From positions 1 through 45,539 of the forward strand of contig JACRBX010000268.1 of the NCBI GenBank assembly GCA_016219225.1: a stretch of DNA of 45,539 nucleotides. The letters run 5' to 3'. The translations under genes were made by a program, and so were the position numbers. Origin of the DNA: Deltaproteobacteria bacterium. Its GTDB lineage: Bacteria > Desulfobacterota > RBG-13-43-22. The number at the start of each line of letters is the position of its first letter. Positions within the stretch are counted from its first letter, which is position 1. The notes under the pieces are model-generated. The model had not been told where the DNA came from and did not search any database. It saw only the letters and a program-made list of their open reading frames with translations. Shown here piece after piece: positions 1-45,539 of the stretch.

Positions 1-139
1 GTCTGCTGTGTTTTCATGGGAGTATATTACCCCAAAAAACATAAAAAATAAAGAAATAATGTTACATTAATTTTTCCTGGTAGATTTTCAAAGAACATCA
101 ATCTTATAAGGTTTTTGATACCCTATGTCAGGAGATCTG
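1..139 (+). repeat. Left copy of 139-bp terminal inverted repeat
   Basis: Bases 1-139 are the reverse complement of 45401-45539 with only two differences (103 and 120); identity stops abruptly at base 140. The copy is AT-rich, has stops in the frame of the downstream flavoprotein gene (68-70, 107-109, 116-118), and supplies that reading frame's first ATG at 125. No transposase is visible. It may be one end of an insertion element present in two opposite copies, the end of a larger element, or a repeat at which assembly broke. Confidence 0.9.
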
Positions 140-1165
140 AAGGTAGGACGTCTCCACTTCTACAGAGGCGCAGCGACCATGCAGAGAATAGAAGACAAGG
201 CAAGAGAATTCAAGAATATCGAGATTCTCTTTCAGCATCGGGCCCGCCGGCTCATTACCAATCCCTCAACGGGAAGAGTCTTAGGTGTGACCGTAGAGGC
301 TAAAAACAAGACCATGAATTTCAAGGCGTCAAAAGCGGTAGTCATAGCGACCGGCGGATTCGGACGAAACCGGGAGATGATTATCGAGTACGGCGAACGG
401 TATGTTGACTGCATTCCCACCATGGCACCGGGCCATTTAGGAGACGGACTCAAGATGGCCCTGGATGCGGGGGCGGCAACAAAACATATCGGACATTCAG
501 TTGTGTCCTCCTTGCCGGTCTGCGACACGACGAAGTCTGATCGGCCGTATTTTGCGGTTGTCTTTGGGGGCGTTACGGTCAACCTGAACGGCAAGCGTTT
601 CTACGACGAGTCCTGTCCAAAAGGATATTACGGAAACTTGACGGATGCCGCTCTGGATGAACCAGAGGCGCAATTCTTCATAATCTATGACAGCAAGATC
701 AGAATACATCCGGTGGTCTTGCCCTGTGTTTCGAGTGCCAAGGAGTACTCAGCCGACACCTGGGAGGAACTGGCCAAGGCCGCCGGCATAAAAGATCCAG
801 GGCTCTTTGCACAGACCATGAAGAAATACAACGAGGACGTTGAGAGCGAAGGCTACGACACCGTGTTTGGACGTAAATACCTGCAATCGGTCAATGGTGA
901 ACCTATCCCGGTTGATACCCCGCCCTACTACGCGGTCAAATGTCATCCGTCCCTCACGTCGTTCAAGGGAGGGTTGAAGATCAATACCCGTTCCCAGGTA
1001 ATTAACAATTACGGAGAAGTCATTTCAGGCCTTTATGCAATAGGTGAAGTGACCGGGGGTCTGGTTGGAAAAGGGACCTATCTGGGCGGTCTTATGTGGC
1101 CGGCTTCGATGACCTTCGGCCGATTAGTGGGCCGGAGCGTCGCCTTTGAAACGGCTGAGGAATAG
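125..1165 (+). CDS. 5'-truncated FAD-dependent fumarate reductase/dehydrogenase-like flavoprotein
   Basis: The 346 residues match the middle and C-terminal part of FAD_binding_2 flavoproteins (fumarate/urocanate reductase and 3-ketosteroid dehydrogenase type). Visible are a second-strand FAD segment (VVIATGGFG, about residue 72) and the family's C-terminal FAD loop (GLYAIGEVTGG...GTYLGG...FGRLVGR). The N-terminal Rossmann GxGxxG region and about 130-150 residues are absent: the frame runs into the terminal repeat at base 139 and meets stops there, so the first five codons belong to the repeat and no ribosome site precedes ATG 125. It is either a disrupted gene or a gene cut by an assembly break. 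Downstream ApbE and FMN_bind genes suggest that the intact protein was a flavin-fed reductase. Substrate unknown. Confidence 0.75.
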   Translation: MSGDLKVGRLHFYRGAATMQRIEDKAREFKNIEILFQHRARRLITNPSTGRVLGVTVEAKNKTMNFKASKAVVIATGGFGRNREMIIEYGERYVDCIPTMAPGHLGDGLKMALDAGAATKHIGHSVVSSLPVCDTTKSDRPYFAVVFGGVTVNLNGKRFYDESCPKGYYGNLTDAALDEPEAQFFIIYDSKIRIHPVVLPCVSSAKEYSADTWEELAKAAGIKDPGLFAQTMKKYNEDVESEGYDTVFGRKYLQSVNGEPIPVDTPPYYAVKCHPSLTSFKGGLKINTRSQVINNYGEVISGLYAIGEVTGGLVGKGTYLGGLMWPASMTFGRLVGRSVAFETAEE

Positions 1166-1279
1166 GCGAATACGGGAGGGCCTGTGCGAATGTGAAGCAA
1201 CAAGGCCCTCCCGCAAGAGACAAGATGACCTGATGAAAATGGGTCGATGTGACGGGATCTAAAAAAAAGGAGGTTGGAC

Positions 1280-2530
1280 ATGGCTGGTACATACGGGTTG
1301 AAACTCGGATCGGGTGGTATGGCGTATGATTTCACACCGGGACCGATCGATTACGAGCGCATGAGAAAGGAAAGGACGGACAAAACTCAGAGTGCCTTGA
1401 AGAAGAACAAAATAGCCGCAGCATTACTCTTCAGGCCCGAAAATATTCGATACGCAACGAGCACAAAATTCATCGATTTTCTGGACCGGCTCAGGTACTG
1501 CCTGGTCTTTGCCGAACAGGACGCGGTCCTCTTTGAAACACCGGGGAGAAATATCTGGGAGACCCGTTGGATCAAGCCTGAGCAATTCAGGCTGTCACTC
1601 CAGTGGGCGTGTCAGTCGGCTGGAAAAGAAGCCACTTGGGAGACGGCCAAACTATTTGCCGCAGGCATCAAAAGTGAGCTCGCGCGTCTTGGTTTGGCCA
1701 AGGAACCATTAGGGATTGATGACATCGATGAGGCCGGCCGGCAGGCCCTGGTCGAGGCGGGACTGAAGCTGGTCAACGTCATGCCTGTCCTGCTTGAGGC
1801 GAGGGCGGTAAAGACGAAAGACGAGATCAACTGTATGCACATGGTTACGGCACTCTGTGATGCGGCGCACTACGCTATGTACCAGGCGATCAAACCGGGG
1901 GTTAGGGAGCGGGATATAAGGGCCGTAGGCATTGATTCTCTGATAAGAAACGGTGTGGAGGAAGTCTGGGATGTTCTCGTCAGCTCCGGAGGCCAGGTTG
2001 GGGGTCTGAGCATGAACATGGATAAAATCATCCAGCCCGGAGACGTGGTTACGATAGATATTACGAGGGCGACCTACATGGGCTACACCTCATGTTACTA
2101 CAGGAATTACAAGGTTTCCACAAAGCCGTCGGCAATAGAAAAAGACCTGCATAAGCGGAGTTACGATCGGATGTACAAGGTGATCAATGCCATAAGGCCG
2201 GGGATCACCACCGCGGAACTGGCCGAGAACTGGGCGACCGCAAAAGAAAAAGGCCTGCCCGATGACCGGTTGATGTGGTGCGACGACCTCGCCCACGGCC
2301 TCGGCCTGTGGCTGTACGAATACCCGATATGCAACCGGCTATGGTCACCGAAACACCCGATGGTGATCGAAGAAGGTATGACCATGGCGGTCGAGGCGAT
2401 GGAATTCGACCCCCTCGTCGGCAGGACAAAGCTCGAAGAGATGCTCGTCGTGACCGCCAGTGGGGTGGAGATCTTCTCGAAGATGCCCGTAGAGGAGATG
2501 ATGATCGCCAGCCCCTTCGCTCTGGCCTGA
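1280..2530 (+). CDS. M24 (creatinase/Xaa-Pro aminopeptidase) family protein with altered metal site
   Basis: 416 residues with an N-terminal creatinase-like domain and a C-terminal pita-bread domain. ATG 1280 is chosen because AGGAGG (1268-1273) lies 6 bases upstream; an in-frame TTG at 1274 is too close. The metal-ligand pattern is incomplete: first Asp present (TIDITRA), His present (HGLGL), both late Glu present (MAVEAMEFD; KLEEMLVV), but the second Asp of the usual GY.sD.TRT motif is Cys (GYTSCYYRNY), with one extra residue between. Family members without a full site, such as creatinase, work without metal, so hydrolysis of a C-N bond in a small substrate is as likely as peptidase activity. 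It lies in a flavoprotein/ApbE operon, so a role in processing the same substrate is possible. Confidence 0.85.
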   Translation: MAGTYGLKLGSGGMAYDFTPGPIDYERMRKERTDKTQSALKKNKIAAALLFRPENIRYATSTKFIDFLDRLRYCLVFAEQDAVLFETPGRNIWETRWIKPEQFRLSLQWACQSAGKEATWETAKLFAAGIKSELARLGLAKEPLGIDDIDEAGRQALVEAGLKLVNVMPVLLEARAVKTKDEINCMHMVTALCDAAHYAMYQAIKPGVRERDIRAVGIDSLIRNGVEEVWDVLVSSGGQVGGLSMNMDKIIQPGDVVTIDITRATYMGYTSCYYRNYKVSTKPSAIEKDLHKRSYDRMYKVINAIRPGITTAELAENWATAKEKGLPDDRLMWCDDLAHGLGLWLYEYPICNRLWSPKHPMVIEEGMTMAVEAMEFDPLVGRTKLEEMLVVTASGVEIFSKMPVEEMMIASPFALA

Positions 2531-2581
2531 GGGGAACAAGAGACAGCGCGCCTGCCCCCCGGGCAGGCAGAAAGGTGGGAA

Positions 2582-3508
2582 GTGACGCAGAACACGATAC
2601 TGGCTTTGGGGACCGTTGTCAGAATAATAGTGGATCACCCCGATTCCAATGAAGCCTTAAGGATAATGGACCTCGCCTTTAGCCGCCTGCGGAGACTTGA
2701 AGACCGTATGAGTGCCTACCGTCCTGACAGTGAAATAGGCACACTCAACGAGAAGGGCTGCTGCGATCGACTGAGTGCGGATACGAGGGAAGTGATCGGC
2801 CGGGCGATGCACTATTGGAAATTAACGGGCGGCGCATTCGATGTCACTATACATCCTGTTCTCAAAGGACACGAAGCCTTGTCACGGTCTGGTAAGAGCG
2901 GGGAACCGTATGGCAAGAAAGCGTCGCCTGCGGGGCTGGGGCTTGTGAACAGCCAGGATGTGATCGAAGCTGACGAGGGGGTGCGCTTCGGAAAGAAAGG
3001 GATGGGAATCAATCTGGGCGGTATTGCCAAGGGATATGCCGTCGATGCAGCCGTAGAGGTCCTGCGCCAGAACGGGATCATGAGCGCCCTGGTCGATGCC
3101 GGTGGCGATCTGAAGGTCATCGGGACCCGTCCCGACGGAACCCCCTGGCGGATCGGCCTGGGCGATCCGCGGAGCATCCTGAGAATCGCTTCTGTTGTAG
3201 CGCTTAGCAACTGCGCTGTTGCGACCAGCGGAACTTACCGGAGGAGGAGTGACGATATTATCGATGCCCGAGACGGCCGGATCGTCAAGGACGTACTCAG
3301 GGCAACGGTAGTGGCGGAGGAAGCCGTTGATGCCGATGCGTTGGCCACCTCGGTAACCATTCTGGGGTTGAAGAAAGGAATAGATCTGATCGACGGCCTG
3401 GATGGGGTGGGGGCCTTGATCCTCGCTCCGGACGGCGCGGTGGTGGAGTCGAGCCGCTGGAGCAGCCTGACAAGCTTTAAAGAGGGACGATGCCCAATGA
3501 ATGGGTAG
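2582..3508 (+). CDS. apbE: FAD:protein FMN transferase, cytoplasmic type
   Basis: 308 residues with ApbE hallmarks: the N-terminal LGT segment, SAYRPDSEIGTLN (44-56), GMGINLGGIAKGYAVD (140-155), DAGGD (172-176), ATSGTY and late DADALATSVTILG. ApbE uses FAD and Mg2+ to attach FMN by a phosphoester bond to a Thr/Ser in FMN_bind domains. The usual signal peptide or lipobox is absent, so it should act in the cytoplasm. The start is GTG 2582 after a GGTGGGA ribosome site; no ATG fits the N-terminal motif. The likely client is the small FMN_bind protein at 4869-5327, two genes downstream. Confidence 0.93.
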   Translation: MTQNTILALGTVVRIIVDHPDSNEALRIMDLAFSRLRRLEDRMSAYRPDSEIGTLNEKGCCDRLSADTREVIGRAMHYWKLTGGAFDVTIHPVLKGHEALSRSGKSGEPYGKKASPAGLGLVNSQDVIEADEGVRFGKKGMGINLGGIAKGYAVDAAVEVLRQNGIMSALVDAGGDLKVIGTRPDGTPWRIGLGDPRSILRIASVVALSNCAVATSGTYRRRSDDIIDARDGRIVKDVLRATVVAEEAVDADALATSVTILGLKKGIDLIDGLDGVGALILAPDGAVVESSRWSSLTSFKEGRCPMNG

Positions 3509-3545
3509 CAAACCGATGGAGCTAACAAAAAGAGGAGACAATTAT

Positions 3546-4844
3546 ATGTCGGAGGCAACACCAAACCCCCAGGCGCCAGTTTTTGAACCGCCAAAGGAAT
3601 TCATCACCAGGGCGAAACGCTTAGACGACGCCCTGAATCTGAGAAACCCCGACCGCATCCCCGTGGCCCCGGTGGTCGTCACCTTTTTCCCTACAAGGAT
3701 AAAGGGAATCTCGAACAAGCAGGCCATGAAAAACATGGACGTCACCCTGAAGGCCTGGCAGGAGGCTACCGTCGAATATGGTTGGGATGCAGCACCATCA
3801 CCCGGACCGGTGATGCCGGCCCGTCCCCTGGAGATACTCGGAGTTACGCAGCTCAAATGGCCTGGAAGTGGCCTCTCCGACGACCAGCCCTTCCAATGGG
3901 TCGAAGGCGAAACCATGATGCAGCATGAATACGATGAGGCATTGGCTGATCCAAACGGATATGCCGTCAAGAAGCTCTGGCCTCGCGTAGCGAGGGCTCT
4001 GGCCCCCTTGAGCGCCATGACCCAGATGCCGGCACCTCCACTGCTCTTCCTCTCGAACGCTTATACCCTACCCGTTTTCCTGGGAGAGATGCTCTCGGCT
4101 CCCCCCATGGTAGAGATTCTGAAAAAGGCCCTGGATCTCGCCGAGACCCATGCCCTGTTCAAAACACAGGTCATGAATTACGTGATGGAGATGATGAAGT
4201 CGGGTTACCCGGTGCCTTTCCGGGCTATGGTCATTTGCGCTTTTGATATGGTATCTGACATCCTGCGTGGCATGAAGGGTTCTATGCTCGATATGTACAG
4301 GACTCCGGAGAAGCTTCTCGCCCTGATCGAAGGGCTGGTACCCGTCACGATCAGCATGGCCACAATGACTGCCGGGCAACCTGGGCCGAAGGGCATCTTC
4401 ATCCCCATGCACCGTGGTGCGGCTGGTTTCATGAGCGACAAACAGTTTGCCAAGTTTTATTGGCCCGGGTTCAAGGCTCTCATAAACGGTATCATCGAAA
4501 CGGGACTTACCCCTATCCCCCTTTTTGAAGGCGACTACACGCCACGGTTGGAGTATCTCCAGGAACTGCCGGCCAGGAAGGTAATGGGGCATTTCGACAT
4601 TGTGGATCGGAAAAAGGCAAAAAAGCTCTTGGGGAATACGATGGTATTCTGGGGTAACGTACCGGCCTCACTCCTCTGCACAGGAACGCCGCAGAAGGTG
4701 CAGGACGATGTCAAAGAACTGATCGATATCTTCGGGGACAATGGCGGTTTAATCATCGACTGCTCCATGGGCATACCGGATGAAGCCAAACCGGAAAACG
4801 TGCAGGCTTTATCCGATGCCGTTCATGAGTTTGGTGTTTATTAA
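3546..4844 (+). CDS. UroD/MtaA-superfamily methyltransferase-like protein
   Basis: 432 residues of the uroporphyrinogen decarboxylase/MtaA fold. In anaerobes such proteins mostly move methyl groups between corrinoid proteins and a thiol or substrate rather than decarboxylate porphyrins. ATG 3546 follows AGGAGA with normal spacing. C-terminal family features are clear (FEGDYTPRLEYL, WGNVPASLL, IIDCSMGIPDEAKPENV). MtaA/CmuA enzymes bind zinc through His-x-Cys plus a later Cys; here the first pair reads H-F-D (GHFDIVD), while the later Cys (IIDCSMG) remains, so the zinc site is altered or absent. No corrinoid partner is adjacent; the nearest is at 12275. The substrate cannot be read from sequence. 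Confidence 0.8.
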   Translation: MSEATPNPQAPVFEPPKEFITRAKRLDDALNLRNPDRIPVAPVVVTFFPTRIKGISNKQAMKNMDVTLKAWQEATVEYGWDAAPSPGPVMPARPLEILGVTQLKWPGSGLSDDQPFQWVEGETMMQHEYDEALADPNGYAVKKLWPRVARALAPLSAMTQMPAPPLLFLSNAYTLPVFLGEMLSAPPMVEILKKALDLAETHALFKTQVMNYVMEMMKSGYPVPFRAMVICAFDMVSDILRGMKGSMLDMYRTPEKLLALIEGLVPVTISMATMTAGQPGPKGIFIPMHRGAAGFMSDKQFAKFYWPGFKALINGIIETGLTPIPLFEGDYTPRLEYLQELPARKVMGHFDIVDRKKAKKLLGNTMVFWGNVPASLLCTGTPQKVQDDVKELIDIFGDNGGLIIDCSMGIPDEAKPENVQALSDAVHEFGVY

Positions 4845-4868
4845 AGAATAATCAGAGGAGGAAACAAG

Positions 4869-5327
4869 ATGTTGAAGAAGGATAAGTTCAAGCAACTCTT
4901 TGCGGATATTGAGAGAATCAGAAGAGTGGCCGAGGCCGGGAGCGGGAAAAACTATTGGGAAGTCTTTAATGCTCAGGGGAATCTGCTCGGATTCGCCTTC
5001 TACCTGGAAGTCCCCGAAACGCCGCCTCATACTGAAGAAGTGGCAGAGTTCGATAAATACGAAGTGTGGGGGATCACCAACACGGAACTTGGCCTAAACG
5101 TCCTCGAAATAGCCCCCCATCCGGGCGGGCCGGAGAATCTCTGGACGGAAGGGGTTACAGAAGCCGGGTATGTGTCGCAGTTCCTGGGATTGTCCACTGA
5201 CGAGATGAGGCTCTCGCCAGCGGGCATGATCGATGCGGTGACGGACGGGACCATCTCCTCGAAGCTGCTTGCGGAAGCGATACGGATACAGCTCGAGTTC
5301 ATGACTACGCAGATCAACGGGTCATGA
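4869..5327 (+). CDS. Small FMN_bind-domain protein (ApbE client)
   Basis: 152 residues, no signal peptide or membrane helix, preceded by a strong GAGGAGG ribosome site. The C-terminal half resembles FMN_bind domains: a hydrophobic strand with GYVSQFLGLS, then MIDAVTDGTISSKLLAEAI. The latter contains D122-x-x-T125-x-G127-T128, close to the ApbE recognition motif Dxx(S/T)GA(T/S), which makes Thr128 the expected FMN attachment site. With signal-less ApbE in the same operon this suggests a cytoplasmic one-electron flavin carrier. In known soluble fumarate reductases FMN_bind and the FAD subunit are fused; here they are separate. The deviation GA to DG in the motif is unusual, so attachment needs testing. 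Confidence 0.78.
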   Translation: MLKKDKFKQLFADIERIRRVAEAGSGKNYWEVFNAQGNLLGFAFYLEVPETPPHTEEVAEFDKYEVWGITNTELGLNVLEIAPHPGGPENLWTEGVTEAGYVSQFLGLSTDEMRLSPAGMIDAVTDGTISSKLLAEAIRIQLEFMTTQINGS

Positions 5328-5533
5328 AGGACTCTCGGCAAACGTGGATGAAGAGCGCTCGCACGGCGCAATCCCACTACCGGGGGGCAACCCTTTTTAA
5401 TGGTTCACAATGGATGATCCAGAAAATCCGATCCTCCAAATTAATGATGGCCATCATTACTCCTTGTTTTTGGTTTCTTCCTCGCATCATTGCCCCCTTG
5501 CTTATTATTGGAGGCCTATTACCAATTCATTAA
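5324..5533 (+). CDS. Possible small hydrophobic protein, unrecognised
   Basis: The 69-codon frame begins at an ATG overlapping the stop of the FMN_bind gene (ATGA), which would allow translational coupling. The protein has a basic N-terminal half and one hydrophobic C-terminal stretch of about 25 residues that could cross the membrane. I recognise no family, and the codons look less ordered than in neighbours. It may be chance coding between two operons; kept only because of the overlap. Confidence 0.22.
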   Translation: MKDSRQTWMKSARTAQSHYRGATLFNGSQWMIQKIRSSKLMMAIITPCFWFLPRIIAPLLIIGGLLPIH

Positions 5534-5556
5534 ACTGTTAATAAAAGGAAAAAGGC

Positions 5557-6609
5557 GTGTTTAGAAAAAGACAGGCAGAACGGGTGAACATTCCTGCATG
5601 GCGGTCGATCGTAATGGTGTTTTTGATTTTGGCTTTTCTGATGGCCGGCTGCGGTCCGGGGCAGAAGCCCAATGCCGGTCCGGAGCCAATGAAGGCCATG
5701 GGGGCGCCCCCGATCACCTTCGGCGACAAGTTCTACGACGTGGCCGTACTGGATAAAAATCAGGTCTGGGTGGTAGGCTACTTCGGGGCCATTGCCCACT
5801 CGGCAGACGAAGGCCAGACCTGGTCCCGCCAGCAATCAGGAACCTTCCAGTCTTTAACCGGCGTATCCTTTGTCAACAAACAGGAAGGTTGGGTCGTGGG
5901 CGACCAGGGAACCATCCTCCATACCCGGGACGGGGGCCTTCATTGGGAGAAACAAAAAAGTCCCGTGACCGATCAGAAACTGCTCAAGGTCCAATTCCTC
6001 AATGAACGGGAGGGATTTTGCGTGGGCACCTTCGGCACCGTCCTCCACACGGCAGACGGAGGGGCCGCCTGGGAAAAGCTGCCTTTCCAGGAAGACGTAA
6101 TTTTAAATGACTTAGTCTTTCTTCATTCCCGGGAAGGCTGGATCGCTGGTGAATTTGAAACCATTCTCCATACCGTGGATGGGGGAAAGACCTTCCAAAA
6201 ACAACGGGCCGATCAATTGGGCAAACTCTTCGGCATCGCCTTCAAAGATAAAAGACAGGGCGTTGCCGTGGGTACGGCCGGCAGGATCCTGGTCACCTTG
6301 GATGGCGGTCGGAGTTGGAAGGAAGTTAAGAGCAACACGGATGATACCCTGCTCAAGGTTCGATTTTGGGGTTCCCTGCTTTTGGCCGTCGGCCTGCGAG
6401 GGGCACTGGTTCAATCTTCAGATAATGGCCAGACCTGGTCTCCCCTGGTCATCCCGGGCCACTATTCCTGGCTTTCAGGCTTGGCCTTCGCTGAAGGCGG
6501 AGGATTTTTGGTGGGGAGTGAAGGCAAGATTCTGTCCAGTCATGATGCCGGCAAAACCTGGAGCCGTCTCGGCCTGCCTGCCTTTATGGTCGGCCCGGGG
6601 AAGGAGTAA
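5557..6609 (+). CDS. YCF48-like seven-bladed propeller lipoprotein
   Basis: 350 residues, GTG start after AAGGAAAAAGGC. The N-terminus carries a lipoprotein signal with lipobox LMAGC (Cys32). The rest is seven copies of a blade of about 40 residues with the pattern GWxVGxxGTIxHTxDGGxxW, as in YCF48/HCF136 photosystem assembly factors and BNR proteins; the seven copies predict a closed seven-bladed propeller. In this operon (RND pump, DUF1302, DUF1329) it is best seen as a periplasmic accessory or scaffold of the envelope transporter. The pump gene starts 3 bases after its stop. No enzymatic residues are recognised. Confidence 0.88.
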   Translation: MFRKRQAERVNIPAWRSIVMVFLILAFLMAGCGPGQKPNAGPEPMKAMGAPPITFGDKFYDVAVLDKNQVWVVGYFGAIAHSADEGQTWSRQQSGTFQSLTGVSFVNKQEGWVVGDQGTILHTRDGGLHWEKQKSPVTDQKLLKVQFLNEREGFCVGTFGTVLHTADGGAAWEKLPFQEDVILNDLVFLHSREGWIAGEFETILHTVDGGKTFQKQRADQLGKLFGIAFKDKRQGVAVGTAGRILVTLDGGRSWKEVKSNTDDTLLKVRFWGSLLLAVGLRGALVQSSDNGQTWSPLVIPGHYSWLSGLAFAEGGGFLVGSEGKILSSHDAGKTWSRLGLPAFMVGPGKE

Positions 6610-6612
6610 TAT

Positions 6613-9078
6613 ATGGTTAAAGCACTGGTCAGCTTTCTTATCACCCATAGAAAAAAAGGGGTAGGGGCCATGGCGGTCATCACCCTCTTCTTTCTGAGCC
6701 AGATCTTCCGCATCCAGATGTTCACCCAGTTTTTAGACCTTTTTCCCCAGAACCACCCCTATGTGCAGGTCCACCAGCAATACGCCAAGTATTTCGGCGG
6801 GGCCTACCAGGCCACGCTGGTATTGGAGGTCAAGAAAGGCGATGTCTTCAACACGGAGACCCTGGCCAAGATGTCCCGCATTACCGATGCGGTCGATCTC
6901 ATACCAGGGGTGGACCACTTCGGTATTTTCTCGATAGCCTCCCAGAAGGTGTCGATCCTGAAAGAGACGGCCGGAGGGTTTTCTTCATACCCGGTCATGA
7001 AAGAAGTGCCGAAAGATCAATCCACCATGGAGGAGCTGAAGAAAAAGGTCTTTACTTCGGGCAATGTCAACGGCATCTGGGTTTCCCGGGATCAGAAGGC
7101 CCTTCGGCTGGATGCCAACTTCATCGAAGGCAAGATCGACTTCAATGTGCTCTATAACAAATTCATGGAGATCAAGAAGAAAGAACAGGATGGAAATCAT
7201 AAGATCTACCTGACCGGCACACCCCTGCTCTACGGCTGGATCTACCATTACCTGCCCAATATGGCCCTTATCCTGGCTGTCACTTCCGTGGTGATCCTCC
7301 TGATGCTCTTTGCCTATATGAGTCGGGGTGGGCTGTGGTTCTGGCCCTTTATCAGCGCCGTCATCACCTCCATCTGGGGCCTGGGCTTTGCGGCCATCTT
7401 GAAGTTTCACTTCGACCCTTTGATCATCGTCATCCCCTTCCTCTTATCGGCCCGGGCCATGAGCCACGGGGTCCAGTGGGTGGAGCGCTTCACCGAGGAG
7501 TATCAGAAGTCAGGCGACACCCGGGAAGCGGCCCTGATTACCGGCACCAGTCTATTCCCGCCGGGGCTGATTGGCATCCTGGCCGATACCCTGGCTTTAC
7601 TGGTCATCTGCCTCACCCCCATCCCGACCCTTAGAAATCTGGCTTATTTGGGCTTTTTCTGGTCAGGGGCCATGATCTTCACCATCTTCTTCCTCTACCC
7701 TCCCCTGTTCGCCCTGTTTACTAAGGTGCGGGTCCCCAAGGAATCCGATGTGCCTGCTTCTTTGGCCCACAAGCAGGAGAATTTTACCAGGAGAGTGACT
7801 ACCCAGACTACCATTCTTGACCGATCCTTCACTTATCGGATCGAATATTTCACCGAGCATCTTCTCCGGCGGATCCTCATCAGGATGTCAAACTGGACCT
7901 TCGGTGCCGGCCGATACGCTACGGTTGGCTTAAGCATCCTCATATTAATCATAGCAGTCATCTCCTCGACACACCTCAAATTCGGTGATGCCAACCCAGG
8001 GTCTCCCATTCTCTGGCCTTATTCAGAGTTCAACCAGGATGTCATTGAAATCAACCGGAAGTTTCCCGGTGTGGATCAGATGTGGGTAGCCGTTCAGGGC
8101 AAGGGTCCTCAATCAGTCACCTATCCGGATGTCATCCAGGGGATGGAAGGGCTCAGGCAGTATATGATGGCCGACCCCAACGTGGGTTTTGCCATCTCCG
8201 TGGCCGACCTGATTAAAGGGGCCAATATGCTGGCTTACGGCAATGACCCCAAGATGGAGTCGATTCCTACAAGCCAGCAGGCGACCCAGAACATGATCAC
8301 CCTGATTCAGACCGGGGCTGCCCCGGGTGAGATGGATACCTGGATCGACTATGGCAACACCAGCACCAACGTGAAGCTCTTTCTGAAAAATCATGAAGGC
8401 CCGATTCTGAAAGAGGTTATTCACCGGGTCAAAGATTTTATCAAAAATAATCCCAAGCTAATGGAAAACGCGGTCCCGAAACCGGCCGGCGGCCTGGGAG
8501 GGATTCTGGCTGCGGCCAACGAGGTGATCCAGGTCAAGAAGGACCAGATCCTCTTCATCGTCTTAAGTATCATCTTCATCCTCTGTGCCGTGACCTATCG
8601 TTCCATCCTGGCCGGGATAATCTTCATCATGTCTCTTATTCTGGCCAACTTCCTGGCCTTTACCTACATGGTTTTCAAAAATATCGGCCTCAACATCAAT
8701 ACCTTCCCGGTCGTCTCTCTGGGCATCGGCCTGGGGGTGGATTACGGGCTCTACATCGTCAGCCGCATCATCGAGGTCTACCGGGAAGAGAGAGACCTGG
8801 CGAAAGCGGTCCGGGGCGGCATCATCACCTCCGGCCGGGCGGTCTTTTTCACCGCCACCATGATGACCGCCGGGGTTATCTTCTGGTTCTTTTCTCCGCT
8901 TCGCTTTCAGGCGGAGATGGGCATATTGCTGGGGATATTGATGATGGTCAACATGCTGGTCGGTGTTTTAGTACTTCCAGCCGTGATCAACATCATTAAG
9001 CCCAAATTTATTACAAGGGGAGGTGATGACAACAACGGGGGATATCACATCCCCCCGGGAACGCTACCGAAAAGATAG
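6613..9078 (+). CDS. RND/MMPL-family transporter
   Basis: 821 residues with the duplicated RND layout: one N-terminal helix, a periplasmic loop (about 35-215), six helices, then a second helix (about 435), second periplasmic loop and five further helices. The second half has the MMPL-like segment LGIGLGVDYGLYIVSR with an Asp in the helix, consistent with proton coupling. The pump is shorter than AcrB-type proteins and resembles hopanoid or lipid exporters of the MMPL/HpnN group. GGAAGGAG precedes ATG 6613. Neighbouring DUF1302 and DUF1329 genes suggest that it handles hydrophobic molecules across the envelope; direction and cargo are unknown. Confidence 0.88.
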   Translation: MVKALVSFLITHRKKGVGAMAVITLFFLSQIFRIQMFTQFLDLFPQNHPYVQVHQQYAKYFGGAYQATLVLEVKKGDVFNTETLAKMSRITDAVDLIPGVDHFGIFSIASQKVSILKETAGGFSSYPVMKEVPKDQSTMEELKKKVFTSGNVNGIWVSRDQKALRLDANFIEGKIDFNVLYNKFMEIKKKEQDGNHKIYLTGTPLLYGWIYHYLPNMALILAVTSVVILLMLFAYMSRGGLWFWPFISAVITSIWGLGFAAILKFHFDPLIIVIPFLLSARAMSHGVQWVERFTEEYQKSGDTREAALITGTSLFPPGLIGILADTLALLVICLTPIPTLRNLAYLGFFWSGAMIFTIFFLYPPLFALFTKVRVPKESDVPASLAHKQENFTRRVTTQTTILDRSFTYRIEYFTEHLLRRILIRMSNWTFGAGRYATVGLSILILIIAVISSTHLKFGDANPGSPILWPYSEFNQDVIEINRKFPGVDQMWVAVQGKGPQSVTYPDVIQGMEGLRQYMMADPNVGFAISVADLIKGANMLAYGNDPKMESIPTSQQATQNMITLIQTGAAPGEMDTWIDYGNTSTNVKLFLKNHEGPILKEVIHRVKDFIKNNPKLMENAVPKPAGGLGGILAAANEVIQVKKDQILFIVLSIIFILCAVTYRSILAGIIFIMSLILANFLAFTYMVFKNIGLNINTFPVVSLGIGLGVDYGLYIVSRIIEVYREERDLAKAVRGGIITSGRAVFFTATMMTAGVIFWFFSPLRFQAEMGILLGILMMVNMLVGVLVLPAVINIIKPKFITRGGDDNNGGYHIPPGTLPKR

Positions 9079-9084
9079 GTTCAA

Positions 9085-9204
9085 GGTATAAGGCAAAAGG
9101 TACAAGGTTAAAAACAGAAAGATAAGGCCTAAGAGCCAAAATGCAGGGTTCAAGGAAAGATCTTATGCCATATACCGTATATCTTACACCTTGGACCTTA
9201 TACC
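9085..9204. repeat. Intergenic inverted repeat between RND and DUF1302 genes
   Basis: GGTATAAGG (9085-9093) pairs perfectly with CCTTATACC (9196-9204), and the intervening DNA contains variants of the same words (AGGTACAAGG, ACCTTGGACC), so several foldings are possible. It fills most of the 155-bp gap between 9078 and 9234. A transcript could form an mRNA processing or attenuation structure; no T-tract follows, so termination is unlikely. Confidence 0.5.
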
Positions 9205-9233
9205 GTTTTTTAAACTTTGAGAGGAGGAAAGAG

Positions 9234-10859
9234 ATGTTTACGAAAAGTGTAAAAGGAATGTGGTTAAGCCTGGTCTGCCTGGCAATCCTGGTCCTATCGT
9301 TTCCCGGACCGGGGCAGGCCTTTGACAAGAGCACCTTCGGAGACAACCAGGAACTGACCATCTGGGGCTGGCTGCGCAACAATACCGGCGTATTTTTCGA
9401 GAAACAGCCTTTTCAGCAAAACGACGACCGGCTGGCCACGGAAAGGACCTGGCTGCGGGCTTACGGGGATTGGAAAGTCTCCAATCAGTTGAAGCTCTAT
9501 ACGGCCATCCAGTTCGCCTATGAACCCTGGTACAAGGCCGAGGACGGCTCGGTGAGCCAGAAAGGGGGGGAAGAATACAGCGAATATAAAAATCTCAATG
9601 ACGTCATCCGGGAAGGTTATGTTCAATTCAGCCCCAATAAAAAGAACGATATCAAGATCGGCAGGCAGATCGCCATCTGGGGAGAATCCCTGACCGAACG
9701 GGTGGGCGATGTCATTCATCCCGAGGACCAGCGTTTTGCCCTGGCCTTCTCCAACCTGGAGGATACCCGCATCCCCCAGTGGATGATCCGGTCCATTCAC
9801 GACATCGACCCCTTGAGCTCCAGCTTTGAATGGATCATCAATCCCCTTCTGGTGGATGATAAGTACCGGGTCAACCGGCTGGCCCAGTTCGCCAGCCCGA
9901 TCAATAATCAATCGGGACAACGGTTCGCCATCAATCCCGAGGACCGGTTTCTGCCCCCCAATTCCGTAGGCAACACCCTTATTTTCCCGCAAGCGCCGGG
10001 AGTGGTTTTTCCGCCCTTTTCCAGAGGATGGGCTCAACTGCCCCCCTTCATCCCAGGCCCCCTGGCCGGGACCTGGGTCCCGACGGAACTCCCTACGGTT
10101 AAGGAGGAATTCCCCGATAATACCATCAGCGATACCCGATTCGGCTTCAGGACCAGTACCAATGCCGGCGGCTATTTGTTCGGTCTCATGTACTGGCATA
10201 CCCACAACTATGATCCGCTCTTCAAGAGAGGCAATCTGACCGGAAGGCTCATCCCCACCGGACCGGACAGCTTTTTGCCCGAAAGACAATATTTACTGGT
10301 CCATCCCTCCATGGACATTGTCGGGGCTTACATGAGCAAGCAGCTTCCCTGGCCGGGGGTGGTCCGGGCTGAGGCCGTTTATTCGCCGAACAAGCCTTTC
10401 AACACCTTTGACCCAACGGTTTTCAATGCCATCGTCACCCGGGATTATTTCAAATACATGGTGGCTTATGACCTCAACAGCTTCTTCTATTTCGATTGGC
10501 ACAAAACCGCCCCCTTCGACGTCACCATTGAGCATGTAGGCGAATATATCCCCAATGCCGACAACCTTCAGTACATCATCTACGCCACCAGACAGCCGTC
10601 CTATGTACCCCGTTTCAACGGCCGGATAGCCACCAATTGGCTTTACAACCGGATCTCAACCGAACTGGTCGTCAGCTACTGGCCCTGGGCCAACAGCGGG
10701 TTGATCATGCCGGCCGTAAAATGGACCCCCGGCTGGTGGAATCAGAAATTCTCCGCTGAACTGAAATACATCAATGTTTACGGAGACAACAATTACGAAG
10801 GGCTGGGCGTCCTGCGGACCAAGGATATGATCGTCCTCACCACCCAGTTTAATTTTTAA
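9234..10859 (+). CDS. DUF1302-family outer-membrane beta-barrel protein
   Basis: 541 residues with a cleavable signal peptide (hydrophobic core LSLVCLAILVLSF, likely cleavage near GQA). The mature part is rich in alternating aromatic strands and ends in QFNF, the C-terminal Phe signature of outer-membrane barrels. DUF1302 proteins occur beside DUF1329 and RND genes in proteobacteria that use hydrophobic substrates. ATG 9234 is selected over the upstream ATG 9141 because GAGGAGG lies just before it and the signal peptide begins there. Likely role: outer-membrane channel of the system. Internal segment 250-330 is proline-rich and probably loop. Confidence 0.87.
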   Translation: MFTKSVKGMWLSLVCLAILVLSFPGPGQAFDKSTFGDNQELTIWGWLRNNTGVFFEKQPFQQNDDRLATERTWLRAYGDWKVSNQLKLYTAIQFAYEPWYKAEDGSVSQKGGEEYSEYKNLNDVIREGYVQFSPNKKNDIKIGRQIAIWGESLTERVGDVIHPEDQRFALAFSNLEDTRIPQWMIRSIHDIDPLSSSFEWIINPLLVDDKYRVNRLAQFASPINNQSGQRFAINPEDRFLPPNSVGNTLIFPQAPGVVFPPFSRGWAQLPPFIPGPLAGTWVPTELPTVKEEFPDNTISDTRFGFRTSTNAGGYLFGLMYWHTHNYDPLFKRGNLTGRLIPTGPDSFLPERQYLLVHPSMDIVGAYMSKQLPWPGVVRAEAVYSPNKPFNTFDPTVFNAIVTRDYFKYMVAYDLNSFFYFDWHKTAPFDVTIEHVGEYIPNADNLQYIIYATRQPSYVPRFNGRIATNWLYNRISTELVVSYWPWANSGLIMPAVKWTPGWWNQKFSAELKYINVYGDNNYEGLGVLRTKDMIVLTTQFNF

Positions 10860-10882
10860 ATCTTTTTAGGAGGGACAAAGTT

Positions 10883-12115
10883 ATGCAAGCCAAAACTATT
10901 AAATTTTGGACACTGTTGGCAGCCGCCATGATAATATCGAGTCTCATGGTTGCCTCGCTATCCTTTGGTCAGGAGATGCCCGCACCGGGTACGACCATCG
11001 ACAAAAGCAACTATAAAAAATACCCCCATCTGTTTCCGGAAGAGTTCCTGCCGGCCTTTGAAGATGGCTGGGGACTTATCCCCCCTGTTCATGCCAACGT
11101 TATAGCCTCAAAACCCATATCGATCCCTAAGGAGTGGCTTGCCTTTTCGGCAAAAAATAAAGGTAAATATGGTCTTGATGCCCAGGGAAACCTTACGGGG
11201 GGATACAACAGAGAAGGTCTGCCTTTCCCAGATCTCCAGAGAAACGATAAAGACTTTGCCACTAAACTCATGTGGAACTTCGACTCCCGGTATATGTTTG
11301 ATGAAAATATCGATCATGCCCGGGGAGCGTCTTTTGAAAAGAGGAGAGGAGAAGATCTTAGATGGAATAATGCCTATTTGATTTTTTTATATTTCAAGAG
11401 TCGCATGGCAGTTTCTCCCAAGCCGGACTTGCCTAATCCATTGGGACTCTATAAGGCCACTATGGTCCACTTTTTAAATCCTGATAGTATTAAAAATACG
11501 ATCAACCTCACTTACCGCTATGTGGATCCGAACAAACCCGATGATACCTACCTCTATCTGCCCAGCATGCGTCGGGTTTTAAGAGCCGAAGCCGGACAGC
11601 GCTCCACACCGCTTTTGGGAAACATAGCCGCTTTGGACGATTTGTGGGGCTTTGACGGAAGGATCCCGGAATTTACTTATACCATCGTTAAGGAACAGAA
11701 GGTGCTGGCTATTACGGAAAACACGTTCATACCTAAACCAACTACCTGGAAAAAAAAGGATTTGCCGTTTCCTTATGATAATTATGAAGTACGAGATACC
11801 TATGTCATTGACATCAAGCCCAAAGACTCCAAATATCCCCAGAGCCGAAAAAGAATCTGGTTGGATAAAGAAAACGTCAGTAATATTTATTACATTGTGG
11901 TCTGGGACCGAGCCGGTAAACTTTGGAAGGCTTGGATGATGCCCTTCAAACGACATGCCATGTTAGGAGGCAGATATCCGATGGTGGATGGCGCCTTTGG
12001 TGTTGATGTTCAGTTCGGTATGGCCACCTATTATGGCGCTGATGTGACGGTCAATGATCAACATTATACCTACAACGATTTTACGCCGGCCAGTTTGTTG
12101 AAAAGAGGGAGATAA
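10883..12115 (+). CDS. DUF1329-family periplasmic/outer-membrane protein
   Basis: 410 residues, signal peptide at 1-29 (cleavage near SFG-QEM), strong AGGAGGG site. The sequence matches DUF1329 proteins, which resemble LolA/LolB-type lipid carriers: TYRYVDPNKPDDTYLYLPSMRRVLRA is typical, with later SKYPQSRKRIWLDKENVSNIYYIVVWDRAGKLWKAW. Family members accompany DUF1302 barrels and RND pumps. It probably carries a hydrophobic molecule across the periplasm. Spacing of 23 bases from the barrel gene places both in one transcript with 5557-9078. Biochemical function of the family is not firmly known. Confidence 0.88.
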   Translation: MQAKTIKFWTLLAAAMIISSLMVASLSFGQEMPAPGTTIDKSNYKKYPHLFPEEFLPAFEDGWGLIPPVHANVIASKPISIPKEWLAFSAKNKGKYGLDAQGNLTGGYNREGLPFPDLQRNDKDFATKLMWNFDSRYMFDENIDHARGASFEKRRGEDLRWNNAYLIFLYFKSRMAVSPKPDLPNPLGLYKATMVHFLNPDSIKNTINLTYRYVDPNKPDDTYLYLPSMRRVLRAEAGQRSTPLLGNIAALDDLWGFDGRIPEFTYTIVKEQKVLAITENTFIPKPTTWKKKDLPFPYDNYEVRDTYVIDIKPKDSKYPQSRKRIWLDKENVSNIYYIVVWDRAGKLWKAWMMPFKRHAMLGGRYPMVDGAFGVDVQFGMATYYGADVTVNDQHYTYNDFTPASLLKRGR

Positions 12116-12116
12116 T

Positions 12117-12147
12117 CCCCCTTCTCTTCGGAATAGAGAGGGGCGGG
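12117..12147 (+). terminator. GC-rich hairpin after the envelope operon
   Basis: The stem 12119-12127 / 12135-12143 (CCCTTCTCT against AGAGAGGGG, one wobble) starts right after the DUF1329 stop. No T-tract follows, so it could be a 3' stabiliser or a Rho-associated end rather than a classical intrinsic terminator. Confidence 0.4.
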
Positions 12148-12173
12148 GGTTGCGAAGATTGTAAAAAGGCACA

Positions 12174-12238
12174 GGCACAAGGCATAAGGGCCAATGCTTC
12201 AAAGAAGAATATTGCGGGTTTCCTTGCGCCTTGTGCCT
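12174..12238. repeat. Intergenic inverted repeat upstream of the corrinoid gene
   Basis: GGCACAAGGC (12174-12183) pairs perfectly with GCCTTGTGCC (12229-12238), with further complementary AAGG/CCTT words around it. It uses the same vocabulary as the repeat at 9085-9204 and lies in the leader of the corrinoid protein gene. Confidence 0.5.
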
Positions 12239-12274
12239 TAGGCTTGAAGCGAAATTTTGAACAAAGGAGTTTCT

Positions 12275-12901
12275 ATGAGCGACAATCTGATAGATCTCAT
12301 GGCTGACCTGAAAGAGTCGGAAGTCTATGTCTTGGTCGATGAAATGATTAAAAACGGTATCAATCCAATGGAAATCCTGAACCGGACCCGCTCGGCCATG
12401 GAGATTGTGGGTAAGCGTTTTGAAACCGAGGAATATTTTATCCCCGATTTAGTCCTGGCCGGTGAGATTCTCAAAAACATCTCAGACAAGGTCAAGCCGC
12501 TGCTTAAAAAAGGAGAAGCCTTTCAAAAGAAGGGCAAGGTCCTGATCGGCACCGTGGCCGGGGATATCCATGACATCGGCAAGGACATCGTCACCTTCAT
12601 TCTGGATGTGAACGGCTACGAGGTGCTGGATTTAGGCATCAATGTGCCGGTTCAAGTCTTTTTGGAAAAGGTCAAGGAATTTAAGCCTCAGGTAGTAGGT
12701 CTGAGCGGTTTTTTAACCCTGGCCTTCGATTCCATGGAAAAAACGGTCAAGGCCATAGAAGAAGCGGGCTTGCGGGATAAAGTAAAGATCATGATCGGCG
12801 GCGGGCAGATGGATGACGAGGTGCGTAAATACGCCCGGGCCGATGCCTACGGCAAAGATGCCTCCGCCGCTGTCAATCTCTGCAAGCAGTGGATCATTTA
12901 A
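12275..12901 (+). CDS. Methanogen-type corrinoid protein (MtaC/MtbC-like)
   Basis: 208 residues with an N-terminal helical B12-binding_2 cap (about 1-85) and a C-terminal cobalamin-binding Rossmann domain. The key D97-x-H99-x-x-G102 motif (GDIHDIGKD) gives the lower axial His; GLSGFL and MIGGGQMD are the other typical cobalamin-binding loops. Such proteins carry methyl groups between a substrate methyltransferase and a second methyltransferase. ATG 12275 is chosen for the AAAGGAG site; a TTG at 12257 is less likely. No methyltransferase is adjacent; the UroD-type gene at 3546 is a possible but distant partner. Confidence 0.93.
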   Translation: MSDNLIDLMADLKESEVYVLVDEMIKNGINPMEILNRTRSAMEIVGKRFETEEYFIPDLVLAGEILKNISDKVKPLLKKGEAFQKKGKVLIGTVAGDIHDIGKDIVTFILDVNGYEVLDLGINVPVQVFLEKVKEFKPQVVGLSGFLTLAFDSMEKTVKAIEEAGLRDKVKIMIGGGQMDDEVRKYARADAYGKDASAAVNLCKQWII

Positions 12902-12936
12902 ATTTCGGTCTGAATAGTCTACGAGGAGGACAAATA

Positions 12937-14145
12937 ATGAACAATAGAAGATACGAGACACTATTGGTTGTTTTATTTGGTATAGGTTTAGGGTTAGTCA
13001 TGTTGGACAGGATGGCTATCAACTTTTTGTTTCCGGTCCTGGTTAAAGAGTTTGGGTTAAATAATACTCATATTGGTCAAATCATTTTGTTCCAGACATT
13101 GGGATGGGCAATATTCGGACTTGTTTTTAGCATTTTGGCGGACCGCACCGGTTACAAAAAATGGCTGATGGTTCCTTTATTAGTGTTAACTACGGTATTT
13201 TCAGCAGGTTCCGCATTTACTGTCGGACTTACGTCATTAATACTTATGCGATTCTTTTTAGGTATTGTTGAAGGGCCGTACACTCCATTATATGTGTCCA
13301 TACTGCATGTTCAAACCGATCCCAAAAGGTTCGCGGTAGCCGTTGGATTGGTGGTTGGTATCGCCGGCATTATAGGAGGGTTAATTGCACCGCTTTTGGT
13401 AACCCAATTACTGGTTCGCTATGATTGGCATTGGGCTTTCATTGTTTCCAGTCTTCCGACTCTTGTTTTGGCAATACTGATTGGGCTCTATGTTAAAGAG
13501 GTAAAAACTACCAGTGCGGTAGACGGGGCAAGTGTAGAAAAGGCCGACTGGAGCGACTTCGCTAAACTATTAAAGTATAGAAATGTTGTCCTGTGCATTG
13601 TACTGATTGTGTTGTCTATGCTTGCCATGTGGTCATTTTTTGTTTATTCCCCCCTTTATTGGGTTCAACTCGGGAAAATGTCAGAACAATCAATGGGCTT
13701 CATTATGTCGGCTACGGGGGTGAGCGTGATATTTTGGAATTTTGTTATCCCGGCAATTTCAAACCGTATTGGCCGAAAGACCGTGCTAATTGTTTTTGCT
13801 CCGATACTGGCCTGTATGTTTTTGGTAATGTATTTTTCAGTTGGTACGGTGGCCCAAATTCTATTTGTCATTTTGGGAGGAATAGCCGGAGCCCTGCCGT
13901 CTTTGCTATTTATTATTGGCACGGAGAGTGTCCCAAGGACTTTAGCCACTACATCACCTTCTCTGATTATGGGAGTAGGGGAACTACTCGGTGGGGCGGT
14001 AGGGACCGGTACTATGGGCGCATTAGCGGACCTCTATGGTTTGCAAACAGTAATGATCATTATTGCAGGAGCTCTGATACTATTTTCGGCAGTAAGTTTT
14101 GGTTTAATTGAAACCAGTCCGCACTTAGTCTCAAAAAAAATATAG
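12937..14145 (+). CDS. MFS transporter (anion/carboxylate-type)
   Basis: 402 residues with about 12 membrane helices and the MFS motif after helix 2 (ILADRTGYKKW), repeated in the second half (ISNRIGRKTV). The N-terminal LDRMAINFLFPVLVKEFGL resembles the anion:cation symporter group, which carries organic acids. The start is ATG 12937 behind CGAGGAGGA; upstream in-frame codons overlap the corrinoid gene. The DNA is visibly more AT-rich than the upstream operon, hinting at separate origin. Lies 35 bases after the corrinoid gene and could share its transcript. Substrate unknown. Confidence 0.85.
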   Translation: MNNRRYETLLVVLFGIGLGLVMLDRMAINFLFPVLVKEFGLNNTHIGQIILFQTLGWAIFGLVFSILADRTGYKKWLMVPLLVLTTVFSAGSAFTVGLTSLILMRFFLGIVEGPYTPLYVSILHVQTDPKRFAVAVGLVVGIAGIIGGLIAPLLVTQLLVRYDWHWAFIVSSLPTLVLAILIGLYVKEVKTTSAVDGASVEKADWSDFAKLLKYRNVVLCIVLIVLSMLAMWSFFVYSPLYWVQLGKMSEQSMGFIMSATGVSVIFWNFVIPAISNRIGRKTVLIVFAPILACMFLVMYFSVGTVAQILFVILGGIAGALPSLLFIIGTESVPRTLATTSPSLIMGVGELLGGAVGTGTMGALADLYGLQTVMIIIAGALILFSAVSFGLIETSPHLVSKKI

Positions 14146-14168
14146 TGATTCACTGGAAATTCCTTTTT

Positions 14169-14274
14169 GGACGCAGATCGACTCGGATCGGCAGATTTTC
14201 GCCGATCGTGCAAATTGCCAAGATTTTGAATATAAAGAATAGTTATCTTCGGTTATCGGCGAAAATCTGCGTCC
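14169..14274. repeat. Long inverted repeat between two MFS genes
   Basis: A perfect 16-base arm at 14191-14206 (GCAGATTTTCGCCGAT) pairs with 14255-14270; GGACGCAGAT (14169-14178) is a partial second copy of the left arm that can instead pair with 14265-14274. The element separates the two MFS genes and resembles a mobile or REP-like hairpin. Confidence 0.65.
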
Positions 14275-14315
14275 TAACTGGATTAACTTCTAATACTTTT
14301 ATTGGAGGGATAATA

Positions 14316-15521
14316 TTGGAATCATCGTCGTCGTTATGGAGTAGAGGTTTTATAGGGATTTGCTTATGTAACTTTTTTACTTTTTTTTCCTTCTTTGCCT
14401 TTATGGCTACCATTCCATTATTTGTAAGGAATATATTAAAACATGGCGATTTGCAGATAGGTCTAACTTTGACGGCTTTTTTCCTTGGGTCTGTTATTAT
14501 CAGCCCCATATCAGGTAAATTGGCGGATGAATATGATAAAAGGAAAATACTCATTGTCTCCCTTATACTATTTGTTGCCATAAGCGCCCTTTATCTCTTA
14601 ACTTATAGTCTTTATTCTTTGCTGGTATTGCGCTTTCTTCATGGTGTTATCTTTGGAATAACCACTACTTTGCTGGCAGTTGTTGCCGCTGACATTATTC
14701 CCCAACAATATAGGGGGGAAGGTTTTGCTTATTTTATAACATTCATGAGTATTGCATCAGTAGTTGGCCCTTTTTTGGGCCTTACTGTTATTGCACACTA
14801 TAGTTTTAATGCATTATTTATTTTATGTACTGTCTTTTCAATATTAAATTTTCTCTCGTTATATTTGGCTCAACTTCCCACATCACCAAATAAAACGAAA
14901 ACTGATACTAGTAATTTATTTAATTTGAATAAAATAATTGAACCAAAAGCTATTCCTATATCTTTATGTAGTGCTGTTACTGCGATTGCCTATGCGGGTA
15001 TTGGTTCCTTTATTACTCTTTATGCAATAGAAATAGGAATGGGTAATTTGGCGAGTTATTTCTTTGTAGTTTTTGCCGCCGGGAATATACTTTTCAGACC
15101 ATTTGCAGGTAGGTTATTTGATCGAAAAGGGGCTAACATTGTAATTTATCCTTTCATATTACTCTATGCAATTGGACTGGTTTTATTAAGCCAGGGTATG
15201 AATCCAATAGCATTTTTAATGAGCGCTGCCATAATAGGGATTAGTTATGGTACGCTTTTCTCTACCTTTCAAACTATCGCTGTAACATCAGCTTCAATCC
15301 AACGCAGGGGAATGGCAACGTCAACTTTTTTCTTATCCGTTAATTTAGGCGTTAGCGTTGGGGCCGTTATTTTAGGAATAATTGCAGAACATTCCAATTA
15401 CCATTTTATGTTTATTGTTACTGCTGTTTTTGTGGCACTTTCAGCGATAATTTATTACATTTTTTACCATCGGAAAAATAATCAAAATTACCTTCGGATT
15501 GGAAATCTTAAATCAAACTAA
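14316..15521 (+). CDS. MFS transporter (drug/multisubstrate type)
   Basis: 401 residues from TTG 14316, which lies 6 bases after GGAGGG (14304-14309). The open frame extends upstream to 14145 but that part runs through the inverted repeat and lacks a family match. About 12 helices, with the MFS loop GKLADEYDKRK after helix 2 and GRLFDRKGAN in the second half. It resembles YfcJ/arabinose-efflux-like MFS proteins. AT-rich like its neighbour. The 3' end overlaps the convergent livF gene by 9 bases. Direction and substrate cannot be read from sequence. Confidence 0.82.
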   Translation: MESSSSLWSRGFIGICLCNFFTFFSFFAFMATIPLFVRNILKHGDLQIGLTLTAFFLGSVIISPISGKLADEYDKRKILIVSLILFVAISALYLLTYSLYSLLVLRFLHGVIFGITTTLLAVVAADIIPQQYRGEGFAYFITFMSIASVVGPFLGLTVIAHYSFNALFILCTVFSILNFLSLYLAQLPTSPNKTKTDTSNLFNLNKIIEPKAIPISLCSAVTAIAYAGIGSFITLYAIEIGMGNLASYFFVVFAAGNILFRPFAGRLFDRKGANIVIYPFILLYAIGLVLLSQGMNPIAFLMSAAIIGISYGTLFSTFQTIAVTSASIQRRGMATSTFFLSVNLGVSVGAVILGIIAEHSNYHFMFIVTAVFVALSAIIYYIFYHRKNNQNYLRIGNLKSN

Positions 15522-16214
15522 AAGATGTTCCCTGGCAATTTGCTGGTTCTCGGTAAACTCGCGACTGCTTCCGGAAAAGACGATTTTCCCTTCATCCAGA
15601 ACATATACTCTATCCGAGACTTTAATGGCGGAAAATATGTTTTGTTCCGCTAATAGCACAGTTATGCCTGAACTTTTTAAAGTCTGGATGGCCTCCATCA
15701 ACGAAGCTACGATCAGCGGGGCTAAACCTTCTGTCGGCTCATCTAAAATCATTAGCTCCGGATTTCCCATCAATGTCCGGGCAACAGCGAGAAGCTGCTG
15801 TTCGCCACCGCTTAACTGGTTGCCCATCCTTTTCTGGAGCCTTTCCAGTAGCGGGAAGAGTTCAAGTATTGATTTTAAATTCCAAACTCCCTTTCTTTTC
15901 AGGTTCCTGGCGACTATCTCTAAATTCTCTTTTACCGTGAATTCAGTAAATATCATCCGCCCCTGAGGCACATAGCCTATTCCTTTTCGGGCGATTTGAA
16001 ATGAGGCGAGTCTGCTTATCTCTTCCCCTTTATATTTTATACTCCCTCTCTGTGGAGACGGTATACCCATGATGCTTTTAACTGTAGTTGTTTTGCCTGC
16101 CCCATTCCTTCCGAATAGACCAACGACCTCCCTCTCTTCCAACTTTAATGAAACACCTTGCAGAATGTAACTGGTATCATAGTAAGTATGAATATCTTGG
16201 ATTTCCAACATCAT
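15513..16214 (-). CDS. livF: Branched-chain amino acid-type ABC transporter ATPase LivF
   Basis: 233 residues, a standard LivF-length ATPase: Walker A GRNGAGKTTT (35-44), Q-loop VPQGR, signature LSGGEQQLL, Walker B LMILDEPTEGL and switch His replaced by the LivF-typical AEQN. Hydrolyses ATP on the cytoplasmic face. Start ATG overlaps the livG stop (ATGATG), showing translational coupling. Last gene of the catabolic cluster; the importer probably takes up the acid degraded by the upstream enzymes rather than an amino acid. Confidence 0.95.
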   Translation of the reverse strand: MMLEIQDIHTYYDTSYILQGVSLKLEEREVVGLFGRNGAGKTTTVKSIMGIPSPQRGSIKYKGEEISRLASFQIARKGIGYVPQGRMIFTEFTVKENLEIVARNLKRKGVWNLKSILELFPLLERLQKRMGNQLSGGEQQLLAVARTLMGNPELMILDEPTEGLAPLIVASLMEAIQTLKSSGITVLLAEQNIFSAIKVSDRVYVLDEGKIVFSGSSREFTENQQIAREHLLV

Positions 16215-16966
16215 GTTTGTCTCCCAAGGTAAGCATCAATCACCGCACTATTTTCTCTTACCTCTTCCGGTTTCCCCTCGGCGATTACCCTCCCCATTTG
16301 AAGAACAGTAATTTTCTGTGATATGCTGAAAACAACCTCCATATTGTGTTCAGTGAATAATATAGATAACCCTTTTTTTGCATGGAGCTGCTTTATTAAT
16401 TGAACCATACTCTGGGTCTCTTCCGGAGAAAGACCGGCCGTAGGCTCATCTAAGAGCAGTAGTTTTGGCTGCCAGGCCAGTGCAATACCCATGTCAAGTC
16501 TTTTTCTGTCGCCATGGCTTAGCGATGCTGCTCGGCGCGTTTCGAGTTTTTCCATCCCTATACTATGCAGCACATCCATTGCTTCTTCGGCGATATTCTT
16601 CTGTCGCTTGGCCTGAGTAAAGAATCGATTGTGCCTTTTATGTCGTCTGATAATGGGAACCATAACATTCTCAAAAACCGACAGTTGGGGGAACAGGTTC
16701 GCTACCTGGAAGCCTCGAGCCATCGCCAAGGGCAATACACATTCCGGCGGCCAACCAGAGATGTCCTGTCCATCGAAGAAGACTCTGCCTCCGTCAGGCT
16801 TGAACTTACCTGTAACCACGTTGAAGAAGGTGGTTTTTCCGGAGCCATTGGGACCGATTAAGGCGCATAGCTCTCCTCTTCCAATGGAAAGACTAATCCC
16901 GCTTAAGGCAGGTAGACTGCCGAAACGCTTAACCAGCCCCTCGGTCTTAAAGAGTACCTGGTTCAC
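16211..16966 (-). CDS. livG: ABC transporter ATPase LivG
   Basis: 251 residues with Walker A GPNGSGKTT, Q-loop region MARGFQVANLFPQLSVFENV (LivG type), signature SLSHGDRKRLDMG, Walker B LLLLDEPTAGL and switch His in FTEHNMEVVFS. The long insertion between Q-loop and signature is typical of LivG. Pairs with LivF to energise LivHM. Coupled by overlaps to both livM and livF. Confidence 0.95.
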   Translation of the reverse strand: MNQVLFKTEGLVKRFGSLPALSGISLSIGRGELCALIGPNGSGKTTFFNVVTGKFKPDGGRVFFDGQDISGWPPECVLPLAMARGFQVANLFPQLSVFENVMVPIIRRHKRHNRFFTQAKRQKNIAEEAMDVLHSIGMEKLETRRAASLSHGDRKRLDMGIALAWQPKLLLLDEPTAGLSPEETQSMVQLIKQLHAKKGLSILFTEHNMEVVFSISQKITVLQMGRVIAEGKPEEVRENSAVIDAYLGRQT

Positions 16967-17928
16967 AGCGGTCTCCTAAGTTTTTCAGAGATAAATCCCA
17001 TAACCCCACTTCGAAAAATCATTACGGACAGTATGAGAAGAATGCCCATCACGATTAACCAATTCCCCCAGAGAGATATCAGGTAAGACTTCAGGAACAC
17101 ATAGATTAAGGTGCCAAAAAATGGGCCAGTAAAGGCATTAATGCCGCCTATCATCAGGGCTAACAGGACTTCAAAGGCACTCATCCATGAGACCAGGTCG
17201 GGATTGGCTATTTCCCCCAGAATGGCTCGAAGCCCTCCTGCCAGACCGGCGATTATACCGGAAATGATAAAGGCGATCCAGACCTCCCTTTGCACGTTTA
17301 GACCTATGAAAGAGGCTCTTTCCGGATTATCACGGATGCATCTCAAGGTATAACCGAAGTTGGAGTTGGCCAGTACCCATATCAAAAGAAGGGTTATCAG
17401 GAGGATGATCAGGATCAAATAGTAGAAATTGTTTATGGACTTCAGGCCTACCTCGACAAAAACCAGATCAACCGGGGGTCTGGGCACATTGGGTATGCCA
17501 TCATCCCCCCCCGTCAGGGTTCTCCATTTGAAGATAATAGCGTGGACAGTTTCTGAAAAGGCAAGAGTCAGCAGGGCAAAATAGATTCCTTTCCTTCTGG
17601 CACAGAGCCAGCCAATGATCACAGCCAATAAGGCTGCCATGGCCATTCCACTGAAAAAGCTCAACCAAAAACCACGCGTTATCCCATTAGTGAGAAGAAT
17701 GGCTACGGTATAGGCCCCCACTCCGTAGTAGGCTGATATCCCGAAATTGATTAAGCCTCCATAGGCCAGCATAAAGAAAAAAGCATAAGCCAGAAGGCTT
17801 GTGACCATTACTTCACAAAGAAGATAGATATGGTAGGAACTTAAAAATTTCGGGAACAATAAAAACAGGATGAGGAGCAGACAAAAGGTTAAAAGCAAGA
17901 ATCGACTCTGGCTTAGGATCTTTTTCAT
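16963..17928 (-). CDS. livM: ABC transporter permease LivM
   Basis: 321 residues with about 9-10 membrane helices and the permease coupling motif TLRCIRDNPERASFIGLNV about two thirds along, which contacts the ATPases. The pattern AYFFMLAYGGLINFGISAYYGVGAY near the N-terminus is diagnostic for LivM. Inner membrane. Overlaps livG at its end and abuts livH at its start. Confidence 0.95.
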   Translation of the reverse strand: MKKILSQSRFLLLTFCLLLILFLLFPKFLSSYHIYLLCEVMVTSLLAYAFFFMLAYGGLINFGISAYYGVGAYTVAILLTNGITRGFWLSFFSGMAMAALLAVIIGWLCARRKGIYFALLTLAFSETVHAIIFKWRTLTGGDDGIPNVPRPPVDLVFVEVGLKSINNFYYLILIILLITLLLIWVLANSNFGYTLRCIRDNPERASFIGLNVQREVWIAFIISGIIAGLAGGLRAILGEIANPDLVSWMSAFEVLLALMIGGINAFTGPFFGTLIYVFLKSYLISLWGNWLIVMGILLILSVMIFRSGVMGFISEKLRRPL

Positions 17929-18797
17929 TATTCCGGTCTCCCAAGAAGTCCGTAGGGACGGATGACAAGGATCACGGCCATTAGTACAAATGGTACTGCC
18001 ATTCCAAACATTTGAAGGTAATGCCCTATGATGGTTTCAGTTATCCCGAGAATAATGGCCGCCATAAGAGCCCCCAACAGATTTCCCACCCCACCGATAA
18101 CAGCCACGATCAAAGCGTTAAGAATCATTTGGCCGCCCATAAGCGGTGACACGCCTTTCATTCCAGTGGCCAATCCTCCGGCCGCTCCGGCAAGCATCGC
18201 CCCGAGAGTAAACAGTGACGTGTATACCATGGGCACATTGATGCCCAGCGCCCCGGCTGTTTCTGTATCCATGCCAGCGGCCCGACAGTTTTTACCCAGA
18301 TCTGTTTTAAACAAGAAAAGCCACAAAAGGAGAGTCAAGGCTATTGAAGCGCCGAGAACAAATAAGAGATAGTAAGGAAAGGTCATATTGCCAATGGACA
18401 TATTACCCATAAGGTAGGAGGGAATTGAAATCCTCAATACCGACGACCCCCAGAGGAGAAAAACAACCCCCTCTATCAAAAAGAGAAGACCGAAAAGGAG
18501 GAGCATCTGAAAAAGAGGCTCTGTCTTATACAGAGACCGAAGGAAAAAAACTTCCACTAATATCCCAACCAAACCGGCGCTGATTGCGCCTCCCAGGCAG
18601 CCTGCCCAGTATCCCCAATTCGATCCAATTGCCGTCCCAATCATCCAGGCCACGTAGGCACCCAGCATATAAAAGTGCCCATGAGCGAAATTCACCACCC
18701 GGGTGATACCCATAATGAGTACCAGCCCGGCGGCAGTCAAAAAATAAAGGCCCCCTTGAGTAACCCCCACCAGGATATCGAATATGATTGAATCCAT
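17928..18797 (-). CDS. livH: ABC transporter permease LivH
   Basis: 289 residues with about 8 membrane helices; the early GLVLIMGITRVVNFAHGHFYMLGAY segment and the late coupling loop GINVPMVYTSLF are LivH hallmarks. Forms the channel with LivM. Its start is about 60 bases downstream of the livK stop, so all five transport genes are probably one transcript. Confidence 0.95.
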   Translation of the reverse strand: MDSIIFDILVGVTQGGLYFLTAAGLVLIMGITRVVNFAHGHFYMLGAYVAWMIGTAIGSNWGYWAGCLGGAISAGLVGILVEVFFLRSLYKTEPLFQMLLLFGLLFLIEGVVFLLWGSSVLRISIPSYLMGNMSIGNMTFPYYLLFVLGASIALTLLLWLFLFKTDLGKNCRAAGMDTETAGALGINVPMVYTSLFTLGAMLAGAAGGLATGMKGVSPLMGGQMILNALIVAVIGGVGNLLGALMAAIILGITETIIGHYLQMFGMAVPFVLMAVILVIRPYGLLGRPE

Positions 18798-18859
18798 CCG
18801 GGGGTTACCTCCAGTTTCTATAATTCTGGGCGAAGATAATGTCTTGCGGGACCATCAGC

Positions 18860-20107
18860 TTATTGCTCCCTGGCCATGTTCAAAGGCCAAACATGAGCAT
18901 CCTTTGCATCAACAGTGAAAAAATCCTTATATCGAAAACCCCACTTACTGCCGGGGTCCGGAACGATGTGGTGAAATACAATCTTAAAGAGGGCCTGGTG
19001 GTCTTCCGGTCTGATCCATTTCTCCCCGCATAATGATTCGAAGCGCAGTCCCTCCAAGGCCTTTTTAACGGCCTCCGGGTCGAGCTTTCCAGCCTTCTCT
19101 ATGGCATGTTTATAGGCATACATCCCATCGTAACTGCCCGCCCCTTGATTAATCGTGTCGGCCGAAAGCTGCTCTCCAAATCTTCGTGGGTAAGCTTCGG
19201 CAAAGCGCTTGCTCACCGGGTTGTCATAACCTTCTCTGAACCAATGGATACCAGTCCAAAGATCATAGCTTAAATTTTTTCCTATAGCTCTTGTTTCACG
19301 AGCATCCTGATTATGGTCGAGGAGAGCTTTAAGTTTATCCAAAATTCCAAACGCCTTGCCCTCTAAATAAAAGCTCATGGATTGAGGTAAACTGAGAGAG
19401 ATATATATCCCCTCCGCGCCTGATTCGGCAACACTACTGAAGTGAGGGCCAAAACCACTGGTCATGGTCAAAGGAAGCGCCCGGACAGTGGCCTCCTGGA
19501 ACTTCGGATCTAATTGGGTCATGACCTTTTTAAAATTATTCCAGCAATTCCACCCATATTCATAATCGGCGATAAACCCCGCCCACTTGTGGACATTTGG
19601 ATATACTTTCCGGGCCATTTCAGCCATTGCTCTGGCCCTAATTCCCCCGTTATCGGTGATACGGAACACGTTAGAACTGAATTTCTTCCCGGTTAACAAG
19701 GTGCTATGAGCAGCGCAGGTGATCAGAAGGGAATTCGTCTGCTCCAGATAGGGAATGAGAGCCAGAGCAGATCCGCTGTTGGTTATTCCCAGGAAAAACT
19801 TGACGCCGTATTGATCGTGGAGTTCACGGATTACTTTTGAAGCGCTCGCCGGCCGAAACTCGTCATCGCGGACAAGAAGTTTTACCTGTCTTCCTAAGAT
19901 TCCCCCAGCCTTATTGATTTCCTCCACGGCTAACATCGCACACTCCGTGCCGGCCATACGTCCGGCCACACCGGTCAACGACTGTATGTAACCAATCGTA
20001 ATTGGTTCCAGCTTTTGTGTTGCGGGTTTTTCCGCTCCAAAACCAACGCAGGGCAAGCCGGTAATCAGGATAAGCGCCAGGAAGAACAGCATTTTTTTCG
20101 TTTTCAT
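18860..20107 (-). CDS. livK: ABC transporter periplasmic binding protein LivK-like
   Basis: 415 residues with signal peptide (LFFLALILITGLPCVGFG) and a type-1 periplasmic binding fold: TIGYIQSLTGVAGRMAGTECAMLAVEEINKAGGILGRQV is split over the first 65 residues. Binds ligand for LivHMGF. Members of this group next to acyl-CoA genes usually bind aromatic or other organic acids rather than branched-chain amino acids. AAAGGAGGT precedes the ATG. Gap of 62 bases to the crotonase gene upstream. Confidence 0.92.
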   Translation of the reverse strand: MKTKKMLFFLALILITGLPCVGFGAEKPATQKLEPITIGYIQSLTGVAGRMAGTECAMLAVEEINKAGGILGRQVKLLVRDDEFRPASASKVIRELHDQYGVKFFLGITNSGSALALIPYLEQTNSLLITCAAHSTLLTGKKFSSNVFRITDNGGIRARAMAEMARKVYPNVHKWAGFIADYEYGWNCWNNFKKVMTQLDPKFQEATVRALPLTMTSGFGPHFSSVAESGAEGIYISLSLPQSMSFYLEGKAFGILDKLKALLDHNQDARETRAIGKNLSYDLWTGIHWFREGYDNPVSKRFAEAYPRRFGEQLSADTINQGAGSYDGMYAYKHAIEKAGKLDPEAVKKALEGLRFESLCGEKWIRPEDHQALFKIVFHHIVPDPGSKWGFRYKDFFTVDAKDAHVWPLNMAREQ

Positions 20108-20169
20108 TGTACCTACCTCCTTTTATAAGAAGTTAATTGTTAAGGCTACCTAAACGGTACATAATATCT

Positions 20170-20949
20170 TCATCCTTTAAATTTGGGACTCCTCTTGGCT
20201 AAAAATGCTTCAAACCCTTCTTCGAAATCCGCCGTACCCATAGCAAACGCTAATTCATTACTCTCTGATTCCAACTGGGATTCCAGAGTCTGGGTGAAAC
20301 TGCTGTTAAGAAGCTCCTTGGTTTTGCCAATAGCCCAGGCAGGACCTGAAGCCAATTTGCCGGCGATCTTCGCAGCCTCGGCTATAAGGTTTTCACTCTT
20401 CACCACTTTACTGACAAATCCTAACTGCTGGCCGGCGGCAGCATCAATCATCTCGCTGGCAAAGGCAAAATATTTTGCTCTATGGAAACCCATTACTTTC
20501 GGCAGAAAAAAGGATGTCCCTCCGTCGGGAGACAGTCCTATCGCCAAATAGGCGGTACCAAACCGGGTTCCTTCAGCCGCTATGATTACATCACAAGCCA
20601 AAACCATTGCAAAACTTGCCCCGGTAACGGCTCCGTGGACTGCTGCAATGATGGGTTTTGGCATTCGCCATATGGTGGAAATGATGTTATTGAGATACAT
20701 AGTGGCAATTTTTGCGGTATAAGGACGATCCGAGGCCTGTTTCATCTCTTTAACATCACCTCCGGCTGAAAATACCTTGCCTTCTCCCTTGAATAAAATT
20801 GCTTTTACCGTTTTATCGATGGAACAATGAGTGAGACACTCACTCAAATCTTTTCCCATATCCAAATTGAAGCCATTTAACGATTCCGGCCTGTTGAGCC
20901 CAATTGTGGCCACCCCGCCTTCTTGGACATAGGTTAATGTCTGGTACAT
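20170..20949 (-). CDS. Crotonase-family enzyme, PaaG-like isomerase/hydratase
   Basis: 259 residues of the crotonase fold with the oxyanion segment SAGGD (61-65) and HGAVTGASFAMVLACD (105-120). Both Glu residues of classical enoyl-CoA hydratase are missing: the first position is Ala114, the second region reads FGTAYLAIGLSPDGGTSFFLP. The Asp in SPDGGT (Asp142) is the residue kept in PaaG-type epoxide/double-bond isomerases. So a CoA-ester isomerase or an atypical hydratase is more likely than a standard hydratase. In the cluster it follows the dehydrogenases and SDR. GGAGGAG precedes ATG. Confidence 0.85.
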   Translation of the reverse strand: MYQTLTYVQEGGVATIGLNRPESLNGFNLDMGKDLSECLTHCSIDKTVKAILFKGEGKVFSAGGDVKEMKQASDRPYTAKIATMYLNNIISTIWRMPKPIIAAVHGAVTGASFAMVLACDVIIAAEGTRFGTAYLAIGLSPDGGTSFFLPKVMGFHRAKYFAFASEMIDAAAGQQLGFVSKVVKSENLIAEAAKIAGKLASGPAWAIGKTKELLNSSFTQTLESQLESESNELAFAMGTADFEEGFEAFLAKRSPKFKG

Positions 20950-21008
20950 TTATTTTCTCCTCCCGAGAAATATTTTTTCCAATTCTTAAAAACTCTTCTC
21001 CAAGGCGT

Positions 21009-21776
21009 TCAGTCCAACCGAGTACCACCACAGACATTCCAAGATTGCCCGGTCACAAAACTTGCCGCGTCGCTGGCCAAAAATGCGATCACCGCCGCTA
21101 CTTCTTCTGGTTTTCCCGCTCTTTTAAGAGCACATCGCTTGACATAAGCCTTGATGGCCATTTCATAAGACAGGTTATCGGCCATTGTCATCATCGGTGT
21201 TTCAATCAACCCGGGGCAAACGACATTAATATTAATTCCATTATCGGCAAATTCCCTGGCCAATGAGCAGGAAAGAGCCATGATAGCCCCTTTACTGGCA
21301 CCATAGTGACTGGAACCCAATGCTGAACCTTCCTTGCCCGCTATGGAGGCTACGGAGACAATCTTGCCATACCCACTCTCCACCATTGAAGGTAAGGCCA
21401 ATTGAATGCAGTTCACGCATCCCTTATAATTGACGGCTAACATTCGGTCATGGTTCTCAGGGGTTAACTTTAAGAATGGAACAGACTCCCAAATGCCGGC
21501 AACGTTCGCCAGAATGTCGATCTTTTCAAATTCCTTTAAAATATTTTGAAATACTATCCGTAAGGCTTGGAAATCGGCAACATCTGAAACATAAATTTTA
21601 CAGACTCCACCCTGTTGACCTATTATTTGGCTTACGGATTCGAGATTCTGCCGATCAATGTCGATCAGGGCCACAGGGGCTCCCCTCTCCGAAAGAGTCA
21701 GGGCAGTGGCTCGACCGATACCGCTTCCCGCTCCGGTTATAACGGCTACTTGATGGTCCAAACGAAATTTATCCAT
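21009..21776 (-). CDS. SDR-family NAD-dependent dehydrogenase (FabG/3-hydroxyacyl-CoA dehydrogenase-like)
   Basis: 255 residues of a classical short-chain dehydrogenase: TGAGSGIG (14-21), acidic residue at the end of strand 2 (LIDID, about 37-41) favouring NAD(H), NVAG (91-94), catalytic Ser144, Tyr158 and Lys162 (HYGASKG), and C-terminal GQSWNVCGGTRLD. Expected to oxidise a hydroxyacyl-CoA or ring hydroxyl intermediate. Twenty bases after the dehydrogenase gene stop, in the same operon. The ribosome site is weak (GGGAAACC). Confidence 0.92.
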   Translation of the reverse strand: MDKFRLDHQVAVITGAGSGIGRATALTLSERGAPVALIDIDRQNLESVSQIIGQQGGVCKIYVSDVADFQALRIVFQNILKEFEKIDILANVAGIWESVPFLKLTPENHDRMLAVNYKGCVNCIQLALPSMVESGYGKIVSVASIAGKEGSALGSSHYGASKGAIMALSCSLAREFADNGININVVCPGLIETPMMTMADNLSYEMAIKAYVKRCALKRAGKPEEVAAVIAFLASDAASFVTGQSWNVCGGTRLD

Positions 21777-21796
21777 TCTGGTTTCCCTGGTTAGAG

Positions 21797-22912
21797 TTAA
21801 AGCCCCATTTTTTGAGCCACCTGTTCCCGATGGAAGTCGGCATCTCCAAACGCCAGCTCGGCTGTTTTAGCCCGTTTGAAATAAAGCTGAAGATCATGCT
21901 CTTCCATGAATCCCATCCCCCCCATGACCTGGTGGGCCAACGCTACCAGACGCCGATGGGACTCACTTACCCAGGCCTTGCACATGGCGGCCTCTTTTTC
22001 GAAGTCCAATCCCTGACTGATTTTCCAGGCGGCCTGAAAGGTCATGAACCGCGACGTGTCGGCAAAGGTCAGGATATTGGCACAATGATGTTGAACGGCT
22101 TGAAAGCTGCCGATGGGATGTCCGAACTGGACCCGCTCCTTGGCCTGGACCATGACCAATTCGATGACCCTCTGGGCCCCGCCGCACATCTCAGCACATT
22201 TGGCCACAGCGGCCATATGGAATATCTTATCAAGAACGGCTCCCACTTGGCCTGGCCGGCCTAATCGGTTTTCTTTAGGAATGTGCACCTGGTCGAAGGT
22301 CACTTCACACAATTTTTCGCCCGAGAGGGTGGGCAGGACCTTGATTTTGACCCCTAGGGCCTTACCATCCACCAAAAATAATCCGATTTCCTCAGCCCCG
22401 TCCTGTTTTGTCCGGGCGACGCAGATGAGAGTATCGGCCAAATGGGCGTCAGGCACAAAAAGCTTGGTCCCGGTCAACAGGTAATGGGTATCTTGAAACT
22501 CGGCCCGGGTAGCGATTGCATAGCTTCCTTCCTGCTCGGTCCAGGCCAGAGTCATGAGTTTTTCACCTGAAGCCACTTTCGGCAAATAATCCTTTTTCTG
22601 AAAATCGTTTCCCGCTTCCAGCACGGTCAGTCCTCCCTCCATGGTGGCCAGAAATGGCCCCGGCAGACAGACGTATCCCATCTCATAAAGCAGCACCGCC
22701 AAATCCAGGAAGCTGGCTTCCGAGCCTTCATACTCGCTCGGGAATATCAGCCCTGTCCATCCCAGGTCGGCCATTTTTTTCCAAAGCTCCGGGTTGTGTC
22801 CCGACTCCTCTTCGGCCATCTGTCTAACGAAAGTGCTGGGACATTCCTTCACCAAAAAGCGATGGGCCGCATCCTTGAGCATCTGTTGCTCTTGACTTAA
22901 ATCGTAATTCAT
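21797..22912 (-). CDS. Acyl-CoA dehydrogenase, probable non-catalytic partner subunit
   Basis: 371 residues of the acyl-CoA dehydrogenase fold (N-terminal helices, middle beta domain with LAWTEQEGSYA, C-terminal helices with RVQFGHPIGSFQAVQHH). The usual catalytic Glu loop near the C-terminus (YEGT) reads AFGDADFHRE and no helix-G Glu equivalent is evident, so the active-site base seems absent. The gene follows a second dehydrogenase gene 14 bases away. In steroid and related pathways such pairs form alpha2-beta2 enzymes with one FAD site per pair; that is the likely arrangement here. AAGGAGGG site before ATG. Confidence 0.88.
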   Translation of the reverse strand: MNYDLSQEQQMLKDAAHRFLVKECPSTFVRQMAEEESGHNPELWKKMADLGWTGLIFPSEYEGSEASFLDLAVLLYEMGYVCLPGPFLATMEGGLTVLEAGNDFQKKDYLPKVASGEKLMTLAWTEQEGSYAIATRAEFQDTHYLLTGTKLFVPDAHLADTLICVARTKQDGAEEIGLFLVDGKALGVKIKVLPTLSGEKLCEVTFDQVHIPKENRLGRPGQVGAVLDKIFHMAAVAKCAEMCGGAQRVIELVMVQAKERVQFGHPIGSFQAVQHHCANILTFADTSRFMTFQAAWKISQGLDFEKEAAMCKAWVSESHRRLVALAHQVMGGMGFMEEHDLQLYFKRAKTAELAFGDADFHREQVAQKMGL

Positions 22913-22926
22913 CGACTCCCTCCTTA

Positions 22927-24093
22927 TTATTGACGGGGCAACCCGAGGCCCCGCTGGGCTATAATGCTCCTCTGGATCTCCGAAGTACCGGCATAAATCG
23001 TTTCAACTACACTCCAGCGATGGAAATGCTCGACTTTTCCGGCCAGGGGGGTCCATTCCGATCCTTCTTTTAACAGGCCATACAAGCCCAGCACCTCCAT
23101 TCCCGTTTCCGTGATGTGCTGGGATAATTCAGTGACAAAGAGTTTTTCCATGGAAGACTGGTAATTGGGAATGGAGCCTTTATCCAGTATGTAGGCCAAT
23201 TGATAGTAGAGCAGCCTGGCCACGTCCAACTCGATGGCCATCTGGGCCAGTTTCTGACGGATCAAAGGATTCTGTGAAAGGGGTTTTCCCCCTGCTTGAG
23301 TTGATTTGGCATAATGCACAATCTCATCAAAGAGGTTGCGATAGACCCCTGGAGGGGCCATTCGTTCAAAATCCAGAGCCGACATCATGTAATAAAAACC
23401 CTTGTTTATTTCGCCCACCAGATTTTTCTTGGGCACCTTAACGTTATCGTAATAGACCTCGTTGGTCCGCCATCCGGCCATGGTGATCAAGGGACGGATG
23501 GTAATCCCCGGACTTTTCAAGTCGACGATCATCATGGAGATCCCTTTGTGTTTAGGGGCTTCGGGATCGGTCCGGGCCGCCAGCCAGTGATAATCAGCCA
23601 CATGGCAGTGGGTGTTGAAAGTCTTCTGTCCGTTCACCAGGAAATGATCCCCCTGGTCATCGGCCCGGACTTTCATAGCGACCAGATCAGATCCGGCCTG
23701 AGGCTCCGTATAGCCCAGGGCGAATTCGATCTCTCCCTTGGCCAAGGGGGTTAAGAATTCTTTCTTCATCTCCGGGCTGCCGATCCTTAAAATGGCAGGG
23801 CCGGCCATGTGTGCCCCTACAAAGATACAGGGAAGACCACTGTAGGCCATCTCTTCCCGGATCAGGTAAGTCACCATCTCGGAGGTCCCTAACCCGCCAT
23901 ACTCCTTCGGCCAATTGGGGGTCAGCCAGCCGTGTGAGGCAAATTTCTTGATAAACTTCCGGCCCTCCGGCCCGCCGTAAATCAAACCCAACTGGCGTGT
24001 TTCGGCCAGCAACTCAGGCGTGGCTTCTTTATCGATAAAAGCCCGCACCTCTGCGATCAGCTCTTTTTCTTCCTTGGTAAAATCAAAATCCAT
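22927..24093 (-). CDS. Acyl-CoA dehydrogenase, catalytic subunit type
   Basis: 388 residues with the FAD/substrate motif LGYTEPQAGSD (126-136), NGQKTFNTHCH, and C-terminal IYAGTSEIQRSIIAQR. The MCAD-type Glu in YEGT is Ala here, but Glu243 in SALDFERM lies where isovaleryl-CoA dehydrogenase places its base, so catalysis is plausible by the alternative residue. Introduces a 2,3 double bond into the acyl-CoA; electrons would pass to ETF. GGGAGGT ribosome site. Works with the adjacent partner subunit. Confidence 0.92.
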   Translation of the reverse strand: MDFDFTKEEKELIAEVRAFIDKEATPELLAETRQLGLIYGGPEGRKFIKKFASHGWLTPNWPKEYGGLGTSEMVTYLIREEMAYSGLPCIFVGAHMAGPAILRIGSPEMKKEFLTPLAKGEIEFALGYTEPQAGSDLVAMKVRADDQGDHFLVNGQKTFNTHCHVADYHWLAARTDPEAPKHKGISMMIVDLKSPGITIRPLITMAGWRTNEVYYDNVKVPKKNLVGEINKGFYYMMSALDFERMAPPGVYRNLFDEIVHYAKSTQAGGKPLSQNPLIRQKLAQMAIELDVARLLYYQLAYILDKGSIPNYQSSMEKLFVTELSQHITETGMEVLGLYGLLKEGSEWTPLAGKVEHFHRWSVVETIYAGTSEIQRSIIAQRGLGLPRQ

Positions 24094-24233
24094 TTCTCGG
24101 TACCTCCCTTAATACAGTTCGGCGTTAAGCGTTCGGCGTAATAGCTCTAAGCTGAAAACTCAAAGCAAAACGGCTGAAGATAGACTAACATCTGTTCGCT
24201 CCATTTGGGAACCTAAAGGTTCCGAAATTCTCT

Positions 24234-25862
24234 TCAAATGCGCACCGGCGGTAAGTTTAATTTTTGGGCAATATCCTTACGAAGCTCATTCTTTTTTATT
24301 TTTCCGGAGGGTGTCATGGGAAACTCATCTATCAATTCCAAGCGTTCGGGCATTTTCTGTTTGGCCAAATCATGCTGCGACAGAAAATGGATTAATTCTT
24401 CCAGCGTCAAGTGGGCCCCTTTTTTTAATTTAACATAAGCACAAACTTTTTCTCCCATTTTAACATCGGGCATCGCTACCGCGGCGGCAACCTCCACACT
24501 GGGATGCATATACAGAAAGTTTTCAATCTCCACGGAACTTAAATTCTCACCACCGCGGATAATTATATCTTTTTTCCTGCCCGTGATTTCTAAATATCCA
24601 TCAGCACTAAGCCGGCCTAAATCTCCGGTGTGGTACCACCCTTCCTGATCAAAAGCATCCTTATTAAGGGAAGGATCCCGGTAGCCTACAAATACTTCAG
24701 GACCTTTCACGACAACCTCTCCCTCTTCCCAAAAAGGAAGGGGGTTATTATCGGAATCAACGATTCTTATTTCATTCCCTACAACCCGGCCGTCAGTTTC
24801 CGCGTTTTGATCGAGGCTATCCTCTTTTGTTCCAAAGGAAACAGTCGGGGATTCGCTTGAACCATAACCTCGATAGGCCCTTAAGCCTAATTTTGCCACT
24901 GCCCCTTTAATAATCTCGGAAGGTATAAAGGCGCCTCCGCATCCAAAGGTTAGGCGACTCAGATCATAATCTTTAACCCGCGGAACATCCATTAGGTGTT
25001 GCAGGAAAGGAGTGGCCCCTACGGTCCAAGTGCATTTCTCTTTGGTTATTAAATCCAAAGCCTTCTCCGGCACCCAGATATCCATCAACACGACTTTGCA
25101 CCCCAGGATAAGCGGAAGTTCCAGGGCATATAGGTATCCGGTAATGTGGGTAACCGGGGAAGGCATAAAGATGACCGACTCCTCATCTAACCCTACCCCG
25201 CCGGCCACATTAAAGTTTTCGCATATCAAAGTGTTATGGGTGTGCTGAACCCCTTTCGGCTCGGCCGTTGTCCCGGAAGTGTACAACAGCAGTTTGATAT
25301 CGTTGGGATCGACCGTCTCAGGGAGTATAGGAGATCGATCCCCTTCCATAAGCTTTTCCAGAGCAATCATCCCTTCGGGCACCTCATCACCGACAACAAT
25401 GATGTCTCTGAGTTTTGGAAGATTAGGTTTTATCCTTTGGAGCATTTCCACATAGTTATATCCCCGGAAAGTAGATGGAATGACAATGGCTACTGATTCT
25501 GCCTGCTTAAGGATGTAGGTCACTTCCCTGTCTCTATAAATTGGGATGATCGGATTGATGACTGCTCCGAGCTTGGTGAGCGCCAAATTCAAAATAACAG
25601 ACTGGTACCAGTTTGGAAGTTCAAAAGATACCACTTCTCCTTTTAAAACACCCAGATGTCGCAAAGAGGAAGCAAGACTGTTGGACATGTTCTCTATATC
25701 TTGAAAGGACAGTTGATTGCCACGATCGACAACGGCTATTTTATTTGGATGCTTTTTTAAGACCTCCTTAAAAAGGTCATAGAGCGTCTTATTTCTCCAA
25801 TGCCCTTCTTTGGTATATTTTGCGATCATTTCCGAATTTATTCTGGTTGCCATCTTGCCCAT
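24234..25862 (-). CDS. AMP-forming acyl-CoA synthetase/ligase
   Basis: 542 residues of the ANL superfamily: YTSGTTAEPKG (A3 loop), YRGYGSSESP, hinge and A8 region YHTGDLGRLSADGYLEITGRKKD split over about 415-440, and the catalytic C-terminal Lys region GKIKKNELRK. Activates a carboxylic acid to its CoA thioester with ATP. The N-terminal layout resembles CaiC- and cyclohexanecarboxylate-type ligases, suggesting a medium-size or cyclic acid, but specificity is inferred only. Start ATG 25862 has AAAGGAG. A TetR-type operator sits 38 bases upstream. A decayed copy of its last 20 codons lies at 30936-30997. Confidence 0.93.
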   Translation of the reverse strand: MGKMATRINSEMIAKYTKEGHWRNKTLYDLFKEVLKKHPNKIAVVDRGNQLSFQDIENMSNSLASSLRHLGVLKGEVVSFELPNWYQSVILNLALTKLGAVINPIIPIYRDREVTYILKQAESVAIVIPSTFRGYNYVEMLQRIKPNLPKLRDIIVVGDEVPEGMIALEKLMEGDRSPILPETVDPNDIKLLLYTSGTTAEPKGVQHTHNTLICENFNVAGGVGLDEESVIFMPSPVTHITGYLYALELPLILGCKVVLMDIWVPEKALDLITKEKCTWTVGATPFLQHLMDVPRVKDYDLSRLTFGCGGAFIPSEIIKGAVAKLGLRAYRGYGSSESPTVSFGTKEDSLDQNAETDGRVVGNEIRIVDSDNNPLPFWEEGEVVVKGPEVFVGYRDPSLNKDAFDQEGWYHTGDLGRLSADGYLEITGRKKDIIIRGGENLSSVEIENFLYMHPSVEVAAAVAMPDVKMGEKVCAYVKLKKGAHLTLEELIHFLSQHDLAKQKMPERLELIDEFPMTPSGKIKKNELRKDIAQKLNLPPVRI

Positions 25863-25899
25863 CTCGTCTCCTTTCTGCTTTCGAATAACATTGCATCCA

Positions 25900-25916
25900 T
25901 GACTGACTGTCAGTCA
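25900..25916. promoter_or_regulatory. TetR-family operator, site 1 (before ligase gene)
   Basis: TGACTGA-CTG-TCAGTCA, a perfect 7+7 palindrome that extends to 9-base arms (25899-25917). It lies in the 70-bp gap between the thiolase stop and ligase start. The same core occurs at 28268 and 34233. No convincing -35 box is seen here, so it may block an internal promoter or elongation. Confidence 0.8.
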
Positions 25917-25932
25917 TTAAATTGGCAAAAAG

Positions 25933-27114
25933 TTACTTTTTTACGATCACAACAGAGCAATTGCCACCCATGCCGATAGTGTGTCCCAGACCCGTTCGGG
26001 CGCCCTCCAACTGTCTATGCCCCGCCTCTCCTCGCAACTGGTACACGATCTCGGCTATCATGGCTAATCCTGATGCTCCCACGGGTTCTCCTTTACAGGT
26101 CAGACCACCACTGATGTTGACGATAGGTCTGTCATTACTTCCAAAGGACGTTCTCCCCTCATCAATCAGCCTTGGCCCCTGACCCAATTCGCAGATGCTG
26201 AGCAACTCTGTTTCAATAATTTCCGACGCTGCATCGGTGTCCTGAAGCTCGACCAGATCCAGATCTTTCGGTCCCAAGCCGGCTTCTTCATAGGCCTGAT
26301 TCGAGACGAAGGTCGTAATCTCGTTGGGGTTTTCTGCATAGGTGATCCCATGCACCTGCGGTAAGGCCATCCCCCCGAAAATCGATCCTTCTATAGGGGT
26401 CCCGATAGCGGCGGCGGTAACGTAAACCGGTTTGGTCGTAAATTGTTTTGCCTTTTTCTCTGTGCAAAGGATTAATGCCGCGGCCCCCTCGTTCGGCGAG
26501 CAGAGCATGAAGGAGGTCAGGGGTTCGCAAACCATCGGGGCTTTTAGCACCTCTTCTATCGTTACTTCCGAGCGCCACATGGCATTCGGGTTAAGAATCC
26601 CCTGTTTCCGGTTTTTCACGATGACCTTGGCAAATTGTTCACGTGTGGTGCCGTACAGCTCCATGTGGCGCCTAGCCCGGGAGGCAAACCCAAAAGGAGT
26701 CAGGTTTTGACCGGTAGCCTCCATCCAGGCAGGCCAAACGTCCATCTTAATAAACCCCTGGGGCATCTTTTCAACGCCAAGGGCTAACACCACATCGGCC
26801 TTACCTCCCCGTATCGCATCCACTGCCATCCTGATGCAGGTCCCGCCCCCGGCACAGGCATTCTCTATATTGACTATAGGTATACCGTTCAAACCGAAAG
26901 GAGCCAGCACGCCGTGTCCCGCGCCGATTGGACCGATCATAGTGGAACAATAGGCGGCCTCTATCTCTTTGAAACTTATGCCCGAGTGTTTTAAGGCTTT
27001 CTCAACTGCGCTTCTGCCTATATCTTGAAAACTCAGGTAGGGATTGATCCCTTTCTTATCGGGATACCGATTGAAAGGGTGAATCCCCGCACCGATGATA
27101 ACGACATTCTCCAT
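25933..27114 (-). CDS. SCP2-type thiolase-like enzyme
   Basis: 393 residues of the thiolase superfamily, lipid-transfer/SCP2 branch: nucleophile Cys in ENACAGGGTC (about 84-93), VELQDTDAASEI, GGLTCKGEPVGASGLAM and the late GLGHTIGMGGNCSV. Where beta-ketothiolases have GHP, this reads GEP, and the final Cys-x-Gly loop is replaced by a His-containing loop. With an adjacent DUF35 gene this resembles thiolase-like aldolases of steroid side-chain breakdown as well as archaeal-style thiolases, so a C-C bond-cleaving lyase is a real alternative to thiolysis. Followed by an operator and the ligase gene. Confidence 0.88.
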   Translation of the reverse strand: MENVVIIGAGIHPFNRYPDKKGINPYLSFQDIGRSAVEKALKHSGISFKEIEAAYCSTMIGPIGAGHGVLAPFGLNGIPIVNIENACAGGGTCIRMAVDAIRGGKADVVLALGVEKMPQGFIKMDVWPAWMEATGQNLTPFGFASRARRHMELYGTTREQFAKVIVKNRKQGILNPNAMWRSEVTIEEVLKAPMVCEPLTSFMLCSPNEGAAALILCTEKKAKQFTTKPVYVTAAAIGTPIEGSIFGGMALPQVHGITYAENPNEITTFVSNQAYEEAGLGPKDLDLVELQDTDAASEIIETELLSICELGQGPRLIDEGRTSFGSNDRPIVNISGGLTCKGEPVGASGLAMIAEIVYQLRGEAGHRQLEGARTGLGHTIGMGGNCSVVIVKK

Positions 27115-27138
27115 TTTTTACCTCCCGTGGTTTTTCCT

Positions 27139-27567
27139 TTATCCATTTACAGGATTATAAGTAAAACAAATAACGTCACTTCCGGCATTGTCGGTATAAA
27201 GCGTTTCCAACATCAGCTTGACTCTCATTCCAACTTTTAATTTTGACGTATCGGTTTCGTTGATTCGCGTACAGATGATGATACCTTCGTCGAGGGCGAC
27301 CAGACCCAATCCAAAAGGGATTTTCCCTTTATAATCTCCTCCCGGAGGCGCATAGCAGCAATTGGTATAAGTATACAATTTCCCTTCCGCTCCCAACTTG
27401 GTATCCTTCATATTCTCAGAAGAGCCGCAGATGGAGCACCTTACAGATTTTGGAAAAAAGTATCTTCCACAGTCGCCGCATTGACTTCCATTAAGCTGTG
27501 CCCCTTCTTCAGGTGAGTCAGGGATATCAAACAGACCAACTTCAACCGGTATTTTCTTTCCATTCAT
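27139..27567 (-). CDS. DUF35 / OB-fold zinc-ribbon acyl-CoA-binding partner
   Basis: 142 residues with a zinc ribbon C-x2-C-x10-C-x2-C (CGDCG...RCSIC) followed by an OB fold (FGLGLVALDEGIIICTRI). DUF35 proteins bind the CoA ester and complete SCP2-type thiolases or aldolases; the thiolase gene follows by 24 bases. The start is ATG 27567, overlapping the tetR stop (ATGA), with GGGAGAGGA upstream; an in-frame ATG at 27618 lies within tetR and is unlikely. A frameshifted partial copy lies at 34119-34230. Confidence 0.92.
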   Translation of the reverse strand: MNGKKIPVEVGLFDIPDSPEEGAQLNGSQCGDCGRYFFPKSVRCSICGSSENMKDTKLGAEGKLYTYTNCCYAPPGGDYKGKIPFGLGLVALDEGIIICTRINETDTSKLKVGMRVKLMLETLYTDNAGSDVICFTYNPVNG

Positions 27568-28250
27568 TTTTTTATTCCTCTCCCTTCTGGTTTTTGCCGG
27601 ACTAATTCTTTTCCACAAAGCAACCCATTTGCGATGAGTGCAAACCCATATTGCAGCGTGTCTCTAATGTGGTCCTTTTTCGTCCACCTCAATTTGTCCA
27701 ACTCAACTTGTAACGTCCCTATAAATAACCCCCAGATAACATCCACTGCTTTAACTACGTCAAATGGGGGAAACAAACCGGCCTTGATAGCTTTATCCAG
27801 CGTTCTTCGAGCAATCTCAAAATTTTTCCTCCCAATGCGATTAATTCGTTCAACCATTTTTGGAGAAAAATCTGAGAAAAGACTACCAATTTGTGATGCT
27901 CGAAAAATGCTAAATCCTTCCGGGTCATATTCATAATAGATCATTAAGACATTGCAGAATTCCATCACAAATTCATGAGGATTTTTAAATACTTTCCTTT
28001 CGAGCTTTTCTTCCAATATCAGGGAGACCTCGGTAACTTTTTCAAGGCCCGGCAACATTAAGGAGACATATAAATCATCTTTATTTTTGAAATATAAGTA
28101 AACCGTTCCTTTACTGGTCCCCGCCATATTAGCAATTTCATCGATCGTGGCACGCTGAAATCCCTTTTTAATAAATACCTTTTTTGCCGCCTCTTGTATT
28201 TCGCGGATACGAACTTCTTTTTCTTTCGTGCGGGGCACGTTATTTTTCAT
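27564..28250 (-). CDS. TetR-family regulator of the acyl-CoA cluster
   Basis: 228 residues. N-terminal helix-turn-helix: TIDEIANMAGTSKGTVYLYFKNKDDLY is the typical TetR segment (about 36-62), followed by an all-helical ligand domain as in FadR/PsrA-type acyl-CoA sensors. First gene of the operon, translationally coupled to DUF35. Its promoter overlaps a 17-bp palindrome, so autorepression is expected, probably relieved by the pathway's CoA ester. The same palindrome occurs before the ligase gene and the TRAP operon, which defines a likely regulon. Confidence 0.93.
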   Translation of the reverse strand: MKNNVPRTKEKEVRIREIQEAAKKVFIKKGFQRATIDEIANMAGTSKGTVYLYFKNKDDLYVSLMLPGLEKVTEVSLILEEKLERKVFKNPHEFVMEFCNVLMIYYEYDPEGFSIFRASQIGSLFSDFSPKMVERINRIGRKNFEIARRTLDKAIKAGLFPPFDVVKAVDVIWGLFIGTLQVELDKLRWTKKDHIRDTLQYGFALIANGLLCGKELVRQKPEGRGIKK

Positions 28251-28267
28251 TTATTTCTCCTTTTGAC

Positions 28268-28309
28268 TGACTGAATGTCAGTCATAGCATTCCCGATCCA
28301 TCCTGTCAA
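28268..28309 (-). promoter_or_regulatory. tetR promoter with overlapping operator, site 2
   Basis: On the minus strand TTGACA (28309-28304), a 17-base spacer and TATGAC (28286-28281) form a good sigma-70 promoter. The palindrome TGACTGA-ATG-TCAGTCA (28268-28284) overlaps the -10, an arrangement that lets the repressor exclude RNA polymerase. The tetR start follows 18 bases below the operator. Confidence 0.85.
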
Positions 28310-28337
28310 GAAAAATAAACAGCAATAGCTTACCTCT

Positions 28338-28970
28338 TTAATCAAATCCGAGCCACGTGAGCTTATTCTTCAACTCCTTTTTCGGAGGCATCTTTGGCGT
28401 AAGCCTGGGGAACCCTACCGCAACTATAGCGACTATTTCCTTATCCCGCGGAATTTGTAGGATAGATGATATTGCTTTAGCTCTGGTCTTTAAGGGGCCC
28501 GTCAGCCAGCAGGTGCCTAGGTCCTTACTCGTTGCGGCTAATAGAAAGTTTTCGATGGCGGCCGCCGTACTACTGATAGAATTTCTCCATTCCCATGGGT
28601 CCTGGACCACAGGTATGCAAAAAACAACAGCGAGAGGAGCACCCCCCAATGTACGAGAGAAATATTCAAGCCCTTTAACTTTATCCATCCCTTGATGGGT
28701 GGGGATTGACAGATCCTTGATTGCATCCCCTAACTCTTTTTCACCAATTTCAGCCACACGATCCTTCATTGCCTGTTCAAAAACATGTTGCAGTCTATCC
28801 AAATATGACCGTTGAACGACAACAAATTCCCATGGCTGCCGGTTAGTGGCAGACGGGGCCAAATTTGCCGCTTCTAATAGCTCCAGAATTAACTCCTCCG
28901 GTACCGGCTTAGCCCTAAACTGGCGAATACTGCGCCGATTCTTGATTGCATCGATGACGTGCAAAGACAT
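28338..28970 (-). CDS. Nitroreductase-family FMN protein
   Basis: 210 residues with the family opening IKNRRSIRQF and SATNRQPWEFVVV, and the late LAATSKDLGTCWLTGPL; these bind FMN in a dimer. Such enzymes reduce nitro groups, quinones or enones, or oxidise/dehalogenate. ATG 28970 is preceded almost directly by GAGGAG, an unusually tight spacing, but the family motif begins at residue 8, so no later start fits. The last gene of the group running from the TRAP operon; its stop lies before the tetR promoter. Confidence 0.9.
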   Translation of the reverse strand: MSLHVIDAIKNRRSIRQFRAKPVPEELILELLEAANLAPSATNRQPWEFVVVQRSYLDRLQHVFEQAMKDRVAEIGEKELGDAIKDLSIPTHQGMDKVKGLEYFSRTLGGAPLAVVFCIPVVQDPWEWRNSISSTAAAIENFLLAATSKDLGTCWLTGPLKTRAKAISSILQIPRDKEIVAIVAVGFPRLTPKMPPKKELKNKLTWLGFD

Positions 28971-29067
28971 TCTCCTCGAAGGATCATCGCTTTAAGGGTG
29001 AATTCCCTGTTTATATGTCAATACTATTTTAAGACCCTTAATAGGTTTTCTGTTGTCTATCCAAGAG

Positions 29068-29892
29068 TCAACGCCAGGTGATGGACGGGTTATTCCGAAG
29101 AGGTATACGTTTGTATTGATAGCGCGGGTAACCGACCATCATGGCGCCAAAAACCTGATGCCCTTCAGGTACTTCCAGAGCTTCGATCATTTTGGGGTAA
29201 TTGGCGGCGGTGAAATAGAAATAACCGGCCCAACATGCTCCGAGACCCATGGAAAACGCGGCCAACTCAAGGGTGGTAAGGGCGTTTGCGCAGTCAATCT
29301 GGGCTGTCGGCACTTCTTTAGGAGCATAAGCCATCACCACGTGAGGGGCATTCCGGCAGATCTGATCCTTCCCCTTTTCCCAACTGTCTATCGCCAAATC
29401 AACATGGACGGCCCGGGCTAAAACCGGATTTTCGTTTCTCATAACCCGTAAAAAGTCAATTACCATTCCGTTAAGGCGCTTGACTTCACCCCTATCCTCT
29501 ATAATCAACCATTTTACCGATTGCCAGTTATGACCCGAAGCGGCGTAGGTTGCTATATTGATTAGTTCGGTTAATACCGCTCGTTCCACTTCCTGGTCCT
29601 TGTATGAGCGGATGGAACGCCGGGACAATAGAAAGTGTTTTATTTGATCCGGTCCGGGAAGCAATTCCTTCTGAATCGGCAGGCACTCGTCGCTTTTCAT
29701 GGTTTTTAAGGATAGTGCTCCATGCGGACAAACGGCGACACATTGGCCACAATGGATGCATTGACTCTCGGCCCCGTCTACCGGGGAAGGAAATCCGTTT
29801 TCCCCTTTCATTTCAATAACCAGCATAGGACATACCGCTGCACAAATTCCGTCTTTCTTGCACTTCTCCTGGGCTACCTTAAAAATGGACAT
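29068..29892 (-). CDS. Ferredoxin-nitroreductase fusion protein
   Basis: About 274 residues. N-terminal 2[4Fe-4S] ferredoxin domain: C-x5-C-x3-CP (CKKDGICAAVCP) and CIHCGQCVAVCP supply eight cluster Cys; then a nitroreductase domain (LLSRRSIRSYKDQEVE, AASGHNWQSVKW, MGLGACWAGYF). The fusion passes low-potential ferredoxin electrons to FMN. Start chosen as ATG 29892, which stands 7 bases after GGAGG; ATG 29898 is also in frame but only one base from that site. Common in anaerobes; substrate unknown. It follows the amidohydrolase gene by 11-17 bases. Confidence 0.92.
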   Translation of the reverse strand: MSIFKVAQEKCKKDGICAAVCPMLVIEMKGENGFPSPVDGAESQCIHCGQCVAVCPHGALSLKTMKSDECLPIQKELLPGPDQIKHFLLSRRSIRSYKDQEVERAVLTELINIATYAASGHNWQSVKWLIIEDRGEVKRLNGMVIDFLRVMRNENPVLARAVHVDLAIDSWEKGKDQICRNAPHVVMAYAPKEVPTAQIDCANALTTLELAAFSMGLGACWAGYFYFTAANYPKMIEALEVPEGHQVFGAMMVGYPRYQYKRIPLRNNPSITWR

Positions 29893-29909
29893 ATCCATGC
29901 CTCCAAAAA

Positions 29910-30887
29910 CTAACTGTTCTTTGATCGCTTTCTCACCTCCACATTCGTGAGCCCAGCCAGTGTTTCTCCCAGTATCATCCGCTTGTCTTGCTCTGTAATC
30001 TTCCTATAGCCCCATTTCTCCACAAGTTCGTCCGGCATATCGAGGTTCTTGATATAGTCTACGCATGCCTTGGGATTGACACAAGGCCAATCTAATCCAA
30101 AAACCAGCCGGTCAGCCCCTCCACGATATTGAATGGCTTCCCCGATAAGGTGATAGCCCCGATAGGGCGCATTGACAAACCACCCCACAATGCCACTAAG
30201 GCCGATATACAGATTTCCATATGGAATGGTCATTCCGAATAATTGCTCGTGGTCCGGCCAGCCCATATGATAAGCAATGATATTCAGGTCAGGAAAGTCA
30301 CGAAGCACATCTTCCAGATGTATCGGCAAATTGTTCTTGGTGGGCTGTCCCCAGACATAAGATAACCCTGTGTGGACCGTCAAGGGAACTCCCAACTCGG
30401 CGGCTTTTTCGTAAAAGGGCCACATAGCTGGGGCATTAAGCGGGCCGATGTCCTCACACTGATATACCTTTATTAACTTCGCATTCCTCTCTTTGACCAG
30501 ATACTCCATTTCCCAGATAGCTTCCTTTACTCCCCTCTTCAGGATTGGCCCGACATTGGCCTCTAAAAATAGCCTGTCTTTATACTTTTCTATCTGCTCC
30601 ATTATCCAACCGTTGGTGGAAAAACAGGACGCCCAGCCGGTAAAATCCATCATGGACTCACGAAGCGCGGTACCCACATCAATGTCTGCCTCATCCATCG
30701 CTTTTATCAGGTCGTCTGCCAACCAACCTTGCGGCATATCTTCGGGTCTGCAGTCCGGCTTAATCCAAAGCTTACCAAGCCTCTCGATTAGCGGCCCGAC
30801 ATGCTTGAAGCGTGGATAGTAGTTCAGGTCTGTTCTATGAGGCATGAGATGGCACTCACTTGCCATTACAAAGTAATCATCTATCAT
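29910..30887 (-). CDS. Amidohydrolase-2 family metal-dependent hydrolase/decarboxylase
   Basis: 325 residues of the PF04909 TIM barrel. Metal and catalytic positions visible: N-terminal SECHLMPH (in place of DxHxH), VHTGLSY, AYHMGWPDHE and the final Asp in FGLDWP. Relatives include ACMSD-like decarboxylases and lactone or ring-opening hydrolases. The N-terminal ECHLMPH is unusual. GGGAGGT precedes ATG. Placed between TRAP transporter and ferredoxin-nitroreductase genes, it may act on the imported compound or on a late product of the CoA pathway. A ligase remnant lies directly upstream. Confidence 0.85.
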   Translation of the reverse strand: MIDDYFVMASECHLMPHRTDLNYYPRFKHVGPLIERLGKLWIKPDCRPEDMPQGWLADDLIKAMDEADIDVGTALRESMMDFTGWASCFSTNGWIMEQIEKYKDRLFLEANVGPILKRGVKEAIWEMEYLVKERNAKLIKVYQCEDIGPLNAPAMWPFYEKAAELGVPLTVHTGLSYVWGQPTKNNLPIHLEDVLRDFPDLNIIAYHMGWPDHEQLFGMTIPYGNLYIGLSGIVGWFVNAPYRGYHLIGEAIQYRGGADRLVFGLDWPCVNPKACVDYIKNLDMPDELVEKWGYRKITEQDKRMILGETLAGLTNVEVRKRSKNS

Positions 30888-30935
30888 GGTCTACCTCCCT
30901 TTTGATATATTTTTCGTAAGATAGTGTTCTTAAAC

Positions 30936-30997
30936 TCAGACCGGTAATAAATTCAATTCGTTTGCAATGTCCTTACTGAATTCATTTTTACTTATTT
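30936..30997 (-). pseudogene. Remnant of an acyl-CoA ligase 3' end
   Basis: Minus-strand reading gives KISKNEFSKDIANELNLLPV then stop, against KIKKNELRKDIAQKLNLPPV at the end of the intact ligase (24234): 15 of 20 residues are the same or nearly so, and nucleotides align throughout. The piece overlaps the last bases of dctM in another frame. It is evidence for a lost second ligase gene between dctM and the amidohydrolase. Confidence 0.82.
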
Positions 30998-32305
30998 TGG
31001 TGTCATCAACCCAGGTAGCCAGGTGCTGAAAACCGGGAAAAGGATTATCAATAATAGACAGGTCATCATCATTAAGACAAAAGGCAGGCTGCCCATGTAG
31101 AGGTCACCAAGGGTAACATCCTTTTCGGCCACCCCCTTTACGGCGAATAAATTAAAGCCCACCGGCGGGGTTATCAAGCCCGCCTCAACCGCTACGATAA
31201 TTACCATCGCTAAATGAGTAGGATCAATGTTAAGTTTCATTGCAGCCGGATAAAGGACGGGTATGGTTATACTTAACATGGAAATGGAGTCAAAAAAGCA
31301 TCCCAGAATTAAATAGCAGATGGTAATGATAATCAGGAAAGTTAGCGGAGAAAATTGATAACGGGTAACCAGGGCCAGAAATTGCGGTCCAACGGTGGAC
31401 AGCACTAAAAACCTCGAAAAAAGCCCGGCTCCAATGAAAATCAGGTAAATCATTGAGCAGGTGGAAATAGTTCCCAACAAAGCCGGCAAGAGTCCTGACA
31501 GATCCCCTTTTTTAAGAAAAAGGGAAATACCAAACAGAAAAACGCAGGCCACCGCACCCGCTTCCGAAGGACTGAAGATCCCAGAAAAGATGCCCCCCAT
31601 AATGATCAAGACCGACAGCAGGACCGGCCAGATGGATAACAGCACGTGTAGCCTTTGACTCCAATTAGATGGCTCTTCCACGCCTTTAGCCAACGCGGGC
31701 TTCATGCTAACCATTACATAAATCCCGATCGAGAATATGAAAAAGAGCATAAGGCCTGGCGACGTGCCGGCAACCAGAAGTCTTCCAATGGAGTCTTGTG
31801 TGAGAATGCCATAATACACAATCAGGAGGCTTGGTGGGATCAACATGCCGATCACTCCGGCCGAGGTGCATATCCCGTAAGCGAATCTCTTGTCATATCC
31901 AAGACGTCTCATCTCCGGAGCACTTAGCTGGGCAAAAACGGCCGCGGTGACCAGCGAAGAACCACACATGGTGCCAAAAATAGTGCAAGCCCCCACCGTA
32001 GCTATACCCAACCCCCCTTTGATGCGCCCGGTCCATAATCTCAAAAACTGGAATGATCGGGCGCCAAGCTCTCCTTGCTCACCAAAAAATCCCATTAGCA
32101 CGAAAAGGGGGAGAACAATCAGATCGAAATTACTCATTCTATCGTAAGCCAAGGTAGCTGAACTGTATATCGCCGCCTTAGGCCCGATCAAAATCATCAA
32201 CCCTACCAATCCCACCAGGCCCAGGGCGACCCCCACGTACAACCCTAAAAAGAGCAGCACACACATGGTGCAAAGCCCTATTATGCCGAGCCAGAACGGA
32301 TCCAT
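30992..32305 (-). CDS. dctM: TRAP transporter large permease DctM
   Basis: 437 residues with about 12-13 membrane helices; typical segments are GFFGEQGELGARSFQ, GTMCGSSLVTAAVFAQLSAPEM (scoop/selectivity-type region) and EAGLITPPVGFNLFAVKGVA. Sodium-driven uptake with DctP and DctQ. Starts 3 bases after the dctQ stop. The last codons run into the ligase remnant, so the original C-terminus may have been altered. Confidence 0.94.
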   Translation of the reverse strand: MDPFWLGIIGLCTMCVLLFLGLYVGVALGLVGLVGLMILIGPKAAIYSSATLAYDRMSNFDLIVLPLFVLMGFFGEQGELGARSFQFLRLWTGRIKGGLGIATVGACTIFGTMCGSSLVTAAVFAQLSAPEMRRLGYDKRFAYGICTSAGVIGMLIPPSLLIVYYGILTQDSIGRLLVAGTSPGLMLFFIFSIGIYVMVSMKPALAKGVEEPSNWSQRLHVLLSIWPVLLSVLIIMGGIFSGIFSPSEAGAVACVFLFGISLFLKKGDLSGLLPALLGTISTCSMIYLIFIGAGLFSRFLVLSTVGPQFLALVTRYQFSPLTFLIIITICYLILGCFFDSISMLSITIPVLYPAAMKLNIDPTHLAMVIIVAVEAGLITPPVGFNLFAVKGVAEKDVTLGDLYMGSLPFVLMMMTCLLLIILFPVFSTWLPGLMTPK

Positions 32306-32308
32306 GGA

Positions 32309-32809
32309 TTAGTCCTTTTTGATTACTGTCAAGGTGAATTGTAACAGGAATTGTAAAGCCATTAAGCTCAATCCGACGGGCAGGGCCAATTTGCCCGGCC
32401 ACCAGGGCAAATAGAGAAATGCAGAAGGCATTGCTTCCTTGACTTGCCAGGAAGACCAGAAAAACAGCCAGGCCCCGTAACTCATGAGACAAAGGAACAC
32501 GAACCCCAAAAGATGAGCCGCGCAATCAAACCATCTCCGCTTGCCTTCTGATAAGTTACCAGTGAACAAAGTTACTCTTACCTGGGCGCCTTGGATAAGG
32601 CCCCAGGTAAAAGAAAAGGCAATTACCCAACCGATGATCAGCATGCTTATTTCAATAACACCACGGATAGGGCTTCCGAAAACCCAACTGGCTACTATGT
32701 CACTGCAGATCAAAAAGGCGATCACCATGAGAAATGCACCGCTGACGATGCCTGTGCCCCGGTGAAAGGATATACTCATATTGCGAATCTTGTTGCCTTG
32801 GATGCCCAT
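32309..32809 (-). CDS. dctQ: TRAP transporter small permease DctQ
   Basis: 166 residues with four membrane helices and the DctQ-type VASWVFGSPIRGVIEISMLIIG split after helix 1. Chaperones or joins DctM. ATG 32809 has a modest GAGGCAG site; a later in-frame ATG (32779-32777) is possible. A gap of 125 bases separates it from dctP, with no feature visible. Confidence 0.88.
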   Translation of the reverse strand: MGIQGNKIRNMSISFHRGTGIVSGAFLMVIAFLICSDIVASWVFGSPIRGVIEISMLIIGWVIAFSFTWGLIQGAQVRVTLFTGNLSEGKRRWFDCAAHLLGFVFLCLMSYGAWLFFWSSWQVKEAMPSAFLYLPWWPGKLALPVGLSLMALQFLLQFTLTVIKKD

Positions 32810-32934
32810 ACTGCCTCAGCCATTCAGAAGATCAAACGCTTGGCCAAAATCCAACTGCACTCTGCCAATCTTTAATTAGGAAATCCCTATACCATTAAAT
32901 TAAGAAGAACAGCGCTTCATCGCCGGATCAGGCC

Positions 32935-34011
32935 CTAATTTCTTACAGCCAGTTTTCGAGGCCATTTGTGGCCGGTTTGCTCTGCCAATTCGATAAGCCG
33001 CTTCGCCATGCTCCAAATCTGGGGATGCTGACCTTCAAGGGATTTACACATGGTGGCTGCGGTATCCGGAACCTGGGAAGCCCATTCTGCGATGTCCGCT
33101 TTGGGGAGATACCCGAAGTAGGTTACGCCATGGGCCTTCATTGTGGCGATGGCCTGTTCCACGGTCTTGTTGGTGAATTCAGCGTGGCGCTTCTGAACAT
33201 CTTTTCCAACTTTGATGAACAAATTCTGGAGATTTTTGGGCATGGTGTTGAATTTGTCCAGGTTGATTGCCACGATTGCCGCCGGACGAGCGCCAAGACC
33301 TAAATGGATCATATACTTTGCCACTTCATATTCTTTGAACATGATAAAATTGTCAGGAGGAAGCAGGCTCCCATCCACAACCCCCTGCCTGAGCCGCTCG
33401 TAGCGCTCGGCAATCGTTATGCCGGAAATGGGCGCGATTCCTGCCGCTTTGGTCCAGTCGGCGAAATAGCCCCCCAATTGCGCTATTTTTTTGCCTTTGA
33501 GATCCTTAAGGCCCTTGACCGGGCCACGTGTCAGAATCGCGTAATCTGCGGCCGTCCACCAGGCGAGGGATTTGAAATTGTATTTGGTAAGCTCTGCGGT
33601 CATCCATGGAAATTCATCATACAACTGAGTCCAGAGTTTAACCATCACCTCGGGGTCTCTCGGTGCAAACGGAAAGGCATACGAACAATAGGCCAGCGGA
33701 AGCTTCCCTGGGAAATACCCTGGGACAACTATGGCTAAATCCGTAACGCCGTGCTGTACCCCTTCCAACTGCTCATTTGCGCCCAGGAGACTTCCGGACC
33801 AATAGGTATCGAAGGTGACCTGTCCATTGGTGGCCTTTTGAATATCCTCCACCATCCATTCAGCGATTTTATTAGGGAAAGATCCGGCAGGAGCCATACT
33901 TGTAAATTTCAATTTCATTTTTGGATAGTCCTGGGCTGAAGAAACCGTTGCGAAACAGGAAATCACACTCACGCAAATTACCAAGTGATACCAAAAAAGT
34001 CGTTTTTTCAT
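32935..34011 (-). CDS. dctP: TRAP transporter substrate-binding protein DctP
   Basis: 358 residues with signal peptide (about 1-26, cleavage after SSAQ) and the DctP fold: FTSMAPAGSFPNKIAEWMVEDI, VTDLAIVVPGYFPGKLPLA, GLKDLKGKKIAQLGG. Most DctP proteins have GxKIR with an Arg that clamps the carboxylate; here the place reads KIAQ, so ligand binding may differ. AAGGAGGG before ATG. First gene of dctPQM, under the promoter at 34233-34274. Confidence 0.92.
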   Translation of the reverse strand: MKKRLFWYHLVICVSVISCFATVSSAQDYPKMKLKFTSMAPAGSFPNKIAEWMVEDIQKATNGQVTFDTYWSGSLLGANEQLEGVQHGVTDLAIVVPGYFPGKLPLAYCSYAFPFAPRDPEVMVKLWTQLYDEFPWMTAELTKYNFKSLAWWTAADYAILTRGPVKGLKDLKGKKIAQLGGYFADWTKAAGIAPISGITIAERYERLRQGVVDGSLLPPDNFIMFKEYEVAKYMIHLGLGARPAAIVAINLDKFNTMPKNLQNLFIKVGKDVQKRHAEFTNKTVEQAIATMKAHGVTYFGYLPKADIAEWASQVPDTAATMCKSLEGQHPQIWSMAKRLIELAEQTGHKWPRKLAVRN

Positions 34012-34118
34012 AGGTCCCTCCTTGCTCTATTACCTGTTAATTCAGGCCATCTTATAAGAAACCACGATGAGCCTGTGCAAAACGCACTACATGGATTCAT
34101 CCATACAAAATTCAGATT

Positions 34119-34230
34119 GGAACACCCTACGGATTTTAGGGAAAAGTATCTTCCACAATTGCGGCATTGGCTTCCATTGAGCCGAGTCCCTTCTTTTAGA
34201 TGAGTCAGGGATATCAAAAATATCGTCTTC
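34119..34230 (-). pseudogene. Frameshifted remnant of a DUF35 gene 5' end
   Basis: Plus-strand bases about 34119-34218 align with 27434-27533 of the intact DUF35 gene at roughly 80% by eye. On the minus strand one frame gives DIFDIPDS and another gives KEGTRLNGSQCRNCGRYF, against LFDIPDSPEEGAQLNGSQC and CGDCGRYF of the intact protein, so an indel separates the two. The alignment stops after the first Cys pair and part of the next strand. Shows that a second DUF35 gene once followed the operator at 34233. Confidence 0.85.
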
Positions 34231-34232
34231 AC

Positions 34233-34274
34233 TGACTGAAAGTCAGTCATATCAAAGTCAATAACTCATGTCAA
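34233..34274 (-). promoter_or_regulatory. TRAP operon promoter with overlapping TetR operator, site 3
   Basis: On the minus strand TTGACA (34274-34269), 17-base spacer, TATGAC (34251-34246), with TGACTGA-AAG-TCAGTCA (34233-34249) overlapping the -10. Elements and spacing match the tetR promoter at 28268-28309, so this is a duplicated promoter now driving dctPQM about 220 bases downstream. Confidence 0.83.
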
Positions 34275-34531
34275 GAAAAAAATTAAAACACCGTCCAATT
34301 TTCCATCGACTAATGTAACTATCCAATTTTCAAATACATTCTACATTTCTTCCTTTTCTGGATGGATCCATGATGCTCCGCCATGGCCGGACTGATACAG
34401 AGGTAGCCCTGACTTTTCAGCATATTTCAATCAGTAATTATTGATTTCTGGAACTATAGTTATTGCGAACTTGTAGGTGAAGGACGCGTAACCTGGTCCA
34501 TCTGATTTTAAACGGGTTTTGGAGGTCCTGG
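34275..34531. other. Gene-free stretch between TRAP promoter and OMP terminator
   Basis: AT-rich from 34275 to about 34345, then mixed. No open frame with a ribosome site and no repeat of note is seen. It separates two unrelated minus-strand units. Confidence 0.5.
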
Positions 34532-34567
34532 AAAAAAACTCCCGGAGGGTTTCCCCTCCAGGAGTTT
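34532..34567 (-). terminator. Intrinsic terminator after the outer-membrane protein fragment
   Basis: Stem 34536-34548 / 34555-34567 (12 of 13 paired, loop of 6) is followed on the minus strand by seven T residues (34538-34532). It lies just past the stop of the minus-strand fragment at 34590. Confidence 0.85.
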
Positions 34568-34589
34568 GGGCGTACTGCTTTTAATTGAA

Positions 34590-34940
34590 TTAGAACACAA
34601 ACCGGAACTGCACCCCGCCCAACCATTCCTTGCCCAGTTCGGTTTTGGCGGCATCGTTGGGTTTCTGGCCGTAATCGTACAGCGTGAATTCCGGAATCAG
34701 ATAGAAGCCCTCGGCTACTTTGTAGTAGAGGCTGGCCCCGATCATGGTCCGGACTACATTATCTTCACCGGTCTTCCAGACGTCGCTGTTGCCGGCTTTG
34801 TCATAGCCGAAAAAAATATGGGGTACAGCCGGCCCGAAGGCGTAGGCCAGATCGATAAATCCGTTCAATCCGGTGGTATTCTTGACCTTGCCGGAACGTT
34901 TCTTCTCATCGGACACGGCCCCCGGACACGGATCACGGGG
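34590..34940 (-). pseudogene. C-terminal fragment of an outer-membrane beta-barrel protein
   Basis: The minus-strand frame, open from about 34964 with an internal ATG at 34916, encodes alternating aromatic/polar strands (NGFIDLAYAFG, MIGASLYYKVAEGFYLIPEFTLYDYG) ending in GGVQFRFVF, the C-terminal Phe signature recognised by the BAM machinery. Only about 110 residues survive; no signal peptide, ribosome site or N-terminal strands are present, and the frame is closed upstream by TAA. It looks like the 3' remnant of a porin-like gene that kept its terminator. Confidence 0.65.
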
Positions 34941-34964
34941 CTTCTCCGTTTCAATCCCGCTTAA

Positions 34965-35323
34965 TTCCGGTTTCTGATTTCCGCCTTTATCCGGTGGATC
35001 ATTCCGTATTAACCGTAGGGATTAATAAACACTTTTATTCCCGCGGTGCAGGAAAAACCCTTCAGTCAAAAAATTACCGAATAGTTTCTTAACAAATTTT
35101 TCATTAAATATCAATAAGCTACCAATAAGGGAGGTTGGCACACCCCTTGCAGATATTGGGTTTAGGGATTTTGATTTCTTTATTGACTAATCCCTCATTC
35201 CCCAGGGGGGCAACAAGAAGCAGGAAAATTTTTTATGGGATATGGGCAAGGTACGGGGTTCAAAATTTTTCGAACTTGCATCTTGCAACTTGAAACTTTT
35301 GTTAATTGAAAAGGAGACAAAAA
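34965..35323. other. Intergenic region holding the sigma-54 promoter and a long leader
   Basis: About 360 bases without a gene. The first part is AT-rich (possible activator or IHF sites, not resolvable by eye), then the -24/-12 promoter at 35136, then about 160 bases of leader with the word pattern CAAGGTAC...CTTGCATCTTGCAACTTG that can fold back. Confidence 0.5.
35136..35151 (+). promoter_or_regulatory. Sigma-54 (RpoN) promoter
   Basis: TGGCAC-N5-TTGCA: GG at 35137-35138 and GC at 35149-35150 are 12 bases apart, an exact match to the -24/-12 consensus. Start of transcription is expected near 35162, ahead of the genes at 35324, 35605 and 35964. RpoN promoters need an AAA+ activator, none of which is encoded in the window. 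Confidence 0.83.
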
Positions 35324-35605
35324 ATGAAAAAACTCATAAAAATATTGCATGTCGATGCCAGTTGGAAGGTCCTTTATATTTTAATTCGTGGAGGGGCGCT
35401 GGTTAAAACCGCGGTCTCTATAAAAACTGCCCTAACGTTACTGAAAAAACAAAAATTTGATCTGATCCTCTCGGAACCTCAGAATATAGCCATCCTGGAT
35501 CCACAAGCCACCATCGACAATGAGACGATGAAGCGTTTACCCTTTTCGGAGAAGGGCTTTAAAACGCCTTTGAACTGGGTCGGTTGTCCATCCGGGAGTT
35601 GTTGA
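35324..35605 (+). CDS. Receiver-like mini-protein, degenerate
   Basis: 93 residues starting at ATG 35324 after AAAAGGAGA. The first 60 residues follow a response-regulator receiver: ILHVDASWKVLYILIR, then AVSIKTALTLLKKQKFDLILSEPQ. The second acidic residue of the usual DD pair and the phospho-Asp strand end (sDi.mP, here SEPQN) are changed, so phosphorylation is doubtful. The domain is cut short after strand 3, and the C-terminus ends NWVGCPSGSC. It may be a decayed or repurposed receiver, or a small regulator. It overlaps the next gene by one base (TGATG). Confidence 0.6.
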   Translation: MKKLIKILHVDASWKVLYILIRGGALVKTAVSIKTALTLLKKQKFDLILSEPQNIAILDPQATIDNETMKRLPFSEKGFKTPLNWVGCPSGSC

Positions 35606-35787
35606 TGGGTGATCGAAAGAGAAACATGAAAATCGTTAAATTAACTATCGCCCTTCTCAGTTTTGCTATTGTGGGGATGATCTATGGGACGACCTTCGGA
35701 TCGACTTTCGATCGTTCATCAACCGGACAGAAACCTCCGGTCCTTACTGCCGGTCAAACTTATCAGCCCAAAGTGAACACCAACTAA
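35605..35787 (+). CDS. Small secreted or anchored peptide, unrecognised
   Basis: 60 residues from ATG 35605, whose A is the last base of the preceding stop, implying coupling; a second ATG (35626) would give 53 residues. A basic start (RKRNMK) precedes one hydrophobic segment (LTIALLSFAIVGMIYG), then about 30 polar residues with PPVLTAGQTYQPKVNTN. It fits a signal peptide or a single-helix anchor. I recognise no family. The position between the receiver-like gene and the cytochrome suggests a role in that exported complex. Confidence 0.5.
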   Translation: MGDRKRNMKIVKLTIALLSFAIVGMIYGTTFGSTFDRSSTGQKPPVLTAGQTYQPKVNTN

Positions 35788-35835
35788 ACCCTCATGCCCC
35801 GATGGGTCACGGCGAAGCATAAAAATATTTTTAGT

Positions 35836-35930
35836 GGCTATGGGCTATGGGCAATAGGCTATGGACAAAATTAAATGGGTTTATGGGTTTTATTCGCCTA
35901 TGGCCTTTAGCCTCGTGCCAATAGCCTGAA
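35836..35930. repeat. Intergenic inverted repeat of GGCTATGG/CCTATGGCC words
   Basis: Tandem GGCTATGG-type words (35836-35867) face complementary CCTATGGCC and CCAATAGCC words (35898-35926) in the 176-bp gap before the cytochrome gene. An imperfect hairpin could affect the mRNA just upstream of its ribosome site. Confidence 0.5.
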
Positions 35931-35963
35931 TTTTTCTATTTTCGAACTTACAGGAGATACATC

Positions 35964-38060
35964 GTGGGAAAAATAAAAAAAGGATTGTTTGGTGTTGCTG
36001 TCTTGATAGTGGTTGTGATCGGTTACGCCCTCTCGGGAGGAACCCAGGGCGGCAGTGGACAGGTCAACCTCTGGCTGATGAACGACATCACCATTGCCAC
36101 TCAAGGTTCCGCGGGCACAGTCAGCGATATGAACTGGCTGATCGTCGGTGCGGGTGATTTCAACGGCGATGGCAAATCCGATATCCTCTGGCGCCATGCC
36201 GCTACCGGCCAGGTTTATCTCTGGTTGATGAATGGAACGACCTCAATCGGTTCGAGTTCTTTGGGAACCGTTAATCCGGGCTGGCAGATTGCTAATGCGG
36301 GTGATTTCAACGGCGACGGCAGATCCGATATCCTCTGGCGACATGCCGCTACCGGCCAGGTTTATCTCTGGCTGATGGATGGGACGGCCTTAGTCGGCCA
36401 GGGGCCTTTGGGGACCGTCGATACGGGCTGGCAGATTGTTGATGCGGGTGATTTCAATGGTGACGGTAAATCCGATATCCTCTGGCGTCATGCCGCTACC
36501 GGCCAGGTATTTCTCTGGCTGATGGATGGAACGGCCTTAGTCGGCCAGGGCACCTTGGGGACCGTCGATACGGGCTGGCAGATTGTTGATGCAGGGGATT
36601 TCAACGGCGATGGCAAATCCGATATCCTCTGGCGCCATGCCACTACCGGCCAGGTTTATCTCTGGCTGATGAATGGAACGGCCTCAATCGGTCAGGGCTC
36701 TTTGGGGACCGTCGATACGGGCTGGCAGATTGTTGATGCAGGGGACTTCAACGGCGATGGCAAATCCGATATCCTCTGGCGCCATGCCGCTACCGGCCAG
36801 GTTTATCTCTGGCTGATGAATGGAACGGCCTCAATCGGTCAGGGCTCTTTAGGGACCGTCGATACGGGCTGGCAGATCAAAGGCGTCGGTGACTTCAATG
36901 GCGATGGCAAGGCCGACATCCTCTGGCGCCAAACCACCGGCGGTCAACCGAGTCCCCCTCCAAACGGAAGCGGATATACCCTGATCGGCTGGAATGACCT
37001 CGGAATGCACTGTATCAATCCAAAGTTTGAAAATGTAGGGATACTACCCCCTTATAACAACTTATGGGTTCAGGTGATCCAGAAGGGGAACCCACCGTCC
37101 ATCGCTACTTCCGGATTTACTCTGGAGTACTCTATTATCAACAACACCACTTCAGCCACAAAGATCAATTTCTGGCAATACGTCCTCAAACTTTTCGGAG
37201 TATCCTTGCCTCCGGATCAAGGTTTAACCGGAAACGGGCTCAGGGGCCGGATGCAGCTCGTAGGAGACCATTTTGAGGTCACGGGCATCCCGATAACGCC
37301 CTACGAGGATAATATGACCTGGAACCCTTACCAGAGGGCCGTGGTAACCATGAAAGACCCTTCCGGCAATGTGATTGCCACTACGGAAGTAGTCTTGCCG
37401 GTGTCCGATGAAATGCATTGCGACAAATGTCATGCCGATGGCGGTGTGGCGTCTGTCGGGATCAGGACCGGAAATGTGGAGACGAATGTCCTGACCCTGC
37501 ATGACCAGAGAAATGGGACGACCCTGATGTCGAATCGGCCGGTTCTCTGTGCCAGTTGTCATTCGGACAATGCCCTGGGCACAAAAGGGGCCGCCGGCGT
37601 TTCGTCTTTTTCATTGGCCATGCATGATCGACACGGTTCTCTCAGCAGCTCCAGCCAGCCTTCCTGTTACGACTGCCACCCCGGCCCGGCTACCCAATGC
37701 AACCGAAGCGCCATCTCGGACATGGGGCCTTCCGGCACTAATCCAAACTGCCAGAAATGTCACGGCACCCTGGCGCAAGTGGCGACTTCCATCAAACAGG
37801 GCCGGCAGCCCTGGCTTCAGGAGCCTACCTGTATCCAATGTCATGATTCAAAATTTAAAACCAACCAACCCCTCTACAGGAATTCGACCGGAATGGGCGG
37901 CGTTTATTGTGCCGCCTGTCATAACAGCCCCCATGCCTGGTGGCCGTCGATGCTGGCAGTAGATAATACACAACCTATCAGACTGCAGGGGAAAGCCCGC
38001 CAAATAGGCAACTGTCAGGTCTGTCATACCAACAGCCCAGGCGGCAGCCATGTCCATTAA
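35964..38060 (+). CDS. FG-GAP/VCBS repeat protein fused to a seven-heme c-type cytochrome
   Basis: 698 residues, GTG start with CAGGAGA. Order: signal peptide or anchor (7-26), six FG-GAP repeats of 49-50 residues (about 53-327) each with a Ca2+-type loop D-F-N-G-D-G-K/R-S/A-D, a Pro-rich linker, an unassigned domain opening with GWNDLGMHC (about 335-480), and a C-terminal region with seven CxxCH heme sites: CDKCH, CASCH, CYDCH, CQKCH, CIQCH, CAACH, CQVCH. Expected outside the inner membrane, moving electrons; the repeats would give a propeller for binding a partner or surface. It follows a sigma-54 promoter unit. A terminator follows the stop. Confidence 0.9.
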   Translation: MGKIKKGLFGVAVLIVVVIGYALSGGTQGGSGQVNLWLMNDITIATQGSAGTVSDMNWLIVGAGDFNGDGKSDILWRHAATGQVYLWLMNGTTSIGSSSLGTVNPGWQIANAGDFNGDGRSDILWRHAATGQVYLWLMDGTALVGQGPLGTVDTGWQIVDAGDFNGDGKSDILWRHAATGQVFLWLMDGTALVGQGTLGTVDTGWQIVDAGDFNGDGKSDILWRHATTGQVYLWLMNGTASIGQGSLGTVDTGWQIVDAGDFNGDGKSDILWRHAATGQVYLWLMNGTASIGQGSLGTVDTGWQIKGVGDFNGDGKADILWRQTTGGQPSPPPNGSGYTLIGWNDLGMHCINPKFENVGILPPYNNLWVQVIQKGNPPSIATSGFTLEYSIINNTTSATKINFWQYVLKLFGVSLPPDQGLTGNGLRGRMQLVGDHFEVTGIPITPYEDNMTWNPYQRAVVTMKDPSGNVIATTEVVLPVSDEMHCDKCHADGGVASVGIRTGNVETNVLTLHDQRNGTTLMSNRPVLCASCHSDNALGTKGAAGVSSFSLAMHDRHGSLSSSSQPSCYDCHPGPATQCNRSAISDMGPSGTNPNCQKCHGTLAQVATSIKQGRQPWLQEPTCIQCHDSKFKTNQPLYRNSTGMGGVYCAACHNSPHAWWPSMLAVDNTQPIRLQGKARQIGNCQVCHTNSPGGSHVH
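36120..36944 (+). repeat. Tandem coding repeat, unit 147 bp
   Basis: Units begin at 36120 (150 bp), 36270, 36417, 36564, 36711 and 36858 (partial). Units 3 to 5 are nearly identical in DNA, indicating recent expansion or gene conversion. Each encodes one FG-GAP repeat of the cytochrome fusion. Copy number may vary between strains and in assembly. Confidence 0.92.
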
Positions 38061-38107
38061 GATGGATTAAACGGTTATTGGGGAAATTATAAAAATCAGC
38101 TCTAACC

Positions 38108-38137
38108 AAAGGGGAAGATCCATTTTTCCCCTTTTTT
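38108..38137 (+). terminator. Terminator between convergent cytochrome and kup genes
   Basis: AAAGGGGAA (38108-38116) pairs with TTCCCCTTT (38126-38134), followed on the plus strand by further T residues to 38137. It lies between the cytochrome stop (38060) and the kup stop (38136) and may serve both directions, better on the plus strand. Confidence 0.82.
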
Positions 38138-40043
38138 AAATCTCCACTTGGGCACCGATTTCAATGACCTGATTGGGCGGCAGATTAAAAAAGTTGGTCG
38201 GATTCATGGCATTGCGGGACATCATGGAAAATAAAATCTTTCGCCATTTACTCATTCCGGACCTTCCAGTCGTCAGCAAGGTCTCTCGACCCAAGATATA
38301 GGTCGTTGCCATGGGCTCGGCCTCCAGCCCCAATCCCCGGGCACGAACCATAAGGTCCGGGACATTGGGGGTTTCCATAAACCCGAAACGGGCGATCAGG
38401 CGATAAAATCCTTCTCCCAAGTTTTCCAGCTTCAGACGATCTTTGGGATTGATCCTGGGGATTTCCTCCACTACGATGGACAAGAAGACGATGGTCTGAT
38501 GCAGCACTTTATTGAGTTTAAAATGATGCATCAAGGCGCCGGGGATCCCCTCCGGGGAAACCGACATAAAGACCGCTGTCCCCGGGATACGGACAGGTTT
38601 TTTTTGGGCTACATCGGCCAGGAAAAGATCTACCGGCATCTTAAAGGAACTGATGGCCCGGCCTAAGTCCTGGCGCCCCTCTTTCCAGGTTTTCATTAAA
38701 ATAGCCAGAACAAGGGCTACTCCTAAGGTGAACCAGCCGCCGTCAAGAATCTTGAACAGATTAGCCCCCAAAAAACTCAAATCAAAAACAAGGAAAAGGC
38801 CCACCAGCGGCAGGGACTTGGTCAGGGACCATCCCCAATTCCGGGTGAGGATAAAAAAGTAAATAATGGAGGTAATCCCCATAGTGGCCGTTACGGAAAT
38901 GCCATAAGCCCCGGCCAGGCGGCTTGATTCCCGAAAGGCCAGAACCAGACCGATACAACCCAGCATCATGGCCCAATTCACCCCGGGCATATAGATCTGT
39001 CCCATAGTTTTAGCTGAGGTATGAATGATCCGTAACCGGGGGAGGTAGCCGAGTTGAATGGCCTGCTGGCTGAGGGAATACACCCCGGTGATCATGGCCT
39101 GAGAGGCGATAATGGTCGCTATGGTCGATAAAAAGACCAGGGGATAAAGTAATAACCGGGGAACCAGCGCATAGAAGGGATGAAAGGCCGCCTGCGGTGA
39201 GATGAGGAGAACCGCCCCCTGGCCGTAATAATTTAAAACCAGGGCAGGATAGACCAACAGGAGCCAGGAAATCCGGATGGCCTTGGAATTGAAGTGGCCC
39301 ATATCCGCATAAAGGGCCTCACCGCCGGTGATACACAGGACCACCGACCCGAGGACTATAAAACCATGCCAGTGGTTGATCATAAAAAACCGGACGGCAT
39401 ACCAGGGATTTAAAGCCTTCAAGACCAGGGGGACCTGAACGATCGAAATCAGCCCCAGCAAGGCGATGGTCCCGAACCAGAGGATCATGATAGGGCCGAA
39501 TAGTCTTCCGATATTTCCGGTGCCGTGCTTTTGAATAAAGAAAAGACCAAGCAATATCAAGCAGGTCAGGGGCACAATGAACGGTTTGGCGGCAGCCGTG
39601 GCCACTTCCAGCCCTTCCACTGCCGACAAAACCGAGATGGCCGGTGTAATGATCCCGTCCCCGTAAAGGAGGGTCGCCCCAAAGACAGCCGCCAGCACCA
39701 CCAGACTTTGCTTTTTTCGGGACATCGGGCTTTTAGTCCCCAGCAACAGGGCTAACAGGGCAAAGATTCCTCCCTCACCACGGTTGTCCGCTTTTAATAT
39801 AAAGCCTACATATTTTATGGTAATCACAACCGTCAGGGACCAGAAAACCAGGGAAAGGACCCCCAGGATGTTCGCCTGGTTGAGGGCGATGGCATGCTGA
39901 CCATGGAAACATTCCCGGACAGCATACAGGGGGCTGGTCCCGATGTCTCCATAAACCACTCCCAGGGCACCCAGGGAAAGAGCTAAAAGTCCGGCGTGGG
40001 ATTTAGATTTCAATCCATTATTATTGGATGGGGTAGAATCCAT
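38136..40043 (-). CDS. kup: Kup-family potassium transporter
   Basis: 635 residues, near the usual 620-630. N-terminal LSLGALGVVYGDIGTSPLYAVRECF is diagnostic, followed by about 12 membrane helices (to about 440) and a cytoplasmic C-terminal domain ending with QVEIGAQVEI. KADNRGEGGIFALLALL and GEALYADMGHF are further family motifs. Takes up K+ with H+ across the inner membrane. Transcribed alone toward the cytochrome terminator. The start follows AGAAAGAC, a weak ribosome site. Confidence 0.96.
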   Translation of the reverse strand: MDSTPSNNNGLKSKSHAGLLALSLGALGVVYGDIGTSPLYAVRECFHGQHAIALNQANILGVLSLVFWSLTVVITIKYVGFILKADNRGEGGIFALLALLLGTKSPMSRKKQSLVVLAAVFGATLLYGDGIITPAISVLSAVEGLEVATAAAKPFIVPLTCLILLGLFFIQKHGTGNIGRLFGPIMILWFGTIALLGLISIVQVPLVLKALNPWYAVRFFMINHWHGFIVLGSVVLCITGGEALYADMGHFNSKAIRISWLLLVYPALVLNYYGQGAVLLISPQAAFHPFYALVPRLLLYPLVFLSTIATIIASQAMITGVYSLSQQAIQLGYLPRLRIIHTSAKTMGQIYMPGVNWAMMLGCIGLVLAFRESSRLAGAYGISVTATMGITSIIYFFILTRNWGWSLTKSLPLVGLFLVFDLSFLGANLFKILDGGWFTLGVALVLAILMKTWKEGRQDLGRAISSFKMPVDLFLADVAQKKPVRIPGTAVFMSVSPEGIPGALMHHFKLNKVLHQTIVFLSIVVEEIPRINPKDRLKLENLGEGFYRLIARFGFMETPNVPDLMVRARGLGLEAEPMATTYILGRETLLTTGRSGMSKWRKILFSMMSRNAMNPTNFFNLPPNQVIEIGAQVEI

Positions 40044-40373
40044 TTTGTCTTTCTAAGAAACAGGTCCTTCGATCTTACTCATATCGGGCCTGCCAAGAAT
40101 CGATCCCGTAGACTAAAGGCAAATCATGATAATGTCAAATGTTTTAATAGATCCTGTTTTTATAGATCAATATAACATTGCACCTCAGAGTTTCCTGAAA
40201 AACGATCCGTCAGTTCCTGCCGTACAGGTGACCCTCGGTCCAGATGTTGACCTGACCACCAAGGAAGGAGTCCGTCTCAGTTCGGCCCCATCATTTCCTC
40301 AAGGATCTGGTGTAAGACGGGGGCTCTCCTGGTCGGGGATATCAGGCCTTTTGCTTTCCGTTATCTTTTCTCC

Positions 40374-40402
40374 TTGACCCTCTTTTACCTCTGCTTTAAA
40401 CT
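40374..40402 (+). promoter_or_regulatory. Promoter-like block upstream of small frame
   Basis: TTGACC (40374-40379), 17-base spacer, TAAACT (40397-40402). Could start a transcript that reads the 27-codon frame at 40443 and then hicBA. Confidence 0.4.
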
Positions 40403-40442
40403 ATTATTATGAAAAATTCAATTCTTGTCGGAGGGAAAGAAT

Positions 40443-40526
40443 ATGAAAGAAGGAATTCAAATTAATCACAAATCAAGGTTTGACCCCAATTATGGCCTCC
40501 GGCCTTCGGCCTATTTTTCTCCTTGA
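40443..40526 (+). CDS. Tiny open frame, 27 codons, doubtful
   Basis: ATG 40443 has a good GGAGGG site 8 bases upstream and a promoter-like block before it. The product is polar and unrecognised; the second half lies in the GGCC hairpin. Its stop overlaps the hicBA -35 box. May be the start of a decayed gene. Confidence 0.2.
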   Translation: MKEGIQINHKSRFDPNYGLRPSAYFSP

Positions 40527-40552
40527 CCTTGCCCTTTTTTATATTTTATACT
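40523..40552 (+). promoter_or_regulatory. hicBA promoter
   Basis: TTGACC (40523-40528), 18-base spacer, TATACT (40547-40552), about 58 bases before the hicB ATG. HicB-type antitoxins usually bind such promoters; no clear palindrome is seen between promoter and gene. Confidence 0.6.
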
Positions 40553-40610
40553 CTATTCATCAAAAAGGCGATAACTAAGCTTTTATTTTTAAATGTGGAG
40601 AACCTCTAAT

Positions 40611-40880
40611 ATGCTTATAGAATATATCGATAAAGCCATGAGCAAAGCTGTCTACGACAAGCTCGAAGATGGATCATTTTCTGGAAAGATTCCCAATTGC
40701 CCTGGGGTGATAGCTTTTGGAGCAACGCTCTATCAATGTGAGCAGGAGCTCAAATCCAGTCTTGAAGGTTGGCTTATTGTTAAGATTCGGCACGGGGACA
40801 AATTACCGGTTATGGGCAGGATTAACCTGAACGAAAAGATGCCTGCTTTTCAGGATGAGGCTGCTCCGGCTCATGCCTAA
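40611..40880 (+). CDS. hicB: HicB-family antitoxin
   Basis: 89 residues of the partial RNase H-like HicB fold: DGSFSGKIPNCPGVIAFGATLYQCEQELKSSLEGWL is the family core (split over about 22-58). No obvious C-terminal DNA-binding helix-turn-helix or ribbon-helix-helix, so this is the short form. ATG 40611 follows GGAGA. Neutralises HicA, encoded by the overlapping next gene; antitoxin-first order is the hicBA arrangement. Confidence 0.85.
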   Translation: MLIEYIDKAMSKAVYDKLEDGSFSGKIPNCPGVIAFGATLYQCEQELKSSLEGWLIVKIRHGDKLPVMGRINLNEKMPAFQDEAAPAHA

Positions 40881-41103
40881 GTGGAAACCCTGTAAACGAA
40901 GGGACTTTATAAAAAAACTGAAGAGGATCGGATTTGCCTCCCCTGAACCCGGTGGTAACCATTTCTATATGCGTTACGGAACCTATACCTTCACTGTACC
41001 CAGCAATCAGAAATACTCCGTAGCCCAGGTCAAGACGCTTCTGAAAGAGATTGGACAGGGAATAAAGAGAGGAATTCCATTAGATGAGTGGGAACGTCTG
41101 TGA
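40876..41103 (+). CDS. hicA: HicA-family mRNA interferase toxin
   Basis: 75 residues. The double-stranded-RNA-binding-like HicA fold is clear: RRDFIKKLKRIGF, then PGGNHFYMRY with the catalytic His, then TFTVPSNQKYSVAQVKTLLKEIG. Toxin that cleaves mRNA when HicB is lost. The start ATG 40876 overlaps the hicB stop by 5 bases; an in-frame ATG at 40855 would add seven residues. The C-terminus (IKRGIPLDEWERL) is slightly longer than usual. Confidence 0.85.
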   Translation, partial: PKWKPCKRRDFIKKLKRIGFASPEPGGNHFYMRYGTYTFTVPSNQKYSVAQVKTLLKEIGQGIKRGIPLDEWERL

Positions 41104-41246
41104 AAGATTTTTTAAGGTCGCCCCTGCCGTTAGGCTGAAATATCTGGAAAAAATCTTTAGATCCAAGGTCCTTACACTGCCCTTTACGCTGGCTTGACGA
41201 CTTTTGTCGATTATTTCAAAAATTTATTTAATTGTTTAAAAAATAC

Positions 41247-41303
41247 TTGACAAGAAGATTTTTTTTGTTATATTTTTCTTTAAATAAAAAAGAACAAGCG
41301 TTC
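41247..41303 (+). promoter_or_regulatory. tetR2 promoter and operator-like site
   Basis: TTGACA (41247-41252), 16-base spacer, TATATT (41269-41274): a strong sigma-70 promoter. Just downstream GAAC-AAGC-GTTC (41292-41303) with CG after it matches the core of the palindrome at 41928-41951. The gene's ATG follows at 41308 with no Shine-Dalgarno sequence. Confidence 0.7.
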
Positions 41304-41307
41304 GTGA

Positions 41308-41910
41308 ATGCAGTTTCAAAAAGATGACATAAAGGAAAAAATATTAGCTGCCGCCCGAGAAACGTTTTTAACACAGGGTTTTAGCAAGGCTTCTATGAGG
41401 GGAATTGCCAAAAATGCTTCTGTCAGCACCAGCAACATGTATAACTATTTCAAAAACAAGGAGGAGTTGTTTTACGCCATTGTCGATCCGGTTTTTCATC
41501 ACCTGGCGAATCTCCGTAAAGAGGTCTTTGAATATAAAGCGAATAAAGATTTCAACAATCAAAACTTTATGCAGCAATTTACTGAATTTGTTCCCAAAGT
41601 GATGTTTGAAATGATCAAGAAATACCGCAACGAATTATTATTGATTATGGATTGCAGCCAAGGTACGAAATATGAACAATTAAAAAAGATGATGGCAACT
41701 ACAATGGAAAATAATTTTACTGAGAATATAATATCAAGAAAAAAGAAAAGACTTCTGCGGGATAGTTTTTTAATGCACATTCTATCGATGAATCTGATCG
41801 AAGGTATCCTGGAAATAACGCGGAACTATAAAAATGATGAATGGGCAAAAAACAATATTGATTCTTTGATGAAGTATCATATCAGAGGCATGGTGGAGTT
41901 TTTTACCTGA
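41308..41910 (+). CDS. TetR-family regulator of the membrane sulfur/thiol operon
   Basis: 200 residues; helix-turn-helix SMRGIAKNASVSTSNMYNYFKNKEELFYAI split over about 29-58, then a helical ligand domain of low similarity to other families. AT-rich DNA. No ribosome site is visible before ATG 41308, so translation may start on a short leader. Operator-like palindromes occur both upstream and downstream, which suggests that it represses itself and the five-gene operon at 42035-45397. Confidence 0.9.
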   Translation: MQFQKDDIKEKILAAARETFLTQGFSKASMRGIAKNASVSTSNMYNYFKNKEELFYAIVDPVFHHLANLRKEVFEYKANKDFNNQNFMQQFTEFVPKVMFEMIKKYRNELLLIMDCSQGTKYEQLKKMMATTMENNFTENIISRKKKRLLRDSFLMHILSMNLIEGILEITRNYKNDEWAKNNIDSLMKYHIRGMVEFFT

Positions 41911-41927
41911 ACAAATTTTTTTCAGAT

Positions 41928-41951
41928 AATAACGAACTTGCGTTCGTTATT
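41928..41951. promoter_or_regulatory. Operator of the second TetR, upstream of the membrane operon
   Basis: AATAACGAAC-TTGC-GTTCGTTATT is a perfect palindrome with 10-base arms. It shares GAAC-N4-GTTCG with the site before tetR2. A -10-like GATAAT (41952-41957) abuts it, so binding would block the operon promoter. Confidence 0.78.
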
Positions 41952-41971
41952 GATAATATGGAGGTGTACTC

Positions 41972-42022
41972 ATGGAGAAAGTAACTATATTGAGGGTCCA
42001 TGCTATTCGGAACTTAATTTAA
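41972..42022 (+). CDS. Possible 16-residue leader peptide
   Basis: ATG 41972 follows a strong GGAGGTG site (41960-41966) and reads MEKVTILRVHAIRNLI before TAA. It ends 12 bases before the first structural gene, whose own AAGGAA site overlaps the stop region. Could be a translation-coupling or attenuating leader, or chance. Confidence 0.3.
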   Translation: MEKVTILRVHAIRNLI

Positions 42023-42034
42023 GGAATAAGAATT

Positions 42035-42829
42035 ATGGAAAAGATAAAATCATCTACTTGTTGCATTCAAATCGTTATTGCCTCATTGCTTTATAATCTC
42101 TTACATATATTGGCCTGGGAACTGCCTTTGGCAGTAAGGCTGGACTGGCTGATCAATGTTATTGGGGATGGCGTTATTATTTTAATAATCATCATCAGTA
42201 TTATTCTCATATCCATGAGGAAAAAAGCAGGGCTGATTTTGGGAATGATACCGGCCCTATGGGCGATATTTTTCCAATGGTTCTTAGTCTATATCATCTC
42301 AGGCTATAAAGAGCCCAATGGTGTCTGGTGGTATCCTTTGTTCCCGATCTTTCAGGGCATCATGATCGTGTCTTTTGCCGTTTATACCTACCGTGGTGAT
42401 GGAGGCCAGCCCGATCAGGGGATTGGGACGGGTTTAAAATCACCTTCAATCTATCTATATGCCCCGGCGGCGTTTTTGTTGGTACAAACCGGTCAAAAAT
42501 TCGTAAGGGAGATGGTTGTTGGTTTTCTTGACAACGGCGGCCTGAAAGGTGCCCTTCCAAGCGCTCTGCTGATGCTGATCGCCATTGCTGCGGCGATACT
42601 GCTAATCAAAAGAGTGAAATCGAGTATCGCCTTAGCGATCTTTACCGGGGGTTTCCTCCTGATGCAGCCTGTTGTGTATCATTTAATTATGGGAAAGCCC
42701 TGTCTGGGCGGCCTATGGTGGTATCCTTTTTTCACCGTGGTTCAAGGTGCATTTATCATATATTTTTCATTACTACTTCTTTTTAATGAAAGAATAATTA
42801 CTGCAGACATGAAGGAGAATAATGGATAA
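42035..42829 (+). CDS. Eight-helix membrane protein with internal duplication, unrecognised
   Basis: 264 residues, about eight membrane helices. The halves are related: GVWWYPLFPIFQGIMIVSFAVY (about 98-118, last helix of half 1) and GGLWWYPFFTVVQGAFIIYF (about 227-246, last helix of half 2) share WWYP-F---QG. Also LLYNLLHILAWE in half 1 parallels APAAFLLVQTGQKF in half 2. So it is a 4+4 duplicated protein. I recognise no family. First gene of an operon with rhodanese-like, MauE-like and metallo-hydrolase proteins; a channel, quinone-linked or carrier role is open. Overlaps the next gene by 8 bases. Confidence 0.7.
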   Translation: MEKIKSSTCCIQIVIASLLYNLLHILAWELPLAVRLDWLINVIGDGVIILIIIISIILISMRKKAGLILGMIPALWAIFFQWFLVYIISGYKEPNGVWWYPLFPIFQGIMIVSFAVYTYRGDGGQPDQGIGTGLKSPSIYLYAPAAFLLVQTGQKFVREMVVGFLDNGGLKGALPSALLMLIAIAAAILLIKRVKSSIALAIFTGGFLLMQPVVYHLIMGKPCLGGLWWYPFFTVVQGAFIIYFSLLLLFNERIITADMKENNG

Positions 42830-43271
42830 TATGGAAAAAGCCAAGCGTCCCTCATTTTCATATTATAAAAAGACAGTTATCCTCATCGTCGTTTTGGTCC
42901 TCAATACGATATTGTTAAGCGCCCTTTCTATTTCCGCGAGTTCCGTCGTCAATGAACTCACTCCAAAACAATTGTACAAATTAATGACCGAGAGGGACGA
43001 TATCATTATTGTCGATATTCACGCGAAAACCGACGACAAGATTGGCTATCAAAAAGAGGGATTTGGCAGCGCGATTAAATATTCCCATTTGCCAAACGGA
43101 TTGAAGGACCTCGCCATATATAAAGACAGGATCGTGGTTGTCATTTGTAGCGTGGGGGTTGGCAGCAAATATACTGGCATACGTATGATCCAAAACGGTT
43201 TTAAAAAGGTTTATCACTTGAAGGGTGGAGTCACCCAATGGGTGAAGGACATGGGTTACGTCAATAAGTAA
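42822..43271 (+). CDS. Membrane-anchored or secreted rhodanese-like protein 1
   Basis: 149 residues. N-terminal helix KTVILIVVLVLNTILLSALSI (about 17-37) is a signal peptide or anchor, so the rhodanese domain faces outward. The domain has IIVDIHAK (in place of DvR), active-site Cys109 in ICSVGVGSKYTG, and VYHLKGGVTQW. Rhodaneses carry a persulfide on this Cys. Start ATG 42822 overlaps the previous stop; site GAAGGAG. Pairs with a second rhodanese gene 20 bases downstream. Confidence 0.85.
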   Translation: MDNMEKAKRPSFSYYKKTVILIVVLVLNTILLSALSISASSVVNELTPKQLYKLMTERDDIIIVDIHAKTDDKIGYQKEGFGSAIKYSHLPNGLKDLAIYKDRIVVVICSVGVGSKYTGIRMIQNGFKKVYHLKGGVTQWVKDMGYVNK

Positions 43272-43291
43272 TAAGCATCAGAGGAAATATC

Positions 43292-43804
43292 ATGGATCGC
43301 GAGGGGGAAATGGATTTTAACAATAGTATGTCATCTATTAATCGTAGGATTATCATAGAAATTGGCCTGATAGTTCTCTTCAGCATCTGCCTGGGACTAG
43401 GTTTTAATCTCATTTCAAAAAACAGAATCCCTTATGTTGCTCAAAGCAAATCCGAACAGTATGCCGAAAAAAGCATTCGCCGAATCACCCTGTCGGAGGC
43501 GAAAAAAAGGTTTGATCTAAACAAATCGATATTCTTGGATGCCAGGGACGCAGAGGCTCATAAAAAAGGAACCATTCCTGGTGCTTTAAGCCTGCCCATC
43601 GGCGAGTTCGCCGTCTATTACCCGCAAATGGAGCGTTCATTACCGAAAGATGCCAATATTGTTGTTTTTTGTACGGGAGTCGATTGCAAGGCCGGTTATT
43701 ACCTGACCGTTGAATTAATTAAAATGGATTATAACAATATTGAACTATTTGAAGACGGCATTGATGGGTGGATCAAAAACAGTTTTCCTGTAAAAAAAAG
43801 TTGA
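43292..43804 (+). CDS. Membrane-anchored rhodanese-like protein 2
   Basis: 170 residues with one N-terminal membrane anchor (about 19-41) and a rhodanese domain: SIFLDARDAEAHKKGTIPGAL, active-site FCTGVDCKAGYYLTVEL and DGIDGWIKNSFPV. The active loop has two Cys (127 and 132), which allows a persulfide or a disulfide. Start ATG 43292 behind GAGGAA; another ATG at 43310 is possible. Together with protein 1 it implies sulfane-sulfur or thiol relay outside the membrane. Confidence 0.88.
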   Translation: MDREGEMDFNNSMSSINRRIIIEIGLIVLFSICLGLGFNLISKNRIPYVAQSKSEQYAEKSIRRITLSEAKKRFDLNKSIFLDARDAEAHKKGTIPGALSLPIGEFAVYYPQMERSLPKDANIVVFCTGVDCKAGYYLTVELIKMDYNNIELFEDGIDGWIKNSFPVKKS

Positions 43805-43826
43805 AGTCTTTACGAGAGAGGACAAT

Positions 43827-44306
43827 ATGAAATTACAGGGGTTCTTACGATTGATCGACAATAAATTCACAATTTTAATATTCAGGATAACGTTGGGACT
43901 GGTGTTTGTTTACGCCAGCGTGGATAAAATCCTGTATCCCATGAGCTTTGCCGATTCTGTGTCCAATTACCAGGTTGTTCCCAGGCCATTAATCAATATC
44001 TTTGCAATCATTTTCCCCTGGTGCGAACTTGTCGCCGGTTTGTTTTTACTAAACGGTTTTAAAACACGCAGCAGCAATATAATTATTATTTTAATGCTCT
44101 GCCTTTTTAATGTCCTGATCATCTCGGTTTTGGCCAGGGGACTCCAGATCGATTGCGGTTGTTTCTCATCGGGTAGCGACCCAATTGGAATGATCAAGCT
44201 TTTTGAGGATTGTGGATATCTGTTATTGAGCTTGGCAATTTCCTTTTATGATAAAGGATATTTTTCCCTGGACAGTTTATTTGGAAGGGAAATTACACCG
44301 ATATAG
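43827..44306 (+). CDS. MauE/DoxX-like four-helix membrane protein
   Basis: 159 residues, four membrane helices: LIFRITLGLVFVYASVDKILYP is the DoxX/MauE opening; FPWCELVAGLFLL and a loop LQIDCGCFSSGSDP follow. The IDCGCF Cys pair is typical of MauE-like proteins, which are linked to disulfide formation in the periplasm; DoxX/DoxD relatives take part in thiosulfate:quinone oxidation. So a thiol- or sulfur-oxidising, quinone-linked role fits. GAGAGAGGA site before ATG. Between the rhodanese and hydrolase genes. Confidence 0.82.
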   Translation: MKLQGFLRLIDNKFTILIFRITLGLVFVYASVDKILYPMSFADSVSNYQVVPRPLINIFAIIFPWCELVAGLFLLNGFKTRSSNIIIILMLCLFNVLIISVLARGLQIDCGCFSSGSDPIGMIKLFEDCGYLLLSLAISFYDKGYFSLDSLFGREITPI

Positions 44307-44401
44307 TAACCACTTGGGAATACGCCTGATTTGGTGCACATTGGCGAAATAGAGAAGCACATTGTGCCGGATTTTTAACTATAGCGACTGGCAGAGGAAA
44401 G

Positions 44402-45397
44402 ATGATGAAAAAAATATTATTGTTTATCCCCATCTTTTTGATTTTATGTATTTGCCTGGCATTGATCTATTTTTATTATGATTTCACATTTGGCAGTCAA
44501 AGGGTGGATTCATTCTGTCGAGTTTCAATGGTGAGTAAAATTAAGAACCTGGGAACCACAAAGACGTTGGAGATTTTGCCTCTCGTTGACTGGTCTGCAG
44601 ACAGAAACGACTTGAAACGCGAAGCGGGGGTATCTTACCTGATAAAAACAGATGAATCTCTAATCCTCTTCGATGTTGGCATGAATGGTAATAAAGAAAA
44701 CCCCTCGCCTTTACTCCACAATATGAAGAAATTGGGTATAGAACTGAACAAGATAGGTGTTATTGTAATCTCCCACAACCATGTAGACCATGTTGGCGGA
44801 TTCAAATGGAGTAAAGAAAAAACGTTTTCACTGGCAACCAGGCAGGTTGACTTGGGGGCAAAGAGGGTATATACGCCTGTTCCCATGACCTACCCGGGAT
44901 TAAAGCCTGTATGTTCAGATAACCCGGTAATTATTTCGAAGGGCGTTGCTACTACCGGAACAATCCCGCGCTATCTTTTCTTTAGTGGCTGGACCCCAGA
45001 ACAGGCGCTGGCAATCAACGTAGAGGGCAAAGGTGTTGTCCTTGTTGTAGGCTGTGGGCATCAGACAGTCCCAAGGTTAATTAAGAGAACTCGGGAACTG
45101 TTTGAGGCACCGATTTACGGCATAGTGGGTGGCCTTCACTATGCGGTCACAGACAGCAGGATGAAAAAGCTCGGTATTCCTATACAGAAGTTATACGGAA
45201 CGGGTAAGCTGCCGTGGAAATTTATAACCATGAAGGAAGTAAATATAGACATAGAAGTTATTAGAAAAATTAAGCCGGGAATTATCGCGCTTTCAGCGCA
45301 CGATAGCTGTGATGCAAGCATAGATGCCTTCAGGAAGGCCTTCCCTACTGCTTATCGAGACCTAAGGGTGGGTAATAATCTCGTAATTGGGCACTAG
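44402..45397 (+). CDS. Membrane-anchored metallo-beta-lactamase-fold hydrolase
   Basis: 331 residues. An N-terminal helix (about 4-26) anchors the protein. The MBL metal motif is complete: H125-N-H127-V-D129-H130 (SHNHVDHVGG). ILFDVGMNGN, VVGCGHQTVPRL and IVGGLHY place it near the dihydropteroate/COG1237 branch rather than the ETHE1 persulfide dioxygenases. Tandem ATG (44402, 44405) after AGAGGAAAG. Last gene of the operon; the terminal repeat begins 3 bases after its stop. Substrate unknown; a phosphoester, ester or sulfur compound is possible. Confidence 0.85.
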   Translation: MMKKILLFIPIFLILCICLALIYFYYDFTFGSQRVDSFCRVSMVSKIKNLGTTKTLEILPLVDWSADRNDLKREAGVSYLIKTDESLILFDVGMNGNKENPSPLLHNMKKLGIELNKIGVIVISHNHVDHVGGFKWSKEKTFSLATRQVDLGAKRVYTPVPMTYPGLKPVCSDNPVIISKGVATTGTIPRYLFFSGWTPEQALAINVEGKGVVLVVGCGHQTVPRLIKRTRELFEAPIYGIVGGLHYAVTDSRMKKLGIPIQKLYGTGKLPWKFITMKEVNIDIEVIRKIKPGIIALSAHDSCDASIDAFRKAFPTAYRDLRVGNNLVIGH

Positions 45398-45400
45398 ATC

Positions 45401-45539
45401 CAGATCTCCTGACATAGGGCATCAAAAACCTTATAAAATTGATGTTCTTTGAAAATCTACCAGGAAAAATTAATGTAACATTATTTCTTTATTTTTTATG
45501 TTTTTTGGGGTAATATACTCCCATGAAAACACAGCAGAC
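45401..45539 (-). repeat. Right copy of 139-bp terminal inverted repeat
   Basis: Reverse complement of 1-139 with two mismatches. Its inner edge is 3 bases after the hydrolase stop codon. The hydrolase gene itself is intact, unlike the flavoprotein gene at the left end. Confidence 0.9.

Follow-up and report, generated by a model that had tools for sequence, protein, structure and literature searches.

What kind of system do the TetR gene and the five membrane-protein genes near the end of this contig encode? An earlier note had read them as one self-contained extracytoplasmic system for sensing a sulfur or thiol compound and converting it. The window, the whole 45,539-nucleotide stretch that was analyzed, holds six genes at 41308–45397, all on the forward strand and located at or close to the earlier coordinates: a TetR-family regulator, the duplicated membrane protein P264, two rhodanese-domain proteins (RhdA and RhdB), a MauE/DoxX-family protein (MauE), and an MBL-fold hydrolase (MBL). 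The five operon genes are separated by −8, 20, 22, and 95 bp, and this spacing suggests that they share one transcript. The contig stops 142 bp beyond MBL, and therefore the 3′ limit of the operon is uncertain. A hydropathy scan finds a single N-terminal segment in each of RhdA, RhdB, and MBL and several segments in P264 and MauE. Coordinates, spacing, Pfam matches, and hydropathy bear out the description of a TetR gene with five close or overlapping genes, all encoding membrane segments.

The regulator (200 residues, 41308–41910) matches the TetR_N model (PF00440) with 52.6 bits, for a cut-off of 24, and aligns with the TetR proteins of four other loci at 82–90% identity and a dN/dS of 0.13–0.15. 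Its promoter-like site (41247–41274, forward strand), TTGACA-N16-TATATT with TG preceding the second hexamer, is a consensus match only (11/12). The palindrome GAAC-N4-GTTC stands on each side of the gene: operator 1 (GAACAAGCGTTC, 41292–41303) lies immediately 5′ of the TetR start codon, and operator 2 (GAACTTGCGTTC, 41934–41945) separates TetR from the operon. Judged from the window alone, two such sites could be due to chance, as they were reached in 11 of 100 shuffles. The palindrome is also found at both positions in the four other TetR loci, being exact at 9 of the 10 sites of the five loci, with operator 1 placed 5′ of TetR in L024, L025, L026, and L073. Furthermore, the longer pattern GAACNNRYGTTCGTNA has exactly two matches in the whole 5.9 Mb genome, which are the two operators, and none in the control. 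Given this recurrence in four related loci and the mere two matches genome-wide, autoregulation of the window TetR through the palindromes on either side is well supported, and the matching palindromes described earlier stand as real features of the locus. The layout resembles that of autoregulated TetR/AcrR-type envelope-stress operons, in which one operator serves the TetR gene itself and another copy of it precedes the regulated genes. Unlike in those operons, the cargo comprises no efflux pump, and the family of the lead protein has no Pfam, NCBIfam, or PHROGs model.

This lead protein, P264 (42035–42829, forward strand), represents a rare family without annotation. Its halves align to each other in hhalign (E 5.7e-12, 23% identity), which testifies to a genuine 4+4 duplication, as had been noticed for this 264-residue protein, and its AlphaFold2 model, of low confidence (whole-protein pLDDT 54), displays eight helices as two sets of four. 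P264 has no match in Pfam, NCBIfam, PHROGs, PDB sequences, or plasmids, and Foldseek returned nothing at E below 0.001 for this model or for that of the repeat (pLDDT 77). The top Foldseek match, PnuC (E 0.03 with the whole model and 0.4 with the repeat), has a TM score below 0.5 and was taken as no match. A P264 match was found in 2 of 99 relatives, its own genome counted, and in six GTDB contigs. The dN/dS values of P264 and MBL, 0.20–0.31, indicate purifying selection. X129 is a single-repeat relative of the four-transmembrane (4-TM) repeat of P264 and often adjoins a membrane methyltransferase; such pairs are found under TetR-, ArsR-, and DtxR-type regulators, and in one further pair the regulator is not in view. 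Another candidate relative, X242, was dismissed (hhalign E 0.2). The P264/X129 4-TM repeat family is new, and its recurrent partner is a membrane methyltransferase. We found no published description of a pairing between an ICMT/PEMT-family methyltransferase and this family, and the recurring partner provides a concrete lead on the function of the latter.

The window itself bears a trace of such an enzyme. A remnant at 41972–42022 on the forward strand, reading MEKVTILRVHAIRNLI up to a stop, has kept its own ribosome-binding site and is assigned to the ICMT/PEMT type by similarity: it scores 54 for L023, where the shuffled maximum is 26, and the homologous DNA spans 41960–41997. The window has thus kept the opening codons of a membrane methyltransferase gene of the ICMT/PEMT type, which is deleted here and present in related loci. 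What sets these loci apart from known members of this enzyme family is the pairing with the 4-TM repeat family. The top family for the locus-associated enzyme is PF04191 (phospholipid methyltransferase), and its similarity to LmtA (lipid A phosphate methyltransferase) is weak. An intact relocated copy was not found in the own genome, in a search run without a positive control. The earlier note had overlooked both this sixth-gene remnant and the nearby contig end.

No other genome has all five operon genes together, and none of the P264-matching loci, in the relatives or on GTDB contigs, is complete. Gene orders were compared across L023–L028 and L073. The same-genus RBG_13_43_22 (L026) has the order TetR-methyltransferase-P264-MBL, without rhodaneses or MauE, and by comparison with it a TrmO-like gene would be expected beyond the contig end of the window; two other loci have TetR-X129-X242-methyltransferase-P264; in a third species of the genus, TetR and the operators are retained with a cargo reduced to a fragment. 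P264 adjoins MBL in L026 and RhdA, there truncated, in L023. The earlier note had made its claim depend on conservation of the gene set elsewhere, to be sought with P264: the search recovers these two adjacencies, in one relative each, and sub-parts of the set are conserved, but the full five-gene set is not. When compared with L026, the window shows 87–89% DNA identity for TetR and MBL (dS 0.37 and 0.36) and only 73% for P264 (dS 0.84), and its P264-RhdA segment is 87% identical to L023, a different contig. The window is thus a mosaic, whose middle segment and flanks have different closest relatives. By the same comparisons, the sulfur genes seem to be a local version of the locus, not a conserved five-gene machine, and the locus seems to be a self-regulated one whose membrane-protein cargo is swapped or deleted between close relatives. 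Such a TetR locus can hold its regulator and operators while the cargo is swapped, deleted, or fragmented within one genus.

RhdA (42822–43271) and RhdB (43292–43804), both on the forward strand, match the rhodanese model PF00581 with 35.2 and 45.4 bits, respectively, above cut-off. The top PDB match of RhdA is 1qxn (sulfide dehydrogenase, E 4e-8), with the loop Cys aligned; we take this entry to be Sud, a polysulfide-binding periplasmic rhodanese. The identity of RhdA to Sud is low, however, and polysulfide reductase genes are absent from the window locus. RhdB, an anchored rhodanese of the MauE-paired type, carries the loop FCTGVDC, with its Cys aligned to that of 3nhv. MauE (43827–44306, forward strand) scores 90.2 bits on PF07291 (cut-off 27) and carries an IDCGCF loop. 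The Pfam matches of the operon include no MauD-like thioredoxin, mau gene, thioredoxin fold, or superoxide dismutase, and MauE thus lacks the partners expected of a MauE in methylamine dehydrogenase maturation. MauE was also considered as the DoxD subunit of thiosulfate:quinone oxidoreductase (DoxDA) and rejected, as the DoxD models stay below cut-off (17 bits versus 22.7 for DoxD, 14.9 versus 300 for TQO_large_DoxD). RhdB adjoins MauE in 15 of 19 loci, all 19 of which have the CGC loop; such rhodanese-MauE units are common across the phylum and are widespread independently of P264. In one other genus, RhdB-MauE is likewise followed by a COG1237-like MBL, and the RhdA-RhdB-MauE stretch at this locus is complete in one genome only. 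We found no paper on MauE together with a rhodanese, and the abstracts on DoxX and rhodanese do not describe the pair. This pair, common in the phylum and not met as a described pair in the literature searched, offers a lead on extracytoplasmic thiol/persulfide chemistry. SseA of Mycobacterium tuberculosis is rhodanese-like. SodA, DoxX, and SseA of this organism form a membrane-associated oxidoreductase complex, as summarized in a citing article (Nambi et al., cited in PMC6201333), and share with the window operon the combination of a DoxX/MauE-type membrane protein and a thiol oxidoreductase. The operon differs in the absence of SodA, in the N-terminal hydrophobic segments of its rhodaneses, and in the adjacency of its genes under TetR control.

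The membrane-anchored MBL (44402–45397, forward strand) matches Lactamase_B with 43.7 bits, above cut-off, and contains SHNHVDH. Its PDB matches comprise 7dck, Tm1679 (3h3e), 2p4z, lactonases, and B3 lactamases, with no persulfide dioxygenase at E up to 0.01. The motifs HxHxDH, GCGH, GGLH, and SAHDSCD are invariant among five MBL homologs. From its sequence, MBL is COG1237-like: it shares HxHxDH, GCxH, and GGxH with proteins of this type, aligned to 7dck and Tm1679, and differs from them by its N-terminal anchor and C-terminal SAHDSCD. An ETHE1-type persulfide dioxygenase was therefore rejected for MBL, and the idea of a rhodanese-MBL pair of that kind is left without support. The earlier identification of two anchored rhodaneses, a MauE/DoxX protein with IDCGCF, and an MBL with HxHxDH is confirmed by the Pfam scores and motifs. 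The closest anchored relatives of MBL stand alone, and its link to the operon may therefore be only positional.

The explanation that we favor, with roughly even confidence, is an envelope locus that is inducible, regulates itself, and carries exchangeable cargo. Most likely, it would serve as an envelope module that is induced to counter a small compound, here by thiol/persulfide chemistry. TetR would bind the compound, probably hydrophobic or thiol-reactive, and leave both operators; P264 would act in the membrane, binding or moving either this compound or a lipid that bears it. Other lineages would methylate the compound or the lipid, whereas this genome would have lost the methylation step, with an extracytoplasmic thiol relay working beside P264. 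By family knowledge, the loop cysteines of RhdA and RhdB may carry persulfide or thiol groups, which the CGC loop of MauE and the membrane quinone pool may reoxidize or reduce, and the anchored MBL could hydrolyze a small substrate. A bolder version, which is a long shot, makes the 4-TM repeat family the substrate-handling core of an unrecognized inducible system of the envelope whose chemistry can be exchanged: one and the same compound would be handled by membrane methylation in most lineages and by a rhodanese-MauE persulfide relay here.

One dedicated extracytoplasmic system, in which the five proteins jointly sense and convert a sulfur or thiol compound, is unlikely. Close and overlapping genes, MauE with two rhodanese domains, the resemblance of RhdA to 1qxn, the P264-RhdA junction shared with L023, and the RhdB-MauE-MBL order of another genus speak for it. 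Against it, the five genes occur together in no other genome, L026 keeps TetR, P264, and MBL without rhodaneses and MauE, persulfide dioxygenases are not among the MBL matches, and the methyltransferase remnant marks the operon as a rearranged derivative. Of the original proposal, TetR control, membrane location, and the protein identities stand, and self-containment does not, since no related locus carries all five genes and the nearest relative lacks rhodaneses and MauE.

The genes might instead be chance neighbors: a TetR-P264 locus in decay and, landed behind it, a disulfide/persulfide relay of rhodanese and MauE with a housekeeping role, the two having a shared transcript and unshared function. 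The spread of RhdB-MauE without P264, the loss of nearly all cargo in G002, the truncated RhdA of L023, and the mosaic breakpoints are consistent with this; the 8 bp P264/RhdA overlap, a junction present in two lineages, and the intact reading frames of the window speak against it, and it is rather unlikely. It is also improbable that the locus serves TetR-controlled membrane-lipid modification, in which membrane stress would lead P264/X129 and a PEMT-type enzyme to alter phospholipids or a compound linked to lipid, while the sulfur genes would be incidental: the methyltransferase is missing from the window itself, PEMT/ICMT members have many substrates, and the loci have no lipid genes, whereas the PF04191 assignment, the weak LmtA similarity, and the existing X129-PEMT pairs point toward it.

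The TetR gene (41308–41910) of the window, which is an entire contig of a 5.9 Mb assembly, is followed by the genes of P264 (42035–42829), a duplicated four-helix membrane protein of 264 residues, of the rhodanese-like RhdA (42822–43271) and RhdB (43292–43804), of MauE (43827–44306), and of the anchored hydrolase MBL (44402–45397). The earlier note was right, and careful, in its observation of these genes, and the domain assignments are solid for all the products except P264. Two operators, GAAC-N4-GTTC, flank the TetR gene: one directly 5′ of its start codon, the other in the gap before the operon. Two such sites in the window alone are unremarkable (11 of 100 shuffles); across relatives, the motif occupies both positions in five loci, with nine of ten sites exact, and the extended operator pattern matches, in a whole-genome search, only these two places of the window. 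TetR is preceded by a sigma-70-like promoter (11/12 consensus match) and operator 2 by a weak promoter-like site, TTTACC-N17-GATAAT; promoter-like sites are no more numerous here than in shuffled sequence. Just 5′ of the TetR promoter, HicB/UPF0150-like and HicA-like genes (40593–41103) overlap by 26 bp and likely form a toxin-antitoxin pair.

The proposal that the five genes form one conserved, self-contained sulfur machine is unsupported by other genomes: the set is absent from every compared locus outside the window. A search of 99 relatives, the window's own genome among them, gave P264 relatives in two; of 395 genomes across the phylum, only these two had matches at convincing E-values, and six GTDB contigs also carry P264 relatives. 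Their surroundings vary. In the same-genus Deltaproteobacterium RBG_13_43_22 (locus L026), the order is TetR, an ICMT/PEMT-type membrane methyltransferase (187 residues), P264, MBL, and a TrmO-like gene. Loci L024 and L025 carry TetR, the single-repeat P264 relative X129, X242/X273, a methyltransferase, and P264; L023 carries a methyltransferase, X127, P264, a truncated RhdA, and X246; and L027, cut by the contig end, carries a different TetR, X253, and P264. Mis-binning may have affected L023 and L024, short contigs whose MAGs bear the labels Microgenomates and Chloroflexi. In L073 (7218–8220), from a third species of the genus, TetR (83%) and both operators are kept, and a 66-residue X129 fragment and a TrmO-like gene follow; here the loss of the cargo has been caught in progress. 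X242 represents a membrane family unrelated to P264, with no Pfam model above cut-off and a strongly conserved region around SPxxLNALxxSPLGVxNCPT; in L058 (4759–6724), it occurs together with a TetR and a class I, UbiE-like methyltransferase.

The methyltransferase gene has been deleted from the window: 38 bp at 41960–41997 match its start, ribosome-binding site included, with 89% identity (blastn) and an alignment score against L023 of 54 (shuffled maximum, 26), and the remaining frame (41972–42022) ends in a stop after 16 codons. The locus is also a mosaic. Since the TetR region and MBL are close to L026 (87–89% identical, dS 0.37 and 0.36), whereas P264 has diverged from it (73%, dS 0.84) and shares, together with the RhdA start, 87% identity with L023, the stretch that separates TetR from MBL differs in history from its flanks; it arrived by recombination in either the window or L026. 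We hold this account of anatomy and history with high confidence.

RhdB and MauE side by side are a common unit in this phylum, an RhdB-like frame lying near MauE in 15 of 19 MauE loci from relatives, and the CGC loop is kept in all 19 MauE proteins. RhdA, most similar among solved structures to Sud (1qxn), is rarer. For the combination of a DoxX-type protein and a thiol oxidoreductase, SodA-DoxX-SseA offers a known precedent. MBL groups with the COG1237-like proteins, and the relatives that it has in other genomes (55%, 45%, and 31% identical) occur there on their own. In genus g12 (L075, 233–2413), RhdB-MauE is directly followed by a soluble, distant COG1237-like MBL (26% identity), a weak candidate for an independent second case of the window order.

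P264 has no match in Pfam, NCBIfam, or PHROGs. It is a true tandem duplication, as its halves align with an E-value of 5.7e-12 (hhalign); AlphaFold2 predicts eight helices for the whole protein with low confidence (pLDDT 54) and four for the single repeat, both halves and relatives pooled, with moderate confidence (pLDDT 77). Pooling the halves with X129/X127 detected single-repeat relatives in further genomes, and ICMT/PEMT-type methyltransferases adjoin the gene in three of five fetched loci: L089 (ArsR-type regulator, X141, and an enzyme 56–59% identical to the P264-cluster methyltransferase), L090 (3997–6828; DtxR-type iron-dependent repressor, X125 between two PEMT-type methyltransferases, TrmO-like gene), and L091 (X119, methyltransferase, class I methyltransferase). 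The weaker matches, L092 and L093, have no such neighbour. The DtxR-type repressor of L090 hints that the family could be linked to a metal. Because of these three neighbourhoods and of X242 with its class I methyltransferase, the methyltransferase association is broader than that with sulfur genes; we did not find a description of it. The more interesting outcome comprises an undescribed 4-TM family with a methyltransferase partner, and a cargo that is exchangeable under a conserved regulator.

The locus is best read as TetR-controlled, inducible, and envelope-located. P264 would handle a small compound or lipid within the membrane, beside which a membrane methyltransferase would work in relatives; in the window, lacking that gene, an extracytoplasmic thiol relay of RhdA, RhdB, and MauE and the anchored hydrolase would come after P264. 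The data show the anatomy, the operators, the deletion, and the mosaic. The TetR ligand, the part played by P264, the way in which electrons or sulfur would move, and the MBL substrate are presumed in this mechanism, and we regard the functional reading as tentative and rather doubtful; combined with anatomy and history, the best reading is evenly balanced. Elsewhere in the window (35964–38060), a 698-residue protein with FG-GAP/VCBS-like repeats and many CxxCH haem-binding motifs is a putative, unusual multihaem cytochrome.
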